Positions 1 to 58,178 of a DNA stretch of 58,178 bases are shown here, piece after piece; the first letter of the stretch is position 1; every line of letters begins with the position of its first letter. The notes beneath the pieces were generated by a model. That model saw only the letters and a program-made list of their open reading frames with translations, was not told the origin of the DNA and did not search any database. The stretch comes from Neisseria sp. (GTDB taxonomy: Bacteria; Pseudomonadota; Gammaproteobacteria; Burkholderiales; Neisseriaceae). The position numbers and the translations under genes are program-made. The stretch spans positions 1 through 58,178 of the forward strand of contig JAUNTY010000013.1 of assembly GCA_030538415.1 (NCBI GenBank), read 5' to 3'.

Positions 1-267
1 TTCGGCAGCATCCGCAGCCTCGGCAGCAGCACGCTCGATTGGTGTTATCTGGCCTCGGGGCGCTACGATGTGTATGTGCACGGCGGCCAGAAGCTGTGGG
101 ACTACGCCGCCGGGGCGCTGATTTTCGAAGAAGCGGGCGGCTGCCTCGCCACGCTGGAAGGCGACGAATTCTGGAGCGGCGAGCATGTATTCAAACGCTC
201 GGTGGTGGCGGGCTTGCAGCCGGAGCTGTTTGGGCGCTGGCTCAAATGGATACGTGAAAACCAGTAG
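1..267 (+). CDS. suhB: Inositol monophosphatase family protein (3' end only)
   Basis: Partial gene: the reading frame is open from base 1 and ends at a TAG at 265-267, leaving the last 88 residues. The visible part carries LWDYAAGALIFEEAGG, the second signature of the inositol monophosphatase fold (WDxAAG followed by EAGG), whose Asp is a metal ligand. Members hydrolyse inositol-1-phosphate or related sugar phosphates in a Mg-dependent reaction; SuhB homologues also act in rRNA antitermination. The N-terminal metal-binding motifs lie upstream of the window, so the exact subfamily cannot be decided. The symbol is the usual one for the bacterial family and is tentative. Confidence 0.8.
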   Translation, partial: FGSIRSLGSSTLDWCYLASGRYDVYVHGGQKLWDYAAGALIFEEAGGCLATLEGDEFWSGEHVFKRSVVAGLQPELFGRWLKWIRENQ

Positions 268-383
268 GCGGCGGATTCATCTGTTGTTTATGTAAGTAAG
301 GCCGTCTGAAAGAAGATAAACAATCGTTCAATTGAATTGATAGAATAATTGCATAGCTTAACGGCATTTAATACTCGCTCGGC

Positions 384-389
384 TAGAAT
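384..389 (+). promoter_or_regulatory. Possible -10 box of the candidate small RNA
   Basis: TAGAAT is a one-mismatch -10 hexamer a few bases before the presumed 5' end of the candidate small RNA. No good -35 hexamer is visible 16-18 bases upstream, so the assignment rests on position. Confidence 0.3.
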
Positions 390-395
390 GGGAAC

Positions 396-504
396 CGCTG
401 ACAGAGATTGCTTTTCCCTTGAAGTGATCGAAGTAGTGAGTAAGACGTTTTCCCGCAATGTATTGACCATTCATGCTTCTCCCTTGGCGTGAATGGTTTT
501 TTTT
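396..504 (+). ncRNA. Candidate trans-acting small RNA with CU-rich loops
   Basis: This gene-free stretch ends in a strong Rho-independent terminator and contains three pyrimidine-rich single-stranded candidates: CTTTTCCCTTG near 411, GTTTTCCC near 448 and TTCTCCCTT in the terminator loop at 477-485. An ATTGC at 407-411 can pair with GCAAT at 455-459 to close a first domain. CU-rich anti-ribosome-binding-site loops of this kind are characteristic of the sibling small RNAs of pathogenic Neisseria (NmsR/RcoF, NgncR_162/163), which repress metabolic mRNAs through Hfq. The resemblance is by pattern only; the 5' end is a guess from the TAGAAT box at 384-389. No plausible protein is encoded here. 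Confidence 0.5.
466..504 (+). terminator. Rho-independent terminator of the candidate small RNA
   Basis: An 11-bp stem, ACCATTCATGC pairing with GCGTGAATGGT (one T-G pair), encloses a 10-base pyrimidine-rich loop and is followed by eight T residues. Confidence 0.8.
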
Positions 505-521
505 GCCTGCGGGATTTACAG

Positions 522-569
522 AGGCCGTCTGAAAGTGTGGTTATGGGTTTGCGCATTTTCAGACGGCCT
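522..569. repeat. Inverted pair of DNA uptake sequences
   Basis: AGGCCGTCTGAAA and its inverted copy are separated by about 20 bases. Such DUS pairs act both as uptake signals and as transcription terminators in Neisseria. This one lies between the small RNA and the end of ychJ. Confidence 0.8.
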
Positions 570-570
570 G

Positions 571-655
571 AGATTTTTGCAAAAAAATAGCCGTCGCACC
601 CGCGCAGGCGGGTGCCCGGTGCAAAGCGCGGCTTTGCTTGTCTGTTTATTCTTTT
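571..655. repeat. Dispersed repeat with GCACCCGC hairpin (copy 1)
   Basis: Begins TTTTGCAAAAAAATA, then CCGTCGCACCCGC, a 4-base loop and GCGGGTGC, and then a GCAAAGC-containing tail. A second, clearly related copy lies at 3322-3410. Not coding in any convincing frame. Confidence 0.55.
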
Positions 656-678
656 GATTGAAAAAATCATAGATTGAC

Positions 679-705
679 GCCGTCTGAAACAGGTTTTCAG
701 ACGGC
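679..705 (-). terminator. DUS-pair terminator downstream of ychJ
   Basis: GCCGTCTGAAA and TTTCAGACGGC form an 11-bp stem with a short loop six bases after the ychJ stop. In the minus direction it is followed, after a few bases, by a run of T. Confidence 0.7.
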
Positions 706-710
706 ATGAT

Positions 711-1211
711 TTATTTGAAAAACCGCCCGCAGCAGGCTTTGAATTTTTTGTCCGAACCGCAAAAACACGGCTGTTTCATGCCGGGCAGCGGTATGGTCGG
801 GTCGATGAAATACCAGCGCCCGCCGATGTTGACGAACGCGGACAATTCGTGATGTGTCTGCACTTCGCCATCGGCGGCAAAACGCGCTTCAAATTCGACT
901 TGGGCGTGGATTTTGGAAACCTGCGGATGATGGGCGAGCACGTGCAAGCCCAGCCAGTCGCTGGTGTCGCTCCAATGCTGCAGGTCGGCGCGGTTGAGCA
1001 GCGGCTGTTGCGCGGGCACGGTGGTGGCAAGGATGTAATCGATGTCGTGCAACGCATAGGCGCTGTAACGCGAGCGCATCAGCTGTTCGGCGCTTGCGGG
1101 CAGGTCGTCGCCGTGGTGGAAAGGTTGGCAGCAGTCGGCGTAGCTGCGGCCTGATTGACAAGGGCAGGGTGTGGTCACGGCGGTGTCGTTGGGAAATGGC
1201 GGATGAGGCAT
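711..1211 (-). CDS. ychJ: YchJ family SEC-C metal-binding protein
   Basis: 166 residues, the usual length of the UPF0225/YchJ family. SEC-C zinc-binding motifs occur at both ends: C16-P-C18 with C27-C28, and C149-F-C151 with C160-C161. The middle segment (about 35-145) is the NTF2-like YchJ core, containing [18 protein letters not shown], a family-typical motif. The biochemical role of YchJ is not established; the SEC-C motif binds zinc and in SecA contacts SecB and the ribosome. The ATG start at 1211 gives the full N-terminal motif. It stands alone, convergent with the small RNA, and its transcript should end at the adjacent DUS hairpin. Confidence 0.9.
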
Positions 1212-1280
1212 TATCGGGCTTTCGGGCGGTGTTGCAAAGCCGGTGGGTGGCTGCCGTAGCGTGGGCTTTGCCCACGAAAA

Positions 1281-1386
1281 TATAGTCGTTTCAATTTAGA
1301 TTGAGACAAGGCAGCAAGCCGCAGACAGTACAGATAGTACGGCAAGGCGCAGCAACGCTGTATTAAACTAAATTGGAACGACTATA
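1281..1386. repeat. Correia-like MITE, subfamily C (TATAGTCGTTTCAATTTAG ends)
   Basis: A 106-bp element bounded by TATAGTCGTT and its inverted copy ending ACGACTATA. Terminal repeats of about 20 bp are nearly perfect. The interior carries the shared core AAGCCGCAGACAGTACAG followed by ATAGTACGGCAAGGCG. An almost identical copy in inverse orientation lies at 58053-58158. The architecture matches the short class of Correia repeat enclosed elements of Neisseria, with different terminal sequence. Confidence 0.8.
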
Positions 1387-1393
1387 CTTGCGG

Positions 1394-2149
1394 CTACAAC
1401 AAAAGGCGGCGCAACCATGCCGCAGGCAGCAAGCGGCTCGCCATCATCAGCGGCAGCCACGGCAAGGTCGGGATATAAACCGAGGTTTTCCGCTGCATCA
1501 GCGCACGGAAAATTGCCGCAACCGCCCTTTCCTTGCTGCTCATCAACAGCGGGCATACCTGATGGCCGAAAGCCTGCACCATATCGGTTCGTATAAAGCC
1601 GGGATGCAGCAGGGTCAGTGAAATTTTTCTTCGCTTCAGCCGCTTGCGGATGTTTTCGCAATACGTGCTCACCGCCGCCTTGCTCGCACCGTAAGCAGGC
1701 GCATGGGCAAACGGCATCACGGCGGCGATGCTGGAGCTGACCGCGATATGGCCGTCCCTGCCGTCAAACAATGCCACCGCCGCATGAATGCAGGCAATCA
1801 CACCGCTCAAATTCACTTCGATAATGCGCCGCTCCAACGCAACATCCAGCGTATCCAATGTTTGATGGCCGATGATGCCGCCGTTAATCCAGATGCAATC
1901 CAGGCCGCCCAACACGGCTTCGGCCTCTTGCATGGCTTTGAGGATGACGGCAGGCTCGGCGGTCATATCCAGCGTGACCGCGCCGACTTGTGCGCTGCTG
2001 CGGCTGCGGATTTCCGCCAGCTGCGTATCCAGCTCTGCCATCGAATCCGCCGCTGCGGCCAAGACCAGAGAAACGCCGCGCTCGGCCGCATATGAGGCCA
2101 GCGCCGCCCCCATTCCGCGTGAGGCGCCGATAATCAGCCATTTTTTCAT
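1394..2149 (-). CDS. Short-chain dehydrogenase/reductase
   Basis: 251 residues from the ATG at 2149. That start is preferred over one 24 bases upstream because it overlaps the stop of the preceding gene as ATGA, indicating translational coupling. Classical SDR features: GASRGMG at 8-14 for NAD(P) binding, the catalytic Ser around 138-140 (VSSS), and Y153xxxK157 in YGASK. The tail is hydrophobic and arginine-rich, so peripheral membrane association is possible. Substrate is not deducible; many SDRs act on keto-acyl or steroid-like alcohols. It is co-transcribed with the M24 peptidase upstream. Confidence 0.85.
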   Translation of the reverse strand: MKKWLIIGASRGMGAALASYAAERGVSLVLAAAADSMAELDTQLAEIRSRSSAQVGAVTLDMTAEPAVILKAMQEAEAVLGGLDCIWINGGIIGHQTLDTLDVALERRIIEVNLSGVIACIHAAVALFDGRDGHIAVSSSIAAVMPFAHAPAYGASKAAVSTYCENIRKRLKRRKISLTLLHPGFIRTDMVQAFGHQVCPLLMSSKERAVAAIFRALMQRKTSVYIPTLPWLPLMMASRLLPAAWLRRLLL

Positions 2150-3045
2150 AAGCGCAGCCCCTGCGTTTGCCAAAGATGAGGCACATCATCATCCAGCCAT
2201 CGGGCGCCGGTGTCGCTGACCACCATGATTTCTTCAAATTTGGCACCGCCGCCCGGCCAGCCGATGTGTGGCTCAATCGCCCACAAGCCGGTTTTGCTGC
2301 CATCGTTTTCAGGTGCCAGCGCCGCCGAGAAACCGGTTTTCAAAAAAGCCAGATTGGTTTCGAGCGAAAACCAGCCGAATGAGCCGATGCCGATACGCCG
2401 GGCTGCCGATGCCTCTTTTTTCACTTTGAATACACGGTGCCCCAACACACAAAAAGGGTATTTGGCATGGATATTGTCGTATCCGGCCTCGGCGATGCGG
2501 CGGTCTACTTCCAGCCAAATGTCTTTCGGCGTGAGCGCGGAAACAAACAAGGCGGGCAAATCAGCGCGCAGCCGGCGCAAAAATTCCTGCGCCCGCGCCA
2601 ATTCTTCATTCGCTTCCAGCGAGAACGTGTAGCCGATATCGGAGGTATAGCCTTCTACCACGGGCGACACATCCAAAATCACCACATCTTTTGCTTGCAG
2701 TTTTCTGGCGCCAGGATGGTAATCATCATAACGCTGATAAGGCTCGAAACGGCTGTGCTCGCCAAACCAGGCAAACGGGCGGTGGATATAACGGTCGCAG
2801 CCTGCCTGATGCAGATAATCGGCCAGCATTTGCGCCGCTTCGATTTCGCTGATGCCCGGCTGCAGCCGCCGCCCGACGTCTTCCACGCAATCATAGGCCA
2901 GGCGCTGCGCCCGCCGGAAACCTTCTTGCGCATCCTGCATCAATACGGCGGCGGTATCCGGCGTCAACCTTGCGCTCTGCCGTGCTGCCCAGCGATAGAG
3001 CCTGTCGAGAAAGCCTTGCGGGTTTTTGCGATAACCTATGGGCAT
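2146..3045 (-). CDS. M24 family metallopeptidase (Xaa-Pro aminopeptidase-like)
   Basis: 299 residues with the pita-bread fold metal ligands in order: D125 and D136 (LDVSPVVEGYTSD), H203 (VLGHRVF), E258 (WAIEPHI) and E271/E272 (AKFEEIMVV). The family comprises methionine aminopeptidase, Xaa-Pro peptidases and creatinase-like enzymes; without the N-terminal creatinase domain this is closest to a stand-alone M24 domain. A strong AAGGAGG ribosome-binding site precedes the ATG at 3045. First gene of a two-gene unit with the SDR, overlapping it by 4 bases. The natural substrate is unknown. Confidence 0.85.
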   Translation of the reverse strand: MPIGYRKNPQGFLDRLYRWAARQSARLTPDTAAVLMQDAQEGFRRAQRLAYDCVEDVGRRLQPGISEIEAAQMLADYLHQAGCDRYIHRPFAWFGEHSRFEPYQRYDDYHPGARKLQAKDVVILDVSPVVEGYTSDIGYTFSLEANEELARAQEFLRRLRADLPALFVSALTPKDIWLEVDRRIAEAGYDNIHAKYPFCVLGHRVFKVKKEASAARRIGIGSFGWFSLETNLAFLKTGFSAALAPENDGSKTGLWAIEPHIGWPGGGAKFEEIMVVSDTGARWLDDDVPHLWQTQGLRL

Positions 3046-3074
3046 GGCAACCTCCTTGCCGAAAAAGCACGATA

Positions 3075-3180
3075 TATAGTGAAAAAACTTACTCTACTAC
3101 TGCGTTGCTGCGCCTAGCCGCACTACTTGTACTGTCTGCGGCTTGCTGCCTTGTATCAGAATCTAATTTCTCCGACCATA
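3075..3180. repeat. Mosaic Correia-like MITE (subfamily B left end, subfamily A right end)
   Basis: A 106-bp element just upstream of the M24 peptidase gene. The left end TATAGTGAAAAAACTTACTC is the subfamily B terminus; the right end, read inward, is TATGGTCGGAGAAATTAGAT, a subfamily A terminus with two changes. The core (TACTTGTACTGTCTGCGGC) is shared by all families in the window, so the element looks recombinant. Confidence 0.75.
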
Positions 3181-3284
3181 CAGTCGAAAACACCAAACAG
3201 TGCGACATGGTTTCGCCACAGCAGGCATCAAGTTTTACTATATACAAAAGATATCAACAAAACAATCGGATATCATCAAACAAC

Positions 3285-3324
3285 ACAAAGGCCGTCTGAA
3301 AGATTGTTTTCAGACGGCCTTTGT
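3285..3324. terminator. DUS-pair hairpin
   Basis: A perfect 17-bp inverted repeat, ACAAAGGCCGTCTGAAA and its complement, with a 6-base loop. It lies about 95 bases beyond the stop of the minus-strand membrane-protein gene and probably terminates its transcript. Confidence 0.75.
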
Positions 3325-3410
3325 GAGGCCTTTGCAAAAAAAGAACCGTCGCACCCGCCTGCGCGGGTGCGGCAAATAGGGCAAAGAGCCCGGCCTTTCT
3401 TCATGGATAC
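3322..3410. repeat. Dispersed repeat with GCACCCGC hairpin (copy 2)
   Basis: Related to 571-655: TTTGCAAAAAAAGAA, CCGTCGCACCCGC, loop, GCGGGTGC, then GCAAAGAGCCCGGC. The 8-bp hairpin is at 3351-3370. It fills the gap between the DUS hairpin and the end of the next gene. Confidence 0.5.
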
Positions 3411-3418
3411 AGCCGAAC

Positions 3419-5407
3419 TTACTGCTTGCTTTGCAGTTGGTCGTAATCGAGCATCATGTATTTGGCGGGGCGGTTTTTCTTTTCGTTGCCCTCGTCGCTC
3501 ATGATCATCAGCCGCGATTCGCCGTCGATAGTGACGGAATCGATGGATTCGACGTTGTTGAGGTTGATGATGTCGGGCAGGGCGACGGGCTCGGGTTCGC
3601 TGTTCGGGTTGCCGTTCCACGTCCACAGCTGCGAATAGGTGTTGCCTTCGTAGCCGACGATTTCGTTGACGATCATGTAGGTATCGAGCACCGGGTCGTA
3701 GCTGAGGGCGCGGATGCCGCCGCCGCTGAGGTTGAGGAAGATGGCGTCGCTGAAGCGCGGCTTGGCTTTTTCTTCAAACAACGCTTTGGGGTTGTCGATG
3801 ACGATAATCATCGACAATTCGTTGACCATCGGCTCGCGGAAGCCCAACAGCAGGCGGTTTTGTTTGCGGTCGTAGAGCAGGCCTTCGATGTTGATTTTTT
3901 CAAAGTCGACGTCGGCGTCGATTTTCGAGCGGATGAGTTTGCGCAGCCCCGGGTCGTTGTCGAGTGCGTCGGTGAGGCCGGAGAAGTAGCGCACGTCGCG
4001 CACGTCGTTGCCTTCGATTTTGAAGCGGATCATGTGTTCGCGGTCGGGGCGGCGCTCGCCTTTTTTGTTGCGTGAATGCGAAGTGGTGGCGTAGATGTAG
4101 CCCTGGTTGTCTTTGGCCAGCCCCTCAAGGTCGCTGAGCTTGCGTCTGAAACCGCGGATCAGGCGCACGTCGAGTGCTTCGTCTTCATATAGCGTGCCGT
4201 CTTCGGCGAATTTCATCAGGCTGAAGGCGCGCGAGGATTCGTCTTCCACCACCAGCAGGCGGCCGTCGGCCAATTGCTGTACGGCGGAGGGTTCGTAGAT
4301 GTTGTCGAAATCGTGGATGCCGAGGCTGCGCAGCTTGATGGTCTGGCCGGTGTCGGCCAATACGGGCACGATATTCTGCACGGATTTGACGCCGATAAAG
4401 GCAATCACGGAGGCCAGCAGCCCCCAGCGGAAAACGGTATAAGACATATTGAGATACTTGAATTTTTTGTTGGCAATCATGCCCAGCCAGTAAAGCTGGT
4501 CGCTCATTTTGTGGTAAACGTCGTTGCGGTCGGTCATCACATTTTGCATCAGCGTCCAATATTCGGGCTTGGAGAGCTGGGCGCGGTCTTCGTAAATCAG
4601 GATGTTGGGCTGATCGGCTTCAACAAAGCCCTGCTCGGTATGGATGACGCGCTGTTTGAAATCGCGCAGGCGGGCGCGGCGGCGGGCGACGTCTTTCAAC
4701 CATTCCCACAAAGCAAGCGGCAGGCCGGCGCGCTCGGGCGAGGCGGAAATCAGCGCAAACACGATGGAGGCGGCGGCGGTAAACAGGAAAATACCGGCGG
4801 GCACCAAAAAAGCGGGCGAGGAGGCGAAGATAAACGCGCCGGAAATCATCAGCGCCGACACGATGAAACCGTTGAGCGAAATCATGATGTTGGCTTTGGT
4901 GGCGGCCAGCGCAATCAGCTCCAGCTCGGCGCGGAAGGCGTTGCGGAACATGGTTTCCACGCCTTTGGGGCTGCCGAGCACCAAATCTTCGGGGTTGGCG
5001 GCGGCGCTTTTGCTGAACGCGGCTTTTTTGGCCGGCTTGTTGTTGCGTTTTTTGGCGGCGGATTTCTTTTTCTTGCTTTTGGCGAGGGCGGCGGCATCGT
5101 TGTCTGAAGATGCGGAATCGGCTTCGGCGTCCGGCTCGGTTTCTGAACCGGTTTCGGCAACAGGCGCGGTTTCGGAATTGGCTTCGGCGTCCGGCTCGGA
5201 AACGGTTTCGGTGTCGGAATCGGGCGTGACAGCGGCTTCGGTGCCGGAAGCGGGCTCGGTTGTAGAAACCGGCTCATTCTCAGAAGCTGCCTCGGCCTCG
5301 GTAATCAATCCGGTTTCGGCCTCGGGCAGAGCGTCGGTTTCATCGGCCTGCGGATTGTCCGGCGGATTGGGTGGAAGGCCGGTTGGCGGAGTGTGTGGTG
5401 GAATCAT
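3419..5407 (-). CDS. PycTM-like membrane protein fused to DUF3616 beta-propeller
   Basis: 662 residues in three parts. Residues 1-135 are low complexity: acidic Ser/Thr/Ala/Glu repeats to about 105, then a Lys-rich stretch. Residues 150-342 resemble the Pycsar effector membrane domain (PycTM/DUF5706): ATKANIMISLNGFIVSALM forms TM1, a second TM spans about 198-221, then NILIYEDRAQLSKPEYWTLM, DQLYWLGMIANKKFKYLN and a third TM near 326-343. Residues 358-660 look like a DUF3616/phytase-like esterase propeller (DLEGLAKDNQGYIYATT, INIEGLLYDRKQNRLLLGFR, LNLSGGGIRALSYDP). Three TMs with an inside N-terminus would put the propeller in the periplasm. No nucleotide cyclase lies beside it, so a defence role is only a hypothesis. 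Confidence 0.7.
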   Translation of the reverse strand: MIPPHTPPTGLPPNPPDNPQADETDALPEAETGLITEAEAASENEPVSTTEPASGTEAAVTPDSDTETVSEPDAEANSETAPVAETGSETEPDAEADSASSDNDAAALAKSKKKKSAAKKRNNKPAKKAAFSKSAAANPEDLVLGSPKGVETMFRNAFRAELELIALAATKANIMISLNGFIVSALMISGAFIFASSPAFLVPAGIFLFTAAASIVFALISASPERAGLPLALWEWLKDVARRRARLRDFKQRVIHTEQGFVEADQPNILIYEDRAQLSKPEYWTLMQNVMTDRNDVYHKMSDQLYWLGMIANKKFKYLNMSYTVFRWGLLASVIAFIGVKSVQNIVPVLADTGQTIKLRSLGIHDFDNIYEPSAVQQLADGRLLVVEDESSRAFSLMKFAEDGTLYEDEALDVRLIRGFRRKLSDLEGLAKDNQGYIYATTSHSRNKKGERRPDREHMIRFKIEGNDVRDVRYFSGLTDALDNDPGLRKLIRSKIDADVDFEKINIEGLLYDRKQNRLLLGFREPMVNELSMIIVIDNPKALFEEKAKPRFSDAIFLNLSGGGIRALSYDPVLDTYMIVNEIVGYEGNTYSQLWTWNGNPNSEPEPVALPDIINLNNVESIDSVTIDGESRLMIMSDEGNEKKNRPAKYMMLDYDQLQSKQ

Positions 5408-5571
5408 GTAAGTGATACTCGCTTCCTGATATTATCATCAGATATTTGTATTATGTCTTTGGAATGTTTTAAGAATAATGACATACATAGATTACACTTT
5501 TTTGAATAAGTTCCCTTTTTATTCAGTAACTTATTATTATAATTTTCGGTGATGGGCAGGAGTGGAAAAAA

Positions 5572-5604
5572 AGGCCGTCTGAAAACAAATGTTTCAGACG
5601 GCCT
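5572..5604 (-). terminator. DUS-pair terminator of leuS
   Basis: A 13-bp stem of AGGCCGTCTGAAA with its inverted copy, followed on the minus strand by CC and a run of T. It sits about 77 bases past the leuS stop. Confidence 0.8.
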
Positions 5605-5680
5605 GATGGCTGGGCAGGTTTTGAGAACTTCTTAATCACTCATAACTGGGCAAGTTTCGAATCTGCTGTGTTCAAACGCT

Positions 5681-8347
<2,667 letters not shown>

Positions 8348-8357
8348 TCAAAGCGGA

Positions 8358-8363
8358 ATTATA
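8358..8363 (-). promoter_or_regulatory. -10 box of the leuS promoter
   Basis: A perfect TATAAT on the minus strand about 44 bases before the leuS ATG. The -35 region at 17-base spacing (CCAAAA) is poor, so the promoter may depend on the -10 element. Confidence 0.5.
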
Positions 8364-8399
8364 GCAGTTTCGCGGCAGGGTTTTGGAAATAATCGGTTG

Positions 8400-8437
8400 A
8401 GGCCGTCTGAAAGGGCGGGGGTAGCTTTCAGACGGCC
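8400..8437. repeat. Inverted pair of DNA uptake sequences
   Basis: AGGCCGTCTGAAA and its inverted copy about a dozen bases apart, between the leuS promoter and the IS5-like MITE. Confidence 0.75.
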
Positions 8438-8438
8438 T

Positions 8439-8636
8439 GAGACCTTTTGCAAAATACTTTTTTCTTGGAAATATCCATTACATCCGTCATTCCGGCGCAG
8501 GCCGGAATCCATAGCTCGCCATGAAACCCCATTTGAAATCAAATAACTGAATCTTGGAGAAATGGATTTCGGCCTGCGCCGGAATGACGGAGCGGATGCT
8601 TTTGCGATGCAGCAGAAGGTATTTTGCAAAGGTCTC
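8439..8636. mobile_element. MITE-like element with IS5-family-type ends
   Basis: About 198 bp bounded by GAGACCTTTTGCAAAATAC and the inverted GTATTTTGCAAAGGTCTC. These ends resemble, from memory, the terminal repeats of IS5-family elements in Neisseria. Inside is a second inverted repeat (about 8481-8512 against 8562-8600) containing CATTCCGGCGCAGGCCGGAAT, a motif common in Neisseria intergenic repeats. It has no transposase, so it would be non-autonomous. No clear target duplication was found. Confidence 0.55.
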
Positions 8637-8754
8637 GGCCTTTTGATGATGGATAGGCCGTCTGAAAATATGGGTTCGGGTTTGGTTGGGGTTGATTGCA
8701 GACGGCGTCAGTCGGATTTCGTGGGCGGAGCCCCTGGATATGGAGACGCATGGT

Positions 8755-8849
8755 GCCGGGTTACGGCGTACCGCCTAACCCAGCCTACGGTTTGCCGCAT
8801 GGTTCGCCACAACTCGCGTAGGCCGGGTTAGCCCAAGGCGTAACCCGGC
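8755..8849. repeat. Palindromic intergenic repeat (GCCGGGTTACG ends)
   Basis: Left arm GCCGGGTTACGGCG...CTAACCCAGCCTACG and right arm CGTAGGCCGGGTTAG...GCGTAACCCGGC are imperfect inverted copies of about 35 bp each around a 25-base centre. The sequence between leuS and ptsI is otherwise non-coding. Confidence 0.6.
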
Positions 8850-8876
8850 AAAACACCTGAAGCTTGTGTGCTGAAT

Positions 8877-8914
8877 AAAAGGCCGTCTGAAACCATGTTT
8901 TCAGACGGCCTTTT
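8877..8914 (-). terminator. DUS-pair terminator of ptsI
   Basis: AAAAGGCCGTCTGAAA pairs with TTTCAGACGGCCTTTT around a 6-base centre, a few bases after the ptsI stop. Confidence 0.85.
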
Positions 8915-8922
8915 ATTTTGAA

Positions 8923-10677
8923 TCAGGCGGATTCTCCTGTTGTGGCATTCAATATTTTCAGTAATTTGTCGGTTTTTTCCGGGTCTTCGTTGCGCATCAG
9001 TTTGGCGATTTCGTATTCGAGCTGGGCGGTATCGCTGCGCAACACCATGTCTTTGACGCCGAGGAGGTTGTTGGGGTTCATCGAGAAGCGGCGCAGACCC
9101 ATGCCGAGCAGCAGGCGGGTGTAGGTGGTGTCGCCGGCCATTTCGCCGCACACGGACACGGTTTTGCCCATGCGGTTGGCGGTGCGGATGATGTGTTGCA
9201 GCAGCTTCAATACGGCGGGGTGGCCGGGCTGGTAGAGGTAGCTGACGGCGTCGTCGCCGCGGTCGACGGAGAGGGTGTATTGGATGAGGTCGTTGGTGCC
9301 GACGGAAACGAAATCGACGTGCTTGAGCAGGCTGTTGACGGTCAGCGCGGCGGAGGGGATTTCAATCATGCAGCCGATAGCGGGCTCGCCGAAGGGAAGG
9401 TCGCGCTCGGCGAGCTGGCGTTTGGCGGTTTCGTAATGCACCAGGCATTGTTTGAGCTCGGATAAGGAGGCAATCATCGGCCACATGATTTTGACCGGCC
9501 CGTGGGCGGCGGCGCGCAAAATGGCGCGCATTTGGGTGCGGAACATCACCGGTTCGGCCAAGCAAAGGCGGATGCCGGTAAGGCCGAGGGCGGGGTTGAG
9601 GCTGCCGTTGGGGGTGGCGTTTTGGCCGAACCAGCGCGGGTTTTTGTCGACACCCAAATCGACGGTGCGGATGGTGAGGTTTTTGCCTTTGAGCTTTTTC
9701 ACGAAGGTGCTGTAAACCTCGTATTGCTCGTCTTCAGACGGCATGTTGTCGCGGTTGAGGTAGAGGAATTCGCTGCGGAAGAGGCCGACGCCGTCTGCGC
9801 CCATGTTGTGCAGCTGCTTGATGTCTTCCACGGATTCGATGTTGGCGAGCAATTCGATGTTGACGCCGTCTTCGGTGGTGGCGGCGGTTTTTTTGAGCTT
9901 GTTGAGCTGGCGTTTGCGGTTTTTGTATTCGCGCGCCTGGCGGCGGTATTCGGCCAACACCAAATCATCGGGGTTGATAATGAGCAGGCCGTTGATGCCG
10001 TCGACAATTACCCATTCGTCTTCGCGTATCAGTTTGCGGGCGTTGTGCAGGCCGATGACGGAGGGGATGTCGAGGCTGCGGCCTAAAATGGCGGTGTGGC
10101 TGGTGGGGCCGCCGGCATCGGTGGCGAAGGCGGTGATGTGTTGGTCTTTGAAATGAACGGTGTCGGCGGGCGAAATGTCGTGGGCGACGAGGATGGTGTC
10201 TTCGAGAAAATCGGTGCTGAGGCTGATGCCGTTGCTGTGGCCGGTGAGGTTGTTGTGGATGCGCTCGACCACTTGCAGCATGTCTTGTTTGCGCTCGCGC
10301 AGGTAGGCGTCGTCGATTTCGTCGAATTGGCGGGCGAGCTTGTCGGTTTGCAGCTTGAGCGCCCATTCGGCGTTGATTTGCTGCTCTTTGATGATGTCGA
10401 TGGGTTCGCGCGAGAGGGTGGCGTCGGTGAGCAGCATCAGGTGCAGCGAGATGAAGGCGCCGAGCTCGGTGGGGGCGTTTTCGGGAATGGCGCTGCGCAG
10501 TTGTTCTAATTCTTTGCGGGTGGCTTTGATGGCGCTTTCGAATCGTGTGACTTCGGAGTCGATTTCTTTGGACGGCAGGTTGTATTGCGGCACTTCGTCC
10601 ATGCCGCGGGCAATCAGGTGGGCGCGTCCGATGGCGATGCCTTTGCCTGCCGTAACGCCGTGTAAGACGATGCTCAT
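8923..10677 (-). CDS. ptsI: Phosphoenolpyruvate-protein phosphotransferase (PTS enzyme I)
   Basis: 584 residues. Transfers phosphate from PEP to HPr. The phosphorylated histidine is H194 in GGPTSHTAILGRS, the catalytic cysteine C510 in SVCGEMAGD; the PEP-binding barrel shows MIEIPSAAL and SVGTNDLIQY. N-terminal residues 1-140 form the HPr-binding domain. It follows ptsH by two bases and the mannose-type EIIA gene, so the three relay proteins form one minus-strand unit. No membrane EIIB/C permease lies in the window, suggesting a regulatory phosphorelay. Confidence 0.95.
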   Translation of the reverse strand: MSIVLHGVTAGKGIAIGRAHLIARGMDEVPQYNLPSKEIDSEVTRFESAIKATRKELEQLRSAIPENAPTELGAFISLHLMLLTDATLSREPIDIIKEQQINAEWALKLQTDKLARQFDEIDDAYLRERKQDMLQVVERIHNNLTGHSNGISLSTDFLEDTILVAHDISPADTVHFKDQHITAFATDAGGPTSHTAILGRSLDIPSVIGLHNARKLIREDEWVIVDGINGLLIINPDDLVLAEYRRQAREYKNRKRQLNKLKKTAATTEDGVNIELLANIESVEDIKQLHNMGADGVGLFRSEFLYLNRDNMPSEDEQYEVYSTFVKKLKGKNLTIRTVDLGVDKNPRWFGQNATPNGSLNPALGLTGIRLCLAEPVMFRTQMRAILRAAAHGPVKIMWPMIASLSELKQCLVHYETAKRQLAERDLPFGEPAIGCMIEIPSAALTVNSLLKHVDFVSVGTNDLIQYTLSVDRGDDAVSYLYQPGHPAVLKLLQHIIRTANRMGKTVSVCGEMAGDTTYTRLLLGMGLRRFSMNPNNLLGVKDMVLRSDTAQLEYEIAKLMRNEDPEKTDKLLKILNATTGESA

Positions 10678-10679
10678 GT

Positions 10680-10949
10680 TTATTCGCCTTCGCCGAAATA
10701 GTCGTTGATTAAATCCACCAGCGCCTGCATGGCGGCGGCTTCATCGGCGCCGTCGGTTTCCAATTCGATGGTGCTGCCTTTTGCGGCGGCCAGCATCATC
10801 AGCCCCATGATGCTTTTGCCGTTGACGCGTCGGTCTTTGCGGGTGACCCAGATTTCGCTTTGAAACTGCGCGGCGGTTTGGGTGAACTTGCTGGAGGCGC
10901 GGGCGTGCAGGCCGAGCTTGTTGATGATTTCGATTTCCTGTTTCAGCAT
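10680..10949 (-). CDS. ptsH: Phosphocarrier protein HPr
   Basis: 89 residues from the ATG at 10949; a longer open frame upstream lacks HPr sequence. H15 in KLGLHARASSKF accepts phosphate from enzyme I, and S46 in GKSIMGLMML is the site used by HPr kinase/phosphorylase, keeping open Ser-dependent regulation. The start overlaps the end of the EIIA gene by 7 bases, and ptsI follows 2 bases after the stop, so translation of the three is coupled. Confidence 0.95.
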   Translation of the reverse strand: MLKQEIEIINKLGLHARASSKFTQTAAQFQSEIWVTRKDRRVNGKSIMGLMMLAAAKGSTIELETDGADEAAAMQALVDLINDYFGEGE

Positions 10950-11365
10950 GGGGCGCACACTCCTTCCGGCGGGGTGGTGATGGCGAAAATGCCGTTGATG
11001 GCGGCGGTTTTCACGGTTTCGGTAAAGGCAACGAGGTCGGTTTGCTGGGTGCAATACTGGGTGGCTTTAATCATCATCGGCGCGTTGATGCCGGTGATGA
11101 TGGCCACTTTGCCTTCAATCACGAGTTTGCGCGCGGCATTGCAGGGGGTGGCGCCGAAGATGTCGGTGAGCACCAATACGCCGTTGCCGCTGTCGATTTC
11201 GTCAATCACGGTTTGCGCGCGCGCGATGACGTCGTCGTGGTCTTCGGTGTGTTCCACGCCGAGGATGCGGATGTTTTTCGGCGGCTCGCCCGGGAAAAAA
11301 TGCTGCGCAAGGCCGCGATAGGCTTCGCCGACGGTTTCATGGGTGATGATGAGGATGCCGATCAT
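10943..11365 (-). CDS. PTS mannose-type EIIA component
   Basis: 140 residues from ATG 11365. Matches the EIIA-Man domain: H9 in IGILIITHETVGEA is the expected phosphorylation site, and VLTDIFGATPCNAA is the family core motif. EIIA-Man normally passes phosphate from HPr to EIIB-Man. Here it lacks the fused IIB domain and there is no permease, resembling the regulatory EIIA-HPr-EI set known in Neisseria and other betaproteobacteria. First gene of the ptsH-ptsI unit. Confidence 0.9.
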   Translation of the reverse strand: MIGILIITHETVGEAYRGLAQHFFPGEPPKNIRILGVEHTEDHDDVIARAQTVIDEIDSGNGVLVLTDIFGATPCNAARKLVIEGKVAIITGINAPMMIKATQYCTQQTDLVAFTETVKTAAINGIFAITTPPEGVCAPC

Positions 11366-11436
11366 GGTGTGTTTCCTGATAATCCGGTGGGGTCGTGTGT
11401 GACGGGGGTTTATTTTTGATGATATGGGGTCGGAGT

Positions 11437-11470
11437 GGCCGTCTGAAAAGGGCTGGTTGTTCAGACGGCC
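11437..11470 (-). terminator. DUS-pair hairpin after hpt
   Basis: An 11-bp stem of GGCCGTCTGAA with its inverted copy, six bases past the hpt stop. No T-run follows on the minus strand, so termination efficiency is uncertain. Confidence 0.6.
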
Positions 11471-11475
11471 TCCGC

Positions 11476-12036
11476 TTATGCCTGATTCAGCGCATACACC
11501 GCGCCGAGGTTGCGCCACGCGCCGGCGGCGTCCATGCCGTAGCCGAACACATAGCGGTTGGGTACGTCGATGCCGACGTAATCGGCCTCAATCGGTTTGG
11601 GCTTGTCGATGAGCTTGTTGGCAAACACCGCCGCCGAGCAGGAGGCCGCGCCCATTTCGAGCAGTTTTTCTTTGATCGCCGCCATGGTGTGGCCTTCGTC
11701 GAGGATGTCGTCGAGCACCACCACATGGCGGCCTTTGATGTTGCTAGGCTCGGGCATGCGCAGCCAGTTGAAATTGCCGCCTTCGAGTTTGTCGCCGTAG
11801 CGCGAAACGTGTACGTAATCGAAATCGAGCGGGAAGCGCAGCAAGGGCAGCAGCTGGCCGGTAAACACCACTGCGCCGCCCATCACGGGCAGCAAGAGCG
11901 GATATTTGTCGCCCAAATCGGCGCTGAGACGGTCGGCGAGGGTGTGCAGGGCGTCGCGGCATTCGCTTTCGCTGAACAAGAGTTCGGCCTTGTCGAGCAT
12001 GGCTTGTGTGTGTCGGCGTTTGGTGTCGATATTCAT
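11476..12036 (-). CDS. hpt: Hypoxanthine-guanine phosphoribosyltransferase
   Basis: 186 residues. Purine salvage enzyme converting hypoxanthine or guanine plus PRPP to IMP or GMP in the cytosol. The PRPP-binding signature VVVLDDILDEGHT is at 105-117; the N-terminal PVMGGAVVF and C-terminal YVGIDVPNRYVFGYGMD segments fit type I phosphoribosyltransferases. The ATG at 12036 lies 30 bases from a TATAAT on the minus strand. Divergently transcribed from the oligopeptidase gene through a symmetrical promoter region. Confidence 0.93.
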   Translation of the reverse strand: MNIDTKRRHTQAMLDKAELLFSESECRDALHTLADRLSADLGDKYPLLLPVMGGAVVFTGQLLPLLRFPLDFDYVHVSRYGDKLEGGNFNWLRMPEPSNIKGRHVVVLDDILDEGHTMAAIKEKLLEMGAASCSAAVFANKLIDKPKPIEADYVGIDVPNRYVFGYGMDAAGAWRNLGAVYALNQA

Positions 12037-12064
12037 TGGATGCGGGCGTTTGATAACAAAATCC

Positions 12065-12093
12065 CATTATAGTACAGCTTGGATTGCTATAAT
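12065..12093. promoter_or_regulatory. Symmetrical divergent promoter, hpt / prolyl oligopeptidase
   Basis: ATTATAG and CTATAAT form a 7-bp inverted repeat with a 14-base centre. This places a perfect TATAAT on each strand: minus at 12071-12066 towards hpt, plus at 12088-12093 towards the peptidase. Each -10 overlaps the position expected for the -35 of the other, so the two polymerases should compete. Confidence 0.55.
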
Positions 12094-12126
12094 CGCTTTT
12101 TTGCTTTTCAGACGGCCTCTTCAAAC

Positions 12127-14175
12127 ATGACGCACGACCCCTACGCTTATTTGGAAAACCTCGATTCCGCCGATACGCAGTCTTTCGCCGCAGCCGCCCA
12201 TGCCGAAACGCTGGCGGCGTTTTGCGGTGATGCGGCTTTTCAAACGATGGCCGACGACATCACCCGCCAGTTGCAGGACGAGCGGCAGATTCCGTTTTGT
12301 CAGGAACATCGGGCGCGGATGTATCATTTTCATCAAAGCGCCGATTATCCGAAAGGGGTGTATCGGGTGTGCAGCGCGGCTTCGTATCGCGCGGGAATGC
12401 CGGATTGGCAGATTCTGTTCTCGGTGGCGGATTTCGATGAAATACTCGGCGACGATGTGTATCTCGACGGCGTGTCGCATTATGTGGAAGCGCCGCATCG
12501 GGCTTTGCTGAATTTGAGCGTGGCGGGTGGCGATGCGGCTTATACGCTGGAATTTGATTTGAACGAAGGCGCGCTGGTGGCGGGCGGTTTTCACTTTCCG
12601 GCCGGTAAAAGCCATATTGCCTGGCGCGATGAAGACAGCGTGTGGGTTTGCCCGGCTTGGGACGAACGCCAACTGACCCGCTCGGGCTATCCGCGCGAGG
12701 TGTGGTTGATGCGGCGCGGCGAAAGTTTTGCCGAGGCGCAGCCGGTGCATCAGATGGATAAAGAGGGCGTGATGGTAAACGCTTGGCGCTACCTCGACGG
12801 CCAGGGTGCGCCGATTGATTTGATCGAATCGGCCGCCGGTTTTTTCAGCAAAACTTATTATCAGGTGAATGCCGACGGCGCAGCGCAAGCCTTGAAACTG
12901 CCCTCCGATTGCGAAATCGTCGGCTATCTGGCGGGGCAGTTGATGGTGCAGTTGCGCAGCGATTGGCGGCGCGCCAACCAAAGCTACCCCGCAGGTGCGC
13001 TGGTGGCGGTGAAGTTGAACAAGGGCGAATTGGGCGCGGCGCATCTCTTGTTTGCGCCGAATGAAACGCAGGCTTTGGAAAGCGTGGAAACCACCAAGCG
13101 CTTTGTGGTCGCCAGCATTTTGGATAATGTTTCAGGCCGTCTGAAAGCATGGAAGTTTTCAGACGGCCTCTGGCAGGAAACGGCGGTTCCCGCTTTGCCG
13201 CAAGGCGCGTTGGAATTGACCGACCAGCCGTGGGGCGGCGATGTGGTGTATCTTGCCACGAGCGATTTCACCACGCCCTTGACGCTGTTTGCGCTGGATT
13301 TGAACGTGATGGAGTTGACGGTATTGCGCCGCCAGCCCAAGCAGTTTGATTCAGACGGCATCAAGGTGCAGCAGCTTGACGCCGAATCCGCCGACGGCGT
13401 GCGCGTGCCTTATTACCATGTCGGCAAAACCGCCGCGCCCGACACGCCGACGCTGGTATATGTGTACGGCGGTTTCGGTATGCCCGAATTGCCGCACTAT
13501 CTCGGCACGGTCGGGCGGCATTGGCTGGCGGCGGGCAATGCCTTTGTGTTGGCCAACGTGCGCGGCGGCGGCGAATTCGGCCCCGCTTGGCATCGCGCGG
13601 CGCAAGGGGTCAACAAACACAAAAGTGTTGATGATTTGCTGGCGGTAGTGCGCGATTTGGCTGAGCGGGGATTCGGTTCGCCCAAACATATCGGCTTGCA
13701 GGGCGGCAGCAACGGCGGCTTGGTGGTCGCTTCGGCGTTTGTGCGCGCGCCGCAAAACATCGGTGCGCTGGTGTGCGAAGTGCCGCTCACCGATATGTTG
13801 CGCTATGCCGATTTGTCGGCGGGCGCAAGCTGGATAGACGAATACGGCGATCCAGAAAACCCGCTTGAGCGCGAAAGCCTGGCCGCCTTGTCGCCGTATC
13901 ACCATCTTTCAGAAACGTCACCCCCTCAAGCCGGTGGCGGGGGCGGCATCCAATATCCGCCCGCCCTGATTACCACCAGCTTTTCCGACGACCGCGTGCA
14001 TCCCGCCCATGCGCTGAAGTTTTACGCCAAACTGCATCGCCTCAGCCCGCAAAGCTGGCTCTATGTGGACGACGATGGCGGGCATACCGGCAACGGCACA
14101 CAGGCGCAAACGGCGGCGGAATTGGCTTGCGTGTTGCGCTTTTTGCAGCGGCATTTGCAGGCAGAGGCCGTCTGA
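12127..14175 (+). CDS. Prolyl oligopeptidase family serine peptidase (S9)
   Basis: 682 residues from ATG 12127; the frame is open 48 bases upstream but that part has no conserved sequence. N-terminal beta-propeller (about 70-400), then an alpha/beta hydrolase domain with the triad S528 (GGSNGG), D621/D622 (SDDRVHP) and H653 (DDGGHTGN). The protein begins DPYAYLENLD, as in S9A peptidases, and no signal peptide is seen, so cytosolic cleavage of proline-containing peptides is likely. Two oddities: an inverted DUS pair sits in frame inside the gene (13134-13169), and the stop codon TGA is provided by a DUS at the 3' end. Confidence 0.9.
   Translation: MTHDPYAYLENLDSADTQSFAAAAHAETLAAFCGDAAFQTMADDITRQLQDERQIPFCQEHRARMYHFHQSADYPKGVYRVCSAASYRAGMPDWQILFSVADFDEILGDDVYLDGVSHYVEAPHRALLNLSVAGGDAAYTLEFDLNEGALVAGGFHFPAGKSHIAWRDEDSVWVCPAWDERQLTRSGYPREVWLMRRGESFAEAQPVHQMDKEGVMVNAWRYLDGQGAPIDLIESAAGFFSKTYYQVNADGAAQALKLPSDCEIVGYLAGQLMVQLRSDWRRANQSYPAGALVAVKLNKGELGAAHLLFAPNETQALESVETTKRFVVASILDNVSGRLKAWKFSDGLWQETAVPALPQGALELTDQPWGGDVVYLATSDFTTPLTLFALDLNVMELTVLRRQPKQFDSDGIKVQQLDAESADGVRVPYYHVGKTAAPDTPTLVYVYGGFGMPELPHYLGTVGRHWLAAGNAFVLANVRGGGEFGPAWHRAAQGVNKHKSVDDLLAVVRDLAERGFGSPKHIGLQGGSNGGLVVASAFVRAPQNIGALVCEVPLTDMLRYADLSAGASWIDEYGDPENPLERESLAALSPYHHLSETSPPQAGGGGGIQYPPALITTSFSDDRVHPAHALKFYAKLHRLSPQSWLYVDDDGGHTGNGTQAQTAAELACVLRFLQRHLQAEAV
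13134..13169. repeat. Inverted DUS pair inside the S9 peptidase gene
   Basis: AGGCCGTCTGAAA and TTTTCAGACGGCCT flank 9-10 bases and are translated in frame as SGRLKAWKFSDGL. Inverted DUS pairs are usually intergenic terminators, so a coding copy is unusual. Confidence 0.85.
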
Positions 14176-14207
14176 AAAAAAGCGCCATGATGCGTTCAGA
14201 CGGCCTC
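14164..14207 (+). terminator. DUS-pair hairpin at the end of the S9 peptidase gene
   Basis: GAGGCCGTCTGAA and its inverted copy with an 18-base loop. The first arm contains the peptidase stop codon. Confidence 0.65.
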
Positions 14208-14274
14208 CGATATGATGGCAAGCTGCTTGAGGTCAAATTTAAGTGTTTGATTGCTTGGAAAAATGAAAAGCCGC

Positions 14275-14304
14275 TTGTGATTCAAAATAAGCCTATGATA
14301 ATAT
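14275..14304 (+). promoter_or_regulatory. Probable acpP promoter
   Basis: TTGTGA, then GATAAT at 14297-14302 (16-base spacing) or TAATAT at 14299-14304 (18-base spacing). The context TATGATAAT gives an extended -10 appearance. It lies about 135 bases before the acpP start. Confidence 0.5.
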
Positions 14305-14371
14305 GCCGCGTAAACCACTATTGCTTTCCTCTGGTGCAGATACTGCAATTTTAGATGGAAAACTCTAACCC

Positions 14372-14403
14372 GATTCGGTAAAATGACCGAATCAACCCTT
14401 TTT
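14372..14403 (+). promoter_or_regulatory. Leader hairpin upstream of acpP
   Basis: A perfect 8-bp inverted repeat, GATTCGGT AAAATG ACCGAATC, followed by AACCCTTTTT. It has the shape of a weak terminator/attenuator in the untranslated leader, or could be a repressor operator. Confidence 0.45.
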
Positions 14404-14440
14404 GAAACTCTGCCGCTAAGGCATATAAGGACTGACCGAC

Positions 14441-14677
14441 ATGTCAAACATTGAACAACAAGTTAAAAAAATTGTTGCCGAACAACTGGGCGTGAATGAA
14501 GCCGAAGTGAAAAACGAATCTTCATTCCAAGACGACTTGGGCGCCGATTCTCTGGATACCGTTGAGCTGGTAATGGCTTTGGAAGAGGCTTTCGGCTGCG
14601 AAATCCCGGATGAAGAAGCCGAAAAAATCACCACTGTGCAACTGGCTATCGACTACGTTACCGCACATTCTGCTTGA
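14441..14677 (+). CDS. acpP: Acyl carrier protein
   Basis: 78 residues, acidic four-helix protein. S37 in [10 protein letters not shown] is the 4'-phosphopantetheine attachment site. It carries growing acyl chains for fatty acid, lipid A and phospholipid synthesis. It stands before fabF as in most proteobacteria, but a Correia-like element now separates them. An AGGA-type ribosome-binding site precedes the ATG. Confidence 0.97.
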
Positions 14678-14702
14678 TTGCACGGTTTCATACCAAACAT
14701 CG

Positions 14703-14740
14703 GCCTCTGCTGCGGGTTTCCCTGCCGACAGAGGCTTTTC
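14703..14740 (+). terminator. Terminator between acpP and fabF
   Basis: GCCTCTG ... CAGAGGC with additional inner pairing, followed by TTTTCCC. It would limit read-through from acpP into fabF. Confidence 0.6.
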
Positions 14741-14755
14741 CCTTATTACACCTTA

Positions 14756-14863
14756 TATAGTCGGAGAAATGAGATTCTGATACAAGGCGGCGAGCCGCAG
14801 ACAGTACAGACAGTACGACAAGGCGAGCCAACGCCGTAGCAGAATCTCATTTCTCCGACTATA
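14756..14863. repeat. Correia-like MITE, subfamily A, in the acpP-fabF gap
   Basis: A 108-bp element with perfect 24-bp terminal inverted repeats beginning TATAGTCGGAGAAATGAGA. The interior has the shared core GCCGCAGACAGTACAGACAG and ACAAGGCGAGCCAACGCCGT. It is the best-preserved subfamily A copy and lies directly upstream of fabF. Confidence 0.85.
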
Positions 14864-14931
14864 AACCCGGGTTTCAGACGGCCTCTGCTTAACCGTCGGA
14901 GCAGTTGTTACCCCATATTAGTGAGACAGTT

Positions 14932-16182
14932 ATGAGCCAAAGAAGAGTGGTGATTACCGGCTTGGGTCAAGTATCGCCCGTGGGCAATGATGTTGCCGGT
15001 GCGTGGAGCAATCTGTTGGCAGGCAAAGGCGGTATCGGCACCATCACCCGCTTTGACGCCTCCGAGCTGGCCTGCCAAATCGCAGGCGAAGTGAAGGATT
15101 TCAATATCGGCGACTACATCAGCGCCAAGGAAGCCCGCCGCATGGACGTGTTTATCCACTACGGCATCGCCGCCGCGCTGCAAGCCGTGGCCGATGCGGG
15201 TTTGGATGATGTGGCCGGTTTGGATAAAGACCGCGTCGGCGTGAACATCGGCTCCGGCATCGGCGGCCTGCCCAGCATCGAAGCCACCGGTGTGGCGGTG
15301 CAGGAAAGCGGCCCACGCAAAATCAATCCGTTTTTCATCCCCGGCTCGCTGATTAACCTGATTTCCGGCCACGTGACCATTCTCAAAGGCTACCGCGGCC
15401 CCAGCTACGGCATGGTTTCCGCCTGTACCACCGGCGCGCACGCCATCGGCGATTCTGCCCGTCTGATCAAATACGGCGATGCCGATGTGATGATTGCGGG
15501 TGGTGCCGAAGGCGCAGTTTGCACGCTCGGCATGGGTGGCTTTGCCGCCATGAAAGCGCTGTCTACCCGCAACGACGACCCCGCCACCGCCTCGCGCCCG
15601 TGGGACAAAGGCCGCGACGGCTTCGTGATGGGCGAGGGTGCGGGTGTATTGGTGTTGGAAGAATTGGAACACGCCAAAAAACGCGGTGCCAAAATCTACG
15701 CCGAATTGGTCGGCTTCGGCATGAGCTCTGATGCCTACCACATCACCGCGCCCAACGTCGAAGGCCCGGCTCTGGCCGTTACCCGCGCGCTGAAAGACGC
15801 AGGTCTGAATGCCACCGATGTGAATTATGTCAATGCCCACGGCACCTCCACCCCGTTGGGCGATGCCAACGAAACCAACGCGCTGAAGCTGGCGCTGGGT
15901 GAAGAGCATGCCCGCAAAGTGGTGGTGAATTCAACCAAGTCGATGACCGGCCACCTGTTGGGCGCGGCAGGCGGCGTGGAAGCAGTGTACAGCGTGTTGG
16001 CCGTGCACGAGCAAAAATCACCGCCCACCATCAATATTTTCGAGCAAGACATTGAATCCGGCTGCGACCTGGATTACTGCGCCAACGAAGCGCGTGATGT
16101 GGATATCGACGTGGCGATTTCCAACTCGTTCGGTTTCGGCGGCACCAACGGCACGCTGGTGTTCAAGCGTTTCAACGGTTAA
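14932..16182 (+). CDS. fabF: 3-oxoacyl-[acyl-carrier-protein] synthase II
   Basis: 416 residues from ATG 14932; the nine codons before it are non-conserved. Condensing enzyme extending acyl-ACP with malonyl-ACP. The catalytic triad is visible: C165 in SACTTGAH, His in [11 protein letters not shown] near 303, and His in [10 protein letters not shown] near 340. The C-terminal [13 protein letters not shown] is the standard family end. A DUS hairpin follows the stop. Expression may now depend on sequence in the adjacent Correia-like element. Confidence 0.96.
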
Positions 16183-16202
16183 GCGGATTTTGCAACATGA
16201 TG

Positions 16203-16236
16203 AAAGGCTGTCTGAACAGGTTTCAGACGGCCTTTT
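16203..16236 (+). terminator. DUS-pair terminator of fabF (one degenerate arm)
   Basis: AAAGGCTGTCTGAA pairs with TTCAGACGGCCTTT (one G-T pair) and is followed by TTG and T residues. Confidence 0.7.
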
Positions 16237-16372
16237 GTTGCATTGGATAAATAGTGTTTGCGGGCGATGGGCGGTTTGTATAATGCAAGTTGGGGATAAA
16301 GCAAATGGTTTGAAAAAGCAAAATTTTTGACTATATATGCAAAATATGTTGTTGGCCTTGAACAAGAATGAA

Positions 16373-16404
16373 AAAGGCCGTCTGAATGCTTTCAGACGGC
16401 CTTT
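16373..16404 (-). terminator. DUS-pair terminator of ccp
   Basis: AAAGGCCGTCTGAA and its inverted copy with a 4-base loop. On the minus strand the stem is followed by a T-run. Confidence 0.8.
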
Positions 16405-16423
16405 GCCTATCCCTTAAACCGGA

Positions 16424-17593
16424 TCAGTTGTTGTCGGGATGGGATTTCGCATCGCTTGAGGGCGGCAGCTCAGGCATGGTGCGGGCGGATTCTGATACGC
16501 TGCCGGAGAGGGTGTTCAGGAAGGCAACGATGTTGTCGATATCTTCCTGCGGCAGTTGTTTGCCCAATTGCGCTTCGCCCATGATGCCGACGGCTTTGTC
16601 CAGATCCCATACGCTGCCGTCATGGAAGTAGGGGTAGGTGCGGGCGACGTTGCGCAGGCCGGGTACGCGGAACACGAATTTGTCGCTCTCGGCCTGAGTG
16701 ACTTCAAAGCGGCCTTCGTCTTGGGTTTTGCTGCCGGTAAACTGCCAGTAGGGGCCTTTGACCAAGCCGAATTTCTGGAATGACTCACCGCCAAGGTTGA
16801 CGCCCGCGTGGCAGGCGATGCAGCCATTGTTGATAAACGAGCGCACACCGTTGCGCTCCTGCTCGTTGAGTGCATTGATGTTGCCTTTCAGGTAGTCGTC
16901 CCATTTGGTGGGCGTGAGCAGGGTGCGCTCGAAAGCGGCGATGGCGTCGGTGATGTTGGCAAAGCTGATGTCACCGCCCTTGTCGGCATAGGCCTGCTTG
17001 AATTCCTGCTGGTATTCGGGAATGTGGGCGATTTTGGCCACCACGGATGCTTCGTCGGGCATGGCCATTTCAACAGGGTTGAGCAGCGGGCCGCCTGCCT
17101 GCTCTTCAACTGTGGCGGCACGACCGTCCCAGAACTGGCTGCCCAAGAGGGCGGCATTCAGCACGGTGGGCGAGTTGCGGCCGCCGAAGCTGCCTTTGTG
17201 GCCTTGGCTGGTCGGCATGTTGTCAACGCCGGCGGTGGCCAGATTGTGGCAGGAGTTGCAGCTGACGGTGTTGCCGCGTGACAGGCGCGGGTCATACCAG
17301 AGCTGTTGGCCGAGTTTAATCTGGGCATCGCTGACCGGATGGGCTTTCTGCATTTCTTCCAGGCTCGGCAGCGGCTGGAAAATGCCTTGCGCCTGTTTGA
17401 GCAGCTCGCGGTCTTGTTCGGATACGGTGCCGCCGGGTGCGGGCTCGGAAGCCGTTGCGGCGGATGCTGGCGAAGCGCTTGCGGCGGGTTCGGATGCGGG
17501 AGCCGATGGCGTGGAGGCGGTTTTTTCACCGCATGCGGCCAAGGCGAAGAGGGTGGCAAGCGCCATGGCGCTGGTTCGGATGGCTTGGTTCAT
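16424..17593 (-). CDS. ccp: Cytochrome c peroxidase, dihaem lipoprotein
   Basis: 389 residues. Periplasmic enzyme reducing hydrogen peroxide with electrons from cytochrome c. A lipoprotein signal ends in LAAC with lipidated C21, followed by an Ala/Ser/Pro linker to about 58. Two CxxCH haem sites: C112-H116 (CNSCH) and C258-H262 (CIACH). The low-potential and high-potential domains follow the classical bacterial CcpA order. Gonococcal Ccp is likewise a lipoprotein and FNR-activated; a matching promoter lies upstream at 17680-17721. Convergent with fabF. Confidence 0.93.
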   Translation of the reverse strand: MNQAIRTSAMALATLFALAACGEKTASTPSAPASEPAASASPASAATASEPAPGGTVSEQDRELLKQAQGIFQPLPSLEEMQKAHPVSDAQIKLGQQLWYDPRLSRGNTVSCNSCHNLATAGVDNMPTSQGHKGSFGGRNSPTVLNAALLGSQFWDGRAATVEEQAGGPLLNPVEMAMPDEASVVAKIAHIPEYQQEFKQAYADKGGDISFANITDAIAAFERTLLTPTKWDDYLKGNINALNEQERNGVRSFINNGCIACHAGVNLGGESFQKFGLVKGPYWQFTGSKTQDEGRFEVTQAESDKFVFRVPGLRNVARTYPYFHDGSVWDLDKAVGIMGEAQLGKQLPQEDIDNIVAFLNTLSGSVSESARTMPELPPSSDAKSHPDNN

Positions 17594-17679
17594 GATATCT
17601 TCCTTTAATGTAAACGACTCTTTTTAAGAAAACAGCTGTTTCCGCATGAAGCGTGTTGTAGTTTGTTTTTGTTTGGTTA

Positions 17680-17721
17680 AGTATAGGGGAAGCATTTCTG
17701 CCGGTATTTGCCCTAGGTCAA
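17680..17721 (-). promoter_or_regulatory. Likely FNR-dependent ccp promoter
   Basis: On the minus strand TTGACCTAGGGCAA (17721-17708) is a degenerate FNR box, and TATACT (17685-17680) a good -10. Their centres are 32 bases apart, the spacing expected for a class II FNR site at -41.5. No -35 hexamer is needed in such promoters. Confidence 0.55.
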
Positions 17722-17871
17722 GCTTGAATCCGTAATAGAGTTAAGGTATTAACCCAATAGCTATCTATAATCATGCATTTGCGGCGGCGGATGCGGCCCG
17801 GGGAGCGGCGGCGCTTGCGCCTTCGGCATGATTGTTTTAAAGTTAGGCGCAATTTTGAGTGAGAGACGATT

Positions 17872-18861
17872 ATGAAACTGACAATCATCGGTGCAGGCTC
17901 CTGGGGCACTGCACTGGCAATCCATTTTGCCCTGCATGGCAATGAAGTGGCCGTGTGGGCACGCAACAGCGGACATATTGAAGCATTGGCTGCCGAGCGC
18001 GAAAACAAGCGCTATCTGCCGGGTTTCGTGCTCCCCGAGGGCGTCCGCCTGCATGCGGATTTGGCCGATGCGCTTGAAGGTTCGGAATTGGTGCTGATGG
18101 TGACTTCCGTGGCGGGGCTGCGCGAAAGTGTGCAGCAGGTGGCGGCGCTGGGCGCGGGTCATCTGCCGGTATTGAGCGCCTGCAAAGGCTTCGAGCAAGA
18201 CACTGGTCTTCTGACGTTCCAGGTCATCAAGGAAGTGTTGCCCGATAATGACAAAATCGGTGTGCTTTCCGGCCCCAGTTTTGCGCAGGAATTGGCCAGG
18301 CAGCTGCCTTGCGCGGTGGTGCTGGCTTCGGAAAACAAGGCATGGATTGAAAGCCTGGTCGGCGAATTGAACACGCAGGTGATGCGCCTTTACGGCAGCG
18401 AAGACGTCATCGGCGTATCGGTCGGTGGTGCCGTGAAAAATGTAATGGCCATCGCTACCGGTCTTTCAGACGGCCTTGAATATGGCCTTAATGCCCGCGC
18501 CGCTTTGGTGACGCGCGGTTTGGCGGAAATCACCCGTCTGGCGATTGCGATGGGTGCCAAGCCGAAAACCATGATGGGGCTGGCCGGTATCGGCGACCTG
18601 ATTCTCACCTGCACCGGCGCCTTGTCGCGCAACCGCCGTGTCGGCTTGGGCTTGGCGGCAGGCAAGGAGCTGCATGAGGTATTGGTGGAAATCGGCCATG
18701 TATCCGAAGGGGTGAGCACCATCGAAGAAGTGTTCAATACTGCCTGCAAGTATCAGATAGACATGCCGATTACGCAAACGCTGCTGCAGCTGATTCGCAA
18801 GGAGCTGACCGCCCAGCAGGTGGTGGAGCGGTTGATGGAGCGCGAAGTGCGGTTTGAGTAG
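17872..18861 (+). CDS. gpsA: Glycerol-3-phosphate dehydrogenase [NAD(P)+]
   Basis: 329 residues. Cytosolic enzyme reducing dihydroxyacetone phosphate to sn-glycerol-3-phosphate for phospholipid synthesis. N-terminal Rossmann motif GAGSWGTALA at 7-16; the catalytic lysine region GGAVKNVMAIATGLSDGL and the C-terminal GLAGIGDLILTCTG and RNRRVG motifs are intact. An in-frame DUS core (TTTCAGACGGCCTT) encodes part of LSDGLEYG. Single gene ending at a DUS hairpin. Confidence 0.96.
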   Translation: MKLTIIGAGSWGTALAIHFALHGNEVAVWARNSGHIEALAAERENKRYLPGFVLPEGVRLHADLADALEGSELVLMVTSVAGLRESVQQVAALGAGHLPVLSACKGFEQDTGLLTFQVIKEVLPDNDKIGVLSGPSFAQELARQLPCAVVLASENKAWIESLVGELNTQVMRLYGSEDVIGVSVGGAVKNVMAIATGLSDGLEYGLNARAALVTRGLAEITRLAIAMGAKPKTMMGLAGIGDLILTCTGALSRNRRVGLGLAAGKELHEVLVEIGHVSEGVSTIEEVFNTACKYQIDMPITQTLLQLIRKELTAQQVVERLMEREVRFE

Positions 18862-18874
18862 GGCGCAGCGCCGC

Positions 18875-18905
18875 AAGGCCGTCTGAACGTTTTTCAGACG
18901 GCCTT
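18875..18905 (+). terminator. DUS-pair terminator of gpsA
   Basis: AAGGCCGTCTGAA and TTCAGACGGCCTT with a 5-base loop, 13 bases after the gpsA stop. Confidence 0.75.
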
Positions 18906-18972
18906 GAATTTGACAGCATGGCAACATCAATCTATGCTTGCGGCAATACCCAACGTGCAGCGTGCAGAAAAT

Positions 18973-19317
18973 ATGAATCACTCTTTAGAAAAACTGGAAG
19001 CCAGCGTTTATCAATTGACGCAGAAATTTGAAACCGTGGTTGGCGAAAACAGGCGCTTAAATGATGAAATCGCCCGTCTGAACATCGAGCAGGAGCAGCA
19101 AAAAGGCGAGCATCAGGCAGCGGTAGACGAATTGAGCGAGGCTTTACTGGTGCAGGTCAGCAAATTGAAAGAAGACCTACAGGCCAAAATCGACAGCCTG
19201 CTGGCAGAAAACCAGCAATATCGGGATGCGCTCGGTAACAGCGCGGAGCGTATCCGTCGGCTGTTGGCGCGCCTGCCCCGGGAAGAGGCTGCCGATTTAG
19301 TGGAAGAGGGCGAATAA
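18973..19317 (+). CDS. Coiled-coil protein upstream of zapA (ZapB-like)
   Basis: 114 residues from ATG 18973 (MNHSLEKLEASVYQL). The frame is open upstream to 18904 but overlaps a DUS there. Residues 1-85 are an almost continuous heptad coiled coil rich in Glu, Leu, Gln and Asn. The stop overlaps the zapA start (TAATG), indicating coupled translation. Position and coiled-coil nature suggest a Z-ring associated factor like ZapB, but the sequence shows no diagnostic motif and it is longer than ZapB. Confidence 0.65.
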   Translation: MNHSLEKLEASVYQLTQKFETVVGENRRLNDEIARLNIEQEQQKGEHQAAVDELSEALLVQVSKLKEDLQAKIDSLLAENQQYRDALGNSAERIRRLLARLPREEAADLVEEGE

Positions 19318-19613
19318 TGGGTATCGAACAAGTCAGCGTAGAAATCATCGGTCGCGAGTTTAAAATCGGCACGCCCGCCGAGGAGAAAGCCACCCTGCTG
19401 CAGGCGGTGGACATGCTTAATCAGAAAATAGATGCCATCAAACAGGGCGGTCGCATTGTGGAAACCGACAAAATCGTGATTATGGCGGCATTAAACGTGG
19501 TGCACGATTTATTGAAGATGTCGATGAAAGATGATTTGGCAATCGGTGAATTTGGGCGTAAAATATCAGACATGACCGAAGCTTGCGACAAAGCCTTGTC
19601 GAAGCTGGGCTGA
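19317..19613 (+). CDS. zapA: Cell division protein ZapA
   Basis: 98 residues. Binds and bundles FtsZ at the septum. EIIGREFKIGTPAEE at the N-terminus and the long C-terminal helix (LNVVHDLLKM) are typical of the ZapA family. Start overlaps the stop of the coiled-coil gene by one base. Its 3' neighbour is 6S RNA, a widely conserved arrangement. Confidence 0.9.
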   Translation: MGIEQVSVEIIGREFKIGTPAEEKATLLQAVDMLNQKIDAIKQGGRIVETDKIVIMAALNVVHDLLKMSMKDDLAIGEFGRKISDMTEACDKALSKLG

Positions 19614-19629
19614 GGCCAGAAAGCTCTTT

Positions 19630-19808
19630 TTCCCTGCGGTGTTCGCGAAGGCATATATTCCTTTGAACCAATAAGTTCGCTTCAGGTTGCCGGGAGTTGC
19701 AGTGGGCGCGAGCGTCTTTACGGATGCACCCGAAGCTGCCCGAGGTGACCGCCTTGTCTGCAAGGTTCAAGCGGATTTCCGCCCGAACGGCATCTGCGGG
19801 GATTCCCA
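19630..19808 (+). ncRNA. ssrS: 6S RNA
   Basis: Immediately downstream of zapA, the conserved 6S locus. The closing stem is formed by CCCTGCGGTGTTCG near 19632 and CGGCATCTGCGGGGA near 19788-19802, the usual 6S ends. Between them is a long imperfect rod with a large internal bulge (TTCCTTTGAACCAATAAGTT on one side, TGCAAGGTTCAAGCGG on the other). 6S RNA mimics an open promoter and binds sigma-70 RNA polymerase in stationary phase. Exact ends are approximate. An open frame across it was rejected as a coding gene. Confidence 0.85.
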
Positions 19809-19813
19809 TTCTG

Positions 19814-19844
19814 AAATACCGTCTTCGGGCGGTATTTCTTTTTG
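19814..19844 (+). terminator. Terminator of 6S RNA
   Basis: AAATACCG and CGGTATTT form an 8-bp stem around TCTTCGGG, followed by CTTTTTG. Confidence 0.8.
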
Positions 19845-19857
19845 TTGTATGGATGGG

Positions 19858-19965
19858 TATAGTCGGAGAAATGAGATTCTGATACAAGGCGGCGGGCCGC
19901 AGACAGTACAGATAGTACGACAAGGCGAGCCAACGCCGTAGCAGAAACTCATTTCTTCGACTATG
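19858..19965. repeat. Correia-like MITE, subfamily A
   Basis: About 108 bp starting TATAGTCGGAGAAATGAGA and ending TTTCTTCGACTATG; the right terminus differs at several bases, including the final A to G. The core GCCGCAGACAGTACAGATAG is intact. It lies between 6S RNA and the rplM promoter. Confidence 0.8.
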
Positions 19966-20058
19966 TGAGTTTTGCAACCGCAGCCGGCGCAAATGCAACA
20001 CCTTTCACCCGCTTTGGCCGTTGCCGCAGAATAAATGTTTCAGACGGCCTTAATTGGA

Positions 20059-20087
20059 TTGACAGGAATTCAATTCGTCTTTAAAAT
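20059..20087 (+). promoter_or_regulatory. rplM-rpsI promoter
   Basis: TTGACA (20059-20064), a 17-base spacer and TAAAAT (20082-20087), a near-consensus sigma-70 promoter 37 bases before the rplM ATG. Confidence 0.8.
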
Positions 20088-20123
20088 CGGTAGCTTTCTA
20101 TATATTTATTTGGATTACTCCTT

Positions 20124-20552
20124 ATGAAAACCTTTTCAGCCAAACCGCATGAGGTGAAGCGCGAATGGTTCGTCATCGACGCTCAAGACAAAGTTTTGGG
20201 TCGCGTTGCCGCCGAAATCGCCCACCGCCTGCGTGGTAAACACAAGCCCGAATACACCCCGCACGTTGACACCGGCGACTACATCATCGTCATCAATGCT
20301 GACAAACTGCGTGTAACCGGCAACAAAGCCCAAGATAAAAAATACTACCGCCACTCAGGCTACCCCGGTGGTATTTATGAGCGCAACTTCACCGAAATGC
20401 AGGAAAAATTCCCCGAGCGCGTTTTGGAAAAAGCCGTTAAAGGCATGCTGCCGAAAGGCCCGCTGGGTTACGCCATGATTAAAAAACTGAAAGTGTATGC
20501 CGGTGAAGAACACGGCCACGCTGCCCAACAACCCAAAGTTTTGGAAATCTAA
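20124..20552 (+). CDS. rplM: 50S ribosomal protein L13
   Basis: 142 residues, exact family length. An early-assembly 50S protein. Begins [40 protein letters not shown] and [20 protein letters not shown] are the family blocks. Co-transcribed with rpsI nine bases downstream from the strong promoter at 20059. Confidence 0.98.
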
Positions 20553-20561
20553 GGACACGAC

Positions 20562-20954
20562 ATGAACGGTAAATACTACTACGGCACAGGCCGCCGCAAA
20601 AGTTCAGTGGCTCGTGTATTCCTGCAAAAAGGCACCGGCCAAATCATCGTAAACGGCCGCCCGGTTGACGAATTCTTCGCCCGCGAAACCAGCCGCATGG
20701 TGGTTCGCCAGCCGCTGGTGCTGACCGAAAATGCCGAAGCGTTCGACATCAAAGTCAACGTAATCGGCGGTGGTGAAACCGGTCAGTCCGGCGCGATTCG
20801 CCACGGCATTACCCGCGCGCTGATTGATTACGATACCGCTTTGAAACCGGCTCTGTCCGAAGCAGGCTTCGTGACTCGCGATGCCCGTGAAGTGGAACGT
20901 AAGAAATTCGGCTTGCGCAAAGCCCGCCGCGCCAAACAATTCTCCAAACGCTAA
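20562..20954 (+). CDS. rpsI: 30S ribosomal protein S9
   Basis: 130 residues. Located in the 30S head, its C-terminal tail reaches the P-site tRNA: the conserved end [17 protein letters not shown] is present. The N-terminal [14 protein letters not shown] is the family signature. Second gene of the rplM-rpsI operon; a Rho-independent terminator follows. Confidence 0.98.
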
Positions 20955-20973
20955 TCCGTTTGCCGATATTCGG

Positions 20974-20999
20974 GAGCCCTGCAATGCAGGGCTCTTTTA
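20974..20999 (+). terminator. Terminator of rplM-rpsI
   Basis: GAGCCCTGCA and TGCAGGGCTC form a tight stem followed by TTTTATTTT. Confidence 0.85.
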
Positions 21000-21165
21000 T
21001 TTTGGTGTTTTCTGCCCGGTTTCGGTGTTTGGAGGCGGCAATAATGCAAAAAGAGTGTCGGCATAGTGAAAAAGAATGCAATGTCAAAAGACGTTAGGGT
21101 GGCGGATGTGTATGATGTGTAGCGCTAGGGCATCCTGACCATTCGATTTACGGTTGCTTTTTGCC

Positions 21166-21249
21166 CCTGAAAACGCATCTGCTGCGTTAAAAAGCCTCGC
21201 AAGATGTCCAATCTTGCTGCGTTTTTTGCCTTGCATCTGCATTTTCAGG
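21166..21249. repeat. Long imperfect palindrome between rpsI and glsB
   Basis: About 84 bp. The centre is GCAAGAT GTCCA ATCTTGC, with outer arms CCTGAAAACGCATCTGC and GCATCTGCATTTTCAGG. The whole could fold into a single long hairpin. No coding potential. The remaining gap from 21000 to 21389 shows only this palindrome and a weak promoter-like TTGACA at 21337-21342. Confidence 0.55.
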
Positions 21250-21389
21250 AACAAAAATCCCCTCATAAACGAATTGTCAGGAAACCCTAGCCGGCCAATG
21301 AATCAAGGGAGTATCCGGGCGGTTCAAAGCCCGAGTTTGACAAAATTGGCCGGAAATATTTGTTAATCCCGTAAACGAGAGGAATAATC

Positions 21390-21635
21390 ATGGGTTGGTT
21401 GGTAACCATTATCGTGGGCTTCATTGTCGGTGTTTTGGCAAAGCTGTTGCATCCGGGTAAGGATAATCTGGGCTTTATCATGACCACATTGCTGGGCATC
21501 GCCGGCGCCTTGGTGGCCGGTTGGGTGGGGCAGGCGATCGGCTGGTATGAAGTGGGTCAACCGGCAGGCTGGATTGCTTCTACTGTTTTCGCCGTTATTA
21601 TTTTGGCGGTTTATACCCGCGTTTTCAAAAAATAA
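21390..21635 (+). CDS. GlsB/YeaQ/YmgE family membrane protein
   Basis: 81 residues, three hydrophobic segments (about 2-20, 27-48, 55-76) and the family pattern GFIVGVLAKLLHPGKDNLGFIMTTLLGIAGALVAGW. Members are small inner-membrane proteins, often stress-induced; function is unresolved. AGAGGA precedes the ATG. A TTGACA about 50 bases upstream has only a poor -10 partner. Single gene with its own terminator. Confidence 0.85.
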   Translation: MGWLVTIIVGFIVGVLAKLLHPGKDNLGFIMTTLLGIAGALVAGWVGQAIGWYEVGQPAGWIASTVFAVIILAVYTRVFKK

Positions 21636-21646
21636 ATCGCAGCAAG

Positions 21647-21680
21647 AAAGAAAAAGCAGGCGGATGCCTGCTTTTTCTTT
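21647..21680 (+). terminator. Terminator of the GlsB-family gene
   Basis: AAAGAAAAAGCAGGC and GCCTGCTTTTTCTTT with a 4-base loop: a 15-bp stem with a built-in T-run, likely active in both directions. Confidence 0.85.
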
Positions 21681-21697
21681 CATCTGATGGAGTATAG

Positions 21698-22216
21698 GTG
21701 AAAAAAATGGGTGTCAGATGGCGGGGCTGGGTGACACAGCTTGTGCAGACGGTGGTGGTTGTGGCGGTGGTTGCCGTCGCGATAGACTGGTGGCGCAAAC
21801 CTGTGCAACCGGTGGCGTTTGCCACGACAACGCTGCAAACGCTTGACGGCAAGTCGGTTACTTTGACCGAACTCAGCCGCAACCGGCCGGTAATAGTGTA
21901 TTTTTGGGGCAGCTGGTGCGGGATTTGCCGGTATACCTCTCCTGTTGCCGAGCGTTTGCATCAAAACGGTATCCCGGTGCTGGGTGTGGCTTTGCAGTCT
22001 GGCTCTGCGGCAGAAGTGGGTGCGTATATGCAGGCGCATGGTCTGCATTTTGATAATGTCAATGATGCAGACGGCCGGATTTCCCGACAATGGCAGGTGG
22101 CGGTAACGCCGACGATTGCGGTGGTCAAAGACGGTAAAATGATTCACCACACCACCGGCTTGAGCAGCTATTGGGGTTTGCGAAGCCGAATCTGGCTGGC
22201 GGATTGGTGGTATTGA
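21698..22216 (+). CDS. Membrane-anchored thioredoxin-like protein (TlpA/ScsD type)
   Basis: 172 residues from a GTG at 21698, with a GGAG site seven bases upstream; an ATG at 21707 is an alternative. One N-terminal membrane anchor (about 13-30), then a periplasmic thioredoxin fold with C74-G-I-C77 in FWGSWCGICRYTSP and the cis-Pro loop VAVTPTIAVV. The redox partner cannot be deduced; ScsD- and TlpA-like proteins reduce or isomerise periplasmic thiols or serve cytochrome c maturation. Shares a bidirectional terminator with tal. Confidence 0.85.
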   Translation: MKKMGVRWRGWVTQLVQTVVVVAVVAVAIDWWRKPVQPVAFATTTLQTLDGKSVTLTELSRNRPVIVYFWGSWCGICRYTSPVAERLHQNGIPVLGVALQSGSAAEVGAYMQAHGLHFDNVNDADGRISRQWQVAVTPTIAVVKDGKMIHHTTGLSSYWGLRSRIWLADWWY

Positions 22217-22233
22217 ATGCAGGCCGTCTGAAT

Positions 22234-22268
22234 AAAAAAAGCACATGAATGATTCATGTGCTTTTTTT
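22234..22268. terminator. Bidirectional terminator between the thioredoxin-like gene and tal
   Basis: AAAAAAAGCACATGAA and TTCATGTGCTTTTTTT with a 3-base loop. T-runs on both strands serve the two convergent genes. Confidence 0.88.
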
Positions 22269-22283
22269 GTCCGGTGGATAAGC

Positions 22284-23339
22284 TTAAGCCAGCGGCTCCA
22301 GCAGTTTGGCAAACGCGTCTTCAAACTGCTTCAGGCCGTCTTCCTGCAAACGTGCGGCCAGGGCTTCCAAATCAATGCCGAGTTTTGCCACTTCGGCCAA
22401 TTGGGCCAATGCTTCATCGGTGTTTTCCGTCAACGTGGCTTTGGCGGTGCCGTGGTCAATGAAGGCTTTCAGCGTGCCGTCGGGCACGGTGTTGACGGTC
22501 TGGTCGCCAATCAGGCTGTCGACATACAGGGTGTCGGGATAGGCGGGATTTTTCACGCCGGTGGAGGCCCACAGTAGCTGCATGCGGTTGGCACCTTGCG
22601 CGGTCAGTTTGGCGAAGTCTTCGCTGCCGAAGAAGGTTTCCCAGTCGAGGTAGGCGGCTTTGGCCAGCGCAATGGCTGCCTTGCCTTGCAGGTGCTCGGG
22701 CAGGGTGGTATCCAGGGCGCTGTCGATACGGGAAAGAAAGAAGCTGGCCACGACGTAGATGTTGTCTACCGGTTTGCCTGCCGCCAAACGGGCTTTGATG
22801 CCTTTGACGTAGGCTTCGTAGGCTTTCAGCGTTTGTTGGCGGGAAAACAGAAGGGTGAGGTTGATGCTGATGCCTGCCGCAACAAGCTGCTCCAGCGCGG
22901 CCACGCCCGCATCGGTGGTGGGCACTTTAATCAGGGCGTTTTCACGGTTGATGGCGGCATGCAGGCGCTTGGCTTCTTCCACCGTGCCGTCGGCGTCGTT
23001 GGACAAGTCAGGTGCTACTTCGAGACTGACAAAGCCTGTTTTGCCGCCGGTAGATTGGTGCTCCGGCAGGCATACGTCGCAGGCAGCCTGCACGTCGGCG
23101 ATGGCCAGTGTTTCATAGCGCTGTTTGGGCGTAAGGGATTGCTGTTTGAGGGTGGCCACTTCTTCTGCATACAGCTCGTCACCGGCAAAGGCTTTCTGGA
23201 AGATGGCGGGGTTGGAGGTGACGCCGCACACGCCTTGTTGCAGCATTTTTGCCAATTCGCCGCTCTGAATCAGGGAGCGGGAGAGGTTGTCGAGCCAGAT
23301 TTGTTGGCCTAAAGCTTTAACGTCCGATAAAATAGTCAT
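22284..23339 (-). CDS. tal: Transaldolase
   Basis: 351 residues, in the range of the long transaldolase type (TalAB-like). Pentose phosphate enzyme moving a dihydroxyacetone unit between sedoheptulose-7-phosphate and glyceraldehyde-3-phosphate. The Schiff-base lysine is K138 in [28 protein letters not shown] near 36-50 is the substrate-binding signature. Single gene convergent with the thioredoxin-like gene. Confidence 0.93.
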
Positions 23340-23425
23340 CTCTGAAACCCTTTTGTGATTTGGTGTGGGGATTAAAATCCTACCCTGAAATGTATCGTTT
23401 GAATAGAGTAACCGGGAAATTAAGC

Positions 23426-24400
23426 ATGAAAAATACAGCGCAATATCTGGAATGGGCGCGGCAGGTATTGACCACCGAAGCCGAGGCGCTTCATGAAGTG
23501 GCCGAGGGGCTGGACGATGCGTTTGCTCTTGCGGCGGAAGTGATTTTGAATTGCCGCGGGCGGGTGGTGATTATGGGCATCGGCAAATCAGGCCATATCG
23601 GGCGCAAGATAGCCGCTACCATGGCCTCTACCGGCACGCCGGCTTTTTTTGTACACCCGGCCGAAGCGGCGCACGGCGATTTGGGCATGATTGTGGACGG
23701 GGATGTGGTGGTGGCATTGTCGAATTCGGGAGAAAGCGACGAAGTCACCTCCATCATGCCTGCGCTGAAACGTAAAAACATCCAGCTTGTCTGCATCACC
23801 GCCCGTCCGCATTCCACCATGGCGCGTTATGCCGATATTCATATAACCTGTGCGGTGTCGCATGAAGCGTGCCCGCTGGGGCTCGCGCCCACTTCCAGCT
23901 CCACCGCCATGCTGGCTCTGGGAGACGCGCTGGCCGTCGCCCTGTTGCAGGCGCGGGCGTTTACGCCGGATGATTTTGCCCTCAGTCACCCGGCCGGCAG
24001 CCTGGGCAAACGCCTGTTGATGCAGGTGAAAGACGTGATGCATACCGGCGACGAGCTGCCTGCCGTGGCGGAGGGCACGCTGTTGAAAGACGGTATCGTG
24101 CGCATGAGCGAAACCGGGCTGGGCATGCTGGCCGTGGTCAACAAAAGCGGCTGCATTACCGGCATTTTCACCGACGGCGATTTGCGCCGCCTGTTTCAAA
24201 CGCGCGATGATTTTACCGGCCTGCTGGTCGAGCAGGTGATGCATCCGAATCCGCAAACCATTTCCCCCGCCAGGCTGGCTACAGAGGCGGTGAAACAAAT
24301 GCAGGAAAGCAGGGTAAGCGGCTTGCTGGCCGCAGATGAAAACGGCCGTTTGGTGGGCGCGCTGAATATGCACGATTTGCTGAAAGCGCGTATCATGTAG
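23426..24400 (+). CDS. kdsD: Arabinose-5-phosphate isomerase
   Basis: 324 residues from ATG 23426; the open frame extends upstream without conserved sequence. Converts ribulose-5-phosphate to arabinose-5-phosphate, first step of Kdo synthesis. N-terminal SIS domain (about 35-170) with [16 protein letters not shown] and [10 protein letters not shown]; then two CBS domains (about 200-324) with [13 protein letters not shown] and [13 protein letters not shown]. Next to kdsC, so the Kdo pathway is partly clustered before the Lpt genes. Confidence 0.93.
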
Positions 24401-24579
24401 CCTGTCAGGGCTGCTTTGGGTGCGGTCTTGCCGTTTGACGGCGGTTTGCCGCTGCGAACTGAGGACTGATACCGGCTCACGCTATTTTTACAGAGGCTGT
24501 CCGATTATTGGCTGGAAATATGTTCAGACGGCCTTATATCAGGTATAAAGGCCGTCCGAATACCCGGAAAGAAGATTTG

Positions 24580-25116
24580 ATGATTGATTTGTCTCCCGAA
24601 ATACAAGCCCGTGCCGCCCGCATCAAGCTGCTGATTATGGATGTGGACGGCGTACTGACCGACGGTCATATTTATATCCGCGACAACGGCGAAGAAATCA
24701 AGCCGTTTCACACGTTGGACGGACACGGCCTCAAAATGCTGCAAAACAGCGGTGTGCAAACGGCCATCATCACCGGCCGCGATGCCCCTTCGGTCGGTTT
24801 GCGGGTGAAGCAACTCGGCATCCAGCATTACTACAAAGGCATTCACGACAAAAAAGCCGCTTATGCCGATTTGCGCGCCAAGGCAGGTGTGGCGGAGCAT
24901 GAGTGTGCATTTATCGGCGATGATGTGGTCGATTTGCCGGTGATGGTGCGCTGCGGCCTGCCGGTGGCGGTGCCCGAAGCGCATTGGTTTGCCTTGAAAC
25001 ATGCAGCTTATGTGACTCGTAAGCCTGCGGGAAAAGGCGCGGTGCGTGAGCTGTGTGATGTGATTATGCAGGCTCAGGGAACACTTGAGCCTGCTTTGAA
25101 CGAGTATGTCAAATGA
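24580..25116 (+). CDS. kdsC: 3-deoxy-D-manno-octulosonate 8-phosphate phosphatase
   Basis: 178 residues from ATG 24580. HAD-superfamily phosphatase (C0 type, no cap, tetrameric) releasing Kdo from Kdo-8-phosphate. Nucleophile motif LIMDVDGVLTDG, then ITGRDAPSV and FIGDDVVDLPVM. The start lies after a degenerate DUS pair in the kdsD-kdsC gap. The stop overlaps the lptC start as ATGA. Confidence 0.93.
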   Translation: MIDLSPEIQARAARIKLLIMDVDGVLTDGHIYIRDNGEEIKPFHTLDGHGLKMLQNSGVQTAIITGRDAPSVGLRVKQLGIQHYYKGIHDKKAAYADLRAKAGVAEHECAFIGDDVVDLPVMVRCGLPVAVPEAHWFALKHAAYVTRKPAGKGAVRELCDVIMQAQGTLEPALNEYVK

Positions 25117-25691
25117 AAAGATGGCGTTCCGGCTGGTTGTTTCCTTTGGTGCTGGCCATCTGCCTCGGCGGCCTGAGCGCATGGCTCGGCCGCATCAGCG
25201 AAGTGGATGTGGAAGAGGTGGTGCTGAATCCCAATGAGCCGCAATATTCGATGGCCGGTATTGACGGCAAGCGGTTTGATGATGCAGGCCGTCTGAAAGA
25301 AAACCTCGGCGCCGAGAGCGCCTGGCAGTTGCCGAAAAGCGATGAGGTTTATTTTTCACAGCCGCAACTGGCGCTTTATGCCGACGGGAAAGTGTTGTAT
25401 GACGTCAAAAGCGAGGAAGCCCGTTACAATACCGACAGCCGCCAGGTGCAGTTTGAGAAAAACGTGGTGTTGACCAAGGCCGCCGATGCGCAGCGCCCTG
25501 CCGGTATTCTGGAAACCAGCATGCTGATGGTGGACACGCAAACCGAAATCGCCCAAACCAGCGAGCCTGTAAGCTATCAATACGGCCAGTCGCACGGCAC
25601 GGCCAACGGCCTGACTTACGACCACAACAAAGGTCTGTTGAATTTACCATCCCGAGTGAGAGCCATTATTTATGACCCCAAAAATCCTTAA
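25113..25691 (+). CDS. lptC: LPS export ABC transporter periplasmic protein LptC
   Basis: 192 residues. An N-terminal transmembrane anchor (about 6-24) is followed by a periplasmic beta-jellyroll that receives LPS from LptBFG and hands it to LptA. Segments QPQLALYADGKVLYDVKSEEARYN and VQFEKNVVL fit the LptC family. It overlaps kdsC by 4 and lptA by 20 bases. An in-frame DUS encodes DAGRLKENLG. Confidence 0.9.
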   Translation: MKRWRSGWLFPLVLAICLGGLSAWLGRISEVDVEEVVLNPNEPQYSMAGIDGKRFDDAGRLKENLGAESAWQLPKSDEVYFSQPQLALYADGKVLYDVKSEEARYNTDSRQVQFEKNVVLTKAADAQRPAGILETSMLMVDTQTEIAQTSEPVSYQYGQSHGTANGLTYDHNKGLLNLPSRVRAIIYDPKNP

Positions 25692-26178
25692 AGCCGTCAT
25701 GTGTGCGGCACTGGTTGCGGCCGCATCTCCCGTGCTGGCGCTGGAAAGCGACCGCAGCAAACCGATTGAAATCGAAGCCGACCAAGGTTCGCTCGATCAG
25801 GCCAACCAGGTGACCACTTTCAGCGGCAACGTCATCATCAAGCAGGGCACGCTGAACATCCGCGCCGGCAGCGTGCGGGTGTCACGCGACGGCAAAGGGC
25901 AGCAGCAGATGAGCGCCAGCGGCAGCCCGGTGCATTTCAGCCAGACGCTGGACGGCAATAAAGGCACGGTCAACGGCCAGGCCAACAATGTCGAATATTC
26001 TTCTGCCACCGGCATTGTGAAGCTGACCGGCAATGCCAAAGTGCAGCGCGGCGGCGACCGTGCCGAGGGCGCCAGCATCACCTACAACACCCGCACCGAA
26101 GTATATAACGTCAGCGGCAGCAAAAGCGCATCCGGCAGCGGCAAGCGGGTGACCGTGGTGATTCAGCCCAACCAGTAA
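25672..26178 (+). CDS. lptA: LPS transport periplasmic protein LptA
   Basis: 168 residues with a cleavable signal (MTPKILKAVMCAALVAAASP, cut after VLA). The OstA-like jellyroll covers 30-150: IEIEADQGSLDQANQVTTFSG, FSQTLDGNKGTVNGQAN and RAEGASITYN. It oligomerises into the periplasmic bridge carrying LPS to LptDE. The start lies inside the lptC 3' end. A DUS pair separates it from lptB. Confidence 0.93.
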   Translation: MTPKILKAVMCAALVAAASPVLALESDRSKPIEIEADQGSLDQANQVTTFSGNVIIKQGTLNIRAGSVRVSRDGKGQQQMSASGSPVHFSQTLDGNKGTVNGQANNVEYSSATGIVKLTGNAKVQRGGDRAEGASITYNTRTEVYNVSGSKSASGSGKRVTVVIQPNQ

Positions 26179-26222
26179 CGCGGCACCGTTGTCTGCACCA
26201 ACGGCAGCGGCATGGTCATCAC

Positions 26223-26256
26223 AGGCCGTCTGAAAAGATACCGTTTCAGACGGCCT
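26223..26256. repeat. Inverted DUS pair between lptA and lptB
   Basis: AGGCCGTCTGAAA and its inverted copy around an 8-base loop. No T-run follows, so read-through into lptB is possible. Confidence 0.8.
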
Positions 26257-26305
26257 TAAAAACCACTACAATGTAATGTAAGCATTTATCATCAGAGTAA
26301 CGCCC

Positions 26306-27040
26306 ATGGATATCAAACGCAGCCGTTTGAAGGCACAAAACCTGCAAAAAAGTTTCAAGAAACGCCAGGTGGTGAAAGATTTTTCGCTGGATATTGAAAG
26401 CGGCGAAGTCGTCGGCCTGCTGGGCCCCAACGGAGCCGGTAAAACCACCAGCTTCTACATGATTGTCGGCCTGATTGCAGCTGACGGCGGCAGCGTGGAG
26501 CTCGATGGCCGCGAAATCCGCCATCTGCCGATTCACGAACGCGCCCGCTTAGGTTTGGGCTATCTGCCGCAGGAAGCTTCGATTTTCCGCAAAATGACCG
26601 TGGAGCAGAACATCCGCGCCATTCTGGAAATCAGCCTGAAAGACAAAAGCCGGATGGATACCGAGCTGGATCGGCTGCTGGCCGATTTGAACATCGAACG
26701 CCTACGCAACAGCCCGGCGCCTTCGTTGTCGGGCGGCGAGCGCCGACGGGTGGAAATCGCCCGCGTGCTGGCGATGCAGCCGCGTTTTATTCTGCTTGAC
26801 GAACCGTTTGCCGGTGTGGATCCGATTGCGGTGTTGGACATCCAGAAAATCATCGAATTCCTGAAAACCCGCGGCATCGGCGTGTTGATTACCGACCACA
26901 ACGTGCGCGAAACCCTGCGCATCTGCGACCGTGCCTACATCATCAGCGAAGGCACGGTGCTGGCTTCGGGGCACCCCGACGAGCTGGTCAACGACGAACA
27001 GGTGCGCGCCGTGTATCTGGGTGAAAACTTTGATTATTAA
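26306..27040 (+). CDS. lptB: LPS export ABC transporter ATP-binding protein LptB
   Basis: 244 residues. Cytoplasmic ATPase of the LptB2FGC exporter. Walker A GPNGAGKTT at 40-48, signature LSGGE at 140-144, Walker B ILLDEP at 161-166 and switch H197 in ITDHN. The long C-terminal tail HPDELVNDEQVRAVYLGENF is diagnostic of LptB. Followed after 6 bases by rpoN, the widespread proteobacterial order. Confidence 0.96.
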   Translation: MDIKRSRLKAQNLQKSFKKRQVVKDFSLDIESGEVVGLLGPNGAGKTTSFYMIVGLIAADGGSVELDGREIRHLPIHERARLGLGYLPQEASIFRKMTVEQNIRAILEISLKDKSRMDTELDRLLADLNIERLRNSPAPSLSGGERRRVEIARVLAMQPRFILLDEPFAGVDPIAVLDIQKIIEFLKTRGIGVLITDHNVRETLRICDRAYIISEGTVLASGHPDELVNDEQVRAVYLGENFDY

Positions 27041-27046
27041 GCGCCT

Positions 27047-28399
27047 ATGAACCGCCCCGCTTTCCAGCTAAAACTCAAACAAACCCAGCAACTGAGCCAA
27101 AGCCTGCAGCAATCCTTGCGCATCTTGCAGATGTCCGGCCTCGAGCTGGAGCGTGAAGTGGACGACTGGCTGCAGGACAACCCCTTGTTGGAGCGTGCGG
27201 AAAGCAGCGAAGAGGGGCATGCCGAACCCGTACATGTATCGGCCGCCATCAGTAAAAGCAGCCAGTTGGGCGGTGAAGATGCGGAAGACGTCTGGGCGAC
27301 CATTGCCGAAGAAGAGGATTTCAACGCCTTTCTGCACAAGCAGGTATGCGAGCATCCGCTCAGTGAACGTGAAGCCGCGCTGGTGCATATCCTGATAGAT
27401 TTTCTTGACGACCAGGGCTACCTAGTCGACAGCCTGAGCGATATCATTGATTACACGCCGTTGGAATGGATGCTGGATGAAGACGGCCTGCAGGAAGCGC
27501 TCGACAAGCTGCAATTGTTTGATCCGGCGGGCGTGGGGGCTGCGGGTCTGGGCGAGTCGCTGCTGTTACAATTGCAGCGTCTGCCGCCTTCGGACGCACG
27601 CCGCTGCGCCGCCCGGATTGTGCACCTGTTTCTGGATGATTTGGGCAGAAGCCGCCAACAGAATATCGCCAAATTCAAAAAAAACCTGCCTGACGATACC
27701 GATACCATTGAAGCCGCGCTGGATTTGATTGCCACACTCAACCCTTATCCCGCATATGGCTTCGCCTCGGCCGAGCCGACCGCCTATGTGCAGCCGGATG
27801 TGTGGGTGCGGGAGGGCAAGGCAGGTTGGGTGGTGAGCAGCAATGAGGCCGCCTGGCCGAAGGTGAAGCTCAACCGCGAATACTGCGACATGCTCGAAGA
27901 GGCCGCCGGTGTAGACAAGGTCTGGAAAGAAAAGATGGCCGAGGCGCGGCAGAAAATCGACAGCCTGGCACACCGCAAAAGCACGGTTTTGCAGCTGGCG
28001 GAATATATTGTTGAACGGCAAGAAGATTTTTTCATTTTCGGCGAAATCGGCCTCAGACCCATGCTGCTGAAAGATGCCGCCGCCGAGCTGGGCGTGGCGG
28101 AAAGCACGGTTTCGCGGGCGGTCAACCATAAATATTTAGCTTGCCCGCGCGGCATGTTTGCGTTACGCTATTTCTTCACACAGGCCGTTGCCACCGACGA
28201 TGGCGAGGGTGCCAGCCAAAGCGCCGTGAAGGCCATCATCGGCAGCCTGATTGAATCGGAAAGCAAGCGCAAGCCGTATTCAGACGAAGCCTTGAGCAAG
28301 TTGTTGAAGCAACAGGGTATCGACATTGCCCGCCGTACCGTAACCAAATATCGGGAGGCCTTGAATATCCCGCCGACGCACCAACGCAAACAGCAATAA
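27047..28399 (+). CDS. rpoN: RNA polymerase sigma-54 factor
   Basis: 450 residues, full length. Region I is Gln/Leu-rich (FQLKLKQTQQLSQSLQQSLRI in outline, residues 6-27), the core-binding region covers about 100-320, the helix-turn-helix includes ELGVAESTVSRAVNHKY, and the RpoN box ARRTVTKYRE is at 428-437. It recognises -24/-12 promoters and needs an AAA+ activator. In gonococcus the rpoN-like sequence is known to be defective, so an intact gene is notable. No enhancer-binding activator gene is in the window. Downstream is hpf. Confidence 0.93.
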   Translation: MNRPAFQLKLKQTQQLSQSLQQSLRILQMSGLELEREVDDWLQDNPLLERAESSEEGHAEPVHVSAAISKSSQLGGEDAEDVWATIAEEEDFNAFLHKQVCEHPLSEREAALVHILIDFLDDQGYLVDSLSDIIDYTPLEWMLDEDGLQEALDKLQLFDPAGVGAAGLGESLLLQLQRLPPSDARRCAARIVHLFLDDLGRSRQQNIAKFKKNLPDDTDTIEAALDLIATLNPYPAYGFASAEPTAYVQPDVWVREGKAGWVVSSNEAAWPKVKLNREYCDMLEEAAGVDKVWKEKMAEARQKIDSLAHRKSTVLQLAEYIVERQEDFFIFGEIGLRPMLLKDAAAELGVAESTVSRAVNHKYLACPRGMFALRYFFTQAVATDDGEGASQSAVKAIIGSLIESESKRKPYSDEALSKLLKQQGIDIARRTVTKYREALNIPPTHQRKQQ

Positions 28400-28478
28400 T
28401 AACAACACGGGTGCCGACCAACCATTAACAGGGGCTGTGTGATACAGCCTGAAACCCCCCAACCGAAGGAGCAGCATC

Positions 28479-28802
28479 ATGAATCTGAAAATTACCGGTT
28501 TGAATTTCGACGTAACTGAAGCCATCAAAAATCATGTCTCTTCCAAATTGGAACGCATCAGCCGCCATGCCGATAACGTGATTTCCGTGACCGTGACCCT
28601 ATCGGTAGAAAAAATGAACAACAAAGCTGAGGTCGATGTGCATTTGGCGGGCAAAGATTTGCACGTTGAAGCAGTAGAATCCGATATGTATGCCGCGGTA
28701 GACGTGTTGATGGACAAGCTGGATCGCGCGATTCTGAAACACAAGGGCAAGGTCAACGACGTACGCTCGGCTCCCGCGCCTGCACCGGTTACCGAAGACT
28801 GA
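28479..28802 (+). CDS. hpf: Ribosome hibernation promoting factor
   Basis: 107 residues: a short-form HPF/YfiA protein that binds the 30S decoding region and drives 100S or hibernating ribosomes. Begins MNLKITGLNFDVTEAIKNHV; KAEVDVHLAGKDLHVEAVESDMYAAVD in outline is the conserved core, and the tail is Ala/Pro. A GGAG-type site precedes the ATG. Its place after rpoN is conserved, but ptsN, the usual next gene, is missing; a terminator follows instead. Confidence 0.94.
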   Translation: MNLKITGLNFDVTEAIKNHVSSKLERISRHADNVISVTVTLSVEKMNNKAEVDVHLAGKDLHVEAVESDMYAAVDVLMDKLDRAILKHKGKVNDVRSAPAPAPVTED

Positions 28803-28817
28803 CCGTCAGCCGGATTG

Positions 28818-28850
28818 AAAACAGCCCCGAATCAGATTCGGGGCTGTTTT
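28818..28850 (+). terminator. Terminator after hpf
   Basis: AAAACAGCCCCGAATC and GATTCGGGGCTGTTTT form a perfect 16-bp stem with a minimal loop. Confidence 0.88.
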
Positions 28851-28942
28851 GCAAAGGTCTCAGGCCGTCTGAAAATTAATTCATCTGGCTGAGACCGTTG
28901 TAAAAAATAACGTCGCCCCGTTCAGACAGGTACCCAGCTTCA

Positions 28943-29830
28943 TCAGCGCTTCACGCCGCTGAGGCAGGCCCAGCCGTTGTCGGTTTGGGCGGGGGCGAGG
29001 TCAAACCATTGGGTGTAGATTTCACTCATTTCTTCGATTTGTTCCTCCAAAATGCCGGAAAGCACGATGCGGCCGCCTTGTCTGGTGCGCCCTGCCAGCA
29101 TGTCGCCGAGCATACGCAGCGGGTTGGCCAGAATATTGGCAACCACTACGTCAAACTGACCTTCGGGCAGCGCGTCGGGCAGGTAAAAGCGGGCGGCCAC
29201 GTTGTTTTGTGCGGCGTTGTCGTTGCTGGTGCGGATGGCCTGCTCGTCGATGTCCACACCGGTGGCACTGCCTGCGCCGAGCTTGAGTGCGGCAATGGCG
29301 AGAATGCCGGAGCCGCAGCCGTAATCCAGCAGGCTTTCGCCGTCTTGCAGGTGGTTGTCGAGCCATTGCAGGCAAAGGTGGGTGGTAGGATGGCTGCCGG
29401 TGCCGAAGGCCAGACCGGGATCGAGTTGCAGATTGACAGCATCGGCATCGGGCGCTTCGTGCCAAGAGGGTGTAATCCACAAGCGTCCGGAAATTTTAAT
29501 CGGGTCAAACTGGGATTGGGTCAGGCGCACCCAATCTTGCTCGGGCAATAGCTCGGTTTCGTAAAGCGGCAGGTCGATGCCGCATTGTTCGGCGGCTGCG
29601 GCGATGATGGGGGCGATGTCGGCGTGTTCGTCAAACAGGGCGATGACTTTGCTTTGCTGCCAGAGCTGTTCGGCGGGCATGCCCGGTTCGCCGAAAATCG
29701 CCTGCTCGTTGGCAGTGCCCGCGTAGGCGTCTTCAATGGCGGCGGAGAGGGCGCCGTGTTCCATCAGAGCGTCGGAGAGCGGCTCGGCGATGTGGTCGTT
29801 GACTGCGATGGTGGTTTGCTGGTAGGCCAT
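28943..29830 (-). CDS. prmA: Ribosomal protein L11 methyltransferase
   Basis: 295 residues. SAM-dependent trimethylation of L11. N-terminal substrate-recognition domain (1-60), then a class I methyltransferase: LDYGCGSGILAIAALKLGA, VDIDEQAI, and the post-II motif VVANILANPL. GLAFGTGSHPTTHLCL is a PrmA-specific segment. Single gene; a DUS and a degenerate inverted copy lie before the start. Confidence 0.95.
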   Translation of the reverse strand: MAYQQTTIAVNDHIAEPLSDALMEHGALSAAIEDAYAGTANEQAIFGEPGMPAEQLWQQSKVIALFDEHADIAPIIAAAAEQCGIDLPLYETELLPEQDWVRLTQSQFDPIKISGRLWITPSWHEAPDADAVNLQLDPGLAFGTGSHPTTHLCLQWLDNHLQDGESLLDYGCGSGILAIAALKLGAGSATGVDIDEQAIRTSNDNAAQNNVAARFYLPDALPEGQFDVVVANILANPLRMLGDMLAGRTRQGGRIVLSGILEEQIEEMSEIYTQWFDLAPAQTDNGWACLSGVKR

Positions 29831-29946
29831 AATGTTTTCCGAGTGAAAGGCCGTCTGAAAGCTTTGCAGGTTTCAAACGGCGCCGAGATTGTGGTGGATA
29901 CGGATTTTATTACATTCTAATGGATTGGCAGGGAGCGAGAAAGCAT

Positions 29947-30155
29947 TATAGAAGGAAAAACTTACTTTAATACAAGGCAGCAAGCCGCAGACAGTACAGA
30001 TATAGTGAAAAAACTTACTCTACTACCGCGTTGCTGCGCCTAGCCGTACTACTTGTACTGTCTGCGGCTTGCTGCCTTGTATTAAAGTAAGTTTTTCCAC
30101 TATAGTACGGCCAGGCGCAGCAACGCCGTAGTAGGAATTAAGTTTTCCCTCTATA
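29947..30155. repeat. Correia-like MITE, subfamily B, disrupted by a second copy
   Basis: The outer element begins TATAGAAGGAAAAACTTAC and ends AGTTTTCCCTCTATA. Its core is interrupted after CAGACAGTACAGATA by a complete second element (30001-30104) and resumes TAGTACGGCCAGGCGC. Ends have drifted from the consensus TATAGTGGAAAAACTTA, consistent with an older insertion. Confidence 0.8.
30001..30104. repeat. Inner Correia-like MITE, subfamily B
   Basis: A complete element, TATAGTGAAAAAACTTACTC to AAGTTTTTCCACTATA, inserted in opposite orientation at the TA of the outer core, with TA present at both junctions. Confidence 0.85.
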
Positions 30156-30198
30156 CATTGCTTGTGGCAGGCAGAAATGCTGCAAGCAGAACATAAAA

Positions 30199-30231
30199 AG
30201 GCCGTCTGAACCTGATGCTTTCAGACGGCCT
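30199..30231 (-). terminator. DUS-pair terminator of accC
   Basis: AGGCCGTCTGAA and its inverted copy with a 9-base loop, followed by TTTTTATG on the minus strand. Confidence 0.8.
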
Positions 30232-30252
30232 CGGTGAATCGGGTGTTCCGAT

Positions 30253-31614
30253 TTATTCCGCCAGCTTGGCTTTGCGCGCTTCCAGCCATTTTTCCAGATA
30301 GTGGATGCTGACGCCGCCTTCGCTGAAGCCCGGGTCGGTAAATAGGTCGCGGTGCAAGGCAGCGTTGGTTTTGATGCCGGTGATGGCCAGCTCGGCCATG
30401 GCGACGCGCATTTTGGCCATTGCCTGCTCACGGGTTTTGCCGTGTACGCAGATTTTGCCGATGAGGCTGTCGTAGTTGGGCGGGATGCGGTAGCCTTGGT
30501 AAATGTGGCTGTCGACGCGGATGCCGGGGCCGCCGGGCAGGTGGCAGCTGGTAATCAGGCCGGGGCTGGGGATGAAGTTGTAGGGGTCTTCGGCGTTGAT
30601 GCGGCATTCGAAGGCGTGGCCTTCAAGCTGGATGTCGGCTTGGCTGTATTGCAGCGGCAGGCCGCTGGCCACGCGGATTTGCTCTTGCACGATGTCGACG
30701 CCGCTGATGAGCTCGGTTACGGGGTGTTCGACCTGCACGCGGGTGTTCATTTCGATAAAGAAAAATTCGCCGTCTTCATACAGAAATTCGAAGGTGCCGG
30801 CGCCACGGTAGCCGATGCGTTGGCAGGCGGCCACACAGGCTTCGCCGATTTGGGCGCGCTCGGCTTCGGTGATGCCGGGTGCGGGGGCTTCTTCAATCAC
30901 TTTCTGGTGGCGGCGCTGCAATGAGCAGTCGCGTTCGCCCAGATAAATGGCGTTGCCGTGTTCGTCGGCCAAAACTTGGATTTCCACGTGGCGCGGTTTT
31001 TGCAGGTAGCGCTCCATGTATACCATCGGGTTGCCGAATGCGGCACCGGCTTCGGTTTTGGTCATTTCCACTGAGCGGATGAGGTCTTCTTTTTTCTCGA
31101 CCACACGCATGCCGCGGCCGCCGCCGCCGCCGGACGCTTTGATGATGACGGGGAAGCCGACTTGGTCGGCGATTTTGAGGATTTCGGCATCATCATCGGG
31201 CAGGGCGCCGTCGGAACCGGGCACGCAGGGTACGCCGGCTTCAATCATGGCGTGTTTGGCAGACACTTTGTCGCCCATCAGGCGGATGGTGTCGGCGCGC
31301 GGGCCGATGAAGGTAAAGCCGGATTGTTCGACCTGTTCGGCAAAATTGGCGTTTTCGGCCAAAAAGCCGTAGCCGGGGTGGATGGCGTCGGCACCGGTCA
31401 CTTCTGCGGCAGAGATGATGGCGGGTACGTTGAGGTAGCTTTGTGCGGAAGGCGCAGGGCCGATACAGACGGATTCGTCGGCCAGCTTGACGTGCAGGCT
31501 GTCTTTGTCTGCTTCGGAATGCACGGCCACGGTGGCGATGCCCATTTCGCGACAGGCCCGCAAAATGCGCAACGCGATTTCGCCGCGGTTGGCAATCAGG
31601 ACTTTTTCTAACAT
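30253..31614 (-). CDS. accC: Acetyl-CoA carboxylase, biotin carboxylase subunit
   Basis: 453 residues. ATP-dependent carboxylation of biotin on BCCP, first half-reaction of malonyl-CoA synthesis. N-terminal [17 protein letters not shown], the ATP-grasp glycine loop [28 protein letters not shown] with catalytic residues, and [10 protein letters not shown] are intact. Second gene of accB-accC; a DUS-based hairpin lies in the 98-base gap. Confidence 0.97.
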
Positions 31615-31669
31615 AAGGTATCTTTCAGAAGGTGTTCAAAGCCTTTTGCAAGGCCTGGCTCTGACAAGG

Positions 31670-31708
31670 TTTCAGACGGCCTTTCTGGATTAAAAAGGCC
31701 GTCTGAAA
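31670..31708 (-). promoter_or_regulatory. DUS hairpin inside the accB-accC operon
   Basis: TTTCAGACGGCCTTT and AAAGGCCGTCTGAAA form a 15-bp stem with a 9-base loop, arms in the opposite order to most DUS terminators. Being intra-operonic it may attenuate accC or mark an mRNA end. Confidence 0.55.
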
Positions 31709-31712
31709 GGGT

Positions 31713-32165
31713 TTATTCGATGATAAACAGCGGTTCGCCGTATTCTACCGGCTGGCCGTTTTCAATCAGGATTTCTTTGACGACGCCGGATTTTTCGGCT
31801 TCGATTTCGTTCATCAGCTTCATGGCTTCGATGATGCAGAGGGTGTCGCCGGCTTTGACGTTTTGGCCGACTTCGACAAATGCCGGCGCGCTGGGGCTGG
31901 GCGCGCGGTAGAAAGTGCCGACCATCGGTGATTTTTGTGCGTTGCTGAGGTCTTTGCCGGCCGGAGCGGCGGCAACAGCCGGAGCTGCCGCGGGTGCGGC
32001 GACAGGCGCAGCGGCGATTTGGGGCGCAGGCGCGGCATAAACGGGCGCCTGCTGGGCGATAGAACGGGTGATGCGTACTTTTTCTTCGCCTTCGGTGACC
32101 TCGATTTCGGCGATGCCGGATTCTTCAACAAGATCAATCAGTTTTTTGAGTTTACGTAAGTCCAT
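31713..32165 (-). CDS. accB: Acetyl-CoA carboxylase, biotin carboxyl carrier protein
   Basis: 150 residues. Biotin is attached at K116 in EAMKLMNE. N-terminal helical part [20 protein letters not shown] in outline, an Ala/Pro linker (about 40-75), and a C-terminal biotinyl domain with the thumb-bearing segment. Carries CO2 between AccC and AccAD. First gene of accB-accC. Confidence 0.97.
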
Positions 32166-32650
32166 GTTATGTCCTTTTGGTAAGGTATGCGTTATTGGCA
32201 GACAGGGGGCTGCGGATGTTGTCAGGCAATGCCGGCAAGCATCGGAAATGTGTGTCGGCGAGCCGGGTCATGAGCTGGATTGGGATGCAGCTTTCAGGCT
32301 GCTACAGGAAAATAATAATGGTGCATTTTCGCTAACTTGCTGCTAAATGTCTAGCAAAATATCAAAAAAAGGCATTTTTTCAGGCTAAAGGACGATTTTG
32401 GAGCTGGGTGAAAAGTGCGGAAAAAGGCTTGGGAGTATTTATTCTAAAGGAGGGATGGGAGATAGAGGCCGTCTGAAAAAAAAACGCAGGCATCAAGGCA
32501 ATGCCAATGGAAGGAGCCTTGCTCAACAAAGGCAAACGATGCGGGCGGTGGTTCAAGCTTGCTGACGTGTTGCCGTGTTTGTATGTTTGGGTATCATTGC
32601 CGGGATTATCCGCTATATAATGCCGCTTTGATGAAATCAAGCAGAAAAAC
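32166..32650. other. Divergent intergenic region accB / queA
   Basis: About 485 bases without a gene. It holds a single DUS (near 32466), an AT-rich half (32300-32400) expected to contain the accB promoter, a short inverted repeat TGCTAGACATTTAGCA near 32348, and the queA -10 box. No convincing -35/-10 pair for accB could be fixed by eye. Confidence 0.5.
32616..32621 (+). promoter_or_regulatory. -10 box of queA
   Basis: TATAAT, within TATATAAT, 30 bases before the queA ATG. The -35 region at normal spacing is weak. Confidence 0.5.
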
Positions 32651-33685
32651 ATGCATATTTCCGATTTTGATTTTGAGCTGCCCGACGAGCTGATTGCCCA
32701 GCATCCGCCTGCCGAGCGCGGCAGCAGCCGCCTCTTGGTGGCGCTGCCGGACGAGCCGTTGCAGGATGCGGCGTTTGGCGGGCTCTTGCAATGGGTGGCA
32801 CCCGGTGATGTATTGGTGTTCAACAATACAAAAGTCATGAAGGCGCGTCTGTTTGGCCAAAAAGCCAGCGGCGGCAGGATTGAGGCATTGGTCGAACGGG
32901 TGTTGGACGAGCATACTGCGCTGGCGCATATCCGCTCGTCGAAGTCACCGAAGCCAGGAGCGGAGCTGGTGTTTGAAGGCGGCGTGAGCGCCACCATGCT
33001 GGAGCGCGCGGGCGAATTGTTTTGCCTGCGTTTTGCGGGCGGGCAGAATGTTTATGAGATTTTGGCGCAAAACGGCCACCTGCCGCTGCCGCCTTATATC
33101 GAACGTGCGGCCGGAGATGAGGACGACAGTCGCTATCAGACGGTATATGCCAAGCATCAGGGCGCAGTGGCCGCGCCGACGGCAGGCCTGCATTTTACCG
33201 ATGCGCTGTTGGCAGAGCTGCGGGCGGGCGGCGTACACATGGCGGAAGTGACGCTGCATGTGGGTGCGGGGACGTTCCAGCCGGTGCGGGTAGACAATAT
33301 CGCCGAGCACAAAATGCACAGCGAATGGTTTGAAGTGCCCGAGGCAACAGTGGCGGCGGTAGAGGAGGCCAAAGCGCGCGGCAATCGGGTATGGGCGGTC
33401 GGCACTACTTCCATGCGGGCGCTCGAATCGGCGGCGGCTGCCACAGGCCGTCTGAAAGCAGGGTGTGGCGATACCGACATTTTCATTACGCCGGGTTACC
33501 GCTTTAATGTGGTTGACCGCCTGATTACCAATTTCCATTTGCCGAAATCCACGTTGTTGATGTTGGTGAGTGCTTTTTCGGGAACGGCGCATATCCGCTC
33601 GCTTTATCAGCATGCAATAGGGCAGCGATACCGTTTTTTCAGCTATGGCGATGCGATGATTTTGGGCAGGAAAGAAAACGGATGA
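32651..33685 (+). CDS. queA: tRNA preQ1(34) S-adenosylmethionine ribosyltransferase-isomerase
   Basis: 344 residues. Transfers and isomerises ribose from SAM onto preQ1 at the tRNA wobble position, giving epoxyqueuosine. Begins [22 protein letters not shown] in outline; [26 protein letters not shown] and [16 protein letters not shown] are family blocks. Single gene ending at a very strong DUS hairpin. Confidence 0.96.
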
Positions 33686-33687
33686 CA

Positions 33688-33730
33688 AGCAACAGGCCGT
33701 CTGAAAGCGGGTTTCAGACGGCCTGTTGCT
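33688..33730 (+). terminator. Extended DUS-pair terminator of queA
   Basis: AGCAACAGGCCGTCTGAAA and its perfect complement (19-bp stem) flank GCGGG, followed by TTTTGC. Confidence 0.88.
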
Positions 33731-33811
33731 TTTGCAAAATCCCCCGCTCGTTTATAGATTTTTGTTGTTTGGCGGTGTGCAATGTATGAAATGTGGCGCC
33801 AACAGCATGCC

Positions 33812-33846
33812 AAAAAAGATACCGCCGGAAAGGCGGTATCTTTTTT
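33812..33846. terminator. Bidirectional terminator at the end of the polysaccharide operon
   Basis: AAAAAAGATACCGCC and GGCGGTATCTTTTTT form a 15-bp stem with A/T runs on both sides. It lies just after the wzc stop and should end the 18-gene minus-strand operon. Confidence 0.88.
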
Positions 33847-33854
33847 GGCTGTTA

Positions 33855-36011
33855 TCAGTTTTTCTTCTGATATTTGGCATAAGCATAATAGCTGTAGGCG
33901 TCTTGCGCCTCGCGGGCGATGCCGTTGAACACCACGCCGTTGATTTCAACATTGCTTTGCGCCAGACGGTTGACGCTGCTGTCGATTTCCCGCAGGGTGG
34001 TTTTGTTGTAATAGGCTACCAGCAGGGTAGAGCCTGCATGCTGGCCGATGATGCCCGCATCGGTTACCGACAATACAGGCGGGGTGTCGAGAAGCACATA
34101 ATCGAATGTTTTCCGTGCCCACTCAATCAGGGTGTTCAACCGGTGATCCATCAGCAATTCGGAGGGATTATCGGGCAGCTTGCCGTGGCTGATGAAGCTG
34201 AGGTTGTCGATTGATGTGGTTTGCACCGCCTGCTCGGGCGTCAGCTTGCCGGACAGGATGTCCGCCAATCCTTGTTCGGGTTGTACGCCAAACAGCTGGT
34301 TCAGATAACCGCGGCGCATGTCGCAGTCAATCAGCAGGATTTTTTTGTTGGATTGCGCCATGACGGTGGCCAGGTTGGCGGAAATAAACGATTTGCCGGC
34401 TTCGGGGATGGCGCCGGTAATCATCAATACATTATTGGACGCTTCCATCATGGAGAAATAAATATTGGTGCGCAGGGAGCGGATGGCCTCCACTGCCATA
34501 TCTGTCGGCTCTTCGGCGGCCAGAAGATAAGAAGAGCGGTTGCTGAGCGATTTCAGCTTTCTGCCGACCATATCGCGTTTTTGCTGGGTTTTCGACAAAG
34601 GGATAATGGCGGTAACGTCCAGCCCCATGGATTCGATGTCTTCGGGGTTGGTGATGCGCAGACGGGTGGCCGAACGCAGCAGGAACCAGGCAGCAGTTAA
34701 CACACCTGCAGTCAGCGCGGCCAAAAGGGTAATCATTTTTTTGCGCGGCGCCACCGGCAATTCGGCCGTGGCGGCACGGTCAACCACACGCACATTGCCT
34801 TGGGCGCTGGCCTTCATGATGTTCAGCTCTTGTTGTTTGCCCAACAGCTGCATATAGGTGGTTTGGTTGGTATCCACATCGCGGGTGAGACGGATGACTT
34901 CCTGCTGGGTATTGGGCAGGTTGGAAATTTGCTGGTTGATGCGGTTTTTGGCGCGTTCCAATACGGCAAGCTTGTCGAGTACGGCTTTATAAGTAGGGTG
35001 TTCGCGGGTATAGAATTCGGCAATGCCGGCTTCTTCTGTTCTCAATGTGGTAATCTGGCTTTCGATGTCTACCAGGCTTTCCAGCGCACCTTTGGCTTCA
35101 ACGGGGATATCCAGCGAGCCGCTTTTTTTACGGTATTCGTTCAGGCGGTTTTCGGCATCCTCCAGCGCGCCTTTCAGACGCGGCAGCTCTTCGCTGATGA
35201 AAGCCAGGCCGTTGGCGGCCATCTGCACGTCGCGGTCACGGTTTTGACTGACGTAGTTGTCGATGATGCCGTTGAGGATAATGCTGATTTTTGCAGGGTC
35301 GGTGCCGGTGTAGCCGAGGTTGATAATCGGGCTGGTTTTACCTTTGCTGGTAACGGCCAGATTGGTTTTCACCTGGTCGATGGCGGCCAGTTTGGAGTTT
35401 TTGACCAATACGAATTCCTGACCGTCATCGGCGAGAATCTGGTTGACTTGTATGGTGGTGTGCGGATTGATTTTCAGGGCGCGGCCGACCAGGCCGTCAA
35501 TCGTGCTTTCATCGGGCAGTTCGAGCTTGTAGCTCTTGTTGTCGATGGCAGTGAGGGTAATCGGCTTGTTCAGCCATTCTTTTTGCACTTCAAAGGTTTG
35601 CAGCGTGAGTTCGGGATCGACGTCGCTGCTGAGATTGTGCAGTATGCGGCCGACAAGCGGGAAATATTTAGGGTTGACGTCTTGGTCGAGTTGCAGATCG
35701 TCAACGGTTTTGCCAATCACCAGGCGCGACTGCACCAGTTCGATTTCGGCTTCCGAGGGAGAGGGCTCGTTGCTGAACAGGCTGTTGATTTCGGTCAGAA
35801 TCTGGTTTTGTTTGGTTTCCAGCTCTACCATGCCGTCGGCACGGTATACCGGGGTGGCGGTAAAGCTGTAGATGCCGCCGAGCAGGCCGCCGAGCAGCAT
35901 GGCCAGGGCAATCGGATATTTGTGGTTGAGCAGGTTGCGGAACTGCTGCCCCAAGTCGATTTCTCCGCCATTGTCGCTGTGGTGGGTCGGGGTAGGGTGC
36001 TGTTTTGCCAT
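33855..36011 (-). CDS. wzc: Polysaccharide copolymerase and BY-kinase (Wzc-like)
   Basis: 718 residues from ATG 36011 with AGGAAA upstream; a TTG 24 bases earlier is less likely. Two TM segments, near residues 31-50 and again shortly before 410, flank a long periplasmic Wzz domain with coiled coil. The cytoplasmic tyrosine kinase domain has Walker A around K540 (GAIPEAGKS), Walker A' LLIDCDMRRG near 559-567, Walker B LLDTPP at 641, and a C-terminal tyrosine cluster Y706, Y708, Y709, Y711, Y714. It controls chain length and export with Wza; autophosphorylation is reversed by Wzb. Last gene of the locus. Confidence 0.93.
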   Translation of the reverse strand: MAKQHPTPTHHSDNGGEIDLGQQFRNLLNHKYPIALAMLLGGLLGGIYSFTATPVYRADGMVELETKQNQILTEINSLFSNEPSPSEAEIELVQSRLVIGKTVDDLQLDQDVNPKYFPLVGRILHNLSSDVDPELTLQTFEVQKEWLNKPITLTAIDNKSYKLELPDESTIDGLVGRALKINPHTTIQVNQILADDGQEFVLVKNSKLAAIDQVKTNLAVTSKGKTSPIINLGYTGTDPAKISIILNGIIDNYVSQNRDRDVQMAANGLAFISEELPRLKGALEDAENRLNEYRKKSGSLDIPVEAKGALESLVDIESQITTLRTEEAGIAEFYTREHPTYKAVLDKLAVLERAKNRINQQISNLPNTQQEVIRLTRDVDTNQTTYMQLLGKQQELNIMKASAQGNVRVVDRAATAELPVAPRKKMITLLAALTAGVLTAAWFLLRSATRLRITNPEDIESMGLDVTAIIPLSKTQQKRDMVGRKLKSLSNRSSYLLAAEEPTDMAVEAIRSLRTNIYFSMMEASNNVLMITGAIPEAGKSFISANLATVMAQSNKKILLIDCDMRRGYLNQLFGVQPEQGLADILSGKLTPEQAVQTTSIDNLSFISHGKLPDNPSELLMDHRLNTLIEWARKTFDYVLLDTPPVLSVTDAGIIGQHAGSTLLVAYYNKTTLREIDSSVNRLAQSNVEINGVVFNGIAREAQDAYSYYAYAKYQKKN

Positions 36012-36044
36012 GTGATGTGGTTTCCTAAAATTCAATATCGGGTA

Positions 36045-36485
36045 TCAGGCTTGTTTGGCCAGCTTGGCTGCCCAATGTGCGGCGGCTGTTTCCAGCTGCT
36101 GATAAACGGTTTCAAACATCTCTTCGCTTTGGCGGAAGGGATCCGGGATATTTTTTTGCGGCAGCCATTGTCCGAACAACATGGTTTTGCTCCTTGCGGC
36201 GGGCAGGATGTCGGCCACCTGGTCAATGTGGTTTTGCTCCATCACCAAAATCAAATCAGCCTGTTCGCACATTTCTGCGGTGAGCTGTCTGGCCGTATGG
36301 CCTGCCACGACCGTGCCGTGTTTGAGTGCGGTTTTGATGGCCTGAAAGTCGGCATCTTTGCCTGACAGGGCGCGGATGCCGGCCGAGCTGATGCTGAGGC
36401 CGGGCAGCTTTTGCTGCAACAGCCGCTCGCCGGTAGGGGAGCGGCAGATATTGCCGACGCAGACAATCAAGATATTCTGATACAT
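36045..36485 (-). CDS. wzb: Low-molecular-weight protein-tyrosine phosphatase (Wzb-like)
   Basis: 146 residues. P-loop C9VGNICRS16 with catalytic C9 and R15; the general acid aspartate is in IPDPFRQSEEMFE. Dephosphorylates the Wzc tyrosine tail, cycling capsule assembly. Between wza (16 bases upstream) and wzc, the normal order of group 1 type loci. Confidence 0.93.
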   Translation of the reverse strand: MYQNILIVCVGNICRSPTGERLLQQKLPGLSISSAGIRALSGKDADFQAIKTALKHGTVVAGHTARQLTAEMCEQADLILVMEQNHIDQVADILPAARSKTMLFGQWLPQKNIPDPFRQSEEMFETVYQQLETAAAHWAAKLAKQA

Positions 36486-36501
36486 AAACGATTCCGTCAG
36501 G

Positions 36502-37638
36502 TTACTGGAAGGTATTGTCCAGCGAGTTGATGTTGGAAATCGAGTTGGTCAGCTGCGATACTACGCGGTTCCAGCGGGTAACCGGGGCGGCGGTCACGTA
36601 AACCACATCTTCGGCCTCCAGGCGGAACTGATTGCCCAAAGCGTAGGCGCTGGCATCTTTCAGGTTGAGCTGGTAGATGTGGATGGGTTTCTCGCGGTCG
36701 GCAGGCATATTGCGGATGACGAATACGCCGTTGGCGTCGGCCAGTGCTTGGGTCATACCGCTTGCGTTACCCAATGCGCGGGTGAGGGTCAGCCCCTGGC
36801 TGCCCATCGGCAGAGTTGCCTGACGGCCGACTTCGCCCATCACGTAAACCTGGCTGTTTTCGGTGGTGGGCACGTATACGATATCGCCGTTGCTGAGCAG
36901 ATGGTTTTGTGAAAGGTCGCCGTATTGCAGGATGTCTTGCAAGGAAATGGTGCTGTCGACGCCGTTGTGTGTCCATTTGATGTTGCGGGTGTCGGCGTTT
37001 TCGGCGGTGCCGCCGGCGAGGTCGATGGCGTCAAGCAGCGTAATCGGCACATTGGTAATCGGCAGTTGGCCGGCCTGGGTAACGGCGCCGGATACAGTCA
37101 CGCGCTGCGAGCGGAATTCCGTTACGTTAACCGATATCTGCGGGTTTTTGAGATAACGTTGCAGACGGCCTGTCAGCAGGTTTTGCACTTCGGACAGGGT
37201 TTTGCCGCTGACATGAATCTTGCCGGCCAGCGGATAGAAAATATAACCGGCTTCGTCTACCCAGACGCCGTTGCTGACCTGACGGCTTTGCGGATTGATG
37301 CTGCTGGTGGGGGCGGGCGTATCCAGATCCTTGTGGGACCAGACCTGGACGTTCAATACATCGCCGCCGCCGACGCGGTAGCGGTGGCCGGCTTTTTGGG
37401 CGTTGAGGGCGGGATTGCTTTGAGCCAGGCGTTTGGGCAGGCGCATGCTTTCCACCAGATTCAAGGTAATCGGGTAGATGGCGACACGGTTGTCGAGGCC
37501 GATATTATCGGCGGTATCGTTTTCGTTGTAGACGATGGTTTTGTTTTTGGTGGGCAGGCCTGAGCCGGGAATCACGGTGCAGCCGGCGGTAAATGCCAGC
37601 AGGGAAAAGCTGATAACGGTCAGTGTTTTAATATTCAC
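36502..37638 (-). CDS. wza: Outer-membrane polysaccharide export protein (Wza-like)
   Basis: 378 residues from a GTG at 37638 with GGAAGG eight bases upstream. Lipoprotein signal with lipidated C20 (LLAFTAGC). The polysaccharide export domain lies at about 80-165 (YRVGGGDVLNVQVWSHKDL), followed by SLBB repeats (TVSGAVTQAGQLPITNVPIT, VYVMGEVGRQATLPM), and a C-terminal helix crossing the outer membrane as an octameric channel. An in-frame DUS core encodes part of LTGRLQRYL. Confidence 0.92.
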   Translation of the reverse strand: MNIKTLTVISFSLLAFTAGCTVIPGSGLPTKNKTIVYNENDTADNIGLDNRVAIYPITLNLVESMRLPKRLAQSNPALNAQKAGHRYRVGGGDVLNVQVWSHKDLDTPAPTSSINPQSRQVSNGVWVDEAGYIFYPLAGKIHVSGKTLSEVQNLLTGRLQRYLKNPQISVNVTEFRSQRVTVSGAVTQAGQLPITNVPITLLDAIDLAGGTAENADTRNIKWTHNGVDSTISLQDILQYGDLSQNHLLSNGDIVYVPTTENSQVYVMGEVGRQATLPMGSQGLTLTRALGNASGMTQALADANGVFVIRNMPADREKPIHIYQLNLKDASAYALGNQFRLEAEDVVYVTAAPVTRWNRVVSQLTNSISNINSLDNTFQ

Positions 37639-37663
37639 TCAGTAGTCCTTCCTGATGTTTCTT

Positions 37664-37689
37664 GAGGCCGTCTGAACATTCAGACGGCA
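37664..37689. repeat. DUS pair at the capD-like / wza junction
   Basis: AGGCCGTCTGAA and TTCAGACGGCAT with only CA between. The right arm, read on the minus strand, is a canonical ATGCCGTCTGAA and provides the stop TGA of the upstream dehydratase gene. Confidence 0.75.
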
Positions 37690-39587
37690 TGATGCGTGGT
37701 TTGCTGCCAAACCAAATCGCAGATATCGTCTTTCGGCGCGAAACCGGTGGGCGCCTCCAGCAACAACTGGCGCAGCGTCATTTGGTCTGACTGGCGGCAG
37801 GCCGCATCCATGCGGTCGAGTATGTCAGAAAGTGTCACCCACGGCAGCATAACTTCGTTGGCGGTCATAATGCGGGGATGAGTGGTCTTTTCCACTTCAT
37901 CGCCAATCAGCAGCTCCTCATACAATTTTTCGCCGGGGCGCAGGCCGGTGACCTTGATTTCGATGTCGCCGTCAGGGTGGGCTGCATCTTTTATCTCCAG
38001 ACCACTCAAACGTATCATTTGTTTCGCCAAATCAATGATTTTTACAGATTCGCCCATGTCGAGCACAAACACATCGCCGCCTTTGCCCATCGCGCCCGCC
38101 TGGATGACCAGTTGCGCAGCTTCGGGTATGGTCATGAAATAACGGGTGATGTCCGCATGGGTGAGGGTGACCGGGCCGCCTGCTGCGATTTGTTTTTCAA
38201 ATACGGGCACAACCGAGCCGGAGGAACCGAGCACATTGCCGAAACGCACCATGCAGAAACGGGTGGGCTGGCCGGGTTCGGCCGCCAGTGCCTGCAATAC
38301 CAGCTCCGCCATGCGCTTGCTGGCGCCCATGGTGTTGGTGGGGCGCACGGCCTTGTCGGTGGAAATCAAGACAAAGGTTTCCACTTGGGCGTCAATGGCG
38401 GCCTGGGCGCAGAACATGGTGCCGTAAATATTGTTGCGCACGCCTTCGATGGTGTTGAATTCCACCATCGGCACGTGTTTGTAGGCAGCCGCATGGTAAA
38501 CGGTTTGCACGCCGAAGGCTTTCATCACGTTAAAGAGGCGGTTGCGGTGTTGCACCGAGCCCAGAAGCGGCAATACTTCAATCGCCATGCCGTGTTCGGC
38601 TTGGTATTCGCGCAGCTCTTTGTCGATGCTGTAGAGAGAAAACTCAGACAATTCAAACAAAATCAGCTTGGCAGGCTGGCGCTGGATAATCTGGCGGCAC
38701 AATTCCGAGCCGATGGAGCCGCCCGCGCCGGTGACCATCACCACTTTGCCGCTGATGTCGGCCGCCATCAGTTCGGGGCGCGGCGCAACCGGATCGCGGC
38801 CGAGCAGATCTACCACCGAGATTTTTTTGAGCGAGCTGATGTTGATTTTGCCGTCGACCAAATCCTTCATGCCGGGAATGGTCAGCACTTCGCAAGGATA
38901 AGGTTCGAGGCGCTGCACCAGCATTTTGCGCTCTTCAACGGATGCGCTGGGGATGGCCAGCAGGATTTTTTCCACGCCGTAGCGGTTAATCAAGTCGTTG
39001 ATTTCAGACGGCCTGTGTACAGGTAAATCGTAAATCAGCGTGCGCTGGAGTTGGGGATTGTCGTCCACAAAGGCCACCGCATGGTATTCGTTTACCTGTT
39101 TGATGGCTTCCAGCAGTTGGCGGCCGGACTGCCCGGCACCGTAAATGATGACCGGCGCCATCTGCTTGTTGTGCCGGCCGCCGGTGAGGATGGTGCGCAG
39201 CATCAGGCGCGAGCCTGCAATCAGCACCACCAGCAGCAGAAAATACACAAACGGCAGCGCCAGGCGTAGGCGCTGCTCGAAAATCAGCGCGCTCAACAGA
39301 AACAATACGGCCGAAATGGCGCTGCCGATTACCGCCGTGGTCAGCACTTTGGTGCTGACGTAGCGGGTAACGGCGCGGTAAAGACCCAGGCGGACAAACA
39401 GGAAAATGGTCAACGCGGCGGTGACGACAAATGCCAGCCAGTTGGCGGAGCTGATCCATTCCTGCGAATAGCCGCTTTTCAGGCTTTGGGCAAACCAGAA
39501 CGCAAAGAAAATCACCAGCATATCGTGAATCACGAAGAAGGTTTTTTTGACATTGCGGGGCAGGGCTAACAGGGTTTCCAAATTCAT
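37680..39587 (-). CDS. pglD: UDP-sugar 4,6-dehydratase, membrane type (PglD/WbpM/CapD-like)
   Basis: 635 residues. Four TM segments in 1-130, a first nucleotide-binding domain (YGAGQSGRQLL at 149-159), and an SDR dehydratase domain with VTGAGGSIGSE at 285-295. The catalytic S410-D411-K412 and M420xxxK424 (NTMGASK) show the Met-for-Tyr substitution of the WbpM/FlaA1 group. Converts UDP-GlcNAc to the 4-keto-6-deoxy sugar. In Neisseria, PglD does this for pilin glycan synthesis; here it stands beside a PglC-like aminotransferase. The stop codon lies in a DUS. Confidence 0.88.
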   Translation of the reverse strand: MNLETLLALPRNVKKTFFVIHDMLVIFFAFWFAQSLKSGYSQEWISSANWLAFVVTAALTIFLFVRLGLYRAVTRYVSTKVLTTAVIGSAISAVLFLLSALIFEQRLRLALPFVYFLLLVVLIAGSRLMLRTILTGGRHNKQMAPVIIYGAGQSGRQLLEAIKQVNEYHAVAFVDDNPQLQRTLIYDLPVHRPSEINDLINRYGVEKILLAIPSASVEERKMLVQRLEPYPCEVLTIPGMKDLVDGKINISSLKKISVVDLLGRDPVAPRPELMAADISGKVVMVTGAGGSIGSELCRQIIQRQPAKLILFELSEFSLYSIDKELREYQAEHGMAIEVLPLLGSVQHRNRLFNVMKAFGVQTVYHAAAYKHVPMVEFNTIEGVRNNIYGTMFCAQAAIDAQVETFVLISTDKAVRPTNTMGASKRMAELVLQALAAEPGQPTRFCMVRFGNVLGSSGSVVPVFEKQIAAGGPVTLTHADITRYFMTIPEAAQLVIQAGAMGKGGDVFVLDMGESVKIIDLAKQMIRLSGLEIKDAAHPDGDIEIKVTGLRPGEKLYEELLIGDEVEKTTHPRIMTANEVMLPWVTLSDILDRMDAACRQSDQMTLRQLLLEAPTGFAPKDDICDLVWQQTTHHAV

Positions 39588-39617
39588 GGTCGGTTATTCT
39601 TGAGATTTGAAGGAAAA

Positions 39618-40793
39618 TTAAGCGGTGGCCTGAGTCAGCACGTCCCGGATTTCTTTGCAGCAAAAATCCATTTCGTCGGCGCTCAGGGTGGGGTGCACCA
39701 GAAACATCAGGCTGGTGTCGCCCAGCGCCACGGCGTTTTTCAGGCGCTCTTTGGGGCGCCACGGCGTGTTGTCGAAGGCTTTTTCCAGATATACTTCCGA
39801 GCAACTACCCTGATAGCAGGGCACTTTGCGCGCGGCCAGCTCGTTGACGATGCGGTCGCGGCTCCAGCCTTCCTTCAGGTTTTCCGGTTTGATAAAGGCA
39901 TAGAATTTGTATTGCGCATGCTCGATATAATCCGGCACGTCAATCAGGCGGATGGTGGCAAACGACTTCATGGCGGCTTCGAGTTTGGCGGCGTTGGCCT
40001 GACGTTTGGCCGTCCAGTCGGGCATGCGCTTGAGCTGGATGCGGCCGATGACGGCCTGCATTTCCATCATGCGCCAGTTGGTGCCGAAGCTTTCGTGCAG
40101 CCAGCGGAAACCGGGTGCGTGTTCGCGGTGGTAAACGGCGTCGTAGCTTTTGCCGTGGTCTTTGTATGACCACATTTTCGACCACAAATCTTTGTCGTTG
40201 GTGGTGACCATGCCGCCTTCGCCGCCGGTGGTCATGATTTTGTCCTGACAAAACGACCAGGCGCCGACGTGGCCGATGGAGCCGACCGGTTTGCCTTTGT
40301 ATTTCGCACCGTGCGCTTGGGCGCAGTCTTCAATCACCCACAGATTATGCTGCTCGGCCAGCGCCATGATGCCGTCCATTTCGGCAGGCATACCGGCCAG
40401 ATGCACCACGACAATCGCTTTGGTGTTGGGGGTCAAGGCCGTCTGAATGGTTTCCGGGCTGATGTTTTGGCTGTTTAAATCCACATCGGCAAACACGGGG
40501 TTGGCACCGGCGGTGACGATGGCGGAAGCCGAAGCGAGGAAGGTGCGCGAGGTCACAATCACATCATCGCCCGCGCCGATGCCCATTGCTTTGAGGGCGA
40601 CATCCAGCGCCAGCGTGCCGTTGCCCAGCGCGATGGCGTATTCGGTGGCGGCAAAGGCAGCGAATTCTTTTTCAAATTCGCGGCATTCGCTGCCGGTCCA
40701 GTAATTGACCTTGTTGGAAAGCAACACGCGAGAGACTGCGTCGGCTTCTTCCTGGGTAAAGCTCGGCCAGGGTGACAATGAGGTATTCAGCAT
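39618..40793 (-). CDS. pglC: DegT/DnrJ-type PLP aminotransferase (PglC-like)
   Basis: 391 residues. Sugar aminotransferase of the AHBA/DegT family; PLP lysine K185 in WSFCQDKIMTTGGEGG, with GNGTLALDVAL and EDCAQAHGA. Expected to aminate the 4-keto sugar from the neighbouring dehydratase to UDP-4-amino-4,6-dideoxy-GlcNAc. Overlaps the HAD gene by 7 bases and precedes the dehydratase by 30. Confidence 0.85.
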   Translation of the reverse strand: MLNTSLSPWPSFTQEEADAVSRVLLSNKVNYWTGSECREFEKEFAAFAATEYAIALGNGTLALDVALKAMGIGAGDDVIVTSRTFLASASAIVTAGANPVFADVDLNSQNISPETIQTALTPNTKAIVVVHLAGMPAEMDGIMALAEQHNLWVIEDCAQAHGAKYKGKPVGSIGHVGAWSFCQDKIMTTGGEGGMVTTNDKDLWSKMWSYKDHGKSYDAVYHREHAPGFRWLHESFGTNWRMMEMQAVIGRIQLKRMPDWTAKRQANAAKLEAAMKSFATIRLIDVPDYIEHAQYKFYAFIKPENLKEGWSRDRIVNELAARKVPCYQGSCSEVYLEKAFDNTPWRPKERLKNAVALGDTSLMFLVHPTLSADEMDFCCKEIRDVLTQATA

Positions 40794-41461
40794 AATAAAT
40801 CCTTTAATTCGTTCAAGTCGTTTATCCAGTAGTGGGGCTGGTGGGCGGCGGAGAAGTCGGCGGCATCATGGCGGTGGATGTTGTTGGCCGCCGCTTTCAG
40901 GCCGATGGTTGTCCAGCCTTGCGCATTCGGCGTGACAAAATCTTTTTTGATGTTGTCGCCGATGTAAATCCAGTGTTTGCCGGGGTAGCATCGGCGGATG
41001 AAATCAAAGCGCTCTGGCCGCGGTTTTTCGGAAGCAAAAGCTTCGGAAATCAATACGTGGTCAAAACAATTGTCCAAGCCGAGGGCATGCAGTTTCAGGC
41101 GCTGGGTGAGGCTGCGGCCGTCTGAAATCAGTGCGCTGGCGGCAAAGCGTCCGAGTAGGCCGATCAGGGTTTCAGACGGCATATAGGGCGCGATGTCAGG
41201 CTCGTGCAGGCGGTAATGCCACAGCAGCGAGGTTTTTTCGGCATCGTTGAAGCCGCAATACGCGCAGATGCGGTCGAGCCAGTCGCTTTTGTGCATGTCC
41301 AGCAAAGCCAATAATTCTTGCTCGCCGTACTGCGGATAGGCCGCGGCAACTTGCCGGCACACGGCGCGAATGCCGGACACTTTATAGTCGAATTCCGAAT
41401 ACAGGGTGTCGTCGAGATCGAACACAATCACGCTGTCGGCAGCGTTTGGCAGCGGGCTCAT
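40787..41461 (-). CDS. HAD-superfamily hydrolase
   Basis: 224 residues with motif I VFDLDDTLYSE, motif II LISDGRS, motif III lysine in SEKPRPERF, and motif IV YIGDNIKKD. A helical cap lies between I and II. Substrate is unknown. The position between an ATP-grasp ligase and the aminotransferase, overlapping both genes by a few bases, suggests it prepares or recycles the acyl donor (for example dephosphorylating a phosphoglycerate), but this is inference. Confidence 0.8.
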   Translation of the reverse strand: MSPLPNAADSVIVFDLDDTLYSEFDYKVSGIRAVCRQVAAAYPQYGEQELLALLDMHKSDWLDRICAYCGFNDAEKTSLLWHYRLHEPDIAPYMPSETLIGLLGRFAASALISDGRSLTQRLKLHALGLDNCFDHVLISEAFASEKPRPERFDFIRRCYPGKHWIYIGDNIKKDFVTPNAQGWTTIGLKAAANNIHRHDAADFSAAHQPHYWINDLNELKDLLC

Positions 41462-42426
41462 CCGCGCACCAGCACTTTCGCGTCATAGCGCAACATAATC
41501 AGGTTGTCTTCCCATTGGTCGAAGAACGGGATTTCCTCACCGTAGAAATATTCGCGCATCAGCCAGCCCGGATAGTTGCCGCCGGCGGCGTAGGTCAGCG
41601 GGAAACCGCCGCCGAAGCGGGGGTTGATTTCCACGCCGTAAACGGTTCGGCTTTCATTATGATAGAAAAACTGGGCGGTGATGCAGCCGCGGGCTTCTTC
41701 AAGCGCGGCCAGTTTTTCGTTCAGAAAATCATACAGCCAGCCACGGCGGGTAGCGCCCTTGCTCACTTCGCCGGAGCGCACTTCCAAACGCTCGCGCGGC
41801 ACGGTGCATTTCAGACGGCCTTGGCGGTCGTAATACATGTCGACGGTAAATTCCTTGAAGGTATTTTTGATGTCGATAAGCTGGCAAAACATCATTTTCG
41901 GGTCGTTTTTCAGCTCGTCGGTCAGCTCTTCCGCACTGTTGACCGGTTGCGCGCCGATGCCGCGGCTGCCGTCATAGGGCTTGGCGAAGCAGGGAAACTC
42001 GATGGTTTCGGGCGTGTAGATTTTCGGCGCTTCGATGCCGTAGCGGTTAAACAGCGCCACGGTATCGCGTTTGTCGCGGCATTGGCGGATCAGGCCGCTG
42101 CCGGAGACGATGATGTGGATGCCCGCGGCTTCAAAGCGCGCGCGCGCTTCGGCCAGCTTCAACAATTCGGTGTCGATGGTTGGAATCACCAAACCCACGT
42201 TTTGTTCGTCAGCAAGTTGAAAAATACTGTCAATATAGTTTTCCGCGCTGATACGGGGCACAGCAAACGCACCGTCGGCCACTTGGCAGGCGGAAGACAT
42301 TTTTGGGTTTAAATCGGTGCAATAAACACGGATGCCGTCTGAAAGCTTGGTGGCTTCTGCTTTGAAATCCTGAACCAGCTCAACGCGGCGGCCGGCGGAT
42401 AAAATCAGAATATTATTTTTTTTCAT
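41458..42426 (-). CDS. ATP-grasp ligase, PglB2 C-terminal-like
   Basis: 322 residues from ATG 42426, preceded by AGGAAA. CarB-like ATP-grasp fold: N-terminal NILILSAGRRVELV, central FPCFAKPYDGSRGIGAQPV and YGVEINPRFGGGFPLTYAAGGN. In meningococcal PglB2 an ATP-grasp domain is fused to the sugar transferase and makes the glyceramido sugar of pilin glycans; here the two are separate genes. Codons 2-4 lie on an A8 tract shared with the end of the sugar transferase gene, so loss of one A would fuse them. An in-frame DUS core lies near 41811. Confidence 0.8.
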   Translation of the reverse strand: MKKNNILILSAGRRVELVQDFKAEATKLSDGIRVYCTDLNPKMSSACQVADGAFAVPRISAENYIDSIFQLADEQNVGLVIPTIDTELLKLAEARARFEAAGIHIIVSGSGLIRQCRDKRDTVALFNRYGIEAPKIYTPETIEFPCFAKPYDGSRGIGAQPVNSAEELTDELKNDPKMMFCQLIDIKNTFKEFTVDMYYDRQGRLKCTVPRERLEVRSGEVSKGATRRGWLYDFLNEKLAALEEARGCITAQFFYHNESRTVYGVEINPRFGGGFPLTYAAGGNYPGWLMREYFYGEEIPFFDQWEDNLIMLRYDAKVLVRG

Positions 42427-43030
42427 GGTCGTCGTTTCCTGTGAAGAAAGGCATGGTGGCATCGCCCTGAGCGGAAATGCCTTCGCGCACAAATACTTTT
42501 TTCACGGTTAAAAACAGAATCTTGATGTCGAGCCACAGGCTGCGGTTGTCGACATACCATACATCGTATTCGAATTTCTGGTTCCACGAGATGGCGTTGC
42601 GGCCGTTGACCTGCGCCCAGCCGGTCACGCCCGGTTTCACTTCGTTGCGGCGGCGTTGGAAATCGTTATACAACGGCAGATACTGCATCAGCAGCGGGCG
42701 CGGGCCGACCAGACTCATCTCGCCTTTCAAGACGTTCCACAATTCCGGTAACTCGTCGAGGCTGCTGGCGCGCAGCTTGCGACCGAACGGGGTGAGACGC
42801 TCGCTGTCGGGCAGGGCGTTGCCCTGTGCATCTACGGCGTCGCGCATGGAGCGGAATTTAATCATCTTGAAGGGCTTGCCGTCTTTGCCCGGGCGGGTTT
42901 GGGTGAAAAACACCGGCGAGCCGAGGTTTTTGCGGATAAGGTAAACCAGCAGCAACAAGACCGGCGACAGCACAATCAAGCCTGCTGCCGAAGCGATGAT
43001 ATCCAACAGACGTTTCAAAATGTCATTCAT
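42413..43030 (-). CDS. Undecaprenyl-phosphate sugar phosphotransferase (PglB/PglC monotopic type)
   Basis: 205 residues from ATG 43030. A re-entrant membrane helix near 8-35 (SPVLLLLVYLI), then FFTQTRPGKDGKPFKMIKFRSM, LDELPELWNVLKGEMSLVGPRP with the catalytic acidic pair, and KPGVTGWAQVNGRNAISW. Transfers a sugar-1-phosphate from UDP to undecaprenyl phosphate, starting glycan assembly. Closely resembles the single-domain Campylobacter PglC and the N-terminal half of Neisseria PglB. Overlaps the upstream glycosyltransferase by 8 bases and the ATP-grasp gene by 14. Confidence 0.9.
   Translation of the reverse strand: MNDILKRLLDIIASAAGLIVLSPVLLLLVYLIRKNLGSPVFFTQTRPGKDGKPFKMIKFRSMRDAVDAQGNALPDSERLTPFGRKLRASSLDELPELWNVLKGEMSLVGPRPLLMQYLPLYNDFQRRRNEVKPGVTGWAQVNGRNAISWNQKFEYDVWYVDNRSLWLDIKILFLTVKKVFVREGISAQGDATMPFFTGNDDHEKK
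42416..42423 (-). repeat. A8 homopolymer in the sugar transferase / ATP-grasp overlap
   Basis: On the minus strand CATG is followed by eight A and TAATATT. The transferase reads GAA AAA AAA TAA; the ligase reads ATG AAA AAA AAT. Removing one A joins the two frames (GAA AAA AAT AAT). Homopolymers of this size are slippage-prone. Confidence 0.9.
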
Positions 43031-44195
43031 GGGCGAGTTTCTCAATCAGGGTCACGATTTTTTGGTAGGCTACATCGCGCTTGAAGCGGTGTACGATTTC
43101 CTGCGACTGTACAGGGTCGTTGCGGCGTTGCAGAATCTGTTTGGCGGCGGCGACAAAACCATCGACATCGCCGGAGCGGTAGTCGGCATGCGGCAGCAGC
43201 GTGAGCACTTCGGCCACTTCGTCGTTGACCTGGCTGTTTAGAATCGGTTTTTGCAGCGCCATGTAATCGGACAGTTTGTTGGTAATCGACTGCATGGCAT
43301 ACGAATGAATCGGGTTGACGGAAATATCACAGCCTTTGGCAATCGCCATCATGTCGGCATAGGGAATATAGCCGTAAAAGATAATCGATTCGTTGGCGTA
43401 GGCTTTCAGTTTCTCCAAATCGGGGCCGCCGCCCATAATGTGCAGCTCTACTTTTTCGCCGGCATCCAGCAACTTCTGCACGCCTTTGCAGACGGTTTCG
43501 ACATCGTAGCTGAAGCTCAAGGTGCCGAGGTAAAAGAAGCGGATAACGCCGTCTGAAAAGCGTTTGGCTTCTACGCGCTCCAGCGTTTCAAAATCGGCAC
43601 CGATATACACCACTTCGCCGGGCGCGGCCGGGTTGGCTTCTTTGGCGCGATCGAGATAGGTTTGCGACACCGCCACAAGGCCGTCGGCATGGCGGTAGGC
43701 CGCGTTGGCGCGAGAGGCAAACGGCAGCAGGTTGTGCGGGATTTTCTTCAATACCGGCACCACCGATGAAAACGATTCCGGCCACACATCTTGCACGTCG
43801 ATAATCAGTTTATAACCCAAATGCGCTTTGTGTTTGCCCAGCAGAATATTGGTCGCAATTAAGGGATAAGCGGAAAAAACCACATCCTGATCACCAGGTT
43901 GACAGGCCTGCAGCCAGCGTTCGAAATCTTTGACGAACACATCATGGCTTTTGACGCGTGCCAAGGAAACGTTCTTCGAATAACCGCTCTCATTCATCAG
44001 CTTCACTTTCAGACGGCCTTTTGAAGCAGCTTCGGCATCTTCAGGCCGTCTGAACGATTTGTCGTAATGTTTGAAGTTGCTGGTAATCAGCAACACGTCA
44101 TGCGACTGGCTCAAGAGCTCCGCCAGATACCAGAAACGGTTGAAATGCGGTTCGGAAGGCAGTGAGCAATAGGGGGCAACAATGGTAATCTTCAT
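43023..44195 (-). CDS. Glycosyltransferase, GT4 type (WbuB-like)
   Basis: 390 residues. Two Rossmann domains: N-terminal APYCSLPSEPHFNRFWYLAELL in outline, with LIIDVQDVWPES; C-terminal FYLGTLSFSYDVETVCKGV and the donor-binding segment IHSYAMQSITNKLSDYMALQKPIL. Retaining family, nucleotide-sugar donor unknown; LSDYMALQKP resembles L-FucNAc transferase WbuB. Directly before the initiating transferase. The gene contains DUS copies near 44044 and 43553. Confidence 0.85.
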   Translation of the reverse strand: MKITIVAPYCSLPSEPHFNRFWYLAELLSQSHDVLLITSNFKHYDKSFRRPEDAEAASKGRLKVKLMNESGYSKNVSLARVKSHDVFVKDFERWLQACQPGDQDVVFSAYPLIATNILLGKHKAHLGYKLIIDVQDVWPESFSSVVPVLKKIPHNLLPFASRANAAYRHADGLVAVSQTYLDRAKEANPAAPGEVVYIGADFETLERVEAKRFSDGVIRFFYLGTLSFSYDVETVCKGVQKLLDAGEKVELHIMGGGPDLEKLKAYANESIIFYGYIPYADMMAIAKGCDISVNPIHSYAMQSITNKLSDYMALQKPILNSQVNDEVAEVLTLLPHADYRSGDVDGFVAAAKQILQRRNDPVQSQEIVHRFKRDVAYQKIVTLIEKLAHE

Positions 44196-44209
44196 CTGAG
44201 TCTTCCGGC

Positions 44210-45280
44210 TTACATATTGTAGGCAGCCATGGTGGTACGATAGATTTCTTCATCGGAACATAGTGTTGTAACGTGTTTGTTGAGTGCATCGCCAAATTGC
44301 TGGCGAAGGGCGGCATCGTTTACCAAAGTTTCTACCGCATCGGCAAAAGCCGGTAAGTCATCAAACGGCATGCAGTAGCCGGTTTTTTCATGGATAACCA
44401 TTTCGGAGATACCGGCGGTGTCGTAAGTGACCACGGCTGTATGGTAGAGTCCGGCTTCCAAGATGTTGTTGCCTACGCCTGCACTGCGGTCTCCCGGAAA
44501 ATTGGGCGTATTCAGCAAGATATCAGTTTCACGGAAGTAGGCATACAAGTCACGTACGCCGCCCAAGAAGGTAACTTTTTCTTCAATGCCCAGCTCTTTG
44601 GCAAGGGCTTTGAGGTTGTCAAGCTCTTCACCGATGCCGGCGATTTGTAAACGCACAGGCAGATTTTTATCGTCCAGCATCTTGAAAATACGCAGGGTGT
44701 CGGCAACGTTACGCAATTTTTGTAGACGGGAAAGTGTGCCCAGCATGATGTAGTCTTTCTGTGTTTTTTCGGGCACAGAATCGACTTTAGGTACGGCATT
44801 GTAGGTATAGCTGATGCGGCTGGCCGGAAAGCCGTAACGAATCAGCTTTTGCTGCTCATGCTTGCAGTTTCCAATAATATAAACACCTAATTTATCAAAC
44901 AGTTTGGCAATTTTCGGATAGGTTTCCGGTTCAAGTCCGCGAGAGTGGTAAAACACTTTGGTTTTGGGAGAAACCAGTTTGGCAGCCATCGCACAGGCAG
45001 GAACGACTCGCGCCATTTGGCAATGAACAATATCAGGCTTTTCTTTTTTCAACATTTTGAGTAAAGCGGTGGAAGATTTTAGGTAGCCTAAAGCCCCTCC
45101 TTGGTAGAAATCGATGTCATACCACTGTATACCCAAAGCCTTCGCATCTGGTATTAACGGGCCGTCTGATGAGGCTAAAATAACTTGGTGTCCTTGCTTT
45201 TTTAATAAGCTACCCAAGCGGAATGAGGCATGTTCGGTGCCGCCAAGGCCACTCATGGAGGTTGCTAAGATGATTTTCAT
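44210..45280 (-). CDS. Glycosyltransferase, GT4 type
   Basis: 356 residues. Glycine-rich N-terminus LATSMSGLGGTEHASFRLGSLL in outline, typical of family 4 acceptor domains, HSRGLEPETY, and the C-terminal NTPNFPGDRSAGVGNNILEAGLYHTAVV containing the E-x7-E-like donor motif. Adds one of the repeat-unit sugars on the cytoplasmic face. Overlaps wzy by 4 bases. By eye, lower GC than flanking housekeeping genes. Confidence 0.85.
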   Translation of the reverse strand: MKIILATSMSGLGGTEHASFRLGSLLKKQGHQVILASSDGPLIPDAKALGIQWYDIDFYQGGALGYLKSSTALLKMLKKEKPDIVHCQMARVVPACAMAAKLVSPKTKVFYHSRGLEPETYPKIAKLFDKLGVYIIGNCKHEQQKLIRYGFPASRISYTYNAVPKVDSVPEKTQKDYIMLGTLSRLQKLRNVADTLRIFKMLDDKNLPVRLQIAGIGEELDNLKALAKELGIEEKVTFLGGVRDLYAYFRETDILLNTPNFPGDRSAGVGNNILEAGLYHTAVVTYDTAGISEMVIHEKTGYCMPFDDLPAFADAVETLVNDAALRQQFGDALNKHVTTLCSDEEIYRTTMAAYNM

Positions 45281-46551
45281 GTGTTTATTCCAGTAGGTTT
45301 AAATCGAGATTGGCGGGATGTTACATAAATAAAAATAAGAAAACAGGGGAGCCATATAAACGGTAGCCTGAGGATGGTTGAAGGTATAAAGCCCGCAATC
45401 AGAAAAATGCCCATACTGCATATGGCGATAAAGCGCAGTTTGGAGGAATAGGTGCGGCTGTAGAGACATGTCATGATATAAAGCAAGACATAGCCCAAAA
45501 AGGCTGCAAATGATATCAGGCCAAAACCGAGATAAAGTTCGATTAGAAAACTGTGTGGGTTTTCAAATCCCAGGCTGCTGCTGATGTGGCCGCCAAAATA
45601 TTCACCGAAATTTTTGGGACCGTAGCCAGTGTAGAGCAAGGGCGGGTTGTGCCAGAAATAATTGTATATCTCCTGACGGTAGGATACGGAGTTGTCGCTT
45701 TCGAGCTCATACAGAAAAAGATACACGCGGGATGAGAATCGCTCCAAGAACTCATTGCCGTTTAGTGACAGCAGAAAATCCTGAATCAGCCTGGAGGGAA
45801 TCATCCACAACAACATGCCGAATGCGGCCAATACCAAGGCAGTGGTCAGGCCATTGCGCCGGTAGGCCAAGGTCAGGAGCAATAACAGCAGGTAGCAGGC
45901 GATGGCTGTGCGCGATACGCTCGCAAAAATGACCGCACCAAGCAGGAGAAACAATAGCCAACCTAGGAGAGTGCTTTTTTTATGGTTGTCAGCCAGATTG
46001 AAGAATATCAAAACGGCCGGTGTCAGGCATAATGCGGTAGTGGCCAAATTATTGGGGTTAAAAAACAGGCCTTTCAGGGTTCCCGAGTCTAGAGATAGGG
46101 CTTCGTTGCCGGCAACAAACTGAAATCCGCTAACCAGTTCGATAAATGTGGGAAGAGAGATACAAATGGTAAAAAAGATGATAAAACGGCGGATAAAGCC
46201 GAGGTTGTCGGGATGACGGCTGATAATCAGATAGAGTATATAAAAATAGCTCGGTAAAATTGCAAACATCATCAGGTCGGCAAACTGGGCTGCCGTGATG
46301 GATGAAAAAATAATATGCAGCAGACTCCAGCCGCCCATGACTGCCAGCAAGATTTGTGCAGCTGCTATTTTTCGCGGCAGACGTTTGTTTTCCAGAATGA
46401 AAATGGCAAAAGAAAGCAGAATGAAAAGCAGGGTCGCCGGGTTGTCAATGCGGGGAATCCCTATTCTGTAAAATAAAGTCGGCCCCAGCATGTATGCGGC
46501 AAGCATCGCATAAGCAAGAAAAGTGTAAAGGGTCAGGCTTTTGATTTTCAC
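45277..46551 (-). CDS. wzy: O-antigen/capsule polymerase (Wzy) or ligase-like membrane protein
   Basis: 424 residues from a GTG at 46551 (weak ribosome-binding site), with about 10-12 TM segments. The Wzy_C/WaaL motif FFNPNNLA at 163-170, SVSRTA near 211-216 and ENPHSFLIELYLG with H333 are hallmarks of Wzy/WaaL proteins. Within a locus with flippase and Wzc it is most simply the polymerase; a PglL-like oligosaccharyltransferase or ligase role cannot be excluded. AT-rich, as usual for wzy genes. Confidence 0.8.
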   Translation of the reverse strand: MKIKSLTLYTFLAYAMLAAYMLGPTLFYRIGIPRIDNPATLLFILLSFAIFILENKRLPRKIAAAQILLAVMGGWSLLHIIFSSITAAQFADLMMFAILPSYFYILYLIISRHPDNLGFIRRFIIFFTICISLPTFIELVSGFQFVAGNEALSLDSGTLKGLFFNPNNLATTALCLTPAVLIFFNLADNHKKSTLLGWLLFLLLGAVIFASVSRTAIACYLLLLLLTLAYRRNGLTTALVLAAFGMLLWMIPSRLIQDFLLSLNGNEFLERFSSRVYLFLYELESDNSVSYRQEIYNYFWHNPPLLYTGYGPKNFGEYFGGHISSSLGFENPHSFLIELYLGFGLISFAAFLGYVLLYIMTCLYSRTYSSKLRFIAICSMGIFLIAGFIPSTILRLPFIWLPCFLIFIYVTSRQSRFKPTGINT

Positions 46552-46587
46552 GATAATAGTCTTAAAATGCAGTTTGTTGTATATGCT

Positions 46588-48009
46588 CTATGCCGTTTTC
46601 AGACGGCCACGGATTTTGGCGATGGCTTGTTGCAGTTCGGCCTTGCGCTTGAACACAATGAAGGCTAAGGCGGCCAGCCAAATCAGGGTGAAGAGCCAGT
46701 AGTTTTCAGTATTGCCCCAGCGGGTATAAGCCAAGCTAACCAGCAGGCAAGTCAATGTGGTGGTGTAAATTTTAAAACGGGGCAGTTTTTGCCATAAGAA
46801 TGAAGAAATTTCTGTTTTCATGGCGAAAAACAGCCAAAATGAAATGGCAGTGGACATCGCCGCACCTTTTGCCCCCAAAGAAGGCACGAGGCTTTGCAGC
46901 AAAGCGAAATTAATGCCGAATGCAATCAGGGAAACCAAGGTAATCAGCCAGGTTTTCTTGGCAACATTGATGCCGATGCCGGTCACTTCGGTCAGGGTGT
47001 AGAGTAGGGGGAAAATCATGCTGGATAACAGGATAAACTGAACCGGAGCATAATTTTCAGGCAGCACCCATGTTACCAACGGTGAAAAAATACCCACCAC
47101 GCAAATGAGTGCGGCAATGAAGTCAGACATCGTATAGGCAATACTGTCGATTTTATCCAAGTTGCTGTTTTCTTTCACCCATTTAAAGACTAAAGGCGCC
47201 CAAATTGTGGAGAAAACACTTTGAAAAATCAGGGCGACTGCACCAAAGCTAACCGCCATCGAATACACACCCAATTCAGATAAACTCCCGTATTGTTTCA
47301 GCAACAGACGGTCAACGGCAGTCAATCCCCAGTAGGCCAAGCCGCCGAAGACCAAAGGCACGCCGTAGTGCAGGTTTTCACGCAGCAGCTTCATATCAAC
47401 CCGACTGTGCCATGCCTGTGTGACAGTATGCCGGGTTTGCAGCAGCAAAATCACTAAGGTAAGCAGCTGTGCTATCGCATATGCAGCCATAAGGTTAAAA
47501 GTATCGGCCTTCATACCAATTAGGACGTAAAGGCCTACCAGTAGTAGAATCAATACCTTCGGAGTCAGTTGGCTGAAGGAAAAGGCAAAAGAGCGCTCCT
47601 CCATCCGGAGAATGAGGGAAAAAAAACGAGTCAGTATGGCTCCTGCCAAAAATACAATACATAAAATGCCTAAAGACTCATCCTCTAATTCTAAAATCGT
47701 GAAGGCAGACCAAGAGGGAAATATTCCGGCCAGCAGTAACCCGAAAAACAGAGTCAGAGCGAAAGGCAGCAAAAAAATGGTTTTAAACAGTTGGTTTTTA
47801 TCGTTGATTGCATGATATTCGCGGACATAAGCCTGATCCAGCCCGAAGCCGCACACAATCAATGCCATGGTGCAAACGGTTTGCAGCAGCATAATGCGCC
47901 CGATGTCATCTGCTGGGAAGTACCAAGAGATAAGCGGGATTGAGATAAGGCTAACGGCTGCACCGCCAATCGGCCCCAGCGCGTAACCCAGTAGTTTCTT
48001 TATATTCAT
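46588..48009 (-). CDS. wzx: Polysaccharide repeat-unit flippase (Wzx)
   Basis: 473 residues, 12-14 predicted TM segments, MATE/PST type (begins NIKKLLGYALGPIGGAAVSLI in outline; YSMAVSFGAVALIFQSVFS mid-protein). Flips the undecaprenyl-linked repeat unit to the periplasm. A T8 tract in the coding strand (within LTRFFSLIL, near 47617-47624) is a possible slippage site. The stop is followed by a gap of 36 bases to wzy. Confidence 0.87.
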   Translation of the reverse strand: MNIKKLLGYALGPIGGAAVSLISIPLISWYFPADDIGRIMLLQTVCTMALIVCGFGLDQAYVREYHAINDKNQLFKTIFLLPFALTLFFGLLLAGIFPSWSAFTILELEDESLGILCIVFLAGAILTRFFSLILRMEERSFAFSFSQLTPKVLILLLVGLYVLIGMKADTFNLMAAYAIAQLLTLVILLLQTRHTVTQAWHSRVDMKLLRENLHYGVPLVFGGLAYWGLTAVDRLLLKQYGSLSELGVYSMAVSFGAVALIFQSVFSTIWAPLVFKWVKENSNLDKIDSIAYTMSDFIAALICVVGIFSPLVTWVLPENYAPVQFILLSSMIFPLLYTLTEVTGIGINVAKKTWLITLVSLIAFGINFALLQSLVPSLGAKGAAMSTAISFWLFFAMKTEISSFLWQKLPRFKIYTTTLTCLLVSLAYTRWGNTENYWLFTLIWLAALAFIVFKRKAELQQAIAKIRGRLKTA

Positions 48010-48038
48010 TTCAATTATTGTGCTTTAGGCCGTCTGAA

Positions 48039-49208
48039 TCAAGCGGGAGTATGAACTGCTTTTTGGTAAACAACATTTAATTGGTCAACAACGGATTGTT
48101 CGCCAAATTCGGCCAGAGTTTGCTGACGGAGTGTTGCCGCATCATATTGCTGCCGGTTTTCATATAACTGGACTAGCGCATCGGCCAGCTGTTGGGGGTG
48201 ATTGGTTTCTACCAGCAAGCCGTTGTTTGCGTTGACAATAGATTCCGGACCACCACAGCGGGTCGCCACTACCGGCAAACCTTGCGACAAGGCTTCGATA
48301 AAGACTACACCGAAAGTCTCAATATGGCTGGCTAAGGTAAATGCATCGCTTTGGCGCATGAGCGCCATCACGCCATTATTATCTAATTTGCCGAGAAAAC
48401 GGACTGAGGTTTGCAAATCTAAAGTGCGTGCCAATTCTTTCAGACGGCCTTCGATAGCGCCGCCACCACCAATATCCAGTTTGAAATGCGGATATTTTTT
48501 TCTTGCCAGCGCAAAGGCTTGGAGCAGAACGTCAAATCCTTTGTTTGGATTGAGGTTGGCTACCGAGCAAAAAGTAAAATGCTCGTCTTGCGGTTTGGAT
48601 GACAGATTGGTATTGGTACAAAAACGCGGCGCCAGCAGGTTTGGAATATAATCCCAATTCAGGCCGTTGTATTCGCGGTTCAGCAGCTTGGCAAAGTCAT
48701 GACTGACGGCGATGCGGGCGGCCGCATTTTCGGCAGCCTCTTGCATAAAGGGGCGTTGCCATTTGCGGATTAATCCGCGGGCGTATGTGCTGCTGTGTTC
48801 CGTAATCACATAGGGAATACGGTATTTCTTGCTGATGTCGCAAGCGATAATGCCGCCTTGGTTGACGCAGTGGGCATGCAAAATATCCGGCATACCATGG
48901 TCGGCGACATAGCGCTCGAATAATTTATGCCCTGCTTTTAGCCAGGCATGCTGTTCTAAAGGCAAGCGTGGGAAAAAACTGGTATTGCGATAAATATAGG
49001 TGGGAATGCTTTCCTCTGTGTAATGCTTGATTCCGTACGGTTCTAATATAATAGGTTTTAACCCTTGCCGTAGCGAACGGAAGTGCCCTGCGATGACACC
49101 GACTTGATGCCCTGCGCGTTGTATAGCCTGAGCCTGCAAACGGAAAAAAATGCCGTTTACATCGTCAGGTGTTTGAGGGTACCAAGAGGGAATAATCAGG
49201 ATGTGCAT
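48039..49208 (-). CDS. Glycosyltransferase, GT4 type
   Basis: 389 residues. N-terminal IPSWYPQTPDDVNGIFFRLQA, VITEHSSTYARG, then FCSVANLNPNKGFDVLLQAFA and the donor site SHIETFGVVFIEALSQGLPVVATRCGG, a textbook GT4 E-x7-E motif. Probably transfers a repeat-unit sugar; donor unknown. A DUS core lies in frame near 48440, and one DUS occupies the gap to wzx. Confidence 0.88.
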   Translation of the reverse strand: MHILIIPSWYPQTPDDVNGIFFRLQAQAIQRAGHQVGVIAGHFRSLRQGLKPIILEPYGIKHYTEESIPTYIYRNTSFFPRLPLEQHAWLKAGHKLFERYVADHGMPDILHAHCVNQGGIIACDISKKYRIPYVITEHSSTYARGLIRKWQRPFMQEAAENAAARIAVSHDFAKLLNREYNGLNWDYIPNLLAPRFCTNTNLSSKPQDEHFTFCSVANLNPNKGFDVLLQAFALARKKYPHFKLDIGGGGAIEGRLKELARTLDLQTSVRFLGKLDNNGVMALMRQSDAFTLASHIETFGVVFIEALSQGLPVVATRCGGPESIVNANNGLLVETNHPQQLADALVQLYENRQQYDAATLRQQTLAEFGEQSVVDQLNVVYQKAVHTPA

Positions 49209-49275
49209 ACAAATAAATTAATAATAGAGGGTGTGTTTGTTTGGTTAATATTCATAACCCGATAAGAGAAATGAT

Positions 49276-49318
49276 TTTTTCCGGCCAAGCCACCTGACTA
49301 CAGTGGCTCGGCCGGAAT
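49276..49318 (-). other. Strong intercistronic stem-loop
   Basis: CCGGCCAAGCCAC and GTGGCTCGGCCGG form a 13-bp stem (one mismatch) around CTGACTACA between the aminotransferase stop and the next gene. Its T-run lies on the wrong side for minus-strand termination, so it may instead stabilise the upstream mRNA. Confidence 0.5.
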
Positions 49319-49325
49319 ATTCACT

Positions 49326-50417
49326 TTAAGGGTTGGCTTCAATAGCTGCTTTTAAAGCATCGACAACTTTTTGGATATCTTCTTTAGTCAAATACGGATA
49401 AGTCGGCAGCGTCATCGTTTCTTCAGCCATTTTGTCGCCGACCGGTAAAACTACGCCGCTGGCTAATGAGGGTTGCTTGTTAAGCGGGGTGGGGAAATGC
49501 ACGGCTGTGGGAATGCCTGCTGCTTTCATGGCCGCTTGTACTGCATCGCGATTTTTAACCCGAACAGTAAATAAAGCATAGGCGCTTCGATTATGCGGTT
49601 CGATATAGGGTGCGGCAATACCGGCTTCTTTCAAGGCCTCTGCATACATAGCCCCTACTTTTTGGCGCAATTCCATTTCTTCTTCCAAAATCGCCAGTTT
49701 GGGCAGCAAAATTGCGGCTTGCAGCGTATCCAGGCGGCTGTTAACCCCTACGCGTACATGGTGGTAGCGGCGTTCCTGGCCGTGGCGGGCAACTTGACGG
49801 ATGATTTTTGCCAATTCGTCATCACTGGTAAAAATCGCACCGCCATCGCCATAACAAGCTAACGGCTTGCTCGGGAAAAAGCTGGTGGTGGCAATGGTGC
49901 TGACGTTGCATGATTTTTTGCCTTTGTATTCGGCACCGAAGCTTTGGGCAGCATCTTCAATGACCGGCAAATTGTATTTGGCAGCAATCGCATTAATGGC
50001 ATCGAAATCAGCGCATTGGCCGTATAGTGAAACGGCAATAATGGCTTTTGTCTTATCGGTAATGGCAGCTTCTAATTTAGAAGGATCTAAAGTGTAAGTG
50101 CGGTCATCAACATCAACAAATACGGCTTTTGCACCGACAACTGCGGCAGCTTCTGCTGTGGCAATATAAGTGAATCCCGGGGAAATGACTTCGTCGCCGT
50201 GACCAACACCTAAAGCCATCAGCGCAATTTGAATGGCATCAGTACCGTTGGCACAGGTAATGCAGTATTTTGCACCGCTGTAAGCCACCAGTTTTTCTTC
50301 CAGCTCGGCCACTTCCGGGCCGAGGATGTATTGGCCATGATTCAATACTTTTTGAATATTGGCATCGATTTGGTCTCTAATACGCGCTTGTTGTGCGGTA
50401 AGGTCGATAAGTTGCAT
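49326..50417 (-). CDS. DegT/DnrJ aminotransferase (WbpE/WlbC-like)
   Basis: 363 residues from ATG 50417. PLP lysine K184 in FFPSKPLACYGDGGA; GTDAIQIALMALGVGHGDEVI and EDAAQSFGAEYKG match the WbpE/WlbC group that aminates UDP-3-keto-uronic acids at C3. Works logically with the neighbouring Gfo/Idh oxidase and N-acetyltransferase. The open frame extends upstream through a DUS but that part is not conserved. Confidence 0.85.
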   Translation of the reverse strand: MQLIDLTAQQARIRDQIDANIQKVLNHGQYILGPEVAELEEKLVAYSGAKYCITCANGTDAIQIALMALGVGHGDEVISPGFTYIATAEAAAVVGAKAVFVDVDDRTYTLDPSKLEAAITDKTKAIIAVSLYGQCADFDAINAIAAKYNLPVIEDAAQSFGAEYKGKKSCNVSTIATTSFFPSKPLACYGDGGAIFTSDDELAKIIRQVARHGQERRYHHVRVGVNSRLDTLQAAILLPKLAILEEEMELRQKVGAMYAEALKEAGIAAPYIEPHNRSAYALFTVRVKNRDAVQAAMKAAGIPTAVHFPTPLNKQPSLASGVVLPVGDKMAEETMTLPTYPYLTKEDIQKVVDALKAAIEANP

Positions 50418-50440
50418 GGATTTATTTCCTTTAGTCAAAG

Positions 50441-51022
50441 TTATGCAGTACGGCTCAAGAGGCCGTCTGAAAGCGTATAAACTGCGCCGGTGTGCGGGCA
50501 AACTACTTCGCCGCAGCCTTGCAGGGGCAAATCTAGTTTTTCGCCGAATTCGCTCATCCAGCCGATTTGGCGCGCGGGCACGCCGACCATCAATGCATAA
50601 TCGGGCACATCTTTGTTAACGACGGTACCGGCTCCGATAAAGGCGAATTTTCCGATAGTGGTGCCACAAACAATGGTACAGTTGGCGCCCAAAGTCGCCC
50701 CCTTTTTAACGATGGTGTCGCGGAATTCGCTTTTGCGTTCAATCATCGCACGAGGGTTGTAGACATTGGTAAAAACCATACTGGGGCCGCAAAATACACC
50801 TTCTTCCAAGTGCACATTGTCATATACAGAAACATTGTTTTGAATTTTGCATTTGTCGCCGATGGTGACCTTGTTTCCGACATAAACATTCTGACCGAAC
50901 GAGCAGTTACTGCCAATACGCGCACCAGAGCAAATATGTACAAAATGCCAGATGCGGCTGCCAGAACCAATTTGTGCGCCCTCGTCGATAATGGCACTGG
51001 GGTGTGCGGTGTAATGGGTCAT
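50441..51022 (-). CDS. Left-handed beta-helix N-acetyltransferase (WbpD/WlbB-like)
   Basis: 193 residues from ATG 51022. Hexapeptide repeats through most of the length ([56 protein letters not shown]). WbpD/WlbB enzymes acetylate the 3-amino group of UDP-3-amino uronic acids with acetyl-CoA. The stop of the FAD oxidoreductase overlaps this start (ATGA). A DUS encodes the C-terminal TLSDGLLS. Confidence 0.87.
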
Positions 51023-52059
51023 TTTAGTAGCTCCTTGATGGCGGCTTCGCCCTGAATCTGGGCAGTAGTCCATTTTCCGCCGTAAATATGCAAAACATTG
51101 TCCACGCGCTCAAATGCCCATTCACGGGTGGCATTGCTGGGGTTGGTGGCGCTTTTCAGTAAAGGGCGCACACCTGAAAACATAGCGCTGACATCGTTTC
51201 GGCCAATCGGGTCGTGATGATAGGCATTGTATGAAGCCAGCAGGTAATTGATTTCCTGTTCGGAAGGCTGTTCCGCATCGGGTGAGTCTTGGCGGATTTC
51301 CGTAGTGCCAATCAAGGTTTTGCCTTGGTAGGGAAGTACGAAGAAAATCCGTTTTTCGCCCGGAATCGGTAACATTAATGCCTGAGGTTGCGGTCGATCA
51401 ATGAAAATATGGCTGCCACGAACCCAGTCAATGTGATAAGCCGGTTCACCGCTTTGCTGTCTGCGCAATTGCATTGCCCAAGGGCCGGTGGCATTGGTAA
51501 TACGGTCAAAATCTGACAATTCCTGCAAGTTGGTGATTCTGTGGTGATTGTAGACTTCGACACCAAGTTTTCGGCTTTGTTCGATAACCCATTGGCCAAG
51601 TGCAAAATCGTCCATTTGCGCATCATAAAAAGAAAATGCACCGCGCAGGCCGTCTGAAAGCAAGGCAGGGTTTTTGGCTGTGACTTCCTGTTTGCTTAAC
51701 CAGCGACTGCGGGGGAAACCGCTGCCGTTGGCGAGAAGGTCATAGAGTTTGGTGCCGGCGCTGATTTGCCATTTGGGACGCCCCCTGCCTTCATAAATGG
51801 GAAACAGTAATTCTAGTGGATGCCCCAGATGAGGAGCCTGTTCCAGCCAAAAGCGGCGTGCTTGCAAGGCTTTTTTCACCAAGGAAAACTGACCTGTTTC
51901 CAGATAGCGCAAACCGCCATGCAATAACTTTGATGACGAACGGCTGGTGTGCGCCATAGGTGTATCCTGTTCAAACAAGACAACGCTTTCGCCTCTTTTT
52001 GCAGCAGCCCAAGCGGTGCAGGCACCAATGATGCCTGCGCCGATAACAGCGATTTTCAT
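51019..52059 (-). CDS. FAD-dependent oxidoreductase, GlpD/DAO type
   Basis: 346 residues. N-terminal FAD site [19 protein letters not shown], then [23 protein letters not shown], characteristic of aerobic glycerol-3-phosphate dehydrogenases; C-terminal [17 protein letters not shown] is the matching end motif. Shorter than GlpD (about 500), lacking its C-terminal extension. Its substrate is not apparent; the coupled position before the acetyltransferase argues for a role in sugar or acyl-donor synthesis rather than glycerol catabolism. Confidence 0.82.
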
Positions 52060-52071
52060 GTTGTTTACCGA

Positions 52072-53124
52072 TTAATAGACCAATGGAAGAGAAGTGGTTT
52101 TATTGTCACGTGCAGCCAGATAGGCGGCAATAATCAACTCTAGAGATTTCAAACCCTCGCGGCCATCGGTCAAAGGCTTCGCGTTGCCGCGCATGACTTC
52201 GACAACGTTTTTGTAGTAGAGCGGGTGGCCGAAACCGTAAACGGAAGTGGTTTCGTAATTGCTGGCCGCCGCTTCTGCATCGTAATCTTTCTCGTCGGCA
52301 AAATGCCATTCTTTAATCTCGTTCATGGCAGTGCCTCCGACACGTACGGTGCCGGTTTCGCCCAGAATGGTGATGGAGCCTTCGAGATTTTTCGGGTAAG
52401 TGCACATGGTCACTGCCATTGATCCCAAGGCTCCGTTGCGCCAGCGGATATTCATCACGCCGGTGTCTTCGGCTTCAATGTCGCGGTGGGTGGAAATCAT
52501 GGCCTGGACATCTTGAACCGGTCCTACCAACCATTCCATCATGTCAACATAATGACTTGCTTGGTTCATGAATGCGCCGCCGTCAAATTCCCATGTGCCG
52601 CGCCAGCCGTTGCCTTGGTCGTAATAAGACTGCGGGCGGGTCCAGAAGACATTCAGGTGCACCATGCAGATTTTGCCGAACCGGTTTTCTTCAATGGCGC
52701 GTTTGAGCAGTTGAATCGGTGCATTCAGGCGGTTTTGTTTGACAACAAACAGGCGTTTGCCTGCTTTGTCGGCGGCTTTGACCATGCGCTCGCCGTCGTG
52801 CAGACGGGTGGCCATCGGCTTTTCGGTTAACACATGAAATCCGGCTTCAAAACAGGCAACGGCTTGTTCCGGGTGCAGGCCTGATGGTGTGGTCAATACG
52901 ATGATGTCGGCATCGGTATCTTTCAACATGGCATCTAATGAAGTATAGCCTTTAACCTTATGTTGTTCGGTAGCAGCTTGTAAGGCGGTGGGATCGGTAT
53001 CGCATACGCCGACCAATTCGCAGTCATCGGCCAAAGATTCAAACGAACCGAAATGGTTGCGAGAAATGCGGCCGCAGCCGACCAAGGCGAATTTAATTTT
53101 TCGGTCACTAATGGTATCAAACAT
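52072..53124 (-). CDS. Gfo/Idh/MocA sugar dehydrogenase (WlbA/WbpB-like)
   Basis: 350 residues. Rossmann motif GCGRISRNH at 16-24, EKPMA at 101-105, and FDGGAFMNQASHYVDMMEWLVG at 180-201 containing H191. Length and sequence style match Bordetella WlbA, which oxidises the C3 hydroxyl of UDP-N-acetyl-glucuronic acid. With the following aminotransferase and acetyltransferase it forms an oxidise-aminate-acetylate set for a 3-acetamido uronic acid. Confidence 0.87.
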   Translation of the reverse strand: MFDTISDRKIKFALVGCGRISRNHFGSFESLADDCELVGVCDTDPTALQAATEQHKVKGYTSLDAMLKDTDADIIVLTTPSGLHPEQAVACFEAGFHVLTEKPMATRLHDGERMVKAADKAGKRLFVVKQNRLNAPIQLLKRAIEENRFGKICMVHLNVFWTRPQSYYDQGNGWRGTWEFDGGAFMNQASHYVDMMEWLVGPVQDVQAMISTHRDIEAEDTGVMNIRWRNGALGSMAVTMCTYPKNLEGSITILGETGTVRVGGTAMNEIKEWHFADEKDYDAEAAASNYETTSVYGFGHPLYYKNVVEVMRGNAKPLTDGREGLKSLELIIAAYLAARDNKTTSLPLVY

Positions 53125-53227
53125 AATTTTTCTTTCTAATTAAATTTTGGATAAGGGAAATGGGGACAGGTAATCATTGTGTTGAATTACGCCCCAGTTG
53201 CTGTTTCAGACGGCCTGAAGGCAGCAT

Positions 53228-54436
53228 TTAAGAGTCCAAGCCGAACAAGTCGCGGCTATAAATTTTTTCAGGAACGTCGCTTAATTCATCATCCATGCGG
53301 TTGGCAATAATGACATCGCACATTTGTTTGAATTCTGCCAAATCGCGGATGACTTTGGAATGGAAAAATTCATCTTCCTGCAATACTGGCTCATAAACGA
53401 CTACTTCCAAGCCTTTGCCTTTCAGGCGTTTCATCACGCCTTGGATGGCAGAGGCACGGAAATTGTCCGAACCGGCTTTCATGATCAGGCGGTAGATGCC
53501 GATGATTTGCGGCTTGCGTTTCAGGATATCGTAAGCGATGAAGTCTTTGCGGGTGGTGTTGGCATCAACAATGGCACGAATCATGTTTTGCGGCACATGG
53601 CGGTAGTTGGCCAGCAATTGCTTGGTGTCTTTGGGCAGGCAGTAGCCGCCGTAGCCGAAGCTTGGGTTGTTGTAGTGGTTGCCGATGCGCGGATCAAGTG
53701 ACACACCGGTGATGATTTGACGGGCATTCAGGTTGTTCATGGCGGCATAGGTATCCAATTCGTTGAAATAAGCGACACGCATGGCAAGGTAGGTGTTGGC
53801 GAATAGCTTGATGGCTTCTGCTTCGGTGCTTTCGGTCAGCAGGATGGGCGCATCGGGCTTCAGCGAAGCACTGCGCAGCATTTCGGCAAACTGCTGTGCG
53901 CGCTTTGACTGCTCTCCTACCACGATACGGCTGGGGTAGAGATTGTCGTGCAAGGCTTTGCCTTCGCGCAGGAATTCGGGAGAGAACATAATGTTGTCTG
54001 TCCCCAAATCTTGCTTGATTTGCTTGGTAAATCCCACTGGAATAGTTGATTTGATGACCATCACTGCCTGCGGGTTGATGGTAAGAACATCTTTAATCAC
54101 AGATTCGACTGAGCTGGTATTGAAATAGTTAGCGTCGGAATCATAATCGGTAGGTGTGGCAATAATCACCAAATCCGCATTACGGTAAGCCTGTTGCTTA
54201 TCCAGCGTTGCGGTCAGGTTGAGTGGCTTGTCAGCCAGATAGCTTTGAATGTCGGCGTCTTCGATAGGAGATTTTTTGTCATTGAGCAGTTTGACACGGT
54301 TGGCATCGATATCCAAAGCAGTTACTTCATAGCGTTGTGCCAGCAAAACAGCATTGGACAAACCAACATAGCCCAAGCCTGCAACAGTAATTTTAACGGG
54401 TTTGTCGGCGAATATTTGGTTGGTGGAATTTTCCAT
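53228..54436 (-). CDS. ugd: UDP-glucose 6-dehydrogenase
   Basis: 402 residues. Converts UDP-glucose to UDP-glucuronate with two NAD. N-terminal [55 protein letters not shown], catalytic C266 in [16 protein letters not shown], and C-terminal [14 protein letters not shown]. It is strikingly like enterobacterial Ugd/KfiD throughout, so it is assigned to UDP-glucose rather than UDP-GlcNAc. First gene of the polysaccharide operon, with a 103-base gap to the next gene. Confidence 0.93.
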
Positions 54437-55399
54437 GGTATTTCTCAGGGTAATTAATGGGAAGTCGAGTAAATGTTTGATGACGGATAAAACTGTTGGC
54501 CGGAAAAAACGTGCGTAACATGAAAGTGCAAGACTGTCGTGTTGCTCTGTGTGGAAAAATGGGGCGGATAAAATAGCCGTCCTTAATGGTTGGGATGCTC
54601 ATCATAAGTGTTTGTCAGAGTCATCTCAAACAGAAAAGTTTTATCGTATGGAAAAAGCAGTTATACGGTAGTCTTTTAAAGAAAATAAAGCTTATGATGT
54701 TTGATTTTTAAATTTAATTTATTTAAAAATCAACTTGTTAAAATAATGAAAAAGGAGTGGGAGTAGGAAGAGTGCCATTGGTTAGGCAGATGCAGGTAAA
54801 ACCTCTTTAATATTGCATTTACTGAGGTTAACAAATTTGAGTGTGTATTGAGGACAAAATCCGCTTATCGCAAAACGTGAGAATATCATTACATAAAATA
54901 GCGTAAATTTTACATAAGAATAAAAGATTAAAGACTGCGAGAGAGCTGTCTTTTGCGGTTAGACGGTTAGATAAAGGGAGGTTAGGGGGCGGATAATATT
55001 TTGTAGAGGCGGCTAAAGTAATTACCGCTATACAAAAGGATTCGGACATTCCCGAGCATAATAATCATGCACCATCAATAGTACTCAACAGGCAGCGGTT
55101 GTCGGGTATTGAATTGGCAGGATGCAGCAGAAAATGTAATCATAGTGCTGCTTTTTCAATAATTTGTGCAGACGGAGAGCGGCACCAAGCCGGTGTGCAG
55201 GCTTGCCTGCCGGTAAAACCGTTACGTTTTTGTCCTGAAAAAAAGCATTATCCAGCAGGCTGCCTTTCCCAAAGGTTAGGATGTCTAAGCAATAACCTTG
55301 CTCTTTGGTCAGATTCTTATGTCATTCTTCTAAATACGGTTTCTGTGTCTCCTGCTCAGCGCAGGCCGAAAGAGAAAATCAAGATACGGGTCATGGTGA
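54437..55399. other. AT-rich regulatory region upstream of the polysaccharide operon
   Basis: About 960 bases without a supported gene. It should hold the promoter for the 18-gene operon. A perfect 13-bp AT-rich palindrome lies at 54701-54733. No JUMPstart/ops-type element (GGCGGTAGCGT) was found. An open frame at 55099-55404 starts with TTG, lacks a ribosome-binding site and matches nothing recognisable. Confidence 0.5.
54701..54733. promoter_or_regulatory. 33-bp AT-rich palindrome upstream of ugd
   Basis: TTGATTTTTAAAT, then TTAATTT, then ATTTAAAAATCAA: perfect 13-bp arms, 265 bases before the ugd start. It could be an operator for a dimeric repressor or bind a nucleoid protein. Its arms end in FNR-like half-sites (TTGAT/ATCAA), but with the wrong spacing for FNR. 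Confidence 0.5.
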
Positions 55400-55611
55400 T
55401 ATAGTCGGAGAAATGAGATTCTGATACAAGGCGGTGAGCCGCAGACTGTACAGATATAGTGGAAAAACTTAATTCCTACTACGGCGTTGCTGCGCCTAGC
55501 CGTACTAGCTGTACTGTCTGCGGCTTGCTGCCTTGTATTAGAGTAAGTTTTCCCACTATAGTACGACAAGGCGAGACAACGCCGTAGCAGAAACTCATTT
55601 CTTCGACTATA
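55400..55611. repeat. Correia-like MITE, subfamily A, disrupted by a subfamily B copy
   Basis: The outer element begins TATAGTCGGAGAAATGAGA and ends ACTCATTTCTTCGACTATA. The core is interrupted after GCAGACTGTACAGATA by a whole subfamily B element and resumes TAGTACGACAAGGCGAG. Confidence 0.85.
55455..55560. repeat. Inner Correia-like MITE, subfamily B
   Basis: TATAGTGGAAAAACTTAATT to GTAAGTTTTCCCACTATA, 106 bp, opposite in orientation to the outer element, with TA at both junctions. Confidence 0.87.
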
Positions 55612-55622
55612 AATAGGAAAAG

Positions 55623-56729
55623 TTATAAAGAAGAGCGTTGTAACACCCACTTGATATCGTTGCCGAGAGCGGTGAAGCTGATGGTCATCCAGTCAGGTGG
55701 GCGGTCTAAGCTTAATGGGTTTTCCATCAAGTTAAACAGGCCGCGCCCCGGATTGCCCAAGATTTTAGGGGCTTGGTAAAGCACAATTTCATCAACCAAA
55801 TCGGCGGAGATAAAGGCAGAGGCCAGTGTCATGCCTGCTTCGACCATTACTTCGCACAAACCTAATTCAGCGAGCTTGCCCAGCAAATCGTGTAAGTCAA
55901 TCAGGCCGTGTTGATTTTCAGATGGCTTGATGATACGGACATGAGCATGAGCCAGATAAGGCTGGTAACGGCTTTCGTCATCAATCAAGGTTGCGATGAT
56001 GGTTGGGTTTTTGCCGTTTGAAACCAGATGGCTGTCCAGCGGCGTTTGTAGTTTGCTGTCGAGCACCACGCGGACGGGCTGACGCAGGGTGGGGAAGGCG
56101 CGCACATTCAATTGCGGATCGTCGGCCAATACGGTGCCGATGCCGGTAATGACGGCGCAGCTTTCGGCACGCAGCACCTGCACGTCGGCGCGGGCTTCGG
56201 AGCCGGTAATCCATTGGCTCTTGCCGTCTGAAAGCGCGGTTTTGCCGTCGAGGCTGGCGGCGCACTTGAGGCGCACAAACGGGCGGCCGCGTTCGATGCG
56301 CGACAAAAAGCCGCGGTTGAGGGCGCGCGCTTCATGTTCCAGCAAGCCGCTTTGCACGTCAATACCGGCGGCTTCGAGCATGGCCAGGCCTTTGCCTGCC
56401 ACCAGCGGGTTGGGGTCGGTCATGGCGGCCACCACACGGGCGACACCGGCTTTAATCAGCCCTTCGGCGCAGGGCGGGGTGCGGCCGTAGTGGCTGCAGG
56501 GCTCCAGCGTCACGTAAGCCGTGGCGCCTTTGGCCAAATCTCCGGCCTGCCGCAGCGCGTGCACTTCGGCATGCGGGCCGCCTGCCTGAATGTGGAAGCC
56601 TTGGCCGACAATTTGGCTGCCGCGCGCAATCACACAGCCGACGCGCGGGTTGGGCGAAGTCGAAAAACGCCCCAGCCGGGCGAGGGCGAGGGCGTTTTGC
56701 ATCATTTCGGTATCGAGTGCGTCAAACAT
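55623..56729 (-). CDS. ribD: Bifunctional riboflavin biosynthesis protein RibD
   Basis: 368 residues from ATG 56729; an ATG six codons earlier (56747) is an alternative start that reads through a DUS. N-terminal deaminase: PRVGCVIA, the zinc motif HAEVHAL and PCSHYGRTPPCAE. C-terminal reductase: KCAASLDGKTALSDGKSQWITG and GIGTVLADDPQLNVR. Catalyses the second and third steps of riboflavin synthesis. Upstream is the lipoprotein gene (gap 26 bases), so co-transcription is likely. Confidence 0.93.
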   Translation of the reverse strand: MFDALDTEMMQNALALARLGRFSTSPNPRVGCVIARGSQIVGQGFHIQAGGPHAEVHALRQAGDLAKGATAYVTLEPCSHYGRTPPCAEGLIKAGVARVVAAMTDPNPLVAGKGLAMLEAAGIDVQSGLLEHEARALNRGFLSRIERGRPFVRLKCAASLDGKTALSDGKSQWITGSEARADVQVLRAESCAVITGIGTVLADDPQLNVRAFPTLRQPVRVVLDSKLQTPLDSHLVSNGKNPTIIATLIDDESRYQPYLAHAHVRIIKPSENQHGLIDLHDLLGKLAELGLCEVMVEAGMTLASAFISADLVDEIVLYQAPKILGNPGRGLFNLMENPLSLDRPPDWMTISFTALGNDIKWVLQRSSL

Positions 56730-56755
56730 TTCAGACGGCCTTGTCATGGAACGGC

Positions 56756-57316
56756 TTATTTCACCAGATTCACATCTTTCAATACGGCAGCCAGCGCTTC
56801 TTGCGAGGCAGTACCGCTGCTGGCGCAGATGTTGTAGATATTGGTTTCATGGATGGCGATGCAGTTTTCACGCAGGGTGTTGCCGTCGGCATCGGTTTGG
56901 GCGAAACGGTAATTCATGCGGTTGCTGGTGGCGGCTCCCGCCTGCGCATCCTGCAGGCCTTCGGTGGTGTCGAGGGCATTTTTCAGCTTGGCGAAATAGG
57001 CGTTGGCATCGGTTTTGGCTGCGCCGAGGTTGACGGCATAAAGGGTGATGTCGCGGTCGGGGTCGTATTGCAGCAGGGTGATTTCATCGGGGTTGACGTT
57101 GGCCGGAAGCGCCGATTGGTTTTGGGCGGCGTCTTCAAAGCGGCCACCCTGAATCAGGATGCGGATGTTGCCGTCGCTGCTGGTCAGGGTTTGCAGGGCA
57201 TCGTTTGAGGCGGATGCGGCCGGTGCGGCACTTTCGGCCGGTACGGAAGTTTCGGTTGCCTGGCCGCAGGCGGCAAGGCCGAGGGCGGCGGTGAGGATGA
57301 ATGTGGTGAATTTCAT
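56756..57316 (-). CDS. Hypothetical lipoprotein
   Basis: 186 residues. Signal MKFTTFILTAALGLAAC with lipidated C17, an Ala/Ser/Pro linker (20-40), then a globular domain of about 145 residues containing two further cysteines (ENCIAIHE and IYNICASS) that could form a disulfide. No family recognised. Located between nrdR and ribD; the linkage is probably positional. Confidence 0.75.
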   Translation of the reverse strand: MKFTTFILTAALGLAACGQATETSVPAESAAPAASASNDALQTLTSSDGNIRILIQGGRFEDAAQNQSALPANVNPDEITLLQYDPDRDITLYAVNLGAAKTDANAYFAKLKNALDTTEGLQDAQAGAATSNRMNYRFAQTDADGNTLRENCIAIHETNIYNICASSGTASQEALAAVLKDVNLVK

Positions 57317-57362
57317 GTCGGATTCCGTGTGTGGTACTGAAAATCTTGATTAAGTGCAACAG

Positions 57363-57473
57363 TATAGTCGAAGAAATGAGTTTCTGCTACGGCGTTGATC
57401 CGCCTTGTCGTACTATCTGTACTGTCTGCGGCTCGCCGCCTTGTATTCAGAATCTCATTTATCCGACTGTATA
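57363..57473. repeat. Correia-like MITE, subfamily A, upstream of the lipoprotein gene
   Basis: Begins TATAGTCGAAGAAATGAGT and ends CTCATTTATCCGACTGTATA; the right end carries a 2-base insertion. Core CTGTACTGTCTGCGGCTCGC intact. It lies between nrdR and the lipoprotein gene, about 47 bases before the lipoprotein start. Confidence 0.8.
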
Positions 57474-57485
57474 TCAAAAATCGAA

Positions 57486-57959
57486 TCATTTCGGGCGGGA
57501 TTGTTCTGCGCTCTTGGGCAGGGTGGCGATGGCCTGGGTAAATTCGGAAACATCGTTGAAGCTTTTGTATACCGATGCGAAGCGCACATAGGCCACCTGG
57601 TCGATTTTCGCCAGCGCTTCCATGGCCATTTCGCCAACCAGCCGGGAAGCCACTTCCTTGTGGCCGAGCTGGTAGAGACGCTGCTCAATCAGCGCCACCG
57701 TGTCGTCGATGGTTTCGGGATCGACGGGGCGCTTGTGCAGGGCGCGCTCAAGGCTGGTACGCAGCTTGACCGGATTGAACAGCACGCGCTCGCCGGTGCT
57801 CTTGATGATTTGCGGCATGCGCATTTCCACCGTTTCAAAAGTGCTGAAGCGGCGGTCGCAATCGGGGCAGCGGCGGCGGCGGCGGATGCTGTTGGTTTCA
57901 TCCAGCAGCCGCGAATCGGTGACTTGCGTGTTGGCGTGTTGGCAAAACGGGCATTTCAT
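57486..57959 (-). CDS. nrdR: Transcriptional repressor NrdR
   Basis: 157 residues from ATG 57959; a longer open frame lacks conserved sequence. N-terminal zinc ribbon CPFC (3-6) and CPDC (about 31-34), then an ATP-cone domain with VKLRTSLERALHKRPV. A dNTP/ATP-sensing repressor of ribonucleotide reductase genes via NrdR boxes; none was searched for here. Upstream sequence has three TATATAA-containing repeats that may form its promoter. Confidence 0.95.
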   Translation of the reverse strand: MKCPFCQHANTQVTDSRLLDETNSIRRRRRCPDCDRRFSTFETVEMRMPQIIKSTGERVLFNPVKLRTSLERALHKRPVDPETIDDTVALIEQRLYQLGHKEVASRLVGEMAMEALAKIDQVAYVRFASVYKSFNDVSEFTQAIATLPKSAEQSRPK

Positions 57960-58027
57960 GGCGTGTCGTGTTTGGGATGCAGATGTTTTATTGTAACCGA
58001 AAGCGGTCATTTCCGCACAATGTCTGT

Positions 58028-58056
58028 GGTTATATAAGGTTATATAAGGTTATATA
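58028..58056. repeat. Tandem GGTTATATAA repeats abutting a MITE end
   Basis: Two complete and one partial copy of GGTTATATAA; on the minus strand each gives TTATATAACC with -10-like character, about 70-95 bases upstream of nrdR. The last copy runs into the TATAGTCG terminus of the adjacent MITE. Confidence 0.65.
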
Positions 58057-58158
58057 GTCGCTCCAATTTAGTTTGATACAGCGTTGCTGCGCCTTGCCGT
58101 ACTGTTTGTACTGTCTTCGGCTTGCTGCCTTGTCTCAATCTAAATTGAAACGACTATA
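58053..58158. repeat. Correia-like MITE, subfamily C
   Basis: 106 bp, TATAGTCGCTCCAATTTAG to TTGAAACGACTATA, nearly the reverse complement of 1281-1386. A 14-base partial repetition of its right end (AATTGAAACGACTA) follows at about 58159-58172. Confidence 0.82.
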
Positions 58159-58178
58159 AATTGAAACGACTAGACCTT

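Follow-up and report, generated by a model that had tools for sequence, protein, structure and literature searches.

A split pglB2-type gene pair with a 14-base overlap and an A8 run at its seam in Neisseria

Here, we describe a phosphoglycosyl transferase gene and an ATP-grasp gene that overlap in a 58,178-nucleotide stretch of DNA from Neisseria sp. (contig JAUNTY010000013.1 of assembly GCA_030538415.1; hereafter, the window). The pair is probably an ordinary split pglB2, that is, a transferase and an ATP-grasp ligase made as two proteins of one translationally coupled message, with the run of eight adenines (A8) at the seam being mostly a by-product of a Met-Lys-Lys-Asn (M-K-K-N) start. This reading draws on the overlap, the domains of the two proteins, the gene order and the cross-species pattern, all of which were observed directly.

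Tracts of A and AG are reportedly what the abstract of a 2013 pglB2 study describes. That study dealt with allelic variation of a simple sequence repeat in neisserial pglB2 (Viburiene et al. 2013, J Bacteriol 195:3476-3485), and, going by passages that refer to it, the existence of split and fused pglB2 related through a poly-A tract is already known, having been published for N. meningitidis in 2013. The window gene pair resembles the one in that study in combining a transferase with an ATP-grasp protein and in having a poly-A tract where fused and split forms part, but comes from another Neisseria and is accompanied by genes of the Wzx/Wzy and Wza-Wzb-Wzc types.

The gene pair and its locus

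The transferase gene (42413..43030, minus strand) encodes a 205-aa protein that consists of a bacterial sugar transferase domain (Pfam Bac_transf, 3.7e-66), the N-terminal half of PglB and PglB2. Its start was placed at the ATG at 43030, the ORF being open to a TTG at 43045, and its closest solved relatives are 8g1n (1.6e-67) and 8e37 (2.1e-66), N,N'-diacetylbacillosaminyl-1-phosphate transferase. Directly after it, as a separate overlapping ORF, comes the gene for a 322-aa ATP-grasp ligase (41458..42426, minus strand; PylC-like_N, 1.1e-25; ATPgrasp_Ter, 1.3e-09), presumably the glyceramido-transferring half of PglB2, which matches the PRK12767 group at 9e-113 with 376.5 bits, under the group cut-off of 390, and has 2pn1 as its sole solved match at E ≤ 0.01. 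Next on the same strand are genes for a HAD-type hydrolase (40787..41461; HAD_2, 6.9e-11), a DegT-type aminotransferase (39618..40793; DegT_DnrJ_EryC1, 9.5e-95) and a sugar-nucleotide 4,6-dehydratase-type protein (37680..39587; Polysacc_synt_2, 3.3e-128), the last two being one each of the PglC/PglD pair, so that the locus reads transferase, ATP-grasp, HAD, aminotransferase, dehydratase.

This order agrees with what is stated of pglB2 loci in passages of two papers, one defining PglB2 as an ATP-grasp domain plus a phosphoglycosyl transferase with ORF8 next (PMC11130364) and the other reporting that in strain 8013 pglB2 is followed by a HAD region (PMC10948894); the HAD gene of the window is likely the ORF8 said to follow pglB2, and the aminotransferase and dehydratase genes come after it. 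The presence of both domains in one polypeptide is a trait of fused alleles only and is not seen in the window. Because the name pglB2 is also given to a split gene in the literature, in a passage on strain LIM707 where the split form was 'previously found to maintain functionality' (PMC4569582), separate ORFs do not bar membership. Both pglB2 and pglB2b are further listed for three isolates classified as N. subflava (excerpt of PMC7643975), and the meningococcal locus is placed between ribD and avtA (excerpt of PMC4569582). The earlier note had taken the pair for PglB2; domain make-up, gene order and the existence of both split and fused forms (24 and 1, below) favor this assignment, and, judged from sequence, the pair is most likely a split pglB2 allele, a glyceramido sugar being its predicted product. 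The homologous transferase half is also found in PglB, the diNAcBac enzyme in which the transferase is fused to an acetyltransferase, and there the partner is joined at the same seam (8 of 45 genomes); the PglB partner, however, is an acetyltransferase of the NeuD/PglB/VioB type, whereas that in the window is an ATP-grasp protein.

In the proposed pathway, the ATP-grasp, HAD, aminotransferase and dehydratase proteins would together make a UDP-glyceramido-trideoxyhexose, the sugar of which the membrane phosphoglycosyl transferase would load onto undecaprenyl phosphate. The pglB2-type genes belong to a single minus-strand run (33855-49208) that also holds Wzx, Wzy, several glycosyltransferases and genes of the Wza-Wzb-Wzc type. 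Matches to the latter were found in 22 of 24 related regions, one of the other two being cut by a contig end, and in two of the 24 (L036 and L040) the HAD gene was undetected near the ATP-grasp gene by tblastn at 1e-10, with the aminotransferase and dehydratase genes there. The host genome contains one match to the transferase family at E ≤ 0.001 and one to PglL_A, on another contig, which together make protein O-glycosylation plausible.

Elsewhere in the window, a 10-base motif that we take to be the neisserial uptake sequence occurs in 66 copies, both strands counted. Right after one of these lies an A9 run (32476-32484, plus strand), upstream of a 344-aa plus-strand ORF at 32651 that looks QueA-like by eye.

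The overlapping seam and its A8 run

The transferase ORF ends with GAA AAA AAA TAA at 42413, and the ATP-grasp ORF begins with ATG AAA AAA AAT at 42426, both on the minus strand, giving a 14-base overlap (42413..42426) that encloses the A8 run (42416..42423, T8 on the plus strand). Inspection of the frames in silico confirmed the arrangement that had been described for this seam, namely that loss of one A joins the transferase and ATP-grasp frames. Conversely, with one extra A the ATP-grasp ATG is no longer in frame with the rest of its ORF, and fusion of the two ORFs takes a change of -1 or +2 bases. A base loss that fuses them can fall anywhere in the upstream open stretch of the ATP-grasp frame, which reaches at least a TTG at 42492, and is not confined to the A run.

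Under the favored interpretation, both proteins would be read from one message, with translation of the transferase stopping at the TAA and that of the ATP-grasp protein restarting at the ATG 11 bases before the stop, an arrangement for coupled termination-reinitiation that has counterparts at other junctions of the gene run: between 33855 and 49208, 5 of 12 junctions overlap, the seam included, by 4, 8, 14, 4 and 7 bases. A possible weak ribosome binding site, AGGAAACG (42433..42440, minus strand), precedes the ATP-grasp ATG by about 10 bases. The duplex energy of the 20 bases before this ATG is -4.3 kcal/mol, compared with a median of -1.7 and a 10th percentile of -4.6 among 1000 random 20-mers, so that Shine-Dalgarno pairing at this stretch is suggestive only, and the same bases double as Gly-Asn codons common to many of the transferases. 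This energy is higher than the 10th percentile though below the median, and, with so weak a stretch that doubles as coding sequence, coupling is something that we infer.

The run itself would mostly be the outcome of the M-K-K-N start, the preferred lysine codon and the overlapping stop. Across mechanically called ORFs of at least 150 aa in the window and the 24 related regions, some of which are not genes, lysine is encoded by AAA in 7587 of 9208 codons and asparagine by AAT in just 2603 of 7507. With AAA preferred, an M-K-K-N start readily yields the A's; the T that closes the run is there because the overlapping TAA requires it, codon preference alone not favoring AAT. A8 accompanies 11 of 12 M-K-K-N starts, above the square of the AAA share (about 0.68), although five of these come from one tight group.

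Runs of this length are also not rare in the surrounding DNA. The window contains 5 A/T runs of at least eight, against 6.3 ± 2.4 expected from 200 first-order Markov simulations, and thus shows no enrichment; the 24 related regions (468,012 bases) contain 33 runs of eight and one of nine. The exact string ATG-A8-TAAT has a single copy in the 2.84-Mb assembly, at the seam. A degenerate DNA pattern of the seam matched 7 stretches, 5 in Neisseria-titled records and 2 in MAGs of other groups, and a scan of a contig collection for the ATP-grasp protein returned 115 stretches by pattern and 0 confirmed relatives.

The seam across Neisseria

Of 83 genomes of the family, 25 contain the ATP-grasp protein, and each of these belongs to the genus of the window, which is represented by 46 genomes; an order-wide search of 399 genomes (E ≤ 1e-40) recovered the protein in 6, all of the same genus. 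In 24 of these 25 pairs the genes are split, and in one (G011) they are fused. The relative frame is identical in all 24 split pairs. Measured from the innermost ATG, the genes overlap by 14 bases in 20 pairs, by 17 in two and by 11 in two, one of the 11-base overlaps rising to 14 with the ATG immediately before it. The longest stretch of A's inside the overlap is more variable: eight in 11 of the 24 split pairs, six in 4 and two to five in 9. The 14-base overlap persists even without an A run, as in ATGACAACCAATAA and ATGATCAAACCTAA. In one close group of four, G015 has A8, and the other three (G027, G032 and G035) are two substitutions away with length kept. The A8 state changes 6 times on the 25-row ATP-grasp tree, on which the fused row was scored as not A8. 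It is thus the overlap, held at 14 bases in 20 of 24, that is preserved more closely than the run, which varies by substitution.

These data bear on the proposal of the earlier note that the A8 tract is a phase-variable switch, in which slipped-strand changes between A7, A8 and A9 would yield a fused enzyme, two enzymes, or a transferase without the ATP-grasp protein. The frame logic works in silico, a passage in the literature holds that the N. meningitidis gene fusion 'appears to be mediated by a poly-A repeat tract' (PMC5320596), and short runs can switch, as with meningococcal siaD at seven G (excerpt of PMC5953494). The search for A7 or A9 that the note called for found neither among the 25 pairs; with one genome per species and five of the 11 A8 alleles near-identical, all five from one tight group on the ATP-grasp tree, this is a weak test. 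The remaining observations are also unfavorable: 13 of the 24 split pairs lack A8, and the run falls short of the length cut-off for a phase-variable repeat locus, the cut-offs given for Neisseria in the cited part of a phasome survey being G9 and T11 (PMC5953494). In addition, the legend of a 2024 review names phase-variable tracts in pglA, pglE, pglG, pglH/H2 and pglI, pglB2 being absent from that legend (PMC11130364). We consider a phase-variable choice between separate and fused enzymes in this lineage highly unlikely.

The fused allele gives the idea little help. Both domains of the G011 gene were confirmed by Pfam. Read directly, its seam has no ATG and is net 4 bases shorter than that of the window between the Gly-Asn and Asn-Ile codons, so a one-A slip does not explain the present allele, and the single-base deletion envisaged in the note is not what separates it from the window. 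G011, the window and G046 form one group on the transferase tree (96/84); the ATP-grasp tree recovers this group weakly (80/59) and marks G011 as a long branch. These groupings, along with the frame offset common to all 24 split pairs, speak for a further suggestion, that the seam preserves a trace of the origin of fused PglB2, with the split pair being one indel from a fused gene. The lone fused ATP-grasp allele, lacking the ATG and differing by four bases rather than by one A, speaks against it, and we regard this origin as rather unlikely. The seam is nevertheless evolutionarily labile, with a fused form in the most closely related lineage and, according to citing papers, in N. meningitidis as well.

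Transcriptional slippage on A8 could instead supply a minor fused protein that is in use, for example by tethering the ATP-grasp ligase to the membrane enzyme. As in the genes with poly-A slippage (dnaX of Thermus thermophilus and IS elements), an A run sits where two frames join or part (excerpt of PMC1088944), and for Deinococcus radiodurans and Nostoc the same source suggests productive slippage on eight A. The natural fusion in the related G011 genome implies that a fused form is tolerated, and in Buchnera the commonest transcriptional deletion is of a single base, over half of such deletions being in homopolymer runs (excerpt of PMC5574713). However, the survey of dnaX and IS-type slippage was built on runs of nine, while the run here is of eight, is not conserved as programmed slippage would have it (11 of 24 split pairs), and precedes a second ORF with its own start. 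Selection against A/T runs, moreover, shows at nine in a large share of 108 genomes (excerpt of PMC1088944), and in E. coli A/T runs mostly suffer insertions, deletions in runs being rare, whereas fusion here needs -1 or +2 (excerpt of PMC5574713). Such use of slippage is, in our estimate, very unlikely; A8 is compatible with rare slippage, and no switch is evident in this lineage.

Partners of the transferase and biological meaning

The transferase is present in 45 of the 46 genomes of the genus, the miss being G039, which is 68% complete. Its partner in these 45 genomes is a split ATP-grasp gene in 24, a fused ATP-grasp domain in 1, a fused acetyltransferase in 8, a split acetyltransferase in 6, none adjacent in 5 and an apparent ATP-grasp remnant in 1. 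Labels of the 20 genomes that lack an ATP-grasp match were assigned by eye, and 2 of the 14 acetyltransferases, among them one fused protein, were profile-checked; the G041 label relies on an incomplete transferase match, G042 is truncated by a contig end, and the acetyltransferase of G012 is 247 bases downstream. The remnant belongs to G024 (L096), where the transferase is followed by what appears to be a truncated ATP-grasp start, with no ATP-grasp match in the genome. Counting 'none adjacent' as its own partner state and scoring the G024 remnant as ATP-grasp, the transferase tree of the 45 genomes requires at least 6 changes in partner state and 4 in fusion state, counts that have no shuffle control and that recombination may distort.

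In L089 and L102, the acetyltransferase partner is also split, its ATG overlapping the transferase end, and the overlapping seam is thus not special to ATP-grasp. On the transferase tree, the rooting of which is uncertain, six genomes with a fused acetyltransferase nest among those with a split ATP-grasp gene, which would mean a late partner swap in that group. A broader possibility is that the transferase end, near its F-T-G-N motif, serves throughout the genus as an exchange joint at which ATP-grasp and acetyltransferase partners would have been swapped, fused or split several times, with a minor fusion made by slippage in A8 lineages having a role of its own; taken as a whole, we find this quite improbable. 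Among titles on phosphoglycosyl transferase fusions and on Wza/Wzc with pgl genes in Neisseria, no direct match was noticed.

As the one match to its family in the host genome, the transferase may prime protein glycans and an exported polysaccharide alike. The idea of a switch has already been raised for meningococci in passages of the published pglB2 work; if such a switch were real, cells would choose between a tethered and a free sugar-modifying enzyme and could thereby tune which sugar starts their glycans. The genomes sampled here suggest that the split pair, seen in 24 of 25, is the usual form.
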